In this document: piece after piece, positions 1 through 64,000 of the stretch | Numbering within the stretch: the first letter of the stretch is position 1 | How the letters are laid out: the number at the start of each line of letters is the position of its first letter | Source of the DNA: Branchiostoma floridae | Lineage: Eukaryota > Chordata > Leptocardii > Amphioxiformes > Branchiostomatidae | Reading direction: 5' to 3' | Assembly (NCBI RefSeq): GCF_000003815.2 | Contig: NC_049991.1 | Coordinates: forward strand, 4,429,298 to 4,493,297 | DNA: 64,000 nt | The notes under the pieces: generated by a model | The model's input: the letters and a program-made list of their open reading frames with translations, nothing else | Told to the model about the DNA's origin: nothing | Databases searched by the model: none | Made by a program: the position numbers and the translations under genes

Positions 1-11
1 CTCTTCCACAG

Positions 12-512
12 GAGCTCCTATGCATATCTAATTGGTTATTGGAATCGCCAGATCCTATTTTTTCGAAAGTGAAAGAAATCACCACACCTTCCATTCAGAA
101 AATGTTCAACATGAAATTACATGAAGTCATTCAACATTTTCTAGCAAGGTAACTAGGTATAAGTACCGTTATAATCTCATTGTGATGCACATGGGTACAA
201 TTGCAGTTAACGTTTTCTTTATACAATCAGGGCATAACTTTTACTAATTATCAAGCAGGTGCAGGTACTGTGCTGTAGTATTGTTTGTTTTCTTCAAGCT
301 GAAAACTTAAATCTTCTTCTAGTTTGTCTGAGCCATTACCGAATCGGAGACGTCTCAAATTTTTACAAGAATTTTACCATCCTGTTGCTTCATTTTTTTC
401 TGAAAAATCCCAGGACCAACAACTTTACTTGATATGGCTCTTTATCTGTATATTTCTATATATTTCAATGGCAGTAAAGTATTTCTCTCTCTCTTCTTTT
501 ATGATTCTGTAA
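12..512 (+). CDS. 3' end of an unrecognised gene, two exons, C-terminal hydrophobic segment
   Basis: Two exons in one phase-consistent frame. Exon A is 12-148 (acceptor ending ..CCACAG; it may also be open from base 1) and ends in phase 2 before GTAACT. Exon B starts at 323 after a pyrimidine-rich ..CTTCTTCTAG. The joined frame reads ELLCISNWLLESPDP... then ...LSEPLPNRRRLKFLQEF... and stops at 510-512. The last 30 or so residues (LYLIWLFICIFLYISMAV onward) form a hydrophobic stretch long enough for a tail-anchor or last membrane helix. A strong alternative donor (GTAAAGT at 475) could instead end exon B and continue the gene. I recognise no family. The 5' part lies outside the window. Nothing here fixes a function. 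Confidence 0.5.
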
Positions 513-1080
513 ACCACTGTTAAACTGTTTTACTTTGTATGCAATCTGCCTTTAAGCATAATCTTGCCTTAGCGTAACAATGTCGTGCGCGTAGAGTGCG
601 AGATCCGTAAGATAGGAGTGTCGACCTTGTTCGAGGTCAGTGGTCATACACTGGCACTAAGGGCATTTTATTGGATTGAAACTCTGTCAGTTTAAAGTTA
701 CTTGCCGTAGGGAACATACTCTGGGACGTAATCATGGTTTCTTTGTCGGTTGTGTTGTCTTCTGTTGTGTGTGACATTGTGACATTGTGTTCATATCGCA
801 TACAAAAACATCGACTTATACCAAAAACATACTTAAAATTAAAAGCTAACCTACCTTACCGCCAAATGTAAAACACAATTTTGCACGAATCAACAGCAAA
901 ATCAGCGTCTCGAAAGAACGAAACCAAATGAAAAATATTGAAAATTGCCAGGGATACCCCAAACAGTTGGTGCACGACGTCAGTTGTTGGCGTTACATCA
1001 CACATTATAAAGTTTATTGCAAATTCTTGCAGCTGACATAAAAGATTCAAACAGTGTAAAAACAATTATATCACAAGTGT
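513..1080. other. Spacer, no gene seen
   Basis: Mostly AT-rich sequence without a convincing exon. It presumably contains the 3' UTR of the gene ending at 512. The stretch 937-1000 is the first member of a direct-repeat pair described separately. Confidence 0.5.
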
Positions 1081-1434
1081 TTACTCTAGTCTAAGGCTAG
1101 AAAAAGCTAACTCTAGATCCTGTGCTAGTGGGTTCGACTCCTTTTTCGAGAAGACGAAAGATCCCACTTTTTCTATTATGTGTGGGGTTTGTGGTGTTAG
1201 AAGGAGGGCTGTTTTCTTTTTGTCGGAGAATGTGAGGAGGTCTGGGTGGAATTTGGTGGCCTCTTTTAACAGCTCTTTTCTTTCGTGATTATAAAAAGAG
1301 CAGTTTGACATAAAATGTGTTTTGTCTTCCACCACGTTTGACGTACATTGTTTGCACGTTCTATCACACACGGATAGCCTCTTGATCTTGTAATACGACA
1401 TAATACGACTTGCATTATACAACACATAACCCAC
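1081..1434 (-). pseudogene. C-terminal remnant of a non-LTR retrotransposon ORF (zinc-knuckle region)
   Basis: An open frame of 117 codons contains CDRTCKQCTSNVVEDKTHFM followed by NCSFYNHERKELL. The arrangement C-x2-C, then V/IED-x-HF, then C-x2-Y-x3-R is the pattern at the C-terminus of many LINE ORF2 proteins (zf-RVT type). A lysine-rich tail follows, with a stop at 1081. No reverse-transcriptase core is found upstream on the - strand, where (AT)n and a palindrome lie instead. This is therefore a 5'-truncated copy. The clade is not determined. It is an inactive fragment and not a host gene. Confidence 0.5.
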
Positions 1435-1500
1435 TCCATCTGCTTGGAGAAAAGCTAATTACCAACGGTACCACACGTATGTTAAACGTAAAATGTGATA

Positions 1501-1502
<2 letters not shown>

Positions 1503-1549
<47 letters not shown>
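1503..1549. repeat. (AT)n microsatellite
   Basis: Uninterrupted alternating AT of about 45 bp. The TYR/ILE-rich open frames through it are artefacts. Confidence 0.95.
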
Positions 1550-1552
<3 letters not shown>

Positions 1553-1585
1553 AATTTGTTATATATATATATATAACAAATTTCC
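1550..1585. repeat. Perfect 36-bp palindrome next to the AT tract
   Basis: Arms GGAAATTTGTT (1550-1560) and AACAAATTTCC (1575-1585) flank (AT)7. The whole is self-complementary and could extrude as a cruciform together with the adjacent AT repeat. Confidence 0.9.
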
Positions 1586-2109
1586 AGTACATACCAACAC
1601 AACAGCAGCGTAACAGCACAAGCAAAAGATAACACATGTACACCAGGTCCCCAAACGCACAAGTAGATAAATAACAGTTAATTATCATATTCAAAATTGT
1701 CATAGATACCCCAAACAGTTGATCTACGACGTCGATTGTTCCAGAGTCACAGAGTCAAGCATCTGTTTAGGGATACCACTACCGCGACACATAACCCACT
1801 TTTTCTGCTTTGGGATAAGCTGATTACCAAACGCTGAAACCACATTGCCTGTTCCACAATATCGAAAATATGATTCCCGAGATTATTACATCGATTATAA
1901 CAACAGCAACCGAGAAAAGAAGGTAATCATCGCGTAACTGAGTACTTTTTAATTAAGTTATATAGACATACAGGCCTACAACTGAGAACGCCTGCAAATG
2001 GGGTCAACGACCTTGAGGTCATTGACCCCTGGGCCATTGGAAAATGACCCAATTAATCCGCAAAAATCATTTTATAGTGGTTTATGACAGAAATCATGCA
2101 TAGGTCATT

Positions 2110-2810
2110 TAAATTAATATCCAGTGCACCCCTGTACCAAAATTTAGGTTGTTTGGTCGTAAAAGGGTACAAGACTCCCAAGTGTCCCTTTTTGGGGAAA
2201 AAATGGCCAAAAAGTGCAAAATGAAGCATTTTGTTGTAATGTATGCCAAAAGTGCTATAGAATCTATATGGGCAAATGATCAAGGCACCCCTATGCCAAA
2301 ATGGAGGTCATTTGGTCGTAAAACCAGGGTAGAGGAGCAAAAAGTGTCCTTATTTGGTAAAAAAAATGGCCAAAAAATTTAGCATTTTGTTGTACTGTAT
2401 GCTAAAAGTGTTAATGAATCAATGTGCACATATGTTCAGGGCACTTCTGTACCCAATTTCAGATCATTTGATTTAAAAAACAGGGCATAAAAATGTCCTT
2501 TTTTTGTCAAAGAATTGCCAAAAAGTCGCAAACTTAAGCAGTTTGTTGCTCTTTGTGCCAAAACCGTTATTGGATCTGTATGGGCATACCATCAACGCAC
2601 CTCTGTACCAAATTTAAGTTCATTCGGTTGTAATACCAGGGAAAATTCAGTCCAAAAAAACTCGATAAAACCAATTTAGAGGCAGATATGACAAAAAAAT
2701 ATTTAAACAAACGTCAAAGGGTATTAGCCCACTCTACCTTTGTGCCATTTCAAATTTCAAGTCATTCGGTCCAGGAACGACGGAGATAAATCAATCTGAA
2801 GATTTGACCG
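2110..2810. repeat. Degenerate tandem repeat, about 155-bp period, 4-5 copies
   Basis: A recognisable block (GCACCYCTGTACCAAA.TT, then TCATTTGGT and a GTAAAACCAGGG-like string) starts near 2122, 2284, 2440 and 2595, with a weaker copy near 2737. The spacings are about 162, 156, 155 and 142 bp. Between blocks the string TGGCCAAAAAG..GCA..TTTGTTGT also recurs. Open frames across it differ between copies, so it is probably not coding. It lies just beyond the last F5/8C exon found on the - strand. Confidence 0.8.
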
Positions 2811-3080
2811 GAGAAAGAAAGAAGGAACATTACGAATAAAACATATATCACCATACCTGTGGTATGGTTGAAATATAATTACGGATATAATATTTTCAAC
2901 CGTTCCGTACCGACGAAACGCGGAGTGAAAATAACTTTATTTCACCATACCATGGCTGAAATGTAATGAAACATCACCTTAGAGCAACATGGATGACGAT
3001 AGACATCACAACTGATGAAGTTAAGAGGATTCCATAATATAAAAACCGTGAGTCCTTTATCTATCAAAATGCATGCCTAC

Positions 3081-5398
3081 CTGCAACCATTCGCCGACGG
3101 TGTTTGGGGATCTGGGGATCCAACTGCGACCAGAACCGTGTAGCCGTGCGTGGTATGGCTGGTAGGTAGCACTGTAGATCGAGGATGCAGTAATGCTGCT
3201 ATCAGGTATGGCACCAGATTGCATTCCGAGTGGATCATTGCAGACTGGAAGGGTGAAAAACTCAGATTTTACATAAAAAAAGCAAAGGTTGACAATTACG
3301 TGAAAACTGATCTTGGCATTTTACGGTCGCCAGGATGCTATCTTCTAAAGCATGTAGTAGCGAGCGTTTACTAAACCAAATGAAAGTCAGTCGGCTTTTT
3401 ATGAAACGTTAAACCCAAGACTATTCAACACAAGCAAAACACGACAATCTGCCACGAGTATTTTCGAAACTGTGCCCATAACTAAGTAAATGATGTAAAA
3501 GTGAAAGGCCGCCATTTACTCGCGAGCAAATACAGTATATTTCAACCCATCTCCATCCCAATGCAAAAATGTGTTGTTAGATATCAACCTTTTGAAGAAA
3601 TTGACCAATCCCAAAAATCATTCCCCTCGAAGATGGATTTTTCAAAGCCCCCTATACAAGAATGGAATTTTCCTAAACACCTCTTTCTATGCAAAATGGA
3701 CTGTTCTATGTAAAGCATTTTCCATTCCTATCTAGAAATAGCCTGGGTACCATCCAGAAAGTACTTCCCTCTGGCGTTGATTATATACTATATGCAGTCG
3801 CTTCTCGCTTCGGCTTTTATTATACACTATATACAGTCGCTTCTCGCTCTGACATTTATTTTACACTATATACAGTCGCTTCTCTGTTGTTCCGTCTGGA
3901 ATACTACAGCAGAACTTGTGTGTTTCTATATTAACACTGCATAACTCTAGATGGACCCTTTTGATATTTTGTAGGTTTCGGAAAATGAAGGTCCAATTCA
4001 ATAATGGGTCTCCTAGCGGCTCCCTGAGGTAATACAGCAGAACTTCCAGTTTAAAGTCTCATTTTCTGGAAGTACTATGGCAATAATTTTTGAGTTGTGG
4101 ATAAATCTTGCGGAAGGGAGTAAGTGTTGTGACTTTAGACCCCCTAGTGGCTATCAAATAAGACATGCATTCCACGAGGAAGCCACTAACACTGTATTTC
4201 GAAAACATAGAATAAACAAAAACCCAACAAGGCTTCACAAAAGCAAGCTGGGCAATTAAGAGTAAGTGATCACCAGTTTGATATCAAAATAGAATTCACA
4301 CTCACCAGACTGTCGTTTTCCGTGCGGTATGGCCATGTCCTGATCACCACCATTATTGTTGTCACCCAACACCAGATCTGTGAATGATAGAACATCTAAA
4401 AGTTGTAGTGAAAAGTACAACTGTTACAGAATAGACCAAACTCTTAATCAGGTAACAAGCTCTACGCAAAATGATGCATGTCTAATCTACAACATAACTA
4501 TGGTCAATCATAAGAACCTTTTGATGGCAAAAGATATAGCCTATTTTTAAATACGAGAAGTTATGCCAAATGCATTATTATAGTTTCATTTTTGTAAAAT
4601 AAATTGAAACTTTATTTGCACAAAGGTAATAAGATTATAAATTCACTTATCCATACAAATTCGAACAACAAAATCAGACGTTCCATTGCGTGGACGATAT
4701 GTGCCTTAAGCATTTTGCCTAATCACATCTTTGACCTTTGGGCCACGTTGCGACCCTATTCTCACTGATTTGCACCCAGAATTGTTTATAATTACATTCA
4801 TGCATATCAGTTCACAATTCTCCATATTTGATTTTAAACTCATTTAATAAAAAAGTGTGTTACTACGAAGCAAGTTTTATTACTGTTTTTACGTTGTTTT
4901 GTCCAAAAGAATGCAAATGATATTTCACTTTCCATTCATACCTTTTCTTTGCCATATCTTTCAAGTTTGCCACAATTGATTTCGTGATATAAGATAATGG
5001 CATGGACAGCTTAATTTGTACTATCGAAAATCTGAGTATGCAACCATGTTTACCTCCAAAAACTAAAGGAAAAAAACTCTACCTTCAAGCTCTTTAAGCA
5101 GAAGTTCAGCTTCCTCAATTGCAGATGAAGCATCTTTATCCTTGAGTTGCTGTCCCTGCCATTCGCTCTTGGCTTATGATAGAAAATAGATTAAGATCAG
5201 ATTTTGACTGACATTAAAACTACTCAAGTTATAACAATCTTGTCATTTGGTACAGGCTTATTGTAAAGTGAGACAAATGTTAAATCAAAATGTTAAATCC
5301 TCCTTTTTTCGTTCCCTTTATATCATGGAATGTTTACCTGGATACACGGCTCCAGCCAGGAGTGTCAGCGCCAGGACAAGCATGAAGTGACGGGTCAT
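3081..5398 (-). CDS. Secreted protein with signal peptide, GKR-ending propeptide and F5/8C (discoidin) domain start
   Basis: Four coding exons on the - strand: 5398-5338, 5172-5083, 4377-4306 and 3244-3081. The first three end in phase 1 and the last in phase 0; donors are GTAAAC, GTAGAG, GTGAGT and GTAGGC. Exon 1 encodes a signal peptide, MTRHFMLVLALTLLAGAVYP. Residues 21-69 are charged and acidic (IEEAELLLKELED) and then Asn/Gly-rich, ending in GKRQS at 70-74, a dibasic site of the kind cut by proprotein convertases. From Cys76 the frame reads CNDPLGMQSGAIPDSSITAS ... ARLHGSG ... GEWLQ, the classic N-terminal half of an F5/8 type C domain, a fold that often binds lipid or glycan. After GEWLQ the family usually continues V-D/N-L-G; that exon and the C-terminal half were not found between 540 and 3080. 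A 27-nt 5' UTR precedes the ATG back to acceptor 5426-5427. The protein is probably extracellular; the partner is unknown. Confidence 0.75.
3783..3893. repeat. Three tandem copies of a TATACAGTCGCTTCTCG module
   Basis: TATATACTATATGCAGTCGC at 3783 and two later copies of ACACTATATACAGTCGCTTC (near 3824 and 3867), about 43-45 bp apart. They lie in the intron between the F5/8C and GKR exons. Confidence 0.85.
3898..4160. repeat. Two-copy degenerate repeat, about 130-bp period
   Basis: TACAGCAGAACTT occurs near 3904 and 4034. Each copy ends in a CTAGYGGCT string (near 4013 and 4143). Intronic and non-coding. Confidence 0.55.
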
Positions 5399-5704
5399 CT
5401 TCAACCTTAGTCCTGTTCAGTGCCTCTGTAGTCAAGAGAAAAATTCAGAGTTACATCGTGAGCTGTACCTTTGCAACATGTACATAACGTTTCTATGTTG
5501 CACACGAAATTAACGCTCTGCATATATTGTGCCTAGAGATGAATATGTGTAGTCAGTACTAGTCACACATACACACAGTTTCGCTTTTAAGTATAATTTA
5601 TGCCAGGTGAAATTGTGGCTAAGTAATGTTAAAAGGCAGGTGTGAACGTATACAGCCATTGTAGTTAGAGGTCAAAAAGTGGGTGCGACAAGGAGGTGAG
5701 GCAG

Positions 5705-5870
5705 TTAGAAATGGTTTGTCCCAACCTGAACACTCCATCCTCCAAGAACAAAATGGACACATAAACAGTCCCTTCTGCAGGAAGAAATGGACTTTCCCCA
5801 CCTGAATAGACCCTCCAGCATTAAGAAATGGTCTAGCCCCACCTGAACAACCCCTCCTTTAGCAACTTCT
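5705..5870. repeat. Short degenerate tandem repeat (AGAAATGG..CCC.ACCTGAA)
   Basis: AGAAATGGTTTGTCCCAACC, AGAAATGGACTTTCCCCACC and AGAAATGGTCTAGCCCCACC start near 5707, 5781 and 5824. Related short motifs occur near 3540-3700 and 17.08-17.42 kb. The segment lies in the long intron 1 of the F5/8C gene. Confidence 0.7.
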
Positions 5871-5984
5871 AAGTACTTGAGGCACACGTACACACATGGT
5901 GCCAGGGACGCTCGACCAAACAGAAAACATTTCACGTAATAAAGCTTGCCGTCCGTTTATTTTACTGCCTGCATAAATTCGTTA

Positions 5985-6799
5985 TACCCGCCTCACATTA
6001 TATACGATCTTCAGACGTACTTCGCGATCGCAGGAAGGTCGGCTGATTTTAAGATCTTAAGATGGTCTTGCGTATTTTTCGCCCAAAACCTGTACCCTCA
6101 CATATAAGCGAGCCACGTGCGATCGACGGTGAATAAATTTATGATAATGAACCTCCCATGACCTCTTGCACGCGGACAAGGGAATACAAAACGTTCCTCA
6201 AAAAAGGCAAGAGATCAATAAATGTTGCTTATTTTGTTGTCGGAATCTTTTTAACCAATGAATGGAATGCGAGGGCATAATAGAAATGACACAAGAAAGG
6301 AAAGTGTGTCACAAAGCCAGCCTACATACTGCCAAAGGGGCCACAATGTTAGAATTACCCTTACATTCCCAGAAATTCAATATTTGTAAACAATCGGAAG
6401 TCGGGTGAACGTCGCCCGAATGTCGCCCGACTAACGGGCGTTCGCCATCCGATTTGCGTTCGATGATTAATACCTATGTCTGTGCTCGCCTATCGGTCTT
6501 CAGTCGTTGGATTGACGCAAGACTATTGACCGATACCCTTGCGAGGTACGCACGATTTGCACGCACGATCTGCGACTCGGTAACGAGCTCTGCGATCTCG
6601 AAGATCTCCTGCGACTTGTCGCTTATGTTAAGAACATGTTTCGCTGCACCGCGACCTTCGCAAGACTCCTGAAAATTGCCGGCGATCCCTAAAAATCGCA
6701 AGATGATCGTGAGAACACCGGACGTCTTACTCACGAAAATGTCATTTAGAGCTCGTAAACTAGTCTTCCGATCGAATCGCGCCTAATGTGAGGCGGGTA
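5985..6799. mobile_element. Harbinger-like MITE, 815 bp, TTA target-site duplication
   Basis: Terminal inverted repeats TACCCGCCTCACATTA (5985-6000) and TAATGTGAGGCGGGTA (6784-6799) match perfectly over 16 bp. They are flanked by TTA at 5982-5984 and TTA at 6800-6802. A 3-bp TWA duplication is the hallmark of PIF/Harbinger insertion. The interior is rich in GATCG/CGATC words and has no transposase frame, so the element is non-autonomous. Its right part, read inverted, is homologous to the element starting at 7719 and to the ends of the element at 59251. Confidence 0.85.
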
Positions 6800-6846
6800 T
6801 TATGGAGACTATCGTCAGAATTTGCATGATTAACATGTTGCTACAT

Positions 6847-6918
6847 TTCACACTACTTAAGAAACATACTGTATTAATATCATTCACACTACTTAAGAAA
6901 CATACTGTATTAATATCC
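6847..6918. repeat. 36-bp tandem duplication
   Basis: A 36-bp unit containing CACACTACTTAAGAAACATA and CTGTATTAATATC is repeated head to tail with essentially no change, so the duplication is recent. Confidence 0.9.
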
Positions 6919-7718
6919 AGTGTTACAAATTTTTGTAATTTTGAAATATATATGCAAATGAGGTAAGCATTTGCAAATAAATTCCACATCACATGGTAAT
7001 CTTAAGAATAACAATTACATTTGACGAAAAGATTAAACACCTATCATTTAACAGTGAGGTTTTATTAGTATTGCCCCTTTATAAAGCTTAAAATGATATA
7101 GGTCAGATAATTTAAATTTAGCAGCTTTTTTAATAATTAACAGAGATGTTTTGTGACTTTACTGGAAACTGAGCAGACCATTGGTCACTCATTGTGATGT
7201 CAAAATTCAACGCGACCAGTAAATATGGAGGCAAAGGGCCTTTAGAATAGAACAGGCTAAACAAGGCAAAACAAACAGGTAATGCATGACAAAAATAGGA
7301 AGACGTCAAGTCATGGAACCATGAATATCTTGTTTGAAACTGTTGAAGACATGTGAGTCTGGAAAGCCTTTGGTTTGGGGCTCAAAGAAGTGGTGACCTT
7401 TACCACAGTGCTACAGACACATGACCTTCAAACCCGGACGTTTGGTTCTGGACCCTTGGTCACACACCGTCACATCACCTTCTTTTTGATGGAAGTAGGC
7501 ATATTCCTACACTGTATAGGGTGCCCACTCGGAGTAATACATGAATGACACCTTTGGTTGAACTAACGCTGCATGTTTGTCGGGCGGGCACAAGACATGA
7601 TGTATGGTATGTACGTGTGGCGGTGGCTCGCCCCGGCCTGTTGCTGGGCCCTCCATAAATCAACCGGTACAAGTACAATACTTGTGGGTGTAGACCTGGC
7701 CTGTTACCGATGTGGTTA

Positions 7719-8015
7719 TACCCCTGTCACATTACGCGAAAACCGATTGGACGACGATTCTGCGAGCTCTAAATGACATTTTCTTGAGTAAGACGTCCGG
7801 TGTTCTCACGATCATCTCGGATTTGTCGGGATCGCCGGCGATTTTCAGGGGTCGTACGAAACATGTTCTTAACATAAGCGACAAGTCGCCGGTGATCTCT
7901 GAGTTCGCAGAGATCGTTACCAAGTCGCCTGCAGATCGTGCAGATCGTGCAAATCGGATTGCGAACGTCCGTCAGTCGGGTGACGTGCAAGAAATCACTC
8001 ACCGGACGGATATAC
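7719..8015. mobile_element. Truncated second copy of the TTA-flanked MITE family
   Basis: It begins TACCCCTGTCACATTA directly after TTA (7716-7718). It then follows the inverted sequence of the 5985-6799 element: GCGAGCTCTAAATGACATTT, AGTAAGACGTCCGGTGTTCT, AACATGTTCTTAACATAAGC. Homology fades near 8015 and no right terminus is found, so the copy is 3'-truncated or recombined. The long open frames across it on both strands are by-products. Confidence 0.75.
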
Positions 8016-8511
8016 ATACATACATGCGTGTGGTGCTCAATTATCGTGGTCTGGGAAACGGTAGGATCTATGAGTTTTATCGATTTATTGACTGCACAAA
8101 AAGTACAGCAACTTTCGAAAAGCAACCTGCAAAATGTGGGTGTGGTGGCTCGAAGTCTTGGCTTGTCCCAAGCACAGTTAAAAAATCAGTGGTAGACTAA
8201 AGGGGAAAATGGGAAACTGACCAGGCTTTTTCCTGGTGTGGTTAAAAAATCAGCGATGACTTGTAGGGAAAACGACGAAGACTGACAGGACTCGGTTTGT
8301 GATTATCCATGATGCCAGATCCCCGATGTCTATAACATCTACCGTGTTTTTTCAGGGCCTAACTCTGGGGAGCCTGTTGTTGACTTTCCCTGGGGGCATG
8401 TTGGCCATAGAGCCGAAGAGTTGTCTCGTGTAGACCCTCAGTCAGGCATCCAGACTAGATAACGACTTACTCGCCCCGACTTGTTGCTCGTCTGCATGCG
8501 TCTCTTCAAAA

Positions 8512-8645
8512 ATTCATCGCGCGCGCGATCCATTTATATGTTACGGTAAAAAATTGGAAAATTAAAGTCCACCGCGCGCGACCCACGAAAAATCCACCGC
8601 ACGCGCGCGATCCATTGTTATGTTTGATACGGTGAAAATTTAAAA
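8512..8645. repeat. CpG-dense alternating CG direct repeats
   Basis: Two copies of a module with CGCGCGCG followed by ATCCATT, ATGTT and ACGGTRAAAA (near 8515-8551 and 8595-8640), plus a third CGCGCGCG run at 8572. Alternating CG runs are prone to Z-DNA. This stands out from the AT-rich surroundings. Confidence 0.75.
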
Positions 8646-9567
8646 AGGGGGCCCTGATGGACATTTTACGACCTAGCGCTGCCTTTGGCACTTTCGGGCA
8701 TGATTCCTACGTGGTGACATGGACACCCTGCGACAGGAGTTAAAATCAATTCAGAGTTAGAATCAACTCTTTGAAATCTTTGAAATCTTTATTAACTCGG
8801 GAACAGGTGACAAATAGGCGCCGTGACCTGATCGTGAACACCACGAGAGGTACCCTAGCAGTATGCGGCTTTGGAGTCCGACGCGACCGGGGCTTAACCT
8901 ACGATGGGCACCGGAGCATTCAGCGGGTGGCGACGGCCTACTCGCCACGGCGTGTTGCCGGCACATGCGATGCAGAAAGCTCCGTACAAGGATAGCGACT
9001 GACTGAACTCAGCCCCTTGCTGGTACGCGCCGCTAAGCTCACTTATTTACGGTTTGAGGATTCAGAATAAGTCAGCCCGCTCAATGCGAGGGGCGAGAAA
9101 TCACTGGAGCGTTTTGCGCGCATGCGACATACGCGTAGTACGAATGGTGGTAATATGTGCGGTATGGGGCTATTTTTTCGACTGACGTGGTCTAGTCTTT
9201 AAGTAGCCGAAATCAAAGTGAATATGTGCGTTGCGGTTGACGCCAGCTCCAATACAATTGACATTGTCGTAGCCCCGGCGAGACAGACAAAAGCTCAATA
9301 AAAGAACGACCTTTTCTTTAGCTGAAACATTGACAATCACTAGTGATTATACATAGCATAATATTGATATGGACAAAATATACATCATATTTGTCGTCAG
9401 GGTACCGGTACTTTGTTCCGTGATCGCACCGGTAGCTGCTCTTTTACAATCCGTGAATACATTATCACAGAAGAACAACACGCCCCTAACTGGCCCTATT
9501 ATTTGATTACAATTCGGTAATAAAGAATGTCTAGGTATAAAAATTAAGAGAAGTAAAATGTTCTCAC
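8646..9567. other. Intron-like spacer, no gene recognised
   Basis: GC-richer around 8800-9130, with open frames on both strands that lack any motif or splice support. I see no exon, RNA gene or repeat family that can be named. Confidence 0.4.
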
Positions 9568-9675
9568 CTTAACTTAGAGGAAGAAGGTTGGCTTGACTTG
9601 TCGGTGTGCCCGATCGATGATCGGATGGACTCGATGTTCTTAGAGGTGTGCCTTCTCCTCTCTCCACCAGAACTG
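9568..9675 (-). other. Candidate non-coding first exon of the F5/8C gene
   Basis: On the - strand a TATA box is followed by about 105 bp without an ATG-led frame. It ends in ..CTAAGTTAAG before GTGAGAAC, a strong donor at 9567/9566. The next - strand acceptor with coding support is 5426-5427, directly before the 5' UTR and signal-peptide exon of the F5/8C gene. Pairing them gives a 4.1-kb intron 1. The join is inference; the transcription start is estimated from the TATA position. Confidence 0.5.
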
Positions 9676-9708
9676 CCTGCACACGGCCGGTAGCGTCCCC
9701 TGTTTATA
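9676..9708 (-). promoter_or_regulatory. TATA-box core promoter
   Basis: TATAAACA on the - strand (9708-9701) sits about 30 bp upstream of the predicted start of the candidate exon ending at 9568. The region downstream of it is free of repeats, unlike most of the window. Confidence 0.5.
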
Positions 9709-10429
9709 GCAAATCAGAAGAATTACGATCAAAGTGGGCGGAGAAATCGCACTCCTGAAGACGTATCTTTCTCTGATTGGCTCCGGCAAAAAACTTTCTT
9801 TGCGCCGTCGGTGCATCCACCAATGCAGTTACCGGTAAGTCAGAAGCATTCCAAAGCATTGACCTGTGCACAATCAAGGTGTAGATAAGGTGTGAAGCTA
9901 GCCGGAGGAACTGATTAAATGATACCACCAGACACACCTGTGCAGAAAGTTCTAAAAATGTCTTTGATTGTTTGTTTGTATGTATGTTTGTTTGTTTGTC
10001 TTTGACAAAACTGAAGACCATTGTCGAGAAACTCTAATTAAAAACTCTTTTGATCATTCTGTTAACTCAGAATATGCATTTGGTAGACCCGTAGCCCCAT
10101 ATACATGTACATTTCACTACTAGCGTCGTAAACATTCTTTGTACCTTCTTTCCTTTGTTCTTCTTAAGATCACAGACAGGATGGCGCGATTCATACTCCA
10201 TTACGTCCAATTACTGATAGAATTACAGTTCACCACTTTTCTATTGCCGGGTCATCTCTGTTAAGCTATTTACGACTTCGGTGCTAAGATCAGAAATTTG
10301 TAATTTAAATGACCTTGGAAAGATCTGGAATACTTTTTTAGTACTGAATTTAAACAAATATCAATTACTATTCTGTGTGTATGAAAGTGGTAAACACAAA
10401 CCGATGTAGTTAGTTCAATTGGCATTTGT
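9709..10429. other. Spacer with a short TTTG/TATG simple repeat
   Basis: No exon recognised. About 9962-10003 is a TTTG/TATG-rich simple repeat. The rest is unique-looking sequence upstream of the - strand promoter and before tandem array 1. Confidence 0.5.
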
Positions 10430-11508
10430 TAGACCACTACGAAACCATGACTTTCCCGTTAACGCGTTGTGTTATTTGTGTATTTCGGGCACATAGGGAG
10501 AGGCAACCGTCCTTGAAATTTGCATCGTAATTAATAACAATCATCAATATCTGTACTTTTGGTGGTAACCTGCGAGCTCAGAGATTTCGTTGTATGTACG
10601 TATTTACGCTCACGCCCCTTATAATTAATAGTGGTCACGTACTTTTACTGGTGACGCCGTACATAAACTGATCTATTGTCTAGATGCTCCTTTTGTTCTT
10701 AATGTCACGGAGAGGATGGCGCGTTTATAGTCAATTATGTACAATTATCGATTGCAATCAGTTCAACGATTTTCTATCGCCAGGTCATCTCTGCTGAGCT
10801 TGGCGCTAGCAACATCAGTAGTCTGTCAAGTGAAATGACCCTTGAATGACCTGGAATACCTCTGTCTAGTACTGAATTTAAACCAATATCACACTTTTTA
10901 TGATTTTGTTTGTATGAAGATGGTGAAAACAAACCAGTCAGGAGGATTCAGACAGTGAATCGTTAGTTTTGACAAAGCCACCAACTAAATATTCATATCA
11001 TGACACTCTCAATATCACAGTCATAACTTTGGAATTTCATCCTTTAGGCAATCTTTCACATGCTCACACACTAGGCGACAACACGATTTTTATTGATGCC
11101 ACTTAATCAAACGTTAAACTTTCATCTGAAGCTTTACTTTCTACTTCTTTGGTCTCTGTGACGAAAAAATTCCTCGAAACTCTAATGAAGTAGTGACGTT
11201 ACAGTAAACACGACTCTCGTCAGAAAAGGGACAATCTCAATTATGATCCAAGGATCAAAGGCAAAGCCAGTTAAAAATCCCACGTATATCTAACCTACCC
11301 TGACCAGCAAAGCGTTGGAAACAATGATAAAATAAAAAAATAAATGAATGAATGAGTTAAGAACTTTGTTGGAACAGTTCCTCTTGTAAGGTTATGTGCA
11401 AAACATCAAGGACTGAAAACCATTACAGAAAATAATAATCATAATAGTCTTTGTGCTCAGAACAAGTTTCATTACTGGGACCGTATTGTTTTATCACGTG
11501 AAAGACTT

Positions 11509-13001
11509 GGGCCCTTCGCCCCGGTCGGAGCATAGGCCACCGATGATAGCCCTCCACTGTACCCGCCTCTGGGCCTTCTTCCTCAGATCCTGCCAGTTGT
11601 TCTAAATACTCTTCGTCTCCTCCTCCGTATCCCTTCTCCAACTGTTCTTGGGCCTTCCCCTCTTCCTTTTGCCCTGTGGGTTCCAAGTCAGAGCCTGGTG
11701 TGTGATGCTGAATGGTGGCTTCCAGAGGGTGTGGCCTATCCAGGACCACTTTCTCTTGAGGATCTGACTGACCACTGGTTTTTGTCCTGTTCTGTCCCAC
11801 AGCTGAGCTGTCCCACATGTGTTGCTGATCCTGTCTGACCACTTGATTGCAAAGATTCTTCTCAGACAGGTGTTAATGAAGGTTTGTATCCTGTGCTGCG
11901 TTGCTTTTGTTGTTCTCCAGGTCTCGGATCCATAGAGTAGTACTGACTTGACGTTGGAGTAAAAGATGCGGAGTTTGATGGCTACCCGTATCACCCTGGA
12001 GGCCCAGACGTTCTTCAGCATGATGAAAGCTGCCCTCGCTTTACCTATCCTGGCGGTAACATCCCTGTCTGTACTCCCTGACGGTCTACCACAATTCCCA
12101 GTTTTGTCCTGCATCTGCTTTTGGTTGTGTGAGAGAAGTGCCAGGTCATCGGCAAAATCTAAATCTTCGTTGTGTTGTGTCCATAATGTCCATTGGATCC
12201 CAGTTCTCTCCCCTCTTGTAGTTGTCCTCATGATCCAGTCTATTACCAGGAGAAAAAGAAATGGCGATATTAGGCAACCCTGTCGTACTCCTGTCTTCAC
12301 CTCAACGCTCTCTGTTAGCTGTCCTGCGTGGGGTACTCTGCACTTAATGTCCTTGTATGTGTTGCTGATTAGGGATATAAACTTCTGTGGTATCACGAAG
12401 TGTCCTAGTATCTTCCATAAGGTGGCCCTGTCTATGCTGTCAAAAGCATTCTCATAATCTATGAAATTGATGTACAGAGGAGAGTTACATTCCAACGACT
12501 GTTCTATTATGATGCGTAAGATGACAATCTGATCGACACAGGACCTGTTCTTGCGGAAGCCTGCCTGCTCATCTCGCAGCTTCGCATCCACTGCATCCCT
12601 CATCCTCCACTCTGAGAATTCTGTTGAAGATTTTGCCGGCTGTCGATAGCAGCACGATCCCCATATAGTTGTTACAATTACTTAGATCTCCCTTCTTTGA
12701 CAGTTTGACAAGGATGCCCTCTCTCCACTCAGAGGGAGCTTGCTCCTCTTCCCAGATCCTATTAAAAAGACTGGTGGCTCTTTTACAGGTAGGGTAGTTG
12801 ACCCTACGCCAACCCTTTTTAACCTCTTGGGTGAGGGGCAAGGTCCATCCTTTAGTGACTACCCAAGCTCCACCCCCTCATTCGAGGTTACAGAGTAGGA
12901 ATGTGGCACCTACCCCAGAACTAGGAGATTAGTACATTCGGGCTCTCACACCACGGCAAGGCGGATGGACCGGGAGCTGATGTTAGGGCATCCCCTTGAG
13001 A
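11509..13001 (-). mobile_element. 5'-truncated or internally deleted LINE with an 11-bp target-site duplication
   Basis: GTGAAAGACTT flanks the insert on both sides (11498-11508 and 13002-13012). Other array units show the same flanking sequence uninterrupted (..CGTGAAAGACTTTATTATG near 21307 and 23980), which proves an insertion. The element is on the - strand. Its 3' end (11509) follows the end of the ORF almost directly and has no poly(A). The 5' 160 bp (about 12842-13001) are non-coding. Confidence 0.9.
11602..12841 (-). pseudogene. Reverse transcriptase of a non-LTR retrotransposon, frameshifted
   Basis: Two overlapping frames together cover most of an RT domain. The upstream frame (12841-12569) has WREGILVKLSKKGDLSNCNN, typical of the RT fingers. 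The downstream frame (12603-11602) has EQAGFRKNRSC, FIDYENAFDSIDR, TGVRQGCLISPFLF, DFADDLALL (the catalytic A/D-D motif), LLYGSETW and GKRKRGRPKNSWRRD. A premature stop at 11602 interrupts the C-terminus, which would continue to about 11515 (WQDLRKKAQRRVQWR, GGLCSDRG). The frame break lies near 12,600. No endonuclease domain is present, so the copy is dead. RTE-type or another LINE clade with a short 3' tail is likely; the clade was not resolved. Confidence 0.85.
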
Positions 13002-13839
13002 GTGAAAGACTTAGAAATGTTAAATATTTTATTTTAGAACGTTTTAGAAGTGGTTATTGGTTTGATTTGGTTTACTTGGTTAGGTTGAAACAGATCTTAG
13101 TAAGTGACTGATATGTCACTGTTCTTCCTGGAGTCCGGTTGATTTGTAGAGAATGATTTGTTATTGATGCTTGGGTCTTCAGAAACATACCTCCAAACAT
13201 TAATGACGGTCTCACGTAGAGTGGCCCACTGTGCATGTCTTGGCAGGCTCTTGATTCTGGAAACAGACCTCGATCATCTATGGTGTATAAACTGTTGTCA
13301 TCTGATGTCGTCTCGACCTGGTAACAAAGAAAACCATTACAGAGACTGCTGTCATGTGACTTTCTCCATCTTATCATAGATTGTTGAATGGCATTAACTG
13401 TATGCAAGACTTACCATTGCCAAAGATTGTGATTGAAGACTTTGCCAAACATTTGTGAGTTTAAGGCAAACCTCTGTTAGACCAGTATGAAACTATGACT
13501 ATTTTATTGCTTCCCTATTTCATTCAGGGAAATATCTGTTGAAATTGTTATTGTAAGTCATCAACATTAACTATCTTCGAAAGTTTTCCTTCAAATTATC
13601 ATTTCATTTTCGCTTTATTTGTATTTCTATAAAAACATAAGCTATGAAATAGTATTACTAAGCGAGTTAACAATTAGTCCATTGGCATTTAAATGTCGTG
13701 AGCTTCATCAGACTTCGTGTTTCAAGAGAGAGCTTGTTCCATTTGATTGTACCAAGAGGCTACCATGAAATGTTTTATTTTTTTGCATATTATGTTCAGT
13801 TCCATAACCACCCGTCGCATTTCAGAAGCTGTGGGTGCA

Positions 13840-14340
13840 TCTTCAAATCAGAACTAGCTGGTTTTAGAAAAGACTACTCGTGTACTGATTATATATTTGT
13901 GTTAATACAGAAACTAGACTAAACACAGCATTGTAGCAGCTCATTTTACATGATTTTCGTTGATTTCGAGAAAGATTTTGATAGTCTGTTCGCTCACTCT
14001 GGAAGATCCTCAAACATTTGGTATCCCTACCTAAATTGTAAAAAAAACATTAGATTCGTGTATGATCATTTTGAATGCAAGGTCGATCAATAAATACATT
14101 GACGGACCCTTTGAAACTACAAACCGGGTTCAAACAAGGATATATTTCCAGTAACATTGTATCCATTAAAGTTTCCCTGTCACATACGAGAAAATAAAAG
14201 ACATACAGGAACGATCACATAATCCTAGAAGATATCAACTGTGCAGATGACCTCGCTCTACTCCTAACCAGATAAGGTGGTGCACAAGAGAAAACAGAAA
14301 GCCTCAAAATGATACCCAACACACCGGACCTCTTGTCCAA
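13840..14340 (+). pseudogene. Decayed RT fragment in array 1 unit 1
   Basis: Readable in broken frames: SELAGFRKDYSCTDYIFVL, FVDFEKDFDSL, a D-H-F-E-C-K-V-D string, and NCADDLALL near 14240. These align in order with RT motifs in the LINE at 11.5-13.0 kb but differ strongly, so they come from another LINE lineage on the opposite strand. There are several stops and indels. Confidence 0.7.
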
Positions 14341-16338
14341 AATAAAGAGGGCAAAAGACTCAAGTACTATGGGAGAGTACTGCAAACAACACCCCCCTCA
14401 TGATAAATGGAAAACCAATGAAACCACTGGCGTTTTAGTTAGGTTACCCTACCAAATATGGATATAAGTCTCTGCTTTGAAATGCACTTTCAGTTAGATG
14501 ATATAGGAATAGAGTATGACACTTAGTGATTTATTGTGATGTATATCAGTCTACCAACAGTCTGTTCCATTTAGTGCTATATTCTGAGTTAGTTTCTAGT
14601 AGATGTATGGTCCAGTATACTGGTAGTTTGTTAGTTCATCTGAATGTGTTCAATACACACTTGTTAGATCACTACGAAACTATGACATTCCCGTTCTGAT
14701 GTACGTGGTGCTGGTAGGGAGAGGCAAACGTCGTTGCATCGTAAGTAACAAACATCACCAACACCTGAACACTTTTTACACTTGGAGGTTTCCCTGCAAG
14801 ATAGTCTCCTTAGACTTTTCATTGTATGCACGTATTTACGTCCATGCCCCTTATGATTAATAAAAGTCACGTACTTTTCACTGGTGACGCCGTACATAAA
14901 CTGATCTATTGTTCAGATGCTCCCTTTGTTCTTAATGTCACTAAGAGGATGGCGCGTTTATAGTTCAATTATCAATTGCAATCAGTTCAACAATTTTGTA
15001 TCGCCAGGTCATCTCTGTTCAGCTCGGCACTACTGACATTAGGAGTCTGTCAAGCGAAATGACCCTTGAATGATCTGGAATTCCTCTGTCTAGTACTGAA
15101 TTTAAACCAATGTAGTTACACTTTTTATCATTTTCTTTGTATGGAAATTGTCAAAACAAACCAACGTACGGAGGAATCAGCTAGTGAATTGTTAGTTTGA
15201 CAAAGCCGAAAACTAAATATTCATATCATCATACTCTGAATATCAGTCATAACTTTGGAATCTCATCCTTCAGGCAATCTCTCGCATGCCCACACACTAG
15301 GCGAAAACCCGACTTTTACTGGTGCCACTTAAACGTGCTGTTATGGGGAGGTTAAACTCACATCTGAAGCTTTACTTTCTACTTCTTTAGTTTCTGTGAT
15401 GAAAAATTCCTCTAGATCCTTCTGCGAAAGTGACGTTACATTAAATACGACGCTCGTCAGGAAAGAGACAATCTCAATTACTGTCCCAGGATCAAAGGCA
15501 AAGCCGCGCATTATTCCAGTTCAGAAATTCCTCGTATACCTAACTCTCCAAGCAGAGGTTAGGCTTCGGCTGTTTTTTAAACGTTTTTTTTAGTCGTTTT
15601 TATCGGGCTTTCTATTTTGTATTTGATCTTGTTTTGTCAAAACCTAAGTTTATAAGGTTTACAGTAGTATACCTAACCTACCTTGAACTGTAAAGTATTG
15701 GTAACAATGACAAAATCATAAATAAATGAATTGGAACCATTCCTCCAGTAGGTTTATGTACAGAAAATCAAGGGCTAGAAACCATTACAGTAAAGGGATA
15801 GTCATAGCAGGATTTGTGCCCAGAACAAGGTTATTACCTGAATCGTAGTGTTTTGTCACGCGAAATACGTTATTATGTTCATTATTTTGTTTACCGAACG
15901 TTTTAGAAGTGTTTACTGGTGCTTGGTTCTTCAGAAACATACCTTTGAACATTTTTGACGGTCCCTAGTAAACTGTCAACTGATGTCGTCTCAATCTGGT
16001 AACAAAGGAAACCGTTACAGACTGTTGTTATGTGACTTTCTCTTTCTTATCATAGACGGTTAAATGGTGTCAACTGTATCCAAGACGTACGACCATCAAA
16101 GATTGTGGATGAAGACTTTACCCATCATCTATTAGTTCAAGGCAAGCCTCTGTTAGATCAGTATCAGACTATGACTCTCTAATTGCTTCACATGTTCGTT
16201 TATGGAAATATATATATATATATATATATTGAAATTGTTATTGTAAGTCATCAACATAACTATCTTCGAACGTTTTCTCTCTAATTTTCATCACCACTTT
16301 ATTTGTTTGACCAGGAGTGTACCAGGTCGAAGCTAGAC

Positions 16339-16421
16339 CTGCTTTTCAGGCAGTCTTAGACAAACATTTTAAAAACAACCTGCTTTTCAGGCAGTCTTAG
16401 ACAAACATTTTAAAAACAGCA
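16339..16421. repeat. Tandem duplication of about 42 bp
   Basis: CCTGCTTTTCAGGCAGTCTT followed by AGACAAACATTTTAAAAACA appears twice in a row. The other unit with this segment (near 26893) has a single, slightly different copy, so the duplication is private to unit 2. Confidence 0.85.
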
Positions 16422-16629
16422 ACAATACAGTAACGACACATTTCTGTAATATAAACTATGAAATAAGTTAACTACAAGTCAATTGGCATTTAAATGTCTT
16501 GATCTTCATGAGACTTCGTGTTTCAAGAGAGAGCTTGTTTCATTTGATTGTACCAAGAGGCAACCCAGAGATTGTACCATAAAATGTTTCATTTTTTTGC
16601 ACATTATGTTCAGTTGCATTACCATCCGT

Positions 16630-17085
16630 CGCATTTCAGAAGCTGTGGGTGCATCTTCAAATCAGAACTAGCTGGTTTTAGAAAATGCTACTCGTGTACT
16701 GATTATATATTTGTGTTAATACAGAAACTAGACTAAACTCAGCATTGTAGCAGCTCATTTTACATGATTTTCGTTGATTTCGAGAAAGATTTTGATAGTC
16801 TGTACCAATCCTTGCTCACTCTGGAAGATCCTCAAACATTTGGTATTCCTACATAAACATTAAATTCGTGTATGATCATTTTGAATGCAAGATCGATCAA
16901 GAAATACATTGACGGACCCTTTAAAACTACAAACCGGGTTCAAACAAGGATATATTGCCAGTAACATTGTATCAATTTAAGTTTCCCTGTCACATACGAA
17001 AAAATAAAAGACATACAGGAACGATCACATAATCCTAGAAGATATCGACTGTGCAGACGACCTCGCTCTACTCTTAATAGGGGGG
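16630..17085 (+). pseudogene. Decayed RT fragment in array 1 unit 2
   Basis: Near-copy of 13840-14340 (SELAGFRKCYSCTDYIFVL, FVDFEKDFDSL, DCADDLALLL), with different small indels. Homology stops abruptly near 17085, where the 2.1-kb insert begins. Confidence 0.7.
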
Positions 17086-17879
17086 GACACTATTTTGCAA
17101 AAATGCAGTTTTTGATGAAATACACCCCTAGAAATATGGAGACGGTCCATCTGAATATGAAAATGCAAAATTTTTGTAAATCTTTGATTGCTAACCCCCC
17201 TGTACATGCCCCCTGAAGTTTTTAAGTTGACAATGTACTAAACTAGTATAACGCTATACTACCAAACACGCTTAATGCCTTATTAATTGTACTTTGGCAT
17301 CCTTGGCAGAATATTTGACTTCAGGAGAGATCATTGTGGATATCTGAACCTCCAAATGTATTTCCCATGCAAATATGGACTATTCCAAATCAGCCCCATG
17401 GCAAAAATGGACTGATCCAAACTCAAAATTGGACGAAACGGGCTACAGGTATATTATAGTATAGTCTGTAGTCATTTCTACCAATTTTTACACTCAATCT
17501 CACAGAGGCAGTTAGCCTTGTAGGATTTTAAAACGCCCGTGGTACTCAAATACTCTGCAAAGCAGATTTCTTTGTATCCAAACGGACCATTGTTTTGAGT
17601 ATCACAAGTTTTCACATACTGAATCAGGTCCCGGTTCAGGTCCGGACCTCTGGACCTGAGACCTGCATGAACCTGAATTTCCTGTACCGTTTACCCACCC
17701 CTATTAGGCACCTCTGTAGTTACATATAACTTATGCTTTATCCTAACAAGAAATAAATAATTATGCATGTAGGTGGGGGAAAGTTGTGTTCCAACTGAAA
17801 AATTTCAGGTTGCGCACTACCTGGATTTAAAATTACGACTTACGTTGCGCCAACCAAAATGCATTTTCAAGTATGCAAG

Positions 17880-18267
17880 TGGGTATTTCGAGCACTGTTG
17901 CTGCAGGTAAAGGATGCAGCCTTCGGGTTTATCTCTAAGGAGATGTTCCAACAGACAAAGAAAGAAGAAGTCTGTAGTGCCATTGTACAAGTGTTAACCA
18001 CAATTACCAATCTAAAGTTACAAGGGTACTGAAAAAGAGAAGAGAACCTGGATCGTTCAGACAGTACAGTAGAGAAGTCAGGACAGGAGGCAGGATACCA
18101 GAGATTCTGATAGCTTGGAAGAGAAATGAAGAGGAGCTTAAGAAGCAAGGACTCATTGAGAAAGAGATTGCAAACATTGCTATTGATTGGAAGAGAGACA
18201 AATACTTACTAGTACAAACCCTGAAAACCCAAGATGGCTATTTCACATCAGCAGCAGAAGTTGATAT
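17880..18267 (+). pseudogene. Frame-broken coding-like remnant, highly charged
   Basis: Two consecutive frames read like protein. First comes VKDAAFGFISKEMFQQTKKE followed by VCSAIVQVLTTITNLKLQ. After a one-base shift near 18,018 comes LKKRREPGSFRQYSREVRTG, then ILIAWKRNEEELKKQGLIEK and IANIAIDWKRDKYLL. The second part could instead be an exon (acceptor AG at 18016-18017, donor GTAAGT at 18268), in which case the first part is separate. The family is not recognised. Residence inside a repeat insert favours a transposon-borne or retrocopied remnant. No promoter or start was seen. Confidence 0.4.
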
Positions 18268-18498
18268 GTAAGTTTAAAGCTGGCACAACTCAAAAACACA
18301 GCCCTGTCACTACCCATAACCACAAAAACTCAATCTGCGGTCAACCTAAAATTGTACTTGAACAATGTTACACGCCATTGACACCATCGATGAGTGTAAA
18401 TTTGACTATGGTTCTTTTGATTCTGTTGTAATTAGATGTACCAATAAAACATTGTTGAAATTCAGTATCGCAGGCATCTTGCTTACAATGAGAGATAT

Positions 18499-18860
18499 CA
18501 GGGCTCAAAATACTACCTGCTTAATATGCAGGTTAGTGCAGGTAAAATTGGAGCTGTGCAGGTATTTTTGATGTCTACCTGCACCTACCCTGCACTGGTC
18601 CCAAATACTAGGCTTTATACATAAACGTCATATGATGTAGGTGTACTGGGATTGTTATTAGCTGCATTGAATGTTACCACTACCACCTATGTCAAGTAAT
18701 ATTCTGCAGAAAAGAAAAAATAGCAATGGTTCCTGAACAATTTTAGTATGAACTATACTTCCAAAATTCAGAGTGGTACAGGTAAAAATTGTCTGGTGCA
18801 GGCTATTTTCAATGTTAGCTGCACCAGTGCAGGTATGCAGAAAAAGTATTTCAAGCCTTG
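18499..18860. mobile_element. hAT-like MITE with internal TGCAGGT repeats
   Basis: The ends CAGGGCTCAAAATAC (18499-18513) and GTATTTCAAGCCTTG (18846-18860) are inverted with three mismatches. CAGRGCT..AAA is a common hAT terminus. The interior has many CCTGCA/TGCAGG words in both orientations and can fold on itself. No convincing 8-bp duplication was seen. Confidence 0.55.
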
Positions 18861-19224
18861 GATATAGTATGTACATGTACAAGAGAACCTAGTAGTAGAG
18901 ACAAAAGTCAACTGTTGCTTTTCTGTCCATACTTGACGAGATATATACAAAAACACTGGTTTTAAGCTTGGTAAAAAAAACTGTGTTTTTGTAACCTTGA
19001 AACAATTGAAGTTGCCCAATTCCTTGGCATCGAGTTTCTTAGAATTTTACCACTATTCTTGTGAAACTGAAGACACTCTGTAGTTGATTTGGGTACTCTT
19101 TATTATTCTGAGCACTTTTCGAATTACAGCCCTACCGTGACTTCCCTGTTTTTGGCCAAATAATGGAAATTCGCCCCAATACTTGCTGCCCTGTTGCCAT
19201 GGCAACCAATAATATTAAGCCAAA

Positions 19225-19345
19225 AGCTGAATGCAAAGTCGATCATAACAATACATTGACGGACACTTTGAAAGTACATACCAGCGTCAAACAAGGATAT
19301 ATTGTCCTTAACATTGTATACATTAAAGTTTCAATAAAGTTTTTC
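19225..19345 (+). pseudogene. Short RT fragment at the start of array unit 3
   Basis: ECKVDHNNTLTDTLKVHT then SVKQGYIV corresponds to the segment of the RT palm that in the LINE at 12.2 kb reads KCRVPH...VKTGVRQG. It is the continuation of the RT fragment interrupted at 17085. Confidence 0.65.
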
Positions 19346-22300
19346 TGTCACGTAATACAAAATAAAACTTTAAAAAACATCACCGATTCCTGGATAGTTT
19401 TGTACATTTTGAGGTATCCCCGCAAGCTCAGACTTTTCATTGTATGCATGTATTTACGTTCATGCCCCTTATGATTAACAGTAGTCACGTACTTTTCACT
19501 GGTGACGCCGTACATAAACTGATCTATTGTTCAGGTGCTCCTTTTGTTCTTAATGTCACCGACAGGATGGTGCGGTTATAGTTCATTACGTCCAATTATC
19601 AATTGCAATCAGTTCAACGCTTCTCTATGGCCACGACATCTCTGTTCAGCTCAGTGCTACTGACATTAGGAGTCTGTCAAGCGAAATGACCCTTGAATGA
19701 TCTGAAATACCTCTGTGTAGTACTGAATTTAAACCAAAGTAGTTACACTTTTTATTATTATCTTTGTATGGAAATTGTCAAAACAAATCAATGTAAGGAG
19801 GAATCAGCTAGTGAATTGTTAGTTTGACAAAGCCGCAGACTAAATATTCATATTGTCATACTCTGAATATCAGTCATAACTTTGGAATCTCATCCTTCAG
19901 GCAATCTTTCGCATGCGCACACACTAGGCGTAAACCCGACTTTTACTGGTGCCACTTAAACGTGTTGTTATGAGGAGGTTAAAGTCACATCTGAAGCTTT
20001 ACTTTCTACTTCGTTTGTCTCTGTGACGAATAATTCCTTGAGACTTTAATGCGATAGCGATGTTACATTAAACACGACGCTCATCAGGAAAGGGACAATC
20101 TCAATTACTATCCCAGGATCAAAGGCAAAGCCGCGCATTATTCCAGTTCAGAAATTCCGCGTATACCTTACTCTCCAAGCAGAGGTTAGGCTCCGGCTGT
20201 TTTTAAACGTTTTTTTAGTCGTTTTATGGGACTTTTTATTTTGTATTTTATCTTGTTTTGTCAAAACCTAAGGTTAATAAGGTCTACAGTAGTATACCTA
20301 ACCTACCTTGAACTGCAAAGTATTGGTAACAATGCTAAAATGAATAATACATGAACGAGTTAAGACATTTGTTGGGACCGTTCCTGCTGTACTTTTATGT
20401 ACGGAACATCAAGGGCTAGAACCTTTACAGTAAAGTAATAGTCGTAGCAGTCTTTGTGCTCAGAAGAAATTTTATTAGCTGAATCGTATTGTTCTGTCAC
20501 GTCTAAGACCATATCGTTCATTTGTTTACCACCCGAATGTTTTTACTTTTTGTATTTATTGGTGCTTGGTTCCTCAGAAACATACCTTTAAACATTATTG
20601 ATAGTGTCCCATGGAGTCGTCCACTGCACATGTCATGGCTGTTCCTTGATGTTGAATCCTCAGGACCACATTATTCTCCAGACCCAGAAGTGATGGCAAA
20701 CTGTTTGCTGCTACTTCATCCTTAGTGTAGACATTTGTCATCTGTTGTTTTCTCGACCTGGTAACAAATAAAAGCTTGAAACCTTAGGATTTTTTAAAGC
20801 GAAATGACCCTTGAATGATATCTGGAATACATCTGTCTAGTATTGATTTAAACCGATATAAAATTTATGATGATTCTGTTTGTATGAAATTGGTCAACAA
20901 AAACCAATGTCAAGAGAAAGCAATAAGAGTAGAATCATTGTACAGCATTTTGGAAACTCCAGTATAGAGGTAGGTCTTCTTAATCTTATCAACATGCCAA
21001 GACGCCGAGTCATCTTACTGCACAATGTATCAATATGCTCTGCATAACATAGATTTGCACGGAGTTATCACTTTCGACAGCTTTTGTCCAATCGTGATTG
21101 TCAGGTTTGGAGGAGACATAACCGTTATATTAGTACCCGATAGAATCCATTGGATTTTAGTGGTTTTCAGTTTAGTTAGCACATTTGTTTGAACCATTCC
21201 TCCTGTAAGGGTATGTGCAGGACATCATGGGCCAGAAAGTTTTACATAAAAGGAAAAGTGATCTTTGTGCTCAGAACAAGTATTATTACCTGGATCATAT
21301 TGTTTTGTCTCGTGAAAGACTTTATTATGTTCATTATTTGGTTAACCAAATTTTTTTCAGAAGTGGTTATTGGTTTGGTTTGGTTTGATACAGATCTCCG
21401 TTTATGATTAACATGTCATTATTCTTCCTGTTGTACGGGTCATTTGAAGAGAATAATTTGTTATTGGTACTTGGTTCTTCGGAAACATACCTCTAAAAAT
21501 TATTGGCGCTCCATCGTTAAGTGGTCCACTGTGCATGACAGGTTCTTGATTCTGGATACAGACCTCGATCATCTATGGTGTAGACTGTTATCAACTGATG
21601 TCGTCTCGACCTGGTAACAAAGGAAACCGTTATAGACTGTTGTTATGTGACTTTCTCCTTCATATTATGGATGGTTGGATGATGTCAACTGTATCCAAGA
21701 CTTACGACTGCCAAAAATGATGGTTGACGACTTTTCCCATCATCTGTGAGTTTAAGGCAAACCTCTATTAGACCAGTATCAGACTATGACTTTCTAATTG
21801 TTTCAGTTGTTCGAATACGGAAATATACATTGAAATCGTTATTGTTAGTTACAACATTAAATATCTTCGAACGTTTTCCATCGAGTTTTCATTTCACTTG
21901 TTTGTTCAACTAGGAGTGTACACTGAGGGCGAGCTCAATATACCAGTATACCAGCAGTTAGTTAGTTAGTTCATCTGAGTTCAATGAACATTTAAGACCA
22001 CAACGAAACTATGACTTTCCCGTTGTGTTATTTGGGTATTTAGGGCCGATAAGGAACAGGAAACGTCATTGAAATACCAGGATACTTTTGTACATTTGGA
22101 GGTTACCCTAGAAGTTCAGATTTTTCATTGTATGCTCATACTCTCGTTCATGCCCCTTATGATTGATAGTAGTCACGTAATTTTCACTGGTGACGCCGTA
22201 CATAAACGGACCTATTGTTCAGGTGCTCCCCTTGTTCTTAATGTCACCGAGAGGATGTTGTGTTTATAGTTAATTGCGTACAATTATTGATTTCAATCAG

Positions 22301-25300
22301 TTCAACAATTTTCTATGGCCATGACATCTCTGTTCTGAGCTCGGCGCTAGCGACATTAGGAGTCTGTCATGCGAAATGACCCTTGAATGATCTGAAATAC
22401 CTCTGTCTAGTACTGAATTTAAACCAATGTTACACTTTTTATCACTTTCTTTTTATGAAAATGATCAAAACAAACCAATGTAAGGAGGAATCAGCTAGTG
22501 TATTGTTAGTTTGACAAAGCCGCAAACTAAATATTCATATTGTCATACTCTGAATATCAGTCATAACTTTGGAATCTCATCCTTCAGGCAATCTCTCGCA
22601 TGCGCACACACTAGGCGTAAACCCTACTTTTACTGGTTATGGATAGGTTAAACTCTCTTCTGAAGCTTTAATTTCTACTTCTTTAGTTTCTGTGATGAAA
22701 AATTCCTCTAGACCCTTCTGCGAAGTGACGTCACATTAAATACGACGCTCGTCAGGAAAGGGAACAATCTCAATTACTATCCCAGGATCAAAGGCAAAGC
22801 CGCGCATTATTCCAGTTCAGAAATTCCGCGTATACCTTACTCTCCAAGCAAAGGTTAGGCTCCGGCTGTTTTTTTAACGTTTTTTTAGTCGTTTTTATCG
22901 GACTTTCTATTTTGTATTTTATCTTGTTTTGTCAAAACCTAAGGTTTATAAGGTTTGCCGTAGTATACCAAACCTACCTTGAACTGCAAAGTAATAATGC
23001 TAAAATGAATAATACATAAACGAGTTAAGACATTTGTTGGGACCGTTCCTGCTGTACGTTTATGTACGGAACATCAAGGGCTAGAACCTTTACAGTAAAG
23101 TAATAGTCGTAGCAGTCTTTGTGCTCAGAAGAAATTTTATTAGCTGAATCGTATTGTTCTGTCACGTCTAAGACCATATTGTTCATTTGTTTACCGAATG
23201 TTTTTACTTTTTGTATTTATTGGTGCTTGGTTCCTCAGGAACATACCTCTAAACGTTATTGATGGTGTCCCATGAAGTCGTCCACTGCACGTGGCATGGC
23301 TGTTCCTTGATGTTGAATCCTCAGGACCACATTCTTCTCTAGACCCAGAAATGATGGCAAACTGTTTGCTGCTACTTTATTCTTAGTGTAGACAGTTGTC
23401 ATCTGTTGTTTTCTCGACCTGGTAACAAATAAAAGCTTGAAACCTTCGGATTTTTTAAAGCGAAATGACCCTTGAATGATATCCCGAATGCATCTGTCTA
23501 GTATTGATTTTAACCGATATAAAATTATGATGATTCTGTTTGTATGAAATTGGTCAACAAAAACCAATGTCAAGAGAAAGCATTAAGAGTAGAATCATTG
23601 TACAGCATTTTGGAAACTCCAGTATAGAGGTAGGTCTTCTTAAGCTTATTAACATGCCAAGACGCCGAGTCATCTTACTGCACAATGTATCAATATGGAC
23701 TGCATAACATAAATTTGCACGGAGTTATAATTTTGACAGCTTTTGTCCAATCGTGATTGTCAGGTTAGGAGGAGACATAACCGTTATATTAGTACCCGAT
23801 AAAATCCATTGGATTTTACTGGTTTTCAGTTTTAGTTAGGACCTTTGTTTGAACCATTTCTCCTGTAAGGGTATGTGCAGGACATCATGGGCCAGAAACT
23901 TTTACATAAAAGTAAAAGTGATCATTGTGCTCAGAACAAGTATTATTACCTGGATCGTATTATATATTGTTTTGTCACGTGAAAGACTTTATTATGTTCA
24001 TCATTTTGTTAACCAAATTTTTTCAGAAGTGGTTATTGGTTTGGTTTGGTTTGATACAGATCTCCATTTATGATTAACATGTCATTATTCTTCCTGTTGT
24101 ACGGGTTATTTGAAGAGAATAATCTGTTATTGGTGCTTGGTTCTTCGGAAACATACCTCAAAAATTATTGGCGCTCCATCGTTATTAAGTGGTCCGCTGT
24201 GCATGACAGGTTTTTGATTCTGGAAACAGACCTCGATCATCTATGATGTAGACTGTTATCAACTGATGTCGTCTCGACCTGGTAACAAAGGAAACCGTTA
24301 CAGACTGTTGTTATGTGACTTTCTCCTTCTTATTATGGATGGTTGAATGGTGTCAACTGTATCCAAGACTTGCGACTGCCAAAAATGATGGTTGACGACT
24401 TTTCCCATCATCTGTGAGTTTAAGGCAAACCTCTATTAGGCCAGTATCAGACTACCACTTTCTAATTGCTTCACTTGTTCGAATACGGAAATATACATTG
24501 AAATCGTTATTGTTAGTCATCAACATTAAATATCTTCGAACGTTTTTCATCAAGTTTCTATTTCACTTATTTGTTAAACTAGGAGTGTACACTGAGGGCG
24601 AGTTCAATATACCAGTATACCAGCAGTTAGTTAGTTAGTTCATCTGAGTTCAATGAACATTTTTAGACCACAACAAAACTATGACTTTCCCGTTGTGTTA
24701 TTTGGGCATTTAAGGCCGATAAGGAGCAGGAAATGTCATTGAAATACCAGGATACTTTTGTACATTTGGAGGTTACCCTAGAAGTTCAGATTTTTCATTG
24801 TATGCTCATAATCTCGTTTATGCCCCTTATGACTAATCGTAGTCACGTAATTTTCACTGGTGACGCCGTACATAAACGGACCTATTGTTCATGTGCTCCC
24901 TTTGTTCTTAATGTCACCGAGAGGATGTTGTGTTTATAGTTAATTGCGTACAATTATTGATTTCAATCAGTTCAACAATTTTCTATGGCCATGACATCTC
25001 TGTTCTGAGCTCGGCGCTAGCGACATTAGGAGTCTGTCATGCGAAATGACCCTTGAATGATCTGAAATACCTCTGTCTAGTACTGAATTTAAACCAATGT
25101 TACACTTTTTATTATTTTCTTTGTATGAAAATGATCAAAACAAAGCAATGTTAGGAGGAATCAGCTAGTAAATTGTTAGTTTGACAAAGCCGCAAACTAA
25201 ATATTCATATTGTCATACTCTGAATATCAGTCATAACTATGGAATCTCATCCTTCAGGCAATCTCTCGCATGCGCACACACTAGGCGAAAACCCGACTTT

Positions 25301-25807
25301 TACTGGTGCAACTTGAACGTGCTGTTATGGAAAGGTTAAACTCTCATCTGAAGCTTTACTTTCTACTTCTTTGGTTTCTGTGATGAAAAATTCCTCTAGA
25401 CCCTTCTGCGAAAGTGACGTCACATTAAATACGACGCTCGTCAGGAAAGGGAACAATCTCAATTACTATCCCAGGATCAAAGGCAAAGCGGCGCATTATT
25501 CCAGTTCAGAAATTCCGCGTATACCTTACTCTCCAAGCAGAGGTTAGGCTCCGGCTGTTTTAAAACGTTTTTAGTCGTTTTTATCGGGCTTCCTATTTTG
25601 TATTTGATCTTCTTTTGTCAAAACCTAAGGTTTATAAGGTTTACAGTAGTATACCCAACCTACCTTGAACTGCAAAGTATTGGTAACAATGATAAAATGA
25701 TAAATAAATGAATGAGTTAAGACCATTTTTGGAACCATTCCTCCTGTAGGTTTGTGCAGTACAGAACATCAAGGGCTAGAAACCGTTAAAGTAAAGGGAT
25801 AGTCATA

Positions 25808-26374
25808 CGAGGGGCGTGCAATTAGTAATGGTCCTGACCCATTTCCCATAGCAGGAGATTAATGAAACTTGGCACAGTTATTAGTCTTTCTCTTCATAGG
25901 AATCACCCAGAGTTATGCATTTCTCCCATCGTTTGATGCAGCTCTGGACACCGATTTTGTAGGACACCCCAGGTTGGTCCTCCAACTGATGCCTCATCAA
26001 TGGCACAAGAGGGACGACCAGGTCTGGGAGCTGTTTCCACAGACTTCCAGCCACGTTTGAATTCAGGATGCCAGCGTTTTACAAGGTCATATGATGGGGC
26101 ATCATCACCATAAGTTTCATTTATTTCATCAAAAGTCTTCTTTGGTGTGCGTCCTTTCAAATACAAAAACCGGATCACTGCGCGACACTCAACTGGTTCC
26201 ATTTCACACCTGGTCCATTTCGCACCTGACTAAGTTCAAACACCAGTAAATCAGAAACCACAATTAGTTCAGAGCTGTCTTTTGCAACATAACCCATAGA
26301 GATATGCATTATTACACATACAAAATTTCATTTAGATCAAACAACTGGAAGTGGGTCAGGACCATTACTTATTG
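25808..26374 (-). mobile_element. Internally deleted mariner element missing its right tip
   Basis: The left terminus (CGAGGGGCGTGCAATTAGTA, then ATGGTCCTGACCCATTTCCC) follows a TA at 25806-25807. The right inverted arm GTGGGTCAGGACCATTACTT runs to ATTGCA at 26375, where the last 9-11 bp of the repeat and the second TA are missing. Other array units have the empty site (AGTCATAGCAGGATTTGTGC near 15800; AGTCGTAGCAGTCTTTGTGC near 20442). The length, about 0.57 kb against the usual 1.3 kb, shows a large internal deletion. Confidence 0.85.
25903..26202 (-). pseudogene. Mariner transposase N-terminal helix-turn-helix, fused to a C-terminal scrap
   Basis: The frame starts MEPVECRAVIRFLYLKGRTP and continues GDDAPSYDLVKRWHPEFKRG and RPGRPS. 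This is the first DNA-binding half of a mariner (Mos1/HsMar-like) transposase with its linker. After about residue 70 the frame jumps to a short tail. The DD(34)D catalytic domain is absent, so the protein could at most bind termini. Dead remnant. Confidence 0.85.
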
Positions 26375-27179
26375 CAGTCTTTGTGCATAGAACAAGGTTA
26401 TAACCTGAATCGTAGTGTTTCGTCACGCGAAATACTTTATTATGTTCATTATTTTGTTTATCGAACGTTTTAGAAGTGTTTACTGGTGCTTGGTTCTTTA
26501 GAAACATACCTCTGAACATTTTTGACGGTCCCCAGTAAACTGTCAACTGATGTCGTATCGACCTGGTAACAAAGAAAACCGTTACAGACTGTTGTTATGT
26601 GACTTTCTCTTTCTTATCATAGACGGTTAAATGGTGTCAACTGTATCCAAGACGTACGACTATCAAAGATTGTGGATAAAGACTTTACCCATCATCTATT
26701 AGTTCAAGGCAAGCCTCTGTTAGGTCAGTATCAGACTATGACTCTCTAATTGCTTCACTTGTTCGTTTAGGGAAATATACATTGAAATCGTTATTGTAAG
26801 TCATCAACATAACTATCTTCGAACGTTTTCTCTCTAAGTTTTATTACCACTTTATTTGTTTGACCAGGGGTGTACCAGGTCGAAGCTAGACCTGCTTTTC
26901 ATGATCAGACAGTCCTATACAAACATTTTAAAAACAAAAACAATACAGTAACGACACATTTCTGTAACAACATGAACTATGAAATAAGTTAACGACAAGT
27001 CAATTGGCATTTAAATATCTTGATCTTCATCAGACTTTTTGTTTCAAGAGGAAGCTTCTTCCATTTGATTATACCAAAAGGCAACCCAGAGATTGTACCA
27101 TGACATGTTTCATTTCATGCATAAGGTGCCGGTTCAGTTGCATTACCATCTGTCACACTTTAGCAGCTGTGGGTGCCAT

Positions 27180-27480
27180 CTTCAAATCAGAATGAGCTGG
27201 TTTTTAATAGGAAAGACTACTTGTGTACTGTTTACATACTTGTGTCAAGACAGAAACTGGACTAAACACAGCAGTGTAGCAGCTCGTCTTACATGGTTTT
27301 CGTTGATTTCGAGAAAGACTTTGATAGTCCGCATACATTGCTCAATCTGGAATATCATCAAACATTTTGGTATCCCCACCAAAATTGTGAACAGCATCAA
27401 ACCCTTGTATGATAATTTTGAATGCAAAGTTGTACATAACAATGCATTGACGGACCCTTTGAAAATTCACACAAGGCTCA
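27180..27480 (+). pseudogene. Decayed RT fragment in array 1 unit 5
   Basis: GFRKDY-like start, FVDFEKDFDS, FGIPTKIVNSIKPLYDNFEC, KVVHNNALTDPLKIHT, in broken frames. It is the best preserved of the array-1 RT fragments and ends where array 2 begins (near 27,490). Confidence 0.7.
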
Positions 27481-29488
27481 TTATTTGCCAAATACACATT
27501 ACGACGATCTGTTTACCTCTTCATGAGTAACTCTGTTTCAAATTCTGTCACATAAAAATCGGCTGCTGCAGTTTTCAAACAAGTCGCTATGGGGCAAACC
27601 TCCCATGACCTATCCAACACTCAAAATGTCATGGACATAGCTCTTCCAGATGAATACAACTCAAACTGATAAAAAACATTTTCGAATGTGACCTTCGTTT
27701 TCCCAGCTTCTACCCCCCTACCAAATATCTTTATGATCCACGAAAAGCTTCCCGAGTAATGCTGATAACATACAAACAAACTTACAGACCGACACAATCC
27801 GCTGCAATACCGTGGGGACCACCAGGAGGCCCATTATTGAACTTGACTTCGAAGATACATCCACAGCATCTTAAGTGGAACTGCAGTCACTGCTTTGACT
27901 CTTGCTCAGTGGCCTGTCACAGGCGTTTTGTATACCTCTATCTGATAGCCGGGTCGACTCTTACTGTAACTGTTCTTCGCCAAACAAGGTCATGAACCCG
28001 AACAGTTCCGCCCTCAGGGTTAACACTGCTCAAGCTGCTCGTGCGCTTGGCTGAATCCGCCAGAATTGGTTGATAGTTCAAACGCCACTGTTCTTAGCTC
28101 TTGGCATGACATGGCAATTAACCCCAAAGATTTGTCCCTGAACGGCTGACCCTGGACTTGTTCTGAACCTACAGGTTACACGTGATCATGTCTGAAATTC
28201 ATCAAACTATGCCATTCTCAGTACTATGATGGTTTCGGCAAGATAGGTCTGCGCCTATGTACGCTAAACACTTAGGAATGTCCTGACCACAACTATGCCA
28301 CACTCCATGCCTGTAACCGTCACCACCTAGCCTCCAGGCAAGCGGTTGGGTTTTGAATGTCTGTCTCTACAACAGTCGCGAGTTCAGAAGTTCACTCAGA
28401 TTTAAAAAAAAAAATTCTGTCCTGATCTGGTGCAGGATACCAATGGCTAGCCTAGCATGTGCTCTAATGTAAACCTAACTACTCAAGTTGGGGTAGTCTA
28501 TATTTAGCCTTCTTATTTCTTTTTTTTAAATATTTTTTATGCTGTGTTCTTAAGCCAGAACAACCCAACTCAGTGTAACCACACCGCTTTACAGTTGGGC
28601 CCTAGATTTATCATTTTTAGGGGATTGTTATAAACCGGGAATACATATCAAACTTACATATACATACTCATAGAACAGCAGATAATACACAATAAGCCCC
28701 CTCCCGAAAAGCCCAGACGTTTCTAACCCATTCCACGTGTCCGTGTGGGAGTACACTATAAATACAAACATTTCTGTGCCAATTGACCTATAGTGAACTT
28801 CCTTAGTAATACAATTTCATAGTTTATGCTGTTATAGAAATGTGTCATTACTGTATTGTTATTGTTTTTTAAGTGTAAGTCCATGACTGCCTAAAACGCA
28901 TGTCAAGCTTCGACCGGAGTGCACACTCCTGGTATAAAAAATGATAATGTAAAAGTGAAAAAATCCTTTGATCTCATCTCTGTGAATAAGATATAGCCAG
29001 TGTTACTGACCTGAGTGGTGCAGAGATGAATCTACGAGGGTGCAGGTAAATTCCACAGGTAAACTTGCATCGATACCCGTTATAGGCTACATGAGCACTC
29101 ATTGAGTGCAGTTATAAAAGACACGTATGCTAAGATAAACAAAACATCGACAAAAAGAGACGCCAGTGCTGCGCATGACTGGTGACTTTCTTGTTACTCC
29201 CTTCTTTTCCCTGAGGCTTGGTTTCAACCTGACCCAGGTAGGGCATTATCCAGTCTAACTACCTTCCCCAAATATTTGCTGTCATGTACCTGGAGAAGTC
29301 GCGAATGTATCTTAATCTGAGATTTGGTCGGTGCAACAGCAGTCTCTGCTTTGACTCTTACTCAGTTGCCTGTCTCAGGCGTTTTGTATACCTCTATTCT
29401 TCGCCCGACAAGGTCATGAACCGCCCTCAGGCTTGCCACTACTCAAGCTGCGCGTGCGCTTGGCTGAATACGTCATAATTGGCTAATG

Positions 29489-29702
29489 CTGTAAATGCAG
29501 AAATTTCGGTGATGGTTTTATGTTCGCGGTTTTCGCGTTGCTAATTTACCGCAAACTTAAAACCACCGCGAACATTGTTTCCATGGCAGTAAGAGACTAC
29601 AGTGCATAGACATAGTGCTACCGCAAACTTGAAATTGACGCAAACCGTCCTTTTCCCGCTACCGCGAAATTAAATCCCCGCAAACTTAGATGTTTTTACG
29701 GT
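29489..29702. mobile_element. Foldback MITE in array 2, copy a
   Basis: The ends are CTGTAAATGCAG and a diverged inverse TGTTTTTACGG. The interior has inverted GTTCGCGGTTTT / AAAACCACCGCGAAC arms and repeated ACCGC..AAACTT words. Array units near 28060 and 36530 lack it. Confidence 0.7.
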
Positions 29703-31034
29703 GGATCTAACACCACAGTTCTTTAAGCGCTTGGCATGACATGACAATTAACCCAAAATGTTCATCCCTGAAGCTGACCCTGGACTTGTTCTGAACCTAC
29801 AGGTTACCACGTGATCAGGTCTGAAATTCACCAAACTACACTGTACAAAGTAACATGATGATGGTTTCAACAAGATAGACCTATGTACGCTTAACACCCA
29901 GGAATGTCCTGACCACAACTATGCCACACTCCATGCCTGTAACCGTCACCACCTAGCCTCCAGGCAAGTGGTTGGGTTTTGAATGGCTGTCTTTTACAGT
30001 TACGAGTTCAGAAGTTCACTCTGATTTAAAAAATAAAGATCAACTTTCTCTGTCCTGATCTGGTGCAGAATACCAATGGCTAGCCTAGCATGTGCTCTAA
30101 TGTAAACCTAACTACTCAATTTCGGGTAGTCATTCCATAATTAGCCTTCCGGGAATCGACCTTCTCATTTTTTTAGTTTTTTTTTATTTATTCTGTGATC
30201 TTATCCACTGCTTTACAGTGGAGCCCTGTATTTATTATTTTTAACAAAGAACTCCTTTCTTTAACGGGTAGGGGATTGTTATAAACCGGGAATACATATC
30301 AAACTTACATATGCATACTCATAGAACAGCAGATAATACACAGTAAGCCCCCTCCCGAAAAGCCCAGACGTTTCTAACCCATTCTATGAGTCCGAGGGTG
30401 AGTACTACATTTACACACCATAATCGAAACATTCTAGCACAAATTGCTTTTGTAGTTAACATGCTTAGTAATACTATTTCATGGTTTATGTTGTTATAGA
30501 AATGTGTCATTACTGTATTGTTATTATTTTTTAAGTGTAAGTCCATGACTGCCTAAAAAGCATGTAAAGCTTTGACATGAGTGTACACTCCTGGTATAAA
30601 AATGATAATGGAAAAGTGAACAAATCCTTTGATCTCATCTCTGTGGATAATATATAGCCAGTGTTACTGACCTGAGTGGTGCAGAGATGAATCTACGAGG
30701 CTGCAGGTAAATTCCACAGGTAAACTTGCATCGAGACCCATTATAGGCTACACGAACACTCATTGAGTGCAGTTATAAAAGACACGTATACTAAGATGGC
30801 AAAACATCGACGAAAAGAGACGCCAGTGCAGCGCATGACTGGTGACCTTCTTGTTACTCCCTTCTTTTCCCTGAGGCTAGGTTTCAACCTGACACAGGTA
30901 GGGCATTATCCAGGCTAACTACCTTCCCCAAATATTTGCTGTCATGTACCTGGAGAAGTCGCGAATGGATCTTAATCTGACATTTGGTCGGTGCAAGTGT
31001 CTTGACTAGGTATCGATACGGTGTACACAACATT

Positions 31035-31185
31035 CCACACACAGACACGTACACGCACATACACACATATATACCCACATACCGCACACACACAAACGCA
31101 CACACACACACATACCACGCACATACCACGCACATACCACGCACACACACACATACCGCACATACATACATACATACATACATAC
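31035..31185. repeat. (AC)n-rich microsatellite, array 2
   Basis: Compound AC/ACGC/ATACC tract with CATACCACGCA repeats. Open frames in it are artefacts of low complexity. Confidence 0.9.
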
Positions 31186-31970
31186 AGTTGCAGTATTAAT
31201 TTACAGTATACTGAACAAGACCTGAATGACACTTCACTTTATTTTACCATCAATACCTTTTCTTTCACTGGTGTTGGTACATGTGCATTTCTAATTGAAG
31301 TTCTTCCTGGATATTCAATTTAACATACAAGTTAGGCTCTTTTTTTAATAACAAGATCCCCTAATTAGTTATGCAAATTGGATCCTCATTGTTAAACAAA
31401 TACACATTATGACGATCTGTTTACCTCTTCATGAGTTACTAGTCCTCTGTTTCAAATTCTGTCACATAATCGTCGGCTGCAGTTTTCAAACAAGTCGCTA
31501 TGGGGCCAAACGCCCATGACCTGTCCAACACTCAAAATGTCATGGACATAGCTCTTTCAGATGAATACAACTCAAACTTCTAAAAAACATTTTCGACGAT
31601 GACCTTCGTTTTCCCGGCTCCTACCTACCTACCAAATATCTTTATGATCTACGTAGAGCTTCTAGGGTTATGTTGATAACATACAAACATACACACTTAC
31701 AGACACAACCCGCTGCAATACAGTGGGAGACCATCGGGAGGACCATTAACGAATTTGAACTTTAAGATCCATCCACAGCATCTTAAGTCATGTTGTTTTC
31801 AAACAAAAACACATGCGACTGCGGTCACTGATTTGCTTCTTGCTCAGTTGCCTGTACTAGGCGTTTTGTATGCCTCTATTTTTCGCCCGACAAGGTCATG
31901 AACCGCCCTCAGGATTACCACTACTCAAGCTGCGCGTGCGCTTGGCCGAATCTGTCATAATTGGCTAATA

Positions 31971-32183
31971 CCGTAAATCCAGAGCTTTTGCCGTGGTTTT
32001 ATGTTCGCGGTTTTCGCGTTGTTAATTTACCGCAAACTTAAAAACCACCGCGAACATTGTTTCCATGGTAGTAAGAGACTACAGTGCATAGACATAGTGC
32101 TACCGCAAACTTGAAACTGACGCAAACAGTCCTTTTCCCGCTACCGCGAAATTAAATCCCCGCAAACTTAGATGCATTTACAG
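31971..32183. mobile_element. Foldback MITE in array 2, copy b
   Basis: Same element as at 29489; the left end is CCGTAAATCCA and the right end TGCATTTACAG. It sits at the orthologous position in its unit. Confidence 0.7.
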
Positions 32184-33214
32184 TGGATCTAACACCACAG
32201 TTCTTTAAGCACTTGGCATGACATGACAATTAAACCGAAATGTTCGTCCCTGAAGCTGACCCTGGACTTGTTCTGAACCTACAGGTTACCGCGTGATCAT
32301 GTCTGAAATTTACCAAACTTTGCTATACTAAGTAACATGATGATGGTTTTAGCAAGATAGACCTATGTATGCTATGTATACACCCAGGAATGTCCTAACC
32401 ACAACTATGCCGCACTTCATGCCTGTAACAGTCACCACCTAGCCTCCAGGCTAGTGGTTGGATTTTGAATGACTTTCTCTACTATAGCTACAGTCGCGAG
32501 TTCAGAAGTTCACTCTGATTTTTAAAAAAAGAGATCAATTTCTCTGTCCTGTTCTGGTGTGGGATACCAATAGCTAGCCTAGCATGTGCTCTAGTGTAAA
32601 CCTTTCTATTTAATACTCCTTACTCTTCAAATTAATACTTCTACTTTCTACTTAGTAATACAATTTCATAGTTTATGCTGTTATAGAAATGTGTCATTAC
32701 TGTATTGTTTTTGTTTTTTAAGTGTAAGTCTATGACTGCCTAAAAAGCATGTCAAGCTTCGACCTGAGTGTACACTCCTGGTATAAAAAATTAAAATGTA
32801 AAAGTGAACAAATCCTTTTATCTCATCTCTGTGAATAAGATATAGCCAGTGTTACTCACCTGAGTGGTGCAGAGATGAATTTACGAGGCTGCAGGTAAAT
32901 TCCACAGGTGAACTTGCATCGAGACCCATTATAGGCTACACGAACACTCATTGAGTGCAGTTATAAAAGACACGTCTACTAAGATAAACAAAACATCGAC
33001 AAAAAGAGACGCCAGTCCTGCGCATGACTTGTGACCTTCTTGTTACTCCCTTCTTGTCCCTGAGGCTAGGTTTCAACCTGACCCAAGTAGGACATTATCC
33101 AGTCTAACTACCATCACCAAATATTTGCTGTCATGTACCTTGAGAAGTCGCGAATCTTAATCTGACATTTGGTCGGTGCAAGTGTCTTGAATAGGTATCT
33201 ATACGGTGTACACA

Positions 33215-33376
33215 ACATTCCACACACAGACACGTACACACACACAAACACACACACATACCACGCACACACACACACACACACATGTACACACACACAC
33301 ACACACACACCGTGAATAACAAAACAACACACACACACACACATACCACACATACCGCACATACACACACACATAC
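33215..33376. repeat. (AC)n-rich microsatellite, array 2
   Basis: Same position in the next unit. It is interrupted by a CGTGAATAACAAAAC stretch. Confidence 0.9.
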
Positions 33377-34167
33377 AGTTGCAGTATTAATTAACAGTAT
33401 ACTGAACAAGACCTGAATGTCACTAATCACTTTATTTTACCATCAATGGCATTTTTTTTCACTGGTGTTGGTACATGTGCAGAATATCTAATTGAAGTTC
33501 TGCCTGGATATTCAATTAAACATACAAGTTAGGCTTTTTTTTTAAGAACAAGATTCCCTAATTAGTTACGCAAATTAGATCCTCATTGTTAAACAAATAC
33601 ACATTATGACGATCTGTTTACCTCTTCATGAGTTAATAGTACTCTGTTTCAAATTCTGTCACATAATCGGCTGCTGCAGTTTTCAAACAAGTCGATATGG
33701 GGCAATGCCCCCGAGTGTTATCCACCACTCAAAATGTCATGGACATAGCTCTTCGAGATGAAAACAACTCAAACTTCTAAAAAACATTTTCGAAGTTGAC
33801 CTTCGTTTTCCCGGCTCCTACCTACCTACCAAATATCTTTATGATCTACGTAGATCTTCTAGGGTTCTGTTGATAACATACAAACATACACACTTACAGA
33901 CACAACCCGCCTCAATACCGTCGAAGACCATCGGGAGGCCCATTAATGAATTTGAACTTTAAGATCCATCCACAGCATCTTAAGTCATGTTGTTTTCATA
34001 CAAAAACACATTCGACTGCAGTCACTGCTTTTTGCTTCTTGCTTAGTGGCCTGTCTCAGGCGTGTTGTATACCTCTATTCTTAGCCCGACAAGGTCATGA
34101 ACCGCCCTCAGGCTTACCACTACAAACTGCGCGTGCGCTTGGCCGAATCCGTCATAATTGGCTAATG

Positions 34168-34374
34168 CTGTAAATGCAGAAATTTCGGTGATGGTTTTAT
34201 GTTCGCGGTTTTCACATTGCTAATTTACCGCAAACTTAAAACCACAGGTAACATTGTTTCCATGGCAGTAAGAGACTACAGTGAATGGTGCTACCGAGAA
34301 CTTGAAACTGACGCAAACAGTCCTTTTTCCGCTACCGCGAAATTAAATCCCCGTAAACTTAGATGCATTTACAG
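34168..34374. mobile_element. Foldback MITE in array 2, copy c
   Basis: The ends CTGTAAATGCA and TGCATTTACAG are exact inverted repeats, the best preserved termini of the three copies. An internal indel removed part of the GACATAGTGCTACC stretch. Confidence 0.75.
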
Positions 34375-35560
34375 TGGATCTAACGCCACTGTTCTTAGCG
34401 CTTGGCATGGTATGGAAATTAACCCGAAAGGTTCGTCCCTGAAGCTGACCCTGGACTTGTTCTGAACCTACAGGTTACCACGTGGTCAGGTCTGAAATTC
34501 ACCAAACTCTACTGTTCAAAGTAACATGATGACGGTTTCAGCAAGATAGACCTATGTACGCTAAACACCCAGGAATGTCCTGACCACAACTATGCCGCAC
34601 TCCATACCTGTAACCGTCACCACCTAGCCTCCAGGCAAGTGGTTGGGTTTTGAATGTCTTACTTTTACAGTTACGAGTTCAGAAGTTCACTCTGATTTTT
34701 TTAAAAAAAGATCAACTTTCTCTGTCCTGTTCTGGTGTGGGATACCAATGGCTAGCCTAGCATGTGTTTTTACAATGAACTCCTTTCTTTAACGGGTAGG
34801 GGATTGTTAGAAACCGGGAATACATATTTAACTTACATATAAATACTCACAGAACAGCACATAGTACCCAGTAAGCTTTCTTTTGAAAAGCCCAGACGTT
34901 TCTAACCCATTCTATGAGTCTGAGAGGGAGTACTACAATTATACACCATAACAGAAACATTTGAGCGCAAATTGATTTTGTAGTTAACTTGCTTATCAAT
35001 ACGATTTCATAGTTTATGTTGTTATAGAAATGTGTCATTACTGTATTGTTTTTGTTTTTTAAATGTAAGTCCATGATTGCTTCAAAAGCATGTCAAGCTT
35101 CGACCTGAGTGTACACTCCTGGTATAAAAAATGATAAAGTAAAAGTGAAGTAAACCTTTGATCTCATCCCTGTGAATAAGATGAAGCCAATGTTACTGAC
35201 CTGAGTGGTGCAGAAATGAGCCCACGTGGCTGCAGGTAAATTCCAAAGGTGAATTGGCATCAAGACCCAAATTAGGCGACACGGACACTGAGGGCAGTTA
35301 GATAAATAAAAGACACGCTTGATAAACTGAACAGCATGGACGAAATGAGTCGCCAGTGCTGCGCATGACTAGTGACCTCCTTACAACCCTTTCTTTTCAA
35401 TGAGGATAGGTTTGAACCTGACCCAAGTAGGGCATTATCCAGTCTAACTACCTACCCCAAATATTTGCTGTCATGTACCTGGAGAAGTTGCGAATGGATC
35501 TTAATCTGACATTTGGTCAGTGGAAGGGTCTTACTAAGTATCGGTACCGTGTACACGACG

Positions 35561-35562
35561 TA

Positions 35563-35617
<55 letters not shown>

Positions 35618-35720
35618 CCCACATACCGCACACACACAATTGCAAACGCACACATACACGCGAAAACACCACCGACAAACACACACACACATACACACAT
35701 ACCGCACACACACACACACA
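35561..35720. repeat. (AC)n-rich microsatellite, array 2
   Basis: The longest pure AC run of the series (near 35564-35610), then compound repeat. Confidence 0.9.
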
Positions 35721-37148
35721 GTTTCAGTATTTCCAATATACTGAACCAGACCTGAATGACACTTCATTTTACCATCAATAGTTTTTTCTTTCACTGGTGT
35801 TGGTACATGTGCAGAATATCTAATTGAAGTTCTGCCTAGATATCCAATTAAACATACAAGTTAGGCTATTTTTAAAACAACATTCCCTTATTAGTTATGC
35901 AAATTAGATCCTCATTGTTTGCCAAATACACATTACGACGATCTTTTTACCTCTTCATGAGTTACTAGTCCTCTGTTTCAAATTCTGTCACATAATCGGC
36001 TGCTGCAGTTTTCAAACAAGTCGATATGGGGCAATGCCCACGTGTGCTATCCACCACTCATAATGTTACATGGACATAGCTCTTCCAGATAATTACACCT
36101 CAAACTTCAATGATGTTCCGCTCCAGTTCCGTAAAAACATTTTCGAATGTGACATTCGTTTTCCCGATTCCAGCTCACCTACAAAATATCATTAGGATCC
36201 ACCCACAGCTTCTCGAGTATGCTGATAACATACAAACAAATACACTTACAGAGAGACACAACCCGCTGCAATACCGTGGGAGACCACCAGGAGTCCCATT
36301 ATTGAACTTGACTTCGAAGATACATCCACAGCATCTTAAGTGCAACTGCAGTCACTGCTTTGACTCTTGCTCAGTGGTCTGTATCAGGCGTTTTGTATAC
36401 CTCTATCTGATAGCCGGGTCGAGTCTTACCGTAACTGTTCTTCGCCCGATAAGGTCATGAACCCGAACAGTTTCGCCCTCAGGCTTAACACTACTCCAGC
36501 TGCGCGTGCGCTTGGCTGAATCCGCCATAATTGGTTGATAGTTCAAACGCCACTGTTCTTAGCTCTTGGCATGACATGGCAATTAACCCCAAAGATTTGT
36601 CCCTGAACGGCTGACCCTGGACTTGTTCTGAACCTACAGGTTACCACGTGATCATGTCTGAAATTCATCAAACTATGCCATTCTCAGTACTATGATGGTT
36701 TAGGCAAGATAGGTCTGGGCATATGTACGCTAAACACTTAGGAATGTCCTGACCACAACTATGCAGCACTCCATGCCTGTAACCGTCACCACCTAGCCTC
36801 CAGGCAAGTGGTTGGGTTTTGAATGTCTGTCTCTACAACAGTCGCGAGTTCAGAAGTTCACTCTGATTTAAAAAAAAAAGTCTGTCCTGATCTGGTGCAG
36901 GATACCAATGGCTAGCCTAGCATGTGCTCTAATGTAAACCTAACTACTCAAGTTGGGGTAGTCATTCTATATTTAGCCTTCCGGGAATCGACCTTCTTAT
37001 TTCTTTTTTTTTTCATTTTTTTTATTCTGTGTTCTTAAGCTAGAACAACCCAACTCAGTGTAACCACACCGCTTTACAGTGGGGCCCTGGATTTATTATT
37101 TTTAGGGGATTGCTAGAAACCGGGAATACATATCAAACTTACATATAC

Positions 37149-37248
37149 NNNNNNNNNNNNNNNNNNNNNNNNNNNNNNNNNNNNNNNNNNNNNNNNNNNN
37201 NNNNNNNNNNNNNNNNNNNNNNNNNNNNNNNNNNNNNNNNNNNNNNNN
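37149..37248. other. Assembly gap (100 N)
   Basis: Exactly 100 N, a conventional unknown-size gap. The unit near 28,663-28,790 predicts about 130 bp of ordinary array sequence here. Confidence 0.95.
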
Positions 37249-37830
37249 TAGTGAACTTCCTTAGTAATACAATTTCATAGATTATGCTGTTATAGAAATG
37301 CGTCATTACTGTATTGTTATTGTTTTTTAAGTGTAAGTCCATGACTGCCTAAAAAGCATGTCAAGCTTCGACCTGAGTGCACACTCCTGGTATACAAAAT
37401 GATAATGTAAAAGTGAACAAATCTTTTGATCTCATCTCTGTGAATAAGATATAGCCAGTGTTACTGACCTGAGTGGTGCAGAGACGAGGCTGCAGGTAAA
37501 TTCCACAGGTGAACTTGCATCGAGACCCATTATAGGCTACACGAACACTCATTGAGTGCATTTATAAAAAGCTACGTATACTAAGATAAACAAAACATCG
37601 ACGAAAAGAGACGCCAGTGCTGCGCATGACTGGTGACCTTCTTGTTACTCCCTTCTTTTCCCTGAGGCTAGGTTTCAACCTGACCCATGTAGGGCCGGCA
37701 TTATCCAGTCTAACTACCTTCCCCAAATATTTGCTGTCATGTACCTGGAGAAGTCGCGAATGGATCTTAATCTGACAATTGGTCGGTGCAAGTGTCTTAA
37801 ATAGGTATCGATACGGTGTACACAACATTC

Positions 37831-37975
37831 CACACACGGACACGTACACGCACACACACATATACTTAGTATATACCCACATACCGCACACACACAAACG
37901 CACACACCACGCACACAAAATACCACACACACACACACACACACATACCGCACATACATACACACATACATTTGC
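37831..37975. repeat. (AC)n-rich microsatellite, array 2
   Basis: Last member of the series, shortly before the array ends. Confidence 0.9.
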
Positions 37976-37985
37976 AGTTGCTGTA

Positions 37986-38223
37986 TTGATTTACAGTATA
38001 TGGAACTCAAGCACGACAGTAGGCGCAAGTCAGGGAACACAAGTTACATGTTGACAACCTTTCACGGCAAACACATAATGGTGGACAAAGGCACACGTCA
38101 TCGATGACGTAACCACTAGGGGACCATACCACTTGTTACATGGGTGGTGATCCTAACCTGCTATGTCAAGAGAGTGATTCCACAAGGGATCATAAATGCG
38201 GTGCCAGTTTTAACAGTGTTTAC
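37986..38223. other. Unique spacer after array 2
   Basis: Array homology ends near 37,985. No exon, repeat or RNA gene recognised before the candidate exon ending at 38,224. Confidence 0.5.
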
Positions 38224-38636
38224 CTGCAGGGATAGCCTTCTCTCAAATGATCGTTATTTCTGAATTGCTTACAGGACAGACAAGAGTTGGCCCTAAAATA
38301 TAACACAGAAAGACTGGTAACCTGATATCTGTGCATCATATGTCCATTATCACCATTCATTCTTTCATCGCACACTTTGACAGAATGGCATTTATCTCTT
38401 ACATTACTTAAGTTACAAGCTTGTTTATCGGGGCACAAACATAAGATAGAGCAGAAAATTACGTCCAGAAGTTCAGTTCCAGATGTTACATTTTCTGCAG
38501 TACTAACTATAGTTTGTCTATGTCTGTAAATGCTATATGTGTAAACGTTATAATAATTGTCCATGTCATCGTTATGAATAGGTTCAAGCATGTTTTCAGC
38601 TAGTGGAATGTGACCAACGTAAAATTGAGATGACAA
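38224..38636 (-). CDS. Candidate Cys-rich exon of an unrecognised gene
   Basis: An open frame of about 137 codons on the - strand ends ..GGC TAT CCC TGC AG before GTAAACACT, a good donor (38223-38222). The acceptor is either the AG before 38636 or the CACTAG before about 38,593. The protein is Cys-rich near its end (CLCPDKQAC, VRDKCHSVKVCDERM, ANSCLSCKQF, EGYPC) with one N-x-T site (ENVTSG), so it reads like a secreted or extracellular segment. There is no signal peptide or domain I can name, and neighbouring exons were not found. It is not repeated elsewhere in the window, which favours a host gene. Confidence 0.4.
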
Positions 38637-39772
38637 CTATCCCCTCCATTCGTCTCGCAGGAATAAAAAGCGCATTGACACAAACAATGGTCTGTTCATA
38701 GCAAAATATTTGGCGTCGTGCTATCCTGGGGCATTATTTGATATAATGAGATGCCACACCTCATCAGGGACGTCACACTGTATATGACCTCCTTGGCCTC
38801 TTTCACAGAGCAAGGGCGTTACATAGCCTTCTTGCACAGAGTAAACAACATAAAGTATAGTAAAGTATGGAAACGTGCCAAGAGGCAAGGCTGTCCGAAG
38901 ATTGTTGAGATGTTTACACCCCCTTTCCACTAGGACGGTGCTCTCGCCGCGCTCTCAAAATTTGACATATTGCTCAACGAATTGTATAGAAAAGAAACGA
39001 ATCTTTTTACACTTTCTGTGTTTTGTTGTCTTCTCGGCCAGCACACTTTTAAAGATACCACCGGTGTTGTCAGTTCTTCAAATTATCAATTGCATCAATG
39101 AAAGAATATGAAAATGCACTAGCGATGTGGTGTCTTGCTAGCCAGAGGAATCGCCAAGGGGAAGTTGTGTTTGAGAAAAAAACACATTCAAAGATAAAGA
39201 CCTTATGGTTGGATGCGGTGTTCGCGTTGTGCTAGCCCGATGCCTACCGCGAGAGAAGGTGAACAAAGGTCAAATAGATAGTGACCGAAGCAGTACTACC
39301 ACCGATGTTGTTCTAAGCATTTGTTTAATTGTTTTGCTCAGTAGAACTAATTTAAAAGCCATCACAGAAAGTTTGGTCACTTTTAGTTGGCAAACGTCAA
39401 CGGATTTTTAATAATTTATTGGCACAATTACAAATATTGGTAGTAGTGCAGCTGCCTGTGTTGAGGTATATCTTGGCGTTTATCGCCCGCATTCGTGTTG
39501 TCATAGAAACATGACTAACAAACACTACAAGACAGTGTACTTCCTCGCAAATTCGGAAGGCGGCAGTTCCCAAAGTTTGCAATGGGGTTACTGTTGTGAA
39601 CGATCAATGTGTTTATGATATTGAGACTATCTTTAGTTCTTTTCTTCAGGCGAAAATTGTTCAGTTCTTGTCATCACCACTGTAGCCCTTCTATGTAACA
39701 ACTTAAGATGCCCGTGGACTGCTACGTTTCGACCCTGCTCGTCTCCATTCACCCGTGTACAGACGGTGTTAG
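38637..39772. other. Unique-looking spacer, no gene recognised
   Basis: Short open frames on both strands without splice or motif support. No repeat family shared with the rest of the window was seen. Confidence 0.4.
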
Positions 39773-39860
39773 GTAATCTCCAAGCAGATCCTACGGTGCC
39801 ATAAGATTAGTATCAAAGCTGGCCAGGGAGTATAGCCGGCTAAGGGAGTCAAACGGGTAC
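39773..39860. repeat. Dispersed repeat, second copy at 52117-52200
   Basis: TAATCTCCAAGCAGATC, then AAGAT.A.TATCAA, AGCTGGC, GGAGT and CCGGCT in the same order and orientation at 52117. The copies are diverged and fit an old interspersed element (one copy lies in an intron of the sushi gene). Confidence 0.65.
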
Positions 39861-40081
39861 AGGGCATTACGCACCGTGGATCTGGTTCGAGATTAGGTGT
39901 TAGGTAGTCGTCCGCCCTGTTCTAGTTGTAGTTTCCGAAAATTCCGCAAGTGGTGCCCTGATGTTTGTCGTAAGATCAACCATGACGCTGCCGAGAGCGT
40001 CGAAGGAACACCCTTAGTATGTTTCCAGCGGCCATCAGGAAAAATGACGCAGTGCCAGTTGATATCCGTGTGTGAATCTAA

Positions 40082-40281
40082 GGCTTAGGTCACATTTCAA
40101 GAATTGGGCCCGACCGGGCAGCTTTCGGGGGGGAAAATAATTATATAAAAGACATAAAAATACACAAAATGTTGCATAATACTCATGGACATGATTTGTG
40201 TATATTTCTAAGTATACACTTTAATTTTTCGTTTCATTAAACATCCCGTCCGGGTCCCGGTTTGGAAATATGACCTAAGCC
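40082..40281. mobile_element. 200-bp MITE, TAA target-site duplication
   Basis: GGCTTAGGTCACATTTC at the left end and GAAATATGACCTAAGCC at the right end (one mismatch) are flanked by TAA (40079-40081) and TAA (40282-40284). The inner parts GGGCCCGACCGGGC and CCCGTCCGGGTCCCGG extend the inverted arms imperfectly. Harbinger-type duplication; no coding capacity. Confidence 0.8.
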
Positions 40282-40417
40282 TAAGAGGAAAATGTACGTC
40301 ATGCGACGTAAACAACAATCAGTTACGTCGTGGTATCGTGAATAACGTTACATTGATTATGATATCTGTTCTTGTATTTATGTATATTATGATTTGATGT
40401 ATCAATGTTATGTTTAA

Positions 40418-40505
40418 GGTATGGCGGCTTCGAAAAGGTGTCTTTTGACACCTGTTCCGCCATACCCTCCAGTGTGGAGAATCCAAATAAATAAATAAAT
40501 AAATA
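40418..40505 (+). mobile_element. LINE 3' end: nested hairpins followed by (AAAT)n
   Basis: GGTATGGCGG (40418-40427) pairs with CCGCCATACC (40457-40466), with an inner stem AGGTGTC-TTTT-GACACCT. A second hairpin CTCCAGTGTGGAG follows (40467-40479), then CAAATAAATAAATAAATAAA. A 3' stem-loop and a short-repeat tail are what CR1/L2-type LINEs use for template recognition. Confidence 0.6.
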
Positions 40506-40735
40506 GCGTAACTAGTAGAGTGTTGGGCTCGGAATCAAGAGGTCCCGGGTTCGATACTTGCCGTGCCCCCGACGTTGTCCCCTTGGAAAAGACACTTTTC
40601 ACTTTCATCACTCCAGCCAGGTGTAAAAAATGGGCACTTGACTTCGGTCGGGGAGGTAAAGGACTATCTTCACCTAAATCTGTCCAGAGTCCTCCCCAGA
40701 GGATGGAATAACGGAGGCCCTCCACTATACTCCTA
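40506..40735 (+). mobile_element. tRNA-derived SINE, diverged
   Basis: Pol III A-box-like TAGTAGAGTGTTGGGCTCGG and B-box GGTTCGATACT (near 40548), then a body with CCCCTTGGAAAAGACACTTT and an AGGTGTAAAAAATGGGCACT stretch. The last matches the order AGGTGAAAATGAGTACCTAG of the SINE at 54.3 kb. It directly follows the LINE tail. Confidence 0.6.
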
Positions 40736-41966
40736 GCCCAGCTCCACTCTACTACTTTTCATATTTAATGTGTTTTCTTGGTTAATTTTGCTAAAATCAA
40801 TGAAAAGTCACAGATTTTTGTATCAAGACTCAAGTGGCATCACTTTTCCAGTGGGCATTGTCTGCAAAAAACTTGTGAATGGGCGATGATCAAAACAATA
40901 GTCGTTTTGCCACTTCACAACAAAGGAATCACCATAATGTATTATACTTCATTACTTGTAGTATTTGACAACCTCTGCAAAATGAACCCATTTTCATGAG
41001 AGCGCAGCGCATTGGTCCGGGTTATTTTTGCCAGCCCCTCCACTATACTAAAATGTTATGAGGAGAACCCTGCTGTCTGTACTTTGTATGTGGCACTGTT
41101 AGAATAAGACACGCCCAAAAGCTGATACTCAAGCAACTTGATATGATTTTGAAAACATTTCAAACACATCCGTTGTTTTTCGTCAGTGACACTGAGAAAT
41201 CTTGTTGGACAAGGTTTATACATCATAGTTCTTGTTCGGCTCGATCGGGTCATAGTCTTTTACAAACATTCTTATAACTTAGGGAAAATCGTTTCTTATA
41301 ACTTAGAGTAAATTGTTTCTTATAACTAAGAGAAAATCGTTTCTTATAACTTAATCGTTAATCGTTAACTACACAATCATGTAATCTTCGACGGCTGTTT
41401 TTGAGATGTATGTGGCAAGAAATCTGGTTTTACCAGTGCTTGTGAAAAAATGTGCAATCTACTGTATGTAGAGGGAAGGCGACACAGCTGAAGAGCGGGT
41501 ATAATGTTTCAAACTGTTTAAGAAAACAATGGAAAATGAAGGGGCCTCGAGATGACTTCATAATTGTGACAGTGAAGCAAGTTACAATGTGTGCACTTTT
41601 TATCTTAGTAGGTTGTGATGTTTTCCGTCCCCTAGTTGTAAAGATGAAGCTGACGCATCACGTACAAATGTTTATTACTGAATCCTTTAGGGAGTGTTCA
41701 ACCCGCATTCGATAAAGTTTTTTCTGTTTCAAGTAGGGCACTTTATGTCACCTTGAGAGCTGTGGTTCTAGTTGCTGCTTTTTTTCTGGACCTGTTCAGT
41801 GTAAACTGGGGCACCACAGTTAGCGGTGCCGTTAAAGATTTTGCTTTTCTGGCCATTTGACTTTAAGCAACATGTAGCGGCCAAGGTCCCTTTGAAATCT
41901 CTACATTTTGTCGATGTTCTTTTGTATGGGATTTCGTTTCATAACCATTCACATCACATGGAATCA

Positions 41967-42242
41967 AAACGTGAGACCATGACACGTGTACTGTTTTTTT
42001 TTATTGCTGGTCGCTTTAGAGGACGTAACTGTACAAACAGCCATATTGGTATTCCCATGGGAGGGGCTAGGGTTACTAGGATTCAATCTATGTGGTTGGA
42101 CAGATTTATCACGTGATTTGTATACGGACACAGATATCTCCATTTTCTCCGTTCTTTCTTTCTTTCGTCGCCTTTTGCAAGACAAGACGTGTTTCTAGAA
42201 TCAGCCTCTTCCTTAGTTCAACCACAGAGACATCCTACCTTG
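41967..42242 (+). promoter_or_regulatory. Array 3 promoter-like block, copy 1, with donor GTAAGT
   Basis: GGGAGGGGCTAGG (GC/KLF-type box), inverted CCAAT (GGTTGGACAG), E-box TCACGTGA at 42109-42116, then a candidate non-coding exon ending CCTACCTTG before GTAAGTAC at 42243. E-box to donor is 134 bp. This copy has the most canonical donor. Confidence 0.5.
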
Positions 42243-43762
42243 GTAAGTACTTGTTGCTTAAATGTTTTACCCTGTGTTTTAGAAAGGATTCTGTACAGTC
42301 TGATTTTTACATATTTGATATACCGGGTAATGTTGACAGAGGGACGCTTGTCTTTGTTTTAGATGTTGGTAGAACAAGAGGCTGCAGTCGTATGTGCCTG
42401 GTTTGCCATAGCCGTAACGGGGAGGGCAATACCAAAAAATAGTTGTAGTTGTGGGAGGGCCTAGGAAAAGTTCCAAGAAGCGTTAAAAGGCCAATGTGTC
42501 GCCGTTAGCAGGCAAACTGGATGTATTATGAGCTTTGTGGCCCTGTCGGTTTGTCCTAGGTCGGTAAAATGGCGGTGTTCGAGCCACAGTTAACACTGCA
42601 TGGTTGAACATATGGTACTGGCATATTTCTTCTACGTTTGAAATGTTCTTTAACTAATTATGTCAAGTTGTGATCAGCTCAAGTTTCAGAGGTTGTTTTG
42701 GCTTTATTAAGATTTTTTCCCTTTTACGTACAGTGAAGCGACCTTGGGTCACGTTAAAATCTTTTTAGCGAGCTTGTCTCCTTCTTTCCACTAGTTTAGA
42801 GTGCAATATTTGTAGCCAGTTACCAATGCTTGTACAATGGTGATAGAATAGTTATCTTCTGATTGTTTTAAATGTTTTTTCTGGTCTTCTTGAAATGTTG
42901 TCTTTTTTAATGAATCACGAGACATGGGGTCACATGTGAATCTATGAATCTACTTTACTTATTCATGTAACTACTTGTTCTTCATGATCAGTTTTATATT
43001 TAGAGTCACTGTTGACCCTCACTACTTTATTGAAATCTCTCAACCCCGCCTTAAATCTCCCATTTTTGTTGTAAATCTGATATTGATAGGCACTACCAGT
43101 TCCTATGACCGTTCCTGTCACTTAGAGTAAAACGTGAGTCAACTACGCAATCATGTACTCTTCAACGTTTGTTGGCGAGGGCAAGGTGTAAAGAAACCTC
43201 ATTTAACCAGTACTTGTGAGAAAATGTGCAATCTACTATAGAGGGGCCGTTGTAGTTGAAGAGCGGGTAAACCTTTTTTCAGACCGTTTGAGAAAACAAT
43301 GGGAAATAAAGCGCCCCGAGATACATTTATAAATGTTAAGTATGTTGCTACTATTCTCTATCTATTTGAAGTGTGATGTTTAGCGTCACAAGTGACAAAG
43401 TTTTAAAGATGAACCTGACGTATTACGTGTAAACTACAAACGGTAGGTACTGATTCCGTCAGGGAGTGGTCAACCCACATCTTATGGTTGTTGTTTTGTT
43501 TTGCTTCTTGCTTTTTTTCTGCTTTAAGTAGGGCAAATTATGGCCTGAGCCATGGGTCAACTTAAAAGCTGTGACTCTAGTTGCTGCTTTTCTGGACCTG
43601 TTCAGTGTAATGTGGGACACCAGAGTTGATATTATTAATTTCTGACCATTTGATAGTAAGCAAGATGTAGAGGCCCAGTCCCTTTGAAATCCGTATATTT
43701 TGTCGATGTTTTTCTAGATTGATTTCGTTTCATAACCATTCTCATCACATGGAACAAAAACG

Positions 43763-44023
43763 TGAGACCATGACACGTGTACTGTTTTGCTATTGCTGGT
43801 CGCTTCTGAAGACATAACTGTCCAAACAGTCATCTTGGCATTCTCACGGGAGGGGCTAGGATTCGGGCTACGTGGTTGGTCAGATCCATCACGTGATAGG
43901 ACGAAGGCCAGAGATAGCTTAATTTTTTTTCCATTCTTCATTTTATTCTCGACTTACGTAAGACAAGACAAGTTTCTAGAAGCACCTTCTTATCTAGTTC
44001 ACTGACAGAGACATCCCTCCTCG
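43763..44023 (+). promoter_or_regulatory. Array 3 promoter-like block, copy 2
   Basis: GGGAGGGGCTAGG, GGTTGGTCAG, TCACGTGA at 43889-43896, candidate exon ending CCCTCCTCG before GTATGTACC at 44024 (135 bp from E-box). Confidence 0.5.
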
Positions 44024-45756
44024 GTATGTACCAGCTAGTTGCTTAAAAGTGTAGTGTCATGTTCTGTTCAGTTTGGTCTTTGGTATAGCTGATTTAGAGT
44101 CTGTTATGTTAAGAGACGGACTCGTGTATTTGTTTTGGCAGTTGGGAGACCAATTCGCTACAGTAGTACCTGTTTTAATGTTGTCGTAACGAGGAGGGAA
44201 ATGCCGAACGTTCAGAGGTCATCTGTCGGTATTTGTGGCAAAATAGAGCCACAGTTAGCACTGCTTGTAAAGATGGTGTTTGCGTATTTTTTTTTTTACA
44301 TTTGAAATGTTCCGTTAGACTGATTCCGGCAATTGTCAGCCAACGTTCCATAATAAAAAAAATTGATGTTTTCTGGCCTTCTTGAGATTATCCCGTTTTA
44401 CGTTCAGCATGTGGGGTCCGATTTCACATTGAAATCTGTAAGTGTAGCTAGATTGTCTTAATCGTTTGGGACAATTCAGCGTGGTGCTCGAAGCCACAGA
44501 TAACAGTTGTTGTCATGTGGTTATGAGGTAGATTTTTTCTCTTTTTATGTTTGTGACTGATTTTGTTAGGACCATGCCAGTACGCATATCATACGTTTTT
44601 TCCTTCCCTTCTTGAGCTGTTTTTCTTTTCAGGTTAGTCACATGTTCAGGTATAGGGGCACCTAGAAATCTATACTAACTACCTGTTCTTTATTTTTCGT
44701 TTAATGTTTGACGTTTGGAGCCACTGTTACTTGGTTGAAATCCTTTAGTTAGCAACAATCATTCGCAGGCATTTGTGTTTGTTGTTCCTGTTTTACTTTA
44801 TCAGGTCATAGTGTTTTTAAAAAATTCCTATTAAATAGCGCAAAACGTGAGTCAACTACACAAGCATGTACTCTTCGAAGGTTGTTGCTGAGGAAAAGGT
44901 AGAAGAAAACCTCGTTGTACCAGTACTTTTGAAAACATGTGCAGTTTATTGTGCGGGGGCAGCGGTGTAGTTGATGAGCAGGTATAACGTTTCAGACTGT
45001 TAATGAAAACAAATTGGGGGAATGAAGCGACCCGGGATACACAAATAACTGTGAGGCGAGTTGATGCTCTTATGTATCTAGCCAGTGTCTCTGTTGATAT
45101 AGCTGTAGAAATGAAATTGACGCATTAAGTACAAATCAGAAACCTTGGTTACTGATTCAGTCAGGAACTGGTCAATCCACATTTCATAGTTATTTTGGCC
45201 TTCTTCTTTTTTCGTATGTTTAAGTAGAACAATGGTAAATGTCCGGGGTCACCTTCAAAACTGCGCTACTTTTCCGGACTTGTTCAGTGTAACATGGGTG
45301 CCACAAATAACACAGTTGTGAAGATGAAGATGACACATTGCGCACAAATTCTAGATGTTGGTTAAACGGTTACTGATTCCAACTGGGAGTGGTCAACAGG
45401 CTTTTCAGTTTGTTTTCGCCTTGTTGTTGTTTTTTTAACTAATAGAGCATGCAAAGGCCTAGGGTTACAATAAAAGCTGTAGTTCTTTTTGGTTAGTAAC
45501 TTTTCTGGACCTGTTTAAGGTATAATCTGGGGCACCACTGTTAACAATAGTGGTGGAGATAGTGCTTCCAAGTTGGAAACATCTTTACCGACTCTCTCGA
45601 GTCCTGACCAGCCTTTATTTTACTTTTTTCTGGCCATTTTGACATAAAGCTTCATGTAAAAGACACGGAATCCAATCAAAATATTAAATATAGTTGCGGT
45701 TCTTCTGGATTTGATTTAGTTCTGTTGTTCACATTCCGCATTAAATGAAATAAAAA

Positions 45757-46008
45757 CGTGAGACTATGACACGTGTACTGTTCGGCACTTGCTGGTGGCT
45801 TCCATTGCAGGACTATCCAAACAGCAATCTTGGTATTCCCACGAGAGGGGCTAGGGTTCAAGCTTCGTGGTTGGTCAGATCTATCACGTGATAGGATTAG
45901 GACTTAGAATGCCTCATTTTCTTCATTTGATTCTCGACTTACTCAAGACGAGACGTGTTTCTAGAAGCAACCTCCTATCTAGTTCACCGACAGAGACATC
46001 CCTCCTCG
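45757..46008 (+). promoter_or_regulatory. Array 3 promoter-like block, copy 3
   Basis: GAGAGGGGCTAGG, GGTTGGTCAG, TCACGTGA at 45884-45891, candidate exon ending CCCTCCTCG before GTATGTACT at 46009 (125 bp). Confidence 0.5.
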
Positions 46009-47515
46009 GTATGTACTAGTTGCTTAAAAGTATTGTAACATGTTCTGTTCAGTTTGATTTTTTGACATAGATTATTTAAATCTACTGATGTCGAGAGACG
46101 GCCTCGTCTATTTTTGTTTTGGAATTGGGAGATCGAACGAGTTGATTCAAGCGCTCCTGTTTTAATGTTGTCGTAACGGGGAGGGAAATGCCGATAAAAG
46201 AAACCTGTGAAAGCGTTGAGGAAAGTAGTTGAAGAGGTACTACCAGGAAATAAAAACGATTAAGGCTTAGTTAAAATGGCATTGGGGCGCCCGTAGCAGT
46301 ACACTGGAGATGTTGTGAACTTTGTGGAACGTACAGAGAGGTCCTCGGTCGGTATTTGTTGCAAAATGGTGGCGATACAGCCACAGTTAACACTGCTTGT
46401 AAAGATGTTGCTTGCATATATAGGATTTCTACATTTGAAATGTTCCTTGCTGATTCCGACAATTAGGGTCAGCCAACGTTCCATATGTTTCCTGGTCCTC
46501 TTGAGATTATCCCATTTTCACGTACAGCACAAGGTTCTGATGGCATCTTGAAATCTGTGTACCAAGCGTGCCCTCTTTGGGGCCAATTTAGAGTGCTCGT
46601 AGTACTTTTAGTACTTCTTACAATGGTTGTAAAAAGCTGATGGGTTCGATTCTTTCCCTTATTTATGTTCGTTACTGATTTTCGTAGGACTTCGAAAGTA
46701 CACGCTCCACTATCTTCTTTAGCTGTTTTTTTATAAGTCACATCTTTTTGTCCTGTTTGCCAGTTCAGAATCTGATGCTTTGAGTCCCTATTATTTGTTT
46801 GAAATCCTATATTCATAAGTCACTGTTGTAAATCAGTGCTGGTTTTTCGTGTTTGACTGTATTATGTCATAGTTTTTCATCAACGCTCCCATCACATAGA
46901 GTAAATCGTAAGTCAAAATACACGGTCATATGTACTATTTGAAGGTTGTTGGTGAGACAATGTGGAAAGAAACCTCGTTTTACCAGCACTTGTGAGAAAT
47001 GTGCACGATCTACTGTAGAGGAGTGGCGATATAATTGAAGAGCGGTAATAACATTTCAGACCCTTTATGAAAACAATGGGATAACGCGTGCCGGAATACA
47101 TTGAACTGTGAAGCAAGCTGCTTCTCTTCTGTAACTAGTCAGAGCGTGATGCTTTTGGTTAAAGCTATTAAAAAAGCAAAGTATTCAACATGAAGCTGAC
47201 GCATTATGTACAAACTCAAAACGTTGATTACTGATTCCTTTAGCGGTTGTCATCCCGCATTTGATAAAGTTGTTGTTTTTTTGTTTTGCCTTCTTGTTTT
47301 TTGTTTAAGTACGGCAAATTATGTCCCGGATCACCTTAAAAGCAGTGACTCTAGTTGCTGCTTTTTCCGACCTGTTCAGTGTAATGTGGAACACCTGAGT
47401 TAATATTATTAAGATTTTGGTTTTCTGACCTTTTGTCCCTTTGAAATCTGTATACTTGTCGATGTTCTTCGGGATTGATTTCTTTTCATAACCAGTTCCA
47501 TCACATGGACTAAAA

Positions 47516-47765
47516 CGTGAGACCCTGATATGTGTACAGTCCGGCTCTTGCTGGCAGCTTCCATGGACAGAACAGCCATCTTGGTATCCCACGGGAGGGG
47601 CTAGGATTCTAGCTACGTGGTTGGTCAGATCTATCACGTGATAAGAAGAAGGACTAAAAAAGCTTTATTTTCTCCATTCTTTATTTAAATCTCAACTTAC
47701 TCAAGACAAGACGTGTTTCTAGAAGCACCCTGTTATCTTGTTCACCAACAGAGACATCCCTCCTA
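47516..47765 (+). promoter_or_regulatory. Array 3 promoter-like block, copy 4
   Basis: GGGAGGGGCTAGG, GGTTGGTCAG, TCACGTGA at 47634-47641, candidate exon ending CCCTCCTA before GTATGTACC at 47766. One base is lost at the junction yet the GT is kept. Confidence 0.5.
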
Positions 47766-49404
47766 GTATGTACCGGTTGCTTAAAAACATTGTGTCATGT
47801 TCTGTTCAGTTTGATTTTTTTTGGCAAAGCAGATTTAGCTGGTGATGTTAAGAGACGGCCTCGTGTATTTGTTTTGGATATTGTGAGAACAAGTTGCTAG
47901 AATCGTACCTGTTTTAATATTGTCGTAACGAGGAGATTGAGCCGAAAAAGAAAGCTGTGGGAGGGTTGAGGGTACTAGTTGAAGAAGTAATATGTAAGCA
48001 AGTGTTGCGTCATGATCTGTTTAGTTTGATTTTTTTTACATAACCGATTTAGTTCTATATCTAGTGATGTCAAGTAACGGTCTCGTGTATTTTTGTTTTT
48101 GAAGTTGGGAGAATAAGTTGCAATAATTAAGCAAAACGTTTAAGACTTAGTTCAAAATGGCATTGGGGCGCCCGTAACAGTACACTGAAGGTGTTGTGAA
48201 CTTTGTGGAACGTATAGAGACGTTTTCTCTCGTTATTCGCAGTAAAATGGCGCCATTAGAGCCACAGTTAACACTGCTTGTGAAGAAAGTGCTTGCATAG
48301 GTTTTCTACATTTGAAACGTTCCTTACTAATTCCGACATTTAGGGTCAGCAAACGTTCCATCTGTTTTCTGACTATCCTGAAATTATCCCCTAAAGTTTA
48401 GTACAACATGATGGGCCCGATGTCGCCTTGAAATCAGTGTAGCTAGATTGCCTTCATCTTTTGAGTGTAGTGCTTATAGCCACAGATAACAATTGTTCTA
48501 ATGTAGTGATGAGGTAGATTTCTTTCTATTTCTATCTGTCCTTTTCTGAGTTACTTAGGACGTGGTCAGTACACATTTCATACGTTTTTTCCTGACCTTC
48601 TTGAGCTGTTTTTCCTTCATGTACAGCCATGGGGTCATCTTGAAATGTTTTTCTTTATTTTTCGTGTAGAGTCTGACGTTTGGAGCCACTGTTATTTGCC
48701 AAAAATCTCAAATGTATAAATCTTCTCGTTAATTTCTGTTTGTTGTCCCTGTTCAACTTTATCAGGTCATAGTGTTTCATAATGATGATTATCAAATAGA
48801 TCAAAAGGTGAGCAACTACGCAATGATGTACTCTTCGACTGTTGTTGGTGGAAAGAAATCTTTTTTTACCAGTGCTTCTGATGAAATGTGCAATCTACTG
48901 TAGAGGCTAGGGCCGCGTTATAGTTGAAGAGCGAGTATAACGTTTAAGACCATTTAAGAAAACAATGGGGAATGAAGCGGCCGGGACACACAAATAACTG
49001 TGAAGCGTGTTGCTGCTCTTCTGTAACTAGCAGGAGTGTCATGTTTAGTGTCACTATTGACATAGTTGCAAAGATGAAGCTGACGCATTACGTGCAAATT
49101 CTCAACGTTGGTAACTGATTCCCTCAGGGAGTTGTGAACACGCAGTTCATGTGTTTGTTTGTTTTTGCTTTCTTGTTTTGTTTTCCTGTATATATATGTA
49201 GGGCGCATGTTGGTCCTTGTCACCTTGAAAATTGCCGCTCTAGTTGGTGCTTTTTTAGACCTGTTTAGTGCAATGTGGGGTACCAGAGATAACAATGGCG
49301 ATAAAGATGGTGCTTTTTTGTAGCCATTTGAATAAGGTATATTTTGTCGATGTTCTTCTGGATTGATTTTGTTTCATAACCATTCCCATCACGTGGAACA
49401 CAAA

Positions 49405-49659
49405 CGTGAGGCCATGACGCGAGTACTGCTTTGCTCCTGCTGGTCGCTTTAGAGGACAGAACTGTCCAAACAGCCATCTTGGCATTCCCAGGGGAGGGGC
49501 TAGGATTCGGGCTACGTGGTTGGTCAGACCCATCACGTGATAGGAAGAAGGCCAGAGATGGCTTAATTTTGTTTCATTTTATTCTCGACTTACACGAGAC
49601 AAAACGTGTTTCTAGAAGCACCCTCCTATCTAGTTCACTGACAGAGACATCCCTTCTTG
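49405..49659 (+). promoter_or_regulatory. Array 3 promoter-like block, copy 5, donor changed to GC
   Basis: GGGAGGGGCTAGG, GGTTGGTCAG, TCACGTGA at 49533-49540. The donor is GCATGTACC at 49660 (GT to GC), still a possible but weak site. Confidence 0.45.
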
Positions 49660-50211
49660 GCATGTACCAGTTGCTTAAAATGTTGCATTATATTCTGTTC
49701 AGTTTGATATCTTTTATATAGCTGTTTTAAACTTAGTGATGTTAAGGGATGGAGTCATTATTTGTTTTAAAAATTAGGAAAACAAGTCGCTACAATCGTA
49801 CCTGTTTTCATGTTGTCATAACGAGGAGGAAAATGACAAAAAAATAATGCTCGGCAGAAGGGTTGGGGGTACTAGTTGAAGAGGTACTATGTAAGCAAAA
49901 CGTTTACGTCTTAGTTAAAGGGGGCATAGGGGCGCCTGTAGCAGTAAACTAGAGGTGAAATGAACTTTGGGGAACTTATAAAGAGGTACTCTTTTGGTAT
50001 TAGCGGTAAAATGGCGGTATTAGAGCCACAGTTAACAGTGCTTGTAAAGATGGTTCTGGCGTAGGTTTTCTACATTTGAAACGTTCCTTACTGATTCCGA
50101 CATTAAGGATCAGCCAACGTTCCATATGTTTTTTGGCCTTCTTGAGATTATCCCTTTATAAACGTACAACATGAAGGTCTGATGACACCTTGAAATCTGT
50201 GTAGAATAAAA

Positions 50212-50470
50212 ACGTGAGACTACGACACGTGTACTATTCGGTACTTGTTGGTAGCTTCCATGAACAGAACTATCCAAACAACCATCTAGGTATTCCCACG
50301 GGAGGGGCTAGGATCCAGGCTACGTGGTTGGTCATATTTATTACCTGATAGGCAGAAGGACTAGGAGATAGCTTCATTTTCTTCATTCTGCATTTGATTC
50401 TCGACTTACTCAAGACGTGTTTGTAGAAGCACCCTCTTATGTAGTTCACCTACAGAGACATCCCTCCTCG
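50212..50470 (+). promoter_or_regulatory. Array 3 promoter-like block, copy 6, degenerate E-box
   Basis: GGGAGGGGCTAGG and GGTTGGTCAT are kept, but the E-box is TTACCTGA (50341-50348). Donor GTATGTACC at 50471 is intact. Confidence 0.4.
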
Positions 50471-51085
50471 GTATGTACCAATTGCTTAAAATGGTTGTCT
50501 TATGTTCTGTTCATTTTATTTTTTTGGCATAGCTTACTTAGCGCGTGATGTTGAGATACGGCCTCATGTATTTGTTTTGGAAGGTGGGGGAACAAGTCAC
50601 TACAATCGTACCTGTTTTAAGGTTTGTCGTATCGGGTAGGGAAATGCCGAACAAAAGACATTGTGAGAGTGTAGAGGATAGTTGAATAGGTAGCTAAACG
50701 TTTTAGACTTTGGACATCGAGGCGCAGTGTTGTCATGTTCAGTTGCTTTATCTCAAAACGGTGGTCACTGATTCAGTCGTTGAGTGGTCAAACCATTATT
50801 TTGGCCTTATTGTTTTTTCCTCCGATTAAGTAGGACACGTAAAGGCTCAGGGTTACCATGAAAGCTGTGGCTCTACTTTTTGCTTTTCTAGACCTATTTA
50901 GGGTGTTATGTGAGGCGCCACTGTGAACAATGTTGGTAAAGATAGATAGGTGTTCCTTGAGTCAATTTTTCTGGCCATTTTGAGATTACGCAACATGCAC
51001 AGGCACGGGGTTCACATGATATTTACATATTTAGCTTCTGTTCTTCTAGATAAATTCGTTTCATAACCCATCACATGGATAAAAA

Positions 51086-51340
51086 CGTGAGACAGTGACA
51101 CGTGTTCTATTCGGCTTATTGTCGCTTCCAATGACAGAACTGTCTAAACAGCCATCTTGGTATTCCCACGGGAGGGGCTAGGGGGGCTACGTGGTGGTTA
51201 AGATTTATCACATGATAAGAAAACGGGCAGAAATAGCTTCATTTACTTCATATTTCATTTGATTATCGACTTACTCAAGACAAGACGTGTTTCTAGAAGC
51301 ACCCTGTTACCTAGTTCACTGACAGAAACATCCCTTCTCG
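51086..51340 (+). promoter_or_regulatory. Array 3 promoter-like block, copy 7, closest to the gene
   Basis: GGGAGGGGCTAGG kept, CCAAT part broken (GTGGTGGTTAAG), E-box TCACATGA (51208-51215), donor GTATGTACC at 51341. It lies about 620 bp upstream of the next acceptor (51957-51958). Confidence 0.4.
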
Positions 51341-52029
51341 GTATGTACCAGGCCAGTTGCTTAAAGTGTGGTGTCATGTTCTGGTCCTTTTGGTTTTTTG
51401 GCAAAGCTGATTTTGCATGTGATGTCAAGAGACGGATTCGTGTATATGTCGATCAAATCTTACCTGCTATATCTAAAGTTTGTTGAAACGGGTAGGAAAA
51501 TGCAAAAAAAAAGACGCTGTGAGAGTGTATAGGATAGCTGAAAGCTGTGGTTCTAGTTTCTGCTTCTCTAGGCCGAACACTGCTTTTGATTAAAAGTTAA
51601 CGTAAGAAAGCAAAATTATACAAGTGTTAGAATAGAACAAATGAATATGGAATATAATGAAAAGAAAGATTGTCACCACACAGCGAAACTTGATACGGTA
51701 CGACGGCTCTCTGCTCTGCGTTACTAATTTAAATAGAAAAGAGTCTGACAAGCTTTTTGGCCATCCCCTTGTCAACATCCCCCAGCAAGGTCCATATCGG
51801 GGCCATGCATTTATGTTCAGTGGGACAAGAAAAACACCTGAGTAGAAAAAAATGCAGCAATTCGGCTTTGCAAAATCTAAAATCTCTCGTTTCCACAAAT
51901 GATTCTACAAACAAAACTAATGAGATTTCTCTTTTTGCAAGTCTCATCGCCTCCCCAGAAAGCTTGTGCACTTCTCCACGACAAAATCTTCAGGAACGTC
52001 TACAGCATCACCAACATCGCAACGTCATC

Positions 52030-54938
52030 ATGAAGTAAGAAATTCTCTCTTCTTTTTTTCCTTTCATTTTTGTACCACTGAAACGCCTGTGAAAAACTAG
52101 TTGAAGACGTCATCGCTAATCTCCAAGCAGATCTTATCGTAGCTTAAGATAATATCAATAGCTGGCTGAGGAGTGAGTCCGGCTTAGGAGTGGACATGTG
52201 TACATATTTTACAACAATATCCTGCATTCTACATGTAGGTCATGAAAATGTTGTCAGACCATACTTGAGGGGTTGGGGAGGCAGTAAAATGTCTGTGGAA
52301 ATCAGCAGAAACGTTGTCCCACGGTAACCTGCCTTGTAGATATAAACTCTGTGGTTGATATTTTGTTGTTGCAGAGTCAATTTTGTTTGAAGGTGACGGC
52401 GTGATAATGTCGACACTGCATATTAGAGTCGTTCGTGTTCGTTTGTGGTGTTTCTAAGTCGTTTGTGGTCGTTTGTGGTGTTTAGGCACACCCCAACCTT
52501 GACAGGTAAGATTCAGATTTCTTGAGCCCAAAATTTCTTCTCACACCCAACATGTTGATCAAAAATGAAAGGGGCTGTCAAATGTATTGGGGCCAATNNN
52601 NNNNNNNNNNNNNNNNNNNNNNNNNNNNNNNNNNNNNNNNNNNNNNNNNNNNNNNNNNNNNNNNNNNNNNNNNNNNNNNNNNNNNNNNNNNNNNNNNCTA
52701 CGGCCCCCGGTATTTCCAGCGCTAAGTCAGCCGTCGCTTCTATCTTGTTTTCCACATTCTAACAAGTAACATGCATGTAACATACAAATTGAGGTAGAAC
52801 AGAGTCCACAGCTTCGGAGCTAAGAAGAATTTTGTCGTTAGCAGTGTAAATGTATTTTACCATTGGGTTATAAACTGTACTTCCATGTGCGAGTACCTCC
52901 CTGACACTGCATCTGCATGTTAAATTTGGTACCAACTGCCCCTACGGCTTCAAAAAGCCAATGGTATTACATATACCTCTTATTGATTGCACTTATTATC
53001 ATTAGTCGAAGAAAAATAGATGTTTCATTTCAAGTATACGTTTACCATTGTATACGTTGACCAAATGTGTGTTCTATGAAAAATGTGAATGTATGTATGT
53101 GTTGGCACCAAATATCAGCTGAACTGCCTGGGTTTGCCATGTATTACACAGGCTTTTTTTACTGATTTCTTTTTCTAGAGTGTGGCACGGTGTGTTACTC
53201 CTCCTTGTAGTATGTGCACTCGTGCTAGAGACAGACGCAAGCTTCCTTCGCCGTCGAAGCTTCCTTCGCCGTCGAAGCTTCCTTCGCCGTCGAAGCACTG
53301 GCCATGGTGAGAATATGACAGGCTATAAAAAAGTGAAAAGTCAAAGTGCCATAATTTTGCTTCTGTCAAGTGTGTCAGTCCCATCACAACTTTTGTTAGA
53401 CATGTATCTTGAGACAATTCTGTGATCATTTCATCATTATTTTAGAATGTTGACACTGTTCGACGGATTACACGGATTTACAAAGATCAAAGATTGACTA
53501 TTCAAGTGGACGCTGTTAAACAGAACATATGAAGTCCACAGATAATCTAGAACTGTTTGCAGTATGAAGTTAGAAGCATTAGTGGGACGAAAGTGACAAT
53601 CTTCAAGACTTTAGTGTCCTATTGCTTTTGCAAGATTTTGAAGAATATATGGCTAGATAACTGTCAAATGGAAAGGTTTTTGTCAAATGTTGCCTATATA
53701 TTTGATCTTATAAATCATTGATTGTACAGCCCAAGAGCAAATTCTTTTCGCCTCCCCCTTACAGTTCTAAAGTTAAGTGTTTGGTTTATTTTTATTAGGA
53801 ACAGCGAGCTGCAATGAGCCAACGCGGAAACTAGCGAACGCCGTCTGGCCCTGCAGTCCGCCCTACAAACACGGATTCACCTGTTTATACAAATGCAGAC
53901 AAGGTTACACCCTGGTCTCCGACAGCAACAAGAAGACCTGCTCCAATGGACACTGGACTGGAAAAGTTGTCTGTGAGAAAGGTAAGTACGTTATAATCAG
54001 ATTGGGATTATTTTGCAACAAAATATAATTTGACCTTCAATAAAAGAAGCGACTTGTTGAAGAGAGCCGGTCTGTAATGTAAAAGCAAGCAGAGACGATA
54101 TCAACGTCCTGTATTACATATAAAAAAGGCCTCCTGACAGCCTTGACAGTTAAGTATTATATCCTCTTTGTATAATTTGAATAAAGAACAGAAGATAATG
54201 AACTGATGTGCAAGTCATATTCATGAATTAAATCTCATTTCGATATTTAATGAGAAACATTGATGAAGTGTCAATGGAAAGGGTTAACATCATTTGGTGA
54301 AGGTATGAGGCTGAAGACCGCGTAGCGCAGGTGACATTGGTGGGACCGCGTAGCACAGTGGCAGTGTGTTCGACTCGGAACCGATAGGTCGCGGGTTCGA
54401 ATCCGGCTGCCGTGTTACCGATCTTGTGCCCTTGGGAAAGGCACTTTACACGGCTTTCCTCACTTAACTCAGGTGAAAATGAGTACCTAGCTTCGGCTAG
54501 GGCCGTCCCTAGGATAGGACGTTAAATGGAGGTCCCGTGTATGGGGAGAGCCACACCCCATGCACCCTATAGAACCCCCACACATGCGATGGTGCGGTGT
54601 GATGGGTCAAATCATGACAGTTTGGGGTGTTAGTAACCAAGTATGCACCAAGGGCTTAGCTGGCGAGGGATGAAGCATATAAAGATTCTTATGTCACGTT
54701 TCATCTGCTGGAAAAAGAGCTTCCACACTTTCATTCATCTGCTGGTAAAAGCTTCCACACTTACATCTCTAAGACGCCCTTTCTCTTTAGTTACAGAAAC
54801 TGCTTGACGCTTGAGAGTGCGGTCTTCGTTGTCTTCTTCCCACTGAAGACTACTGCAAAACGGACATTCTGATCATTCATTCCAGAAAGTGAGCATGACT
54901 CCTCTGCAGGTGTTAAAATTGAAATTAAAATTTCATAG
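52030..54938 (+). CDS. Secreted sushi/CCP-domain protein with three SFLRRR repeats
   Basis: Coding exons are 52030-52034, 53179-53306, 53799-53981 and 54886-54938, with phases 2, 1, 1 and donors GTAAGA, GTGAGA and GTAAGT. The first carries only ATG AA, preceded by a 5' UTR that begins at 51959 after a good acceptor (CGCCTCCCCAG). The predicted protein has 122 residues: signal peptide MKVWHGVLLLLVVCALV.. to about residue 22, three SFLRRR repeats (23-40), then a sushi domain with Cys at 49, 63, 73, 77, 92 and 103 (CLYKCRQGYTLV, CSNGHWTGKVVC). The short acidic tail ends KIEIKIS and a stop. The CCP order C..C..GY..C..W.G..C is clear; six Cys is two more than the minimal module. One CCP only, no membrane anchor: probably a small extracellular binder. 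The last exon is the least certain; intron 1 contains an assembly gap and intron 3 a SINE. Array 3 lies directly upstream. Confidence 0.75.
52598..52697. other. Assembly gap (100 N)
   Basis: It lies in intron 1 of the sushi gene. It could hide an exon, although the phases of the exons found already fit. Confidence 0.95.
53240..53293 (+). repeat. Coding 18-bp tandem repeat, three copies
   Basis: AGCTTCCTTCGCCGTCGA three times without a mismatch, encoding SFLRRR three times just after the signal peptide. Exact identity suggests recent slippage expansion or strong homogenisation. Confidence 0.95.
54318..54620 (+). mobile_element. tRNA-derived SINE in intron 3 of the sushi gene
   Basis: A-box-like GCGTAGCACAGTGGC and B-box GGTTCGAATCC (near 54393) form a tRNA-like head; part of the head is duplicated (GACCGCGTAGCGCAG before it). 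The body has GCCCTTGGGAAAGGCACTTT, CGGCTTTCCTCACTTAACTC and CCGTCCCTAGGATAGGAC. The same body occurs at 60.9 kb. The acceptor stem does not close as in a functional tRNA. Confidence 0.8.
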
Positions 54939-55749
54939 CTTTCAGGTTCAGGTCTTCATCACATTAACTGATGCCCATGGTATAATAACATTACTACAGC
55001 ATTACAAAAAAACAGTCTTGCATGTAATAATCTTCAATTCAACATCACTTTACATTGCCAGAGGAATCATGAATCACTTTCAGACTGCTATCAGGAATAT
55101 TTCTTTAAACAGTTATTTCAAGGTACATAAAATGCATAGAAATATAGGGGGTTAAGGAAGAAAATGGTCCGATGAAAACTGTATAATATAGTGGTACGTT
55201 GTAGGAATTGAAACTGTAATATTTGGCCACAGGGAAGACATTGATGAAATATTTTCTTCAGAAATCTACATCACCAATAATTTGCCGATGATAAAATAAT
55301 GTCAAACATTGTCAGAAGAAACAATGATAAAATGTTAAGTCCATTACATTAAAATATTATGTCAGACTACCCCAGTTTTCACTTCCTACATAGTACTTCT
55401 TTTTTTCGTTCATTTTTTTTTCTTCGCTTATTCTGGACAATCCAATTTCGATAAGATCATCATGCGGCTGGCTTTGTGTGGCTTCACATCGACACATTTG
55501 AAAATACATCTACAAAATCTTCATAATCTTCTAATAATGACGGCATAATTTGAGATAACAAAAGTTAGATCAGTTTTTATTTTTTATGTGTCAAAAGTCG
55601 CAGAATGACTGCTTGGGGATGTTGGAACGTTCAGAATAAATGGTTAGTAGAATATCTACTTAATCAAAAACATGTTTATTAAACAATACTAACCAAATTC
55701 TTATTAGAATTTAATCTTTAATTTCCATTAGTTATTTAGTTTTCGCAAG

Positions 55750-56270
55750 ACTTGTATCACAAGACCTATTCTATTCTTGCATATCAACTAGATCTTAAAT
55801 ATCAATAGATAATTTGTGAAGATAGTAAAAGTTTGATGTAATATGATATCGTTTACAACTACGACTTAAACATTGCATATACCCATTCCATCATTTCAGT
55901 ATATCTATGTTGTAGTATTGAAGGCTAAGTAGTAAAGATTATATAAGTCTAATACAATTTAATGGTATACTTTTAATGCAATATGATTATCTAATAGTAT
56001 AGCGTATGCAACTACGACTTTAAAATTAAATAGGCCTATTTCATTACTTTAGTATATGTATATCTCCTTCTGGTATCGAAGGTTGAGTAGTGAAGATTAT
56101 ATAAGTCCTATACAATATGATTATGTAACTGTGTATCTTAAAGAATTACAACATTAAGAAGCCTGTTTTATTCTTGTAGTACAGCTAGATCTTTACTTTT
56201 TAAAAGTTAATCAGAGAAGATAGTGTAAGTTCAGCGTTATGGTTATCTAATAGTATAGTGTAAGCAACCA
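55750..56270. repeat. AT-rich degenerate tandem repeat, about 160-bp period
   Basis: The block ACAACTACGACTT, ..CCTATT.CATTA, GAAGGYTRAGTAGTRAAGAT, TATATAAGTC recurs near 55856 and 56012, with partial copies on both sides (AGCTAGATCTT near 55785 and 56185). Possibly part of the 3' flank or UTR of the sushi gene. Confidence 0.6.
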
Positions 56271-56497
56271 GTACTTGAGTATGGATACGAATGGATTTAT
56301 ATGAACGTGAATTGTTGTCACCTATATGTATGGCCTATACGTTCCGATGCGGTCTAAATGACTACCATTAGAACAAGCGCAGAAGCTGACATGTGGACAT
56401 GATATTGTAAGAAACATGCAAAATCGACACTATCTGGAAAGAGTGTTTACTGAATTTTATCATACCTATTATATGTATTTAAACTTAATATCATATC

Positions 56498-56503
56498 AAT
56501 AAA
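56498..56503 (+). terminator. Possible polyadenylation signal AATAAA
   Basis: AATAAA followed within 30 bp by a TG-rich stretch (GTTTGAGG ... TTATTGTCCTGG). If used by the sushi gene its 3' UTR would be about 1.5 kb. Other AATAAA words exist nearer (about 55636), so this is tentative. Confidence 0.2.
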
Positions 56504-56604
56504 ACTGCAGTTTGAGGACCAAATGCTTATTGTCCTGGTTTCATTTGATACTTTCTTATTTTATGACCTAAACCACTTGGTTCTTCGTACAAAGATGACT
56601 TTTA

Positions 56605-56684
56605 AATTGTACAAACTGTAAAAACTTTCTAACGTTAAACACTTTTTTGTTTAACGTAGAAAGGTTTTACAATTTGTACAATTA
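56605..56684. repeat. Foldback sequence with about 36-bp arms
   Basis: The left arm 56605-56641 (TTGTACAAACTGTAAAAACT .. AACGTTAAACA) and the right arm 56649-56684 (TGTTTAACGT .. TTTTACAATTTGTACAA) are imperfect inverted repeats around a 7-base loop. Small hairpin element. Confidence 0.8.
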
Positions 56685-56934
56685 GGCCAACAAACATACA
56701 AGGATTTGCTATCTTTTGCAACTGAGTTTCATGTAGAGTATACGTCTAAATAATGGAGAAAAAAAAGGCCGTTTTCTGAATCTGAATCAAGACAGTGTGA
56801 AACAAACCTGGAATCCGGACTGCTGCAAGGGCCCACACAGGCCGGCTCTTCGGCATCAGGTCTAACATACCCCCGAGGAAAGTTTGCGTTCGCAAACCCC
56901 CTTGCCTTACCCCTGAAATGAGCTAGCTGTTCTT

Positions 56935-57215
56935 TGAGAGAGAGAGAGAGAGATTGAGAGAGAGAGAGAGAAACAGAGACAGACAGAAAGAAAGACAGAC
57001 AGAAAGATATATAGAGAGAGACAGACAGATAGGTAAAGAGAGAGAGAGAAAGCGAAAGGGAAAGATTGGGGAAGTTAGGGAGTGTCGGAGGAAGGTAGGG
57101 ATTTGGAAAAAAGTGAGTGAAAAAGGGAGAGGGTCAGTCAGGGAGAAGGTAGAAGGAGGGAGGAAGAAGAGGGAGGGAAGCAGGGAGGGAGGAAGGAAAG
57201 AGACACAGGCAGAGA
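56935..57215. repeat. GA-rich purine tract
   Basis: Begins with (GA)n at 56938, then GA/AGAC-rich purine sequence for about 270 bp on the + strand. Open frames through it are low-complexity artefacts. Confidence 0.9.
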
Positions 57216-57331
57216 AAGTCATAAACGTCATACAAAAACAGTGCCTACATTACATAATTGAAATAAAACAAGTGCGCAAATGTAACCTTTCCAATGTTTC
57301 ATTATACTAGTGTTACCACAACGGTGCTCAG

Positions 57332-57443
57332 CACACACACACGCACACAAACACACGTGTACACAAACACACACACAAACACACACACACACTCACCCAC
57401 ACAAACATACACACACACAAACACACACACACACACACACACA
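57332..57443. repeat. (AC)n microsatellite
   Basis: Compound AC/CAAACAC tract. Together with the purine tract it makes about 500 bp of simple sequence between two genes. Confidence 0.9.
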
Positions 57444-57839
57444 TGCGTGACGGACAAACACACCGAATATAAAACATTCTTAGCAAAGGTTAATTAATAT
57501 TAAAGTAGCAAATGAATTCCTGATGAACATTAATCTTTTGTTTATCTCCTGCATTTTGACTACTCATGCGTCATCATGCAAGTTTACCTTTATGCACGGG
57601 ATAACTTATAACCATTGTCTTCAATAACAAGGCATTCAGGGATATCAAGTCAAATGACGGTAGTTTCAAATTGCAATTTATACATATAACGTTACTCAAC
57701 ATTTTACTGTTTGAAACCATTCCTTGCCGATTTCATATCCCTACACACCTTATTTTTAAAACAAAAAGGTTTTTGAAAGGTGAACCAACGTTACATCGTA
57801 GCGATCGTTTGTATGAAATGAACCACGTCAACTGCCACC

Positions 57840-57976
57840 GCTATCCTTAACCCGGAAGTAATACATCCAAAACACCTGTTGCAACCGGAAATGACACGGT
57901 TGCAGGTCACCGTCGCTCGATTTCAAAAGAGGTGTCAACAACAGAGCGATCATTCTAGCACGCCCGCAAAACAACG
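57840..57976 (+). promoter_or_regulatory. TATA-less promoter with two ETS-type sites
   Basis: ACCCGGAAGTAA (57850-57861) and AACCGGAAATGA (57884-57895) are ETS/GABPA-like sites about 30 bp apart. They lie 80-125 bp upstream of the ATG at 57977, in CpG-richer DNA. This is typical of broadly expressed genes. Confidence 0.5.
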
Positions 57977-58291
57977 ATGGATTTTAGTGATGATTTTGAA
58001 TCCTTCGTGTATTCATTTTCAGTATTGTGGATCTGTATTTTCACAACGGTAACAATTTTAGCTGCGTGTTGCTATAATGTAGGTACGGATAGCGCGGATG
58101 TGGGAGAACTGGAAGAACCCGCAACGGACGATACAACGTTGGGCTTCGGTCAGTGTACGGGTGACCTTACTAGCGGGCCCGGCGAAGATCGTACGGTTGG
58201 ATGGGAGATTGGAGAGGGGGACAACAAAACGTCTGATGGAGAGAGTGAGAGAGAGACGGAAGAAGAGGACGAAACGGCGATCCCTGGCGAG
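57977..58291 (+). CDS. First exon of a single-pass membrane protein gene
   Basis: The ATG opens MDFSDDFESFVYSFSVLWIC, and the hydrophobic segment 11-33 or so (..IFTTVTILAACCY) is one membrane helix very near the N-terminus. A long acidic, Gly/Ser/Thr-rich stretch follows (GELEEPATDDTT, GEGDNKTSDG, ERETEEEDET). A donor GTTTGT after ..IPGEV (58292) or a stop at 58337-58339 ends it; a weak donor and the acidic composition leave both open. No downstream exon was recognised to 59.2 kb. An N-terminal helix then an acidic linker is also seen in TMUB1/2 (ubiquitin-like ER membrane proteins), but no ubiquitin-like exon is visible, so that name is only a suggestion. Confidence 0.5.
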
Positions 58292-58339
58292 GTTTGTATG
58301 ATTTACTGTATGGTTTACCGTAGATCAACTAATTTTTAG

Positions 58340-59247
58340 GTGCCACCTGGTATGGCTTTCTAATGCATGCCTAATATATGTGACTTTTCAAACTTAGACA
58401 ATACGAGCTCTAACATGATAGATATGCTCTTGCATATAATATTGCAGGGGTAGATTCTAGTACTAGTATACAGCACAAACTTGTCTTGTTTGATTTTCTG
58501 TTATCTATTTTGTATGTATATGTATGTTGACATTGCGCCTTTTACTCTTGCCTTGCTTCATATTCATGTTTAGAGTATAAGACTTTTATTAGACACTGTT
58601 CTTCGTAACTAATTCTGAAAATCTGTGAACAAAATAGGAAATAAGATACAAATGCAGGAAATTTCATTGACTAATATGTGTGCTCCTATTCAAATTGAAA
58701 GGGCAATAGAGGTCAAGGCTATATAATTTTTTTGCCCTTTCAATACATTACATCTCTTTCGTTTTCAAAGACTTTTAGTCCACGAACGAACGCATATATC
58801 TTAATCAACAAATTCTAAGTGAATAATGCATTTAAAAAAAAACAAGATTATCTTTTCTGTTCCTAATACGTTAAATCTGTTCACAAACTTTCAGTTAATA
58901 GCGTCTTCTTTTCCAAGACACACTTTCAAGGATACGTAGGTCACATTTCTTTTACATTTTAGGGACCACCCTATAGATTGACTAAAATCGCGCTCCTCGC
59001 TAGCGGCCGGCCGTACAGTTTCGGGATGGCGAGCCAGCCAGCGAGAGATAGTGTAAACACAGGCTATGGACCGCTCTAAAGATCTATAAATAAACATTTC
59101 TCTTTCTGACGGTGCTTTTAAGAATACTACTGTGTGGATATTCTTTTTGCAGCAATACTACACATTATATTATTATCTGTTTAACTCAAAATTACACCGT
59201 ACAAACTGGTCATTTTGCATCCTTATGAATCACGCGACTTAATTTCT
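58340..59247. other. Intron-like spacer, no exon recognised
   Basis: AT-rich. No exon with a matching phase follows the membrane-protein exon. A small GC-richer patch near 58990-59060 has no named motif. Confidence 0.4.
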
Positions 59248-59250
59248 TAA

Positions 59251-59925
59251 TACCCCCTCACATTAGGCGCGATTTGATCGGACGACGAGTCTGCGAGCTC
59301 TAAATTACGAGGAGGCATGACCCTGACGGGAAGGGGGAACTCTGCCATTTCTTCGTCGGCATCAGGGTCATGCCTCCTGGTAAANNNNNNNNNNNNNNNN
59401 NNNNNNNNNNNNNNNNNNNNNNNNNNNNNNNNNNNNNNNNNNNNNNNNNNNNNNNNNNNNNNNNNNNNNNNNNNNNNNNNNNNNNNNNNNNNNNNNNNNN
59501 NNNNNNNNNNNNNNNNNNNNNNNNNNNNNNNNNNNNNNNNNNNNNNNNNNNNNNNNNNNNNNNNNNNNNNNNNNNNNNNNNNNNNNNNNNNNNNNNNNNN
59601 NNNNNNNNNNNNNNNNNNNNNNNNNNNNNNNNNNNNNNNNNNNNNNNNNNNNNNNNNNNNNNNNNNNNNNNNNNNNNNNNNNNNNNNNNNNNNNNNNNNN
59701 NNNNNNNNNNNNNNNNNNNNNNNNNNNNNNNNNNNNNNNNNNNNNNNNNNNNNNNNNNNNNNNNNNNNNNNNNNNNNNNNNNNNNNNNNNNNNNNNNNNN
59801 NNNNNNNNNNNNNNNNNNNNNNNNNNNNNNNNNNNNNNNNNNNNNNNNNNNNNNNNNNNNNNNNNNGGTAAATAAGAATTTAAAACTTTTTCTCCGGTTG
59901 GAATCGCGCCTAATGGTAGGGGGTA
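59251..59925. mobile_element. Third copy of the Harbinger-like MITE family, interior mostly N
   Basis: The ends TACCCCCTCACATTAGGCGCGA and TCGCGCCTAATGGTAGGGGGTA are inverted (one indel or mismatch). The left flank is TAA and the right flank TAG, so the duplication has decayed. Next to the left end, GCGAGCTCTAAAT matches the copies at 6 and 7.7 kb. An extra inverted pair (AGGAGGCATGACCCTGA at 59310, its complement at 59362) lies inside. Confidence 0.75.
59385..59866. other. Assembly gap (482 N)
   Basis: All reading frames reported across it are meaningless. The gap is flanked by GGTAAA on both sides (59379-59384 and 59867-59872). Confidence 0.95.
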
Positions 59926-60480
59926 TAGGGAGTGAGATTAGGATTTGCGAAATAGAAATTCTACAAAATAGATCACACCGACTTTATGGATTATATGAAT
60001 GACATCCGCTCGCGCATTGATCTTATCCTGTTCTAAAAAATACTGTGACCACATGTGACCCAATAGCATCCCTAGCCAATCAGAATTTTCTACTTGCCAG
60101 AGGATCTGTTCTCGGGGTAAGGGGACACATGGTCAGGGCATGGGGCCATAGCGCCATGAATGGCAAAACAAACGATTGAATTGGCGACTGTCTCTTACAG
60201 TCTTACTAGTGGTAAACATAAGACAAAATAAGCATGGGAAAGAATGGACTGGATGTTTAGTCCCGTTTTTAAGCAGCATTTCTTTTTGCTGGATTTTTAT
60301 TTTTTTCGTCATCCATAAAACTAAGTCATTCTGGTCTTACGGTACCACGCATTGATTCACCCCTAATGATATAGGTACATTTCTCTGTCTGTTTGTGCCT
60401 CGATATATCTCTTCTAAGAGGGCGGTGCTAACACTCGTAACATGCTGTCATTTTGTCTGCACACGTTTATTCATGTTTGC
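59926..60480. other. Spacer, nothing recognised
   Basis: No exon, RNA gene or named repeat seen between the MITE and the LINE 3' end. Confidence 0.4.
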
Positions 60481-60482
60481 TT

Positions 60483-60810
60483 TGAAAGATAGATAGTTTT
60501 ATTGCACAACAATTGTACGGGGTACAAAGTATGGCATCTACATATATATTAACTACAGTTCTATAACTTAACGCTTATCTAACTAATACTGAAGTTGTAG
60601 TATGGGATAAGTTTCTTACAGTTATTGGAGGCTTTTACAATCATTGGAGGAATTTCTAATGTCTAAACCTTCTTTGATATATTTTCCTATATCTGTCATG
60701 CAGGGATTGTCACATGTCATGATGTATTTGAATTTGCACTTCAGGTCCATGAAATGCCCCCACGGTCCACCCGACTGTGTTTACGTTTGTCCTCATGGGA
60801 AAATAAACTT
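60483..60810 (-). mobile_element. LINE 3' end with ORF2 C-terminus
   Basis: Read on the - strand, a frame ends FKYIMTCDNPCMTDIGKYIK, EGLDIRNSSND and a stop near 60,640. It is followed by a 3' UTR ending TGCAATAAAACTATCTATCT at 60483. This is the typical tail of a CR1/L2-like element. The copy is strongly 5'-truncated. Confidence 0.55.
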
Positions 60811-60894
60811 GTCGTCTGTTTTATGGTCCAGTCACATTTTAGTCGTACGACAAGTTTACGACAGAATTGACAGAATTTACGTTGTAGGATCGTG

Positions 60895-61095
60895 TGGACT
60901 AACGGAAGCTTAACCAAGCGGATTGGAACCAAGTTGTCCTGTGTTCGAATCTTGCCATGTCACTGATTCATTGCCTTTGGGAAGGGCACTTAACACGACT
61001 TTCCTCACTTCACTCAGGTAAAAATGAGTACCTAGCTTTGGTTAAGGCCGTCCCTCGGATAGGACATTATATGGACGTCCCGTGTTCGAGGAGAG
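60895..61095 (+). mobile_element. tRNA-derived SINE, second copy of the 54.3-kb family
   Basis: A-box-like TTAACCAAGCGGATTGG and B-box TGTTCGAATCT, then GGGAAGGGCACTTAACACG, TTTCCTCACTTCACTCAGGT, AAAATGAGTACCTAGCTTTG and GTCCCTCGGATAGGACATTA. The order is identical to the 54318 element. Confidence 0.8.
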
Positions 61096-61368
61096 TCTTA
61101 AAAAATGTTCGGCCATTTCCACACACAAAAAAGTGTTTAACCGCACTATAAACCGTGCAAAGCATCAGCAAAATGAGCAAATATATGCCGTAGATATAAA
61201 AAAGAAGGAAACAAATGTCATAGAATGCTTAAGTCAATTCCAAGGTCAAAGACGAAGATGTGAAAGAACAAAAATTGATAAATCCGTACGCAAATGGCAT
61301 CGAAAGAAGAATGTGACCTTGCCTTTTGTATAGACCGCCTTTTACTGTTGGATACAAAGAGACTTTTA

Positions 61369-61677
61369 AGGCGGGGTCACACGTGCGTATATATTTATGT
61401 GCGCATGAGGCGCGCATGGGAGTATTTGCCTCCATCAGGCTCCACAGGTCGTTGTAAAAATAATAGAAATTGCACAAACGTAAACAGGTAACATGTCAGA
61501 CGAGTTAGCTGGGTCGCTAACCATACTTCTCGGTCTGCTAACTCATCTGGCATGTTGTGTATCTATATTTGTCCGATTTGTACCTTTTTTCCCGGGACCT
61601 GTGGAGCCTGGTAGAGACTAAGACCTTCATACGCACCTCAAACGGACTTGAATATATATGCATGTGTGACCCCACCT
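61369..61677. mobile_element. 309-bp foldback MITE, TTA target-site duplication
   Basis: The ends AGGCGGGGTCACACGTGC and GCATGTGTGACCCCACCT are flanked by TTA (61366-61368) and TTA (61678-61680). Inner pairs include CAGGCTCCACAGGTC / GACCTGTGGAGCCTG (perfect, 15 bp) and an imperfect CATGTCAGACGAGTTAGC pair, so most of the element can fold on itself. Not homologous to the 5985 family. Confidence 0.85.
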
Positions 61678-61747
61678 TTACACAATCGGTTGGCATATAC
61701 GTAAACGCACGAGGTCCATACGCATGGTAAACTGTTTATGATGGATG

Positions 61748-61880
61748 TCCCTATAGCTCAATTGGTGGTGGCTTCACAGTTGAGCTCTTGGTTCCAATTA
61801 CTTGTGAACTGGAAGACCCCGGTTCAAATTTTTGGACATTACCCTGTCATCCCGACGGATAACAGGGTAATGTCCACCGA
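61748..61880 (+). mobile_element. tRNA-like sequence ending in a 14-bp-arm palindrome
   Basis: TGTCCCTATAGCTCAATTGG (A-box-like) and CCCCGGTTCAAATTTTTGGACA (B-box; only 6 of 7 stem pairs fit) resemble a tRNA with an oversized middle. It is followed by GGACATTACCCTGT (61834-61847) and its perfect inverse ACAGGGTAATGTCC (61862-61875). The long insert between the boxes argues against a functional tRNA, so it is taken as a SINE head or tRNA pseudogene. Confidence 0.5.
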
Positions 61881-62230
61881 CGGGTCGTTCGGTTTAATAT
61901 AACCAGCTGTTGCCGCGCCACGTGCCTGCGAAGCTGGTGTGTTACGCTGAACGGCGGTTATACCGGCTATATAGATACAGATACAGATCCCTACCAAAAG
62001 TAAGCAAACTTCAGAACCCAGAATATTGCGTTGATTATCATAGCCAACCATCAACAATCCTTTCAATTCGTCAAACAGCGCATGCAATGCCTGTGTTTTA
62101 TATGGTTTTCAATGCTCAGAGAGGAAAGCCCAATTATTTAACAGCTGACGCTTTTCCAACCACTTATACACATCTGGAAGCGGCATGTGATCTGCGCGTC
62201 ATCGTTACGATGGCAACAGCGCGTACGCAC

Positions 62231-62359
62231 CATTGTAACAGCCTGAGGCTTAAACGAGCCACCATAGCTGTTAATATATCGAACACGTCCTGCCTCGTCA
62301 AATTCTAAATGGGCATACTGTTGTGCTGTGTTAGGTGATTCTTTTTTCAAACTTTTACT
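62231..62359 (-). CDS. Internal exon of an unrecognised - strand gene
   Basis: A 129-nt exon, phase 0 at both ends (43 codons). The acceptor is TTGTTTCAACAG before 62359 and the donor GTGCGT after 62231. The translation includes SKSLKKESPNTAQQYAHLEF then DEAGRVRYINSYGGSFKPQA, a soluble, mixed-charge segment with a regular look (HLEFDEAGRVRYIN). No family is named. Both splice sites are close to consensus and the frame is open, but adjacent exons were not found. The + strand frame over the same bases is a shadow. Confidence 0.5.
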
Positions 62360-62370
62360 CTGTTGAAACA

Positions 62371-62400
62371 AGGAGGTTTTAAAAAAAGATAAAACCTCCT
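62371..62400. repeat. Hairpin over the polypyrimidine tract of the 62.36-kb exon
   Basis: AGGAGGTTTTA (62371-62381) pairs perfectly with TAAAACCTCCT (62390-62400) around an 8-base loop. It lies 11 nt upstream of the - strand acceptor and includes the pyrimidine run. Confidence 0.85.
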
Positions 62401-62789
62401 GGGTTGAAATAAGATAAAATAGTTGTCAATAAAAAATTATGTCCAAAGTCTCATAGAAAGTACAAAAAATGAAAGCGTACATTCAATCTAACAGACAGCA
62501 TATATATATATATGTTTATATGTATAGATCAATTCCACTGTAAGACTTTATATTCTTGACCGTTGGCGTTGACCTCTTTGCGGACACGTGTAATGATATG
62601 CTCCACGTTTTATGTCATAAGTGGTTTTCGTGATGTTAGTAGAAATATTGTTTTGGGGTGTTTTGAGATTGGTAACGCTAGGAAAACTGTAGCTTGACAA
62701 CATTTGTGGATTCGTACTGGGGGCGAAATTAACAAATTAGATGTACACGCATTTTTTCACGCGGCGGACACGATAGGTCGAAAATGAGG

Positions 62790-62904
62790 CCAATGTGGCA
62801 AACAAGAGACTGTCCATCATAATCAGGAATTCAACCAATGATAGCATGACAGTTAGCAAACTGACCAATAAGAGAACAGCTGCATGTCCCTCAGCTATTT
62901 GCAT
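62790..62904. promoter_or_regulatory. CCAAT-box cluster plus octamer
   Basis: CCAAT at 62790-62794, 62835-62839 and 62865-62869, then the octamer ATTTGCAT at 62897-62904. Three CCAAT boxes with an octamer is histone-promoter-like. No histone frame follows on either side, so the target gene is unknown (possibly the - strand gene with the exon at 62.3 kb). Confidence 0.35.
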
Positions 62905-64000
62905 TGTTATGCTTTTATTTTGCTTCTCTACGCGACTCTAAATCGCTACTTCTTTCATGTGCATAACACTACTAAAATATTACTTTGTATATTATACATT
63001 ATGTATTTAGAACTTAAGATAAAAATGAAAGAGAGCTGCATGATTCTATAAATAATTTTTTTTTTTTGCCTAATTGACCTCGTTTCCGTTCAATCGTATC
63101 CGCCGCTTGAAAACGGTGTGTTTAATTTTCTACAGAATACAATTTTCTAAAATGTCCGTACCAAAATAAAGGAGAACAGCATGCAACCTGTTACTTCGTG
63201 TAATGTCTGTGGTCTCGAACAGACTTACTACGCTGGGTGTAGGAAGAATGACATTTTGCCATAACAAGAATCTTATTAAGAAAGATACACTGGGAAATAT
63301 ACGGACAGAGAGTTTTATACAATGGGTCAATTAATGGTTAATGATTCATAGAAGTGCAAATCCTGGCTCTCCCTACCTAAGTGGTATGACGAAAAGATTC
63401 TACGGAAAATATTGAACCTGAAACACTTAGTATTTCAGTCATGTCAAAGACCATATAACATTATGTAGATGGAATAACAGAAAAAAAAGATATGTTATGA
63501 GACGAAGATCCGCATACTATATGCCCCATTCGCCATCGTTTCTACGTAGCAAAAATGTTTCCAGTACAATCTAGATGCTAATTGCTGCTAGCTTCCAGAG
63601 TGTATCTCAGTTGAAGGAATGTTTTCGTAATTTGTGCGCAAAAGAACCTGCGGCACAAAAGGGCATAATTTGGCGGAATTCAGTCATCGTTAGGGTTTTC
63701 TAGTTTCTAGAATTAAAAATACATTGTATAACATAAGAAGTAATACTTGATTAAAGTTACACTTCGCGAAGCTTGAAACACTGCAGGCCACTTTATATTG
63801 TTTTCGCCAAAACATATAACATTTATTATCATAATACCGGTACGTTTACGACGATTTCTCTAGCCATACTGATTTGACAAATTGTCAACGCATCATTTTC
63901 TCCAGTTACATGTTGCTGTTATAGGTTACCCTTGCCACTTCTTCTGTGTAACTTTTCTGCCACTCTTGTCCTGCTAAAAGCGTAATATTGTAATTGTAAC
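62905..64000. other. Spacer, nothing recognised
   Basis: AT-rich; short frames only, no splice-supported exon, no repeat shared with the rest of the window. Confidence 0.4.

Follow-up and report, generated by a model that had tools for sequence, protein, structure and literature searches.

The window, a 64,000-nucleotide stretch of Branchiostoma floridae contig NC_049991.1 (positions 4,429,298 to 4,493,297), contains seven tandem copies of what is probably a dispersed cassette of promoter and untranslated exon, repeatedly amplified and mainly serving gut-type genes. Each block would combine a TATA-less promoter with an untranslated first exon of ~95 nt ending in a GTATGT donor. Splicing would join this exon to an acceptor that precedes the coding exon of whichever gene follows downstream, in the window a secreted sushi gene. 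The cassette would have been copied to many places in the genome and retained before non-homologous genes, mainly of digestive or gut type, and its tandem amplification in situ at several loci, including the window, would have furnished single genes with many alternative promoters and first exons. From the sequence we infer that transcription starts at a conserved Inr-like site, that the predicted splice takes place, that use extends to the distal copies and that the genes are expressed in the gut.

A tandem array of promoter-like and exon-like blocks

The array of seven plus-strand blocks recognized in the earlier note extends over 41330-51560, with the blocks 0.8-2 kb apart. Weaker traces of the array are visible already from 41215. 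The window has several exon-like stretches in tandem, and each is accompanied by its own promoter-like region and 5' splice donor; the donor begins with GT in six blocks (GTATGT in five, GTAAGT in one) and, as had been noticed, is changed to GC in one (GCATGT). The donor coordinates given in the earlier note mark the last exon base, and GT begins one base further 3'. The distance between E-box and donor, first put at 125-135 bp, measures 124-134 bp. The features of the array and of the gene behind it are as follows.

41330-51560, plus strand: seven units in tandem, of which five measure ~1.4-2.1 kb and the last two are truncated (unit spacing 0.8-2.0 kb)
41961-42301, plus strand: block 1, with promoter-like part, exon-like part and donor GT at 42243 (GTAAGT)
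43752-44075, plus strand: block 2, donor GT at 44024 (GTATGT); promoter 43791-43898, spacer 43899-43954, exon 43955-44023
45749-46056, plus strand: block 3, donor GT at 46009
47507-47813, plus strand: block 4, donor GT at 47766, with a single-base deletion immediately 5' of the donor
49396-49706, plus strand: block 5 (third-last), donor altered to GC at 49660 (GCATGT)
50204-50517, plus strand: block 6, donor GT at 50471, E-box TTACCTGA
51077-51392, plus strand: block 7, closest to the sushi gene, donor GT at 51341, E-box TCACATGA
51959-52034, plus strand: sushi gene exon 2, starting with 71 untranslated nt behind AG 51957-51958 and continuing with ATGAA and donor GTAAG
53180-53312, plus strand: sushi gene exon 3, which completes the signal-peptide-like start (MKVWHGVLLLLVVCALVLETDA) and carries FLRRRS repeats (limits and signal peptide judged by eye)
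53799-53981, plus strand: sushi gene exon 4, one Sushi domain (PF00084, E 1.2e-6)

The earlier note was correct on the acceptor AG (51957-51958) and on the ATG exon, which closes with ATGAA before GTAAG. Exon 3 contains an 18-bp tandem repeat (53239-53296), and the next-best genome match of exon 4 is 50% identical. Up to 8 kb beyond the window, no further part of the sushi gene was recognized by eye.

Other identities of the array were considered. No known RNA family was recognized: at the gathering threshold Rfam finds nothing within the array, its sole match in the window being tRNA-like at 54344. A coding block was judged unlikely on account of block gaps of 1, 2, 5 and 9 nt and of three minus-strand array ORFs submitted to Pfam, which finds nothing in them. 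The exon-donor shape of the block also led us to consider a possible spliced-leader gene.

Blocks are better conserved than unit bodies in three arrays

As the earlier note had proposed to check, we compared conservation of the blocks with that of the unit bodies. Among the five full units of the window, mean identity was 0.803 in block columns and 0.738 in the body. When the block mask was shifted circularly, 11 of 1138 positions (counting the true one) gave a result at least as good. Identity reached 0.841 in the promoter and 0.836 in the exon, as opposed to 0.668 in the spacer, and the promoter and exon parts were better kept than the body in all ten pairs among units 1-5. The conserved part of the window unit is a promoter-like stretch plus an exon-like stretch ending in a donor, with a fast-evolving spacer between them, rather than the whole unit body.

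The same comparison was made for other arrays, named here by contig, with full-block units of set spacing only (16 from C7, 10 from C19, 4 from C16 and 5 from C1; C12, with 2 units, was left unscored). Block identity exceeded body identity in C7 (0.897 vs 0.769; block higher in 117/120 pairs) and in C19 (0.787 vs 0.690; 35 of the 41 pairs that, out of 45, passed the length filter). The C16 array is too young for a verdict. In C1 the relation is reversed, the body being better kept and the block higher in only 3/10 pairs; its blocks are relaxed, its donors mostly broken, and the next recognizable gene lies kilobases off. Gene conversion could in part mimic selection in such comparisons. The uniform decay and lack of relation to genes expected of an ordinary satellite were not what we found, given block and body in the window, C7 and C19 and the same-strand genes described below, though C1 and C16 differ.

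Sequence motifs of the block

The E-box TCACGTGA is indeed intact in five of the seven blocks. Over the whole window it is matched 7 times where 0.9 would be expected, and the maximum over 100 shuffles was 3. Two other motif names did not hold. GGGCGG, the supposed GC box, occurs 0 times in the array, where the G-rich element present in all seven blocks is GAGGGGC; the supposed inverted CCAAT box is GTTGG (CCAAC) in six blocks, and the seventh has lost it. The combination of CCAAT and GGGCGG that would denote an NF-Y/Sp1 promoter was not found in the window blocks. A true ATTGG is found in copies elsewhere in the genome (16/65 in the family as a whole).

Copies needed at least 230 model positions to enter the motif counts and trees; 65 did so, and the count for each motif omits copies gapped there. 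The word TTCCCACG, which we take to be of CSL/RBPJ type, was found in 39/59 family copies. A heat-shock-like TTTCTAGAA occurs in 6/7 window blocks; we give it no stress because only 17/65 family copies have it. Likewise, a GTAAGT-like word (GTRWGT) on the minus strand of 6/7 window blocks might have marked a minus-strand exon, a reading that we dropped because the site is rare across the family (6/69).

The cassette belongs to a genome-wide family

Two core patterns, allowing up to 3 mismatches, matched 66 and 56 places in the genome, whereas reversed-pattern controls matched 0. We read 99 blocks across 24 loci, covering the pattern-found places other than C7:10739194, C16:199771, C2:26751999, C3:28643223 and C3:3330521; at none of the loci was orientation mixed. 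Unit bodies are homologous across loci as well (~60-70%). Homology edges, read by eye, vary between single-copy loci and include no common element ends. When all ORFs were compared by blastp, 584 matches between loci fell outside the blocks, and the best 60 of these resembled DNA-level repeats and not shared coding exons. An alignment of 48 copies was limited to near-full blocks.

The donor GT is retained in 57 of the 67 copies that are complete at the donor, and at least one GT copy exists at each of the 20 loci holding the donor region. In a different set of 67 copies, which span the Inr-like site to the donor, the exon part (6336 nt) contains ATG only 5 times, against 20-90 times for each of the five other orders of these three letters. 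Four loci have only truncated blocks without the donor region, and one of them stands before an oxidase-like gene.

Tandem amplification reached up to 32 block matches, some partial, before one gene. In the trees, the C7, C16, C12 and C19 copies each formed one single-locus group (support 0.90-1.0), as did window copies 2-7 (0.93), while window unit 1 grouped apart from the other window copies. At least four of the arrays grew in situ.

Genes and acceptors downstream of the cassette

Of the 25 loci read, 13 have a recognizable same-strand gene downstream of the cassette (one recognized by eye, one below the cut-off). These genes encode two trypsins, a carboxypeptidase (Peptidase_M14), an alpha-amylase, a carboxylesterase (COesterase), an aspartyl protease with A1 propeptide, an alkaline phosphatase, two monocarboxylate transporters, a C-type lectin, a kringle protein, an oxidase-like protein and the sushi protein of the window; seven of the 13 are hydrolases, of six families. 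At 12 of the 13 loci the start codon is at most 1.8 kb from a block, the start of the kringle gene not having been located. Genes and start codons were chosen by eye, mostly looking downstream on the same strand. At 8/25 loci no gene was visible in the 3 to 10 kb past the last block.

A donor-bearing cassette ends 385 bp from the amylase start codon, and the donor before the C12 transporter is ~460 bp from its start codon. At the C16 carboxypeptidase, C6 esterase, C19 protease, alkaline phosphatase and lectin genes, the block nearest to the gene breaks off short of the donor, so that the closest block with a donor is 0.8-1.7 kb from the start codon.

Scored with an acceptor matrix, the best acceptors before 15 downstream start codons exceeded those of 5188 control ATGs (p 1.6e-5), suggesting that the coding exons tend to begin just behind an acceptor. 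The acceptor of the window sushi gene is ordinary (score 2.8, equalled by 25% of control ATGs). Stronger ones precede the amylase (TTTCCTTTCTGTTAG followed by AA-ATG), aspartyl protease, transporter (in C12, CAATTCCTACAG followed by ATG) and C12 trypsin genes; at the alkaline phosphatase, at the oxidase-like gene and at C211 the acceptors are no better than chance, since 52-59% of controls match them.

A gene class can do without the cassette, as amylase and alkaline phosphatase paralogues exist with no known block nearby. A protein search found amylase at 7 places, all read except C5:13992862; a block lies upstream of the known gene and of two more, and three other amylase genes have no block within ~1 kb. 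Known blocks stand before only one of 12 alkaline phosphatase places.

Weighing the explanations

An array of alternative promoters with untranslated first exons that serve the gene behind it, as the earlier note proposed, remains the reading that best fits the conservation of the promoter and exon parts around a fast spacer, the family-wide donor, the rare ATG and the acceptors, but the unit has turned out to belong to a family of many loci, and two of the motif names were wrong. It is unlikely that the nearest intact copy alone serves as promoter and first exon while the rest of the array consists of by-products of duplication, or at most of enhancers. At the amylase and transporter genes a single donor-bearing copy does seem to be enough, unequal exchange yields tandem growth without any function, and the C7 and C19 arrays include truncated copies. 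However, distal promoter and exon parts are kept better than the body in the window, as are the blocks of C7 and C19, and distal donors stay GT (6/7 blocks in the window, 18/21 in C7). Moreover, at the five genes listed above it is the nearest copy that lacks the donor.

The scattering across the genome by which the earlier note would have known an ordinary transposon or satellite was found in the literal sense. We nonetheless consider it improbable that the cassettes represent an ordinary satellite, or a transposon in decay, lying near genes by chance or through a preference for open chromatin, with blocks conserved via gene conversion. Such an origin would agree with the 24 or more loci, the homology of the unit bodies and the loci with no visible gene. 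It would not lead one to expect same-strand genes at 13/25 loci, seven of them hydrolases, with start codons so near the blocks; nor does it account for conservation divided into promoter and exon around a fast spacer, or for the depletion of ATG together with donor conservation, and insertion preference leaves splice-site retention unexplained. The other suggestion of the earlier note, a long non-coding RNA array, found little support, and it is very improbable that the blocks drive such RNAs with no link to downstream genes. One secondary conserved stretch within the unit body (44243-44345 in unit 2) speaks for it, yet this is missing from both truncated window units, no Rfam family matches the array, and donor-bearing cassettes end less than 0.5 kb from the start codons of the amylase and C12 transporter genes.

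Relation to known systems and significance

UGT1A and the clustered protocadherins have clustered alternative first exons with their own promoters. The array resembles them in its putative tandem promoters, each with an exon 1 and donor, and would have one downstream acceptor in common, but its variable exons would be untranslated, near-equivalent repeats, and at other loci the cassette would also serve non-homologous genes. LTR-derived promoters with a first-exon donor rewire gene sets, such as the mouse MERVL/MT2 genes; here too one repeat has spread to unrelated genes, apparently supplying promoter and first exon, although the cassette differs in its edges, which when read by eye showed no common element ends, in its constrained-looking blocks and in its tandem amplification. 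Ribosomal DNA carries arrays of spacer promoters, likewise duplicated in tandem upstream of one transcription unit, whereas the present genes encode proteins and each unit includes a splice donor. In a limited search of the open literature, no title or abstract described such a cassette.

According to two published accounts, PTF1 (Ptf1a/E-protein/RBPJ-L) elements belong to pancreatic enzyme genes (PMC4880809, PMC10553828), a cis-code common to digestive enzyme genes to which the TTCCCACG of the cassette may be likened. The bipartite PTF1 element, with CANNTG one or two helical turns from a TC-box, was not found in the family consensus, where the CANNTG nearest to TTCCCACG are 49 and 51 bp off. 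To our knowledge, vertebrate enzyme genes have short sites in common, not one homologous 300-bp promoter.

How unrelated genes come under joint control is an old question, the usual answers being convergent small sites or transposon-borne enhancers. In this amphioxus, one homologous promoter and first exon has seemingly been copied before amylase, trypsin, carboxypeptidase, esterase, aspartyl protease, phosphatase and transporter genes. Because some paralogues have a block and others none nearby, the wiring event can be tested gene by gene. The arrays also lead one to ask whether selection uses the number of promoter copies as a dial, and here the C1 array provides a built-in contrast. It is a tentative proposal that a host cassette became the common promoter of part of the digestive gene battery and that its copy number was repeatedly raised in situ, so that the number of promoters sets or buffers the output of highly expressed gut genes. 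Our findings suggest that a duplicated promoter helped to wire a digestive gene set.

The window array and its sequence words

The array comprises the following blocks, 310-340 bp cassettes in which a promoter-like part, a fast-evolving spacer and an exon-like part ending in a splice donor follow one another. Other features noticed in the window are listed with it.

~41330-51560, + strand: tandem array of seven block copies, 310-340 bp each
11602-12681, - strand: reverse transcriptase fragment (PF00078)
25906-26229, - strand: Mos1-type transposase HTH fragment (PF17906)
53239-53296: perfect 18-bp repeat, 3.2 copies; it encodes FLRRRS immediately behind the sushi gene's signal-peptide-like start and so gives a probably secreted protein a small tract of basic repeats
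54343-54416: tRNA-Pro-like sequence within an apparent tRNA-derived SINE (SINE assigned by eye)

Within the window, the array is similar to itself only. Its units are spaced 0.8-2.0 kb apart, and the last two, although truncated, both retain the block. Several details of the earlier note were reproduced: the E-box word TCACGTGA is intact in five of the seven blocks, the donor is GT in six and GC in one, and E-box and donor lie 124-134 bp apart (125-135 bp in that note). Its other promoter boxes did not withstand inspection, as GGGCGG is absent, with GAGGGGC instead in all seven blocks, and the supposed inverted CCAAT box reads CCAAC. A second CACGTG occurs farther upstream in the window blocks, together with words that we take to be YY1-like (GCCATCTTGG), CSL/RBPJ-like (TTCCCACG), GATA-like (TGATAG) and Inr-like (TTCATTTT). 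None of these named words is universal across the family: TTCCCACG is present in 39/59 copies, TGATAG in 43/64, CACGTG at the second E-box in 19/64 and TTCATTTT in 27/63.

Conservation of the block

The expectation that the block is better kept than the unit body was borne out in the window. Among the five full units, mean pairwise identity, taken over only the columns present in all five, was 0.841 for the promoter part (43791-43898 in unit 2) and 0.836 for the exon part as far as its donor, versus 0.738 for the body; the spacer after the E-box reached 0.668. Promoter and exon parts exceeded the body in 10/10 pairs of units 1-5. When the block mask was shifted circularly, 11 of 1138 positions, the true one counted, gave at least the observed block excess. 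Such kept promoter and exon parts with a fast spacer are the pattern expected of a promoter plus exon. The unit body has a weaker peak of its own (unit 2, 44243-44345), with counterparts in the other full units; this GAGCCACAGTTAACACTGCTTGTAAAGATGG-like stretch is missing from both truncated units.

Arrays on other contigs of the assembly, designated C plus a number, vary in this respect. Block versus body identity was 0.897 versus 0.769 in the C7 array (block higher in 117/120 pairs) and 0.787 versus 0.690 in the C19 array (35/41 pairs). Part of the C7 pattern could be explained by gene conversion limited to blocks. The C16 array (0.950 versus 0.968; 3/6 pairs) is too young to tell the two apart. 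The C1 array was opposite (0.842 versus 0.901; block higher in 3/10 pairs); five of seven C1 copies have lost the GT donor, the distance to the next recognised gene exceeds 5 kb, and a signal-peptide-like exon lies 4 kb away. The C7 and C19 comparisons suggest, indirectly, that distal copies are kept.

An intron-split ATP synthase beta-like gene lies behind the C1 array (C1:1995801-2006800, + strand), with the signal-peptide-like exon (MPFRHIAALAVILAVANAGG) 5' of it. The best PDB match of one of its exons was a chloroplastic beta chain (106.6 bits versus 101.8 for the mitochondrial one, a small margin). This animal genome may therefore carry a copy of plastid or bacterial type here.

A genome-wide family

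In the 513-Mb assembly, where the window occupies C13:4429298-4493297, the block query matched at least 43 places, and a second block query added places on C2 and C15. Two core patterns, allowing up to three mismatches, occurred at 66 and 56 places, while reversed-pattern controls gave 0. We read 99 blocks, whole or partial, in 24 loci, at none of which was orientation mixed. The largest arrays hold 32 (C7), 12 (C19), at least 7 (C1, continuing beyond the stretch read), 6 (C16) and 4 (C12) blocks. Body sequences are also related between loci (~60-70%). Copies from C7 (support 0.999), C19 (0.957), C16 (1.0) and C12 (0.904) each formed a single-locus group in the tree, as did window copies 2-7 (0.928), which argues that the arrays grew in place.

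A recognisable same-strand gene was found downstream at 13 of 25 loci (the 24 above plus C12:7813500).

Genes downstream of blocks, on the same strand as the blocks for the first 13
Window: sushi gene
C7: trypsin
C12: trypsin
C16: Peptidase_M14
C6: COesterase
C2: alpha-amylase
C19: aspartyl protease
C7:10.8 Mb: alkaline phosphatase
C10:20.2 Mb: C-type lectin
C3:28.6 Mb: kringle gene, start codon not located
C12:7.8 Mb: monocarboxylate transporter
C2:5.3 Mb: monocarboxylate transporter look-alike, by eye, no Pfam match
C18: multicopper-oxidase-like gene, below Pfam cut-off
C15:10.5 Mb: fatty-acid-binding-protein-like exon, weak (E 0.03), outside the 13
C1: ATP-synthase-beta-like gene, distant (>5 kb 3' of the array), outside the 13
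C15:19.56 Mb and C211: reading frame without recognised identity

At the other eight loci (C13:3.09, C15:0.55, C230, C2:29.6, C10:3.9, C14:5.6, C19:0.14 and C3:3.3), no gene was seen in the sequence read, which extended 3-10 kb past the last block. Penelope-like reverse transcriptase frames (family by eye) lie in both orientations near the single block at C13:3080000-3095400.

Proposed splicing to the downstream genes

The start codon follows the last block end by 196-1769 bp at 11 of the 13 genes; the C12 transporter has a donor ~460 bp before it. At C16, C6, C19, alkaline phosphatase and lectin, the last block is cut off before its donor, and the first block with a donor stands 764-1714 bp from the start codon; among the blocks read at the C18 oxidase-like locus, none bears a donor. 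Family-wide, the donor is GT in 57/67 copies.

At several downstream genes the coding exon starts directly behind an acceptor, as in amylase (TTTCCTTTCTGTTAG|AAATG), C12 trypsin (TTTTTAAG|GAAAGAACTGAACATG) and the transporter (CCTACAG|ATG). With an acceptor scoring matrix and start codons picked by eye, the best acceptors within 100 nt of 15 downstream start codons outscored those of 5188 control ATGs (p 1.6e-5), and so did those of the ten named secreted-type genes alone (p 0.0011). Individually unremarkable, by the share of controls as good, were the acceptors of the window sushi gene (25%), C7 trypsin (27%), lectin (25%), alkaline phosphatase (58%), the oxidase-like gene (59%) and C211 (52%). 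A coding exon that starts behind an acceptor should have another exon upstream, and the block with its donor can provide it. Within the exon part there are 5 ATG in 6336 nt, as expected of an untranslated leader.

Paralogues, possible gut link and proposed mechanism

For a hold-out, amylase genes were found by protein search, ignoring blocks. Of seven places, one is preceded by the block first found. Among five of the other six, the region ~1.1 kb upstream held a second block in one (E 7e-82) and none in four; by the second core pattern, one of these four has a block 3.1 kb upstream (C2:26748810). Blocks thus stand at 3/7 places; of the six places read, the remaining three lack one within ~1 kb. 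Known blocks precede 1 of 12 alkaline phosphatase places. Presence before only some paralogues suggests that the cassette was added to particular ones and is not required.

The kinds of downstream genes suggest a link to the gut. For the Branchiostoma belcheri diverticulum, PMC6015868 reports trypsin-like protease, cathepsin (D included), pancreatic-lipase-like and carboxypeptidase Z/N transcripts, a match of gene classes, not of these very genes. In enzyme genes of vertebrates and sea urchins, the PTF1 code requires that E-box and TC-box lie one or two turns from each other (PMC4880809). In contrast, the block consensus has its CSL-like word ~50 bp from the nearest CANNTG, and we therefore do not class the block as a PTF1 element.

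We propose that factors would bind the promoter part and that the Inr-like site, which lies within the spacer or close to it, would serve as transcription start. The resulting leader of ~95 nt (the distance between this site and the donor averages 94.6 nt) would be spliced from the block donor to the acceptor of the downstream gene, and tandem block copies would provide parallel starts.
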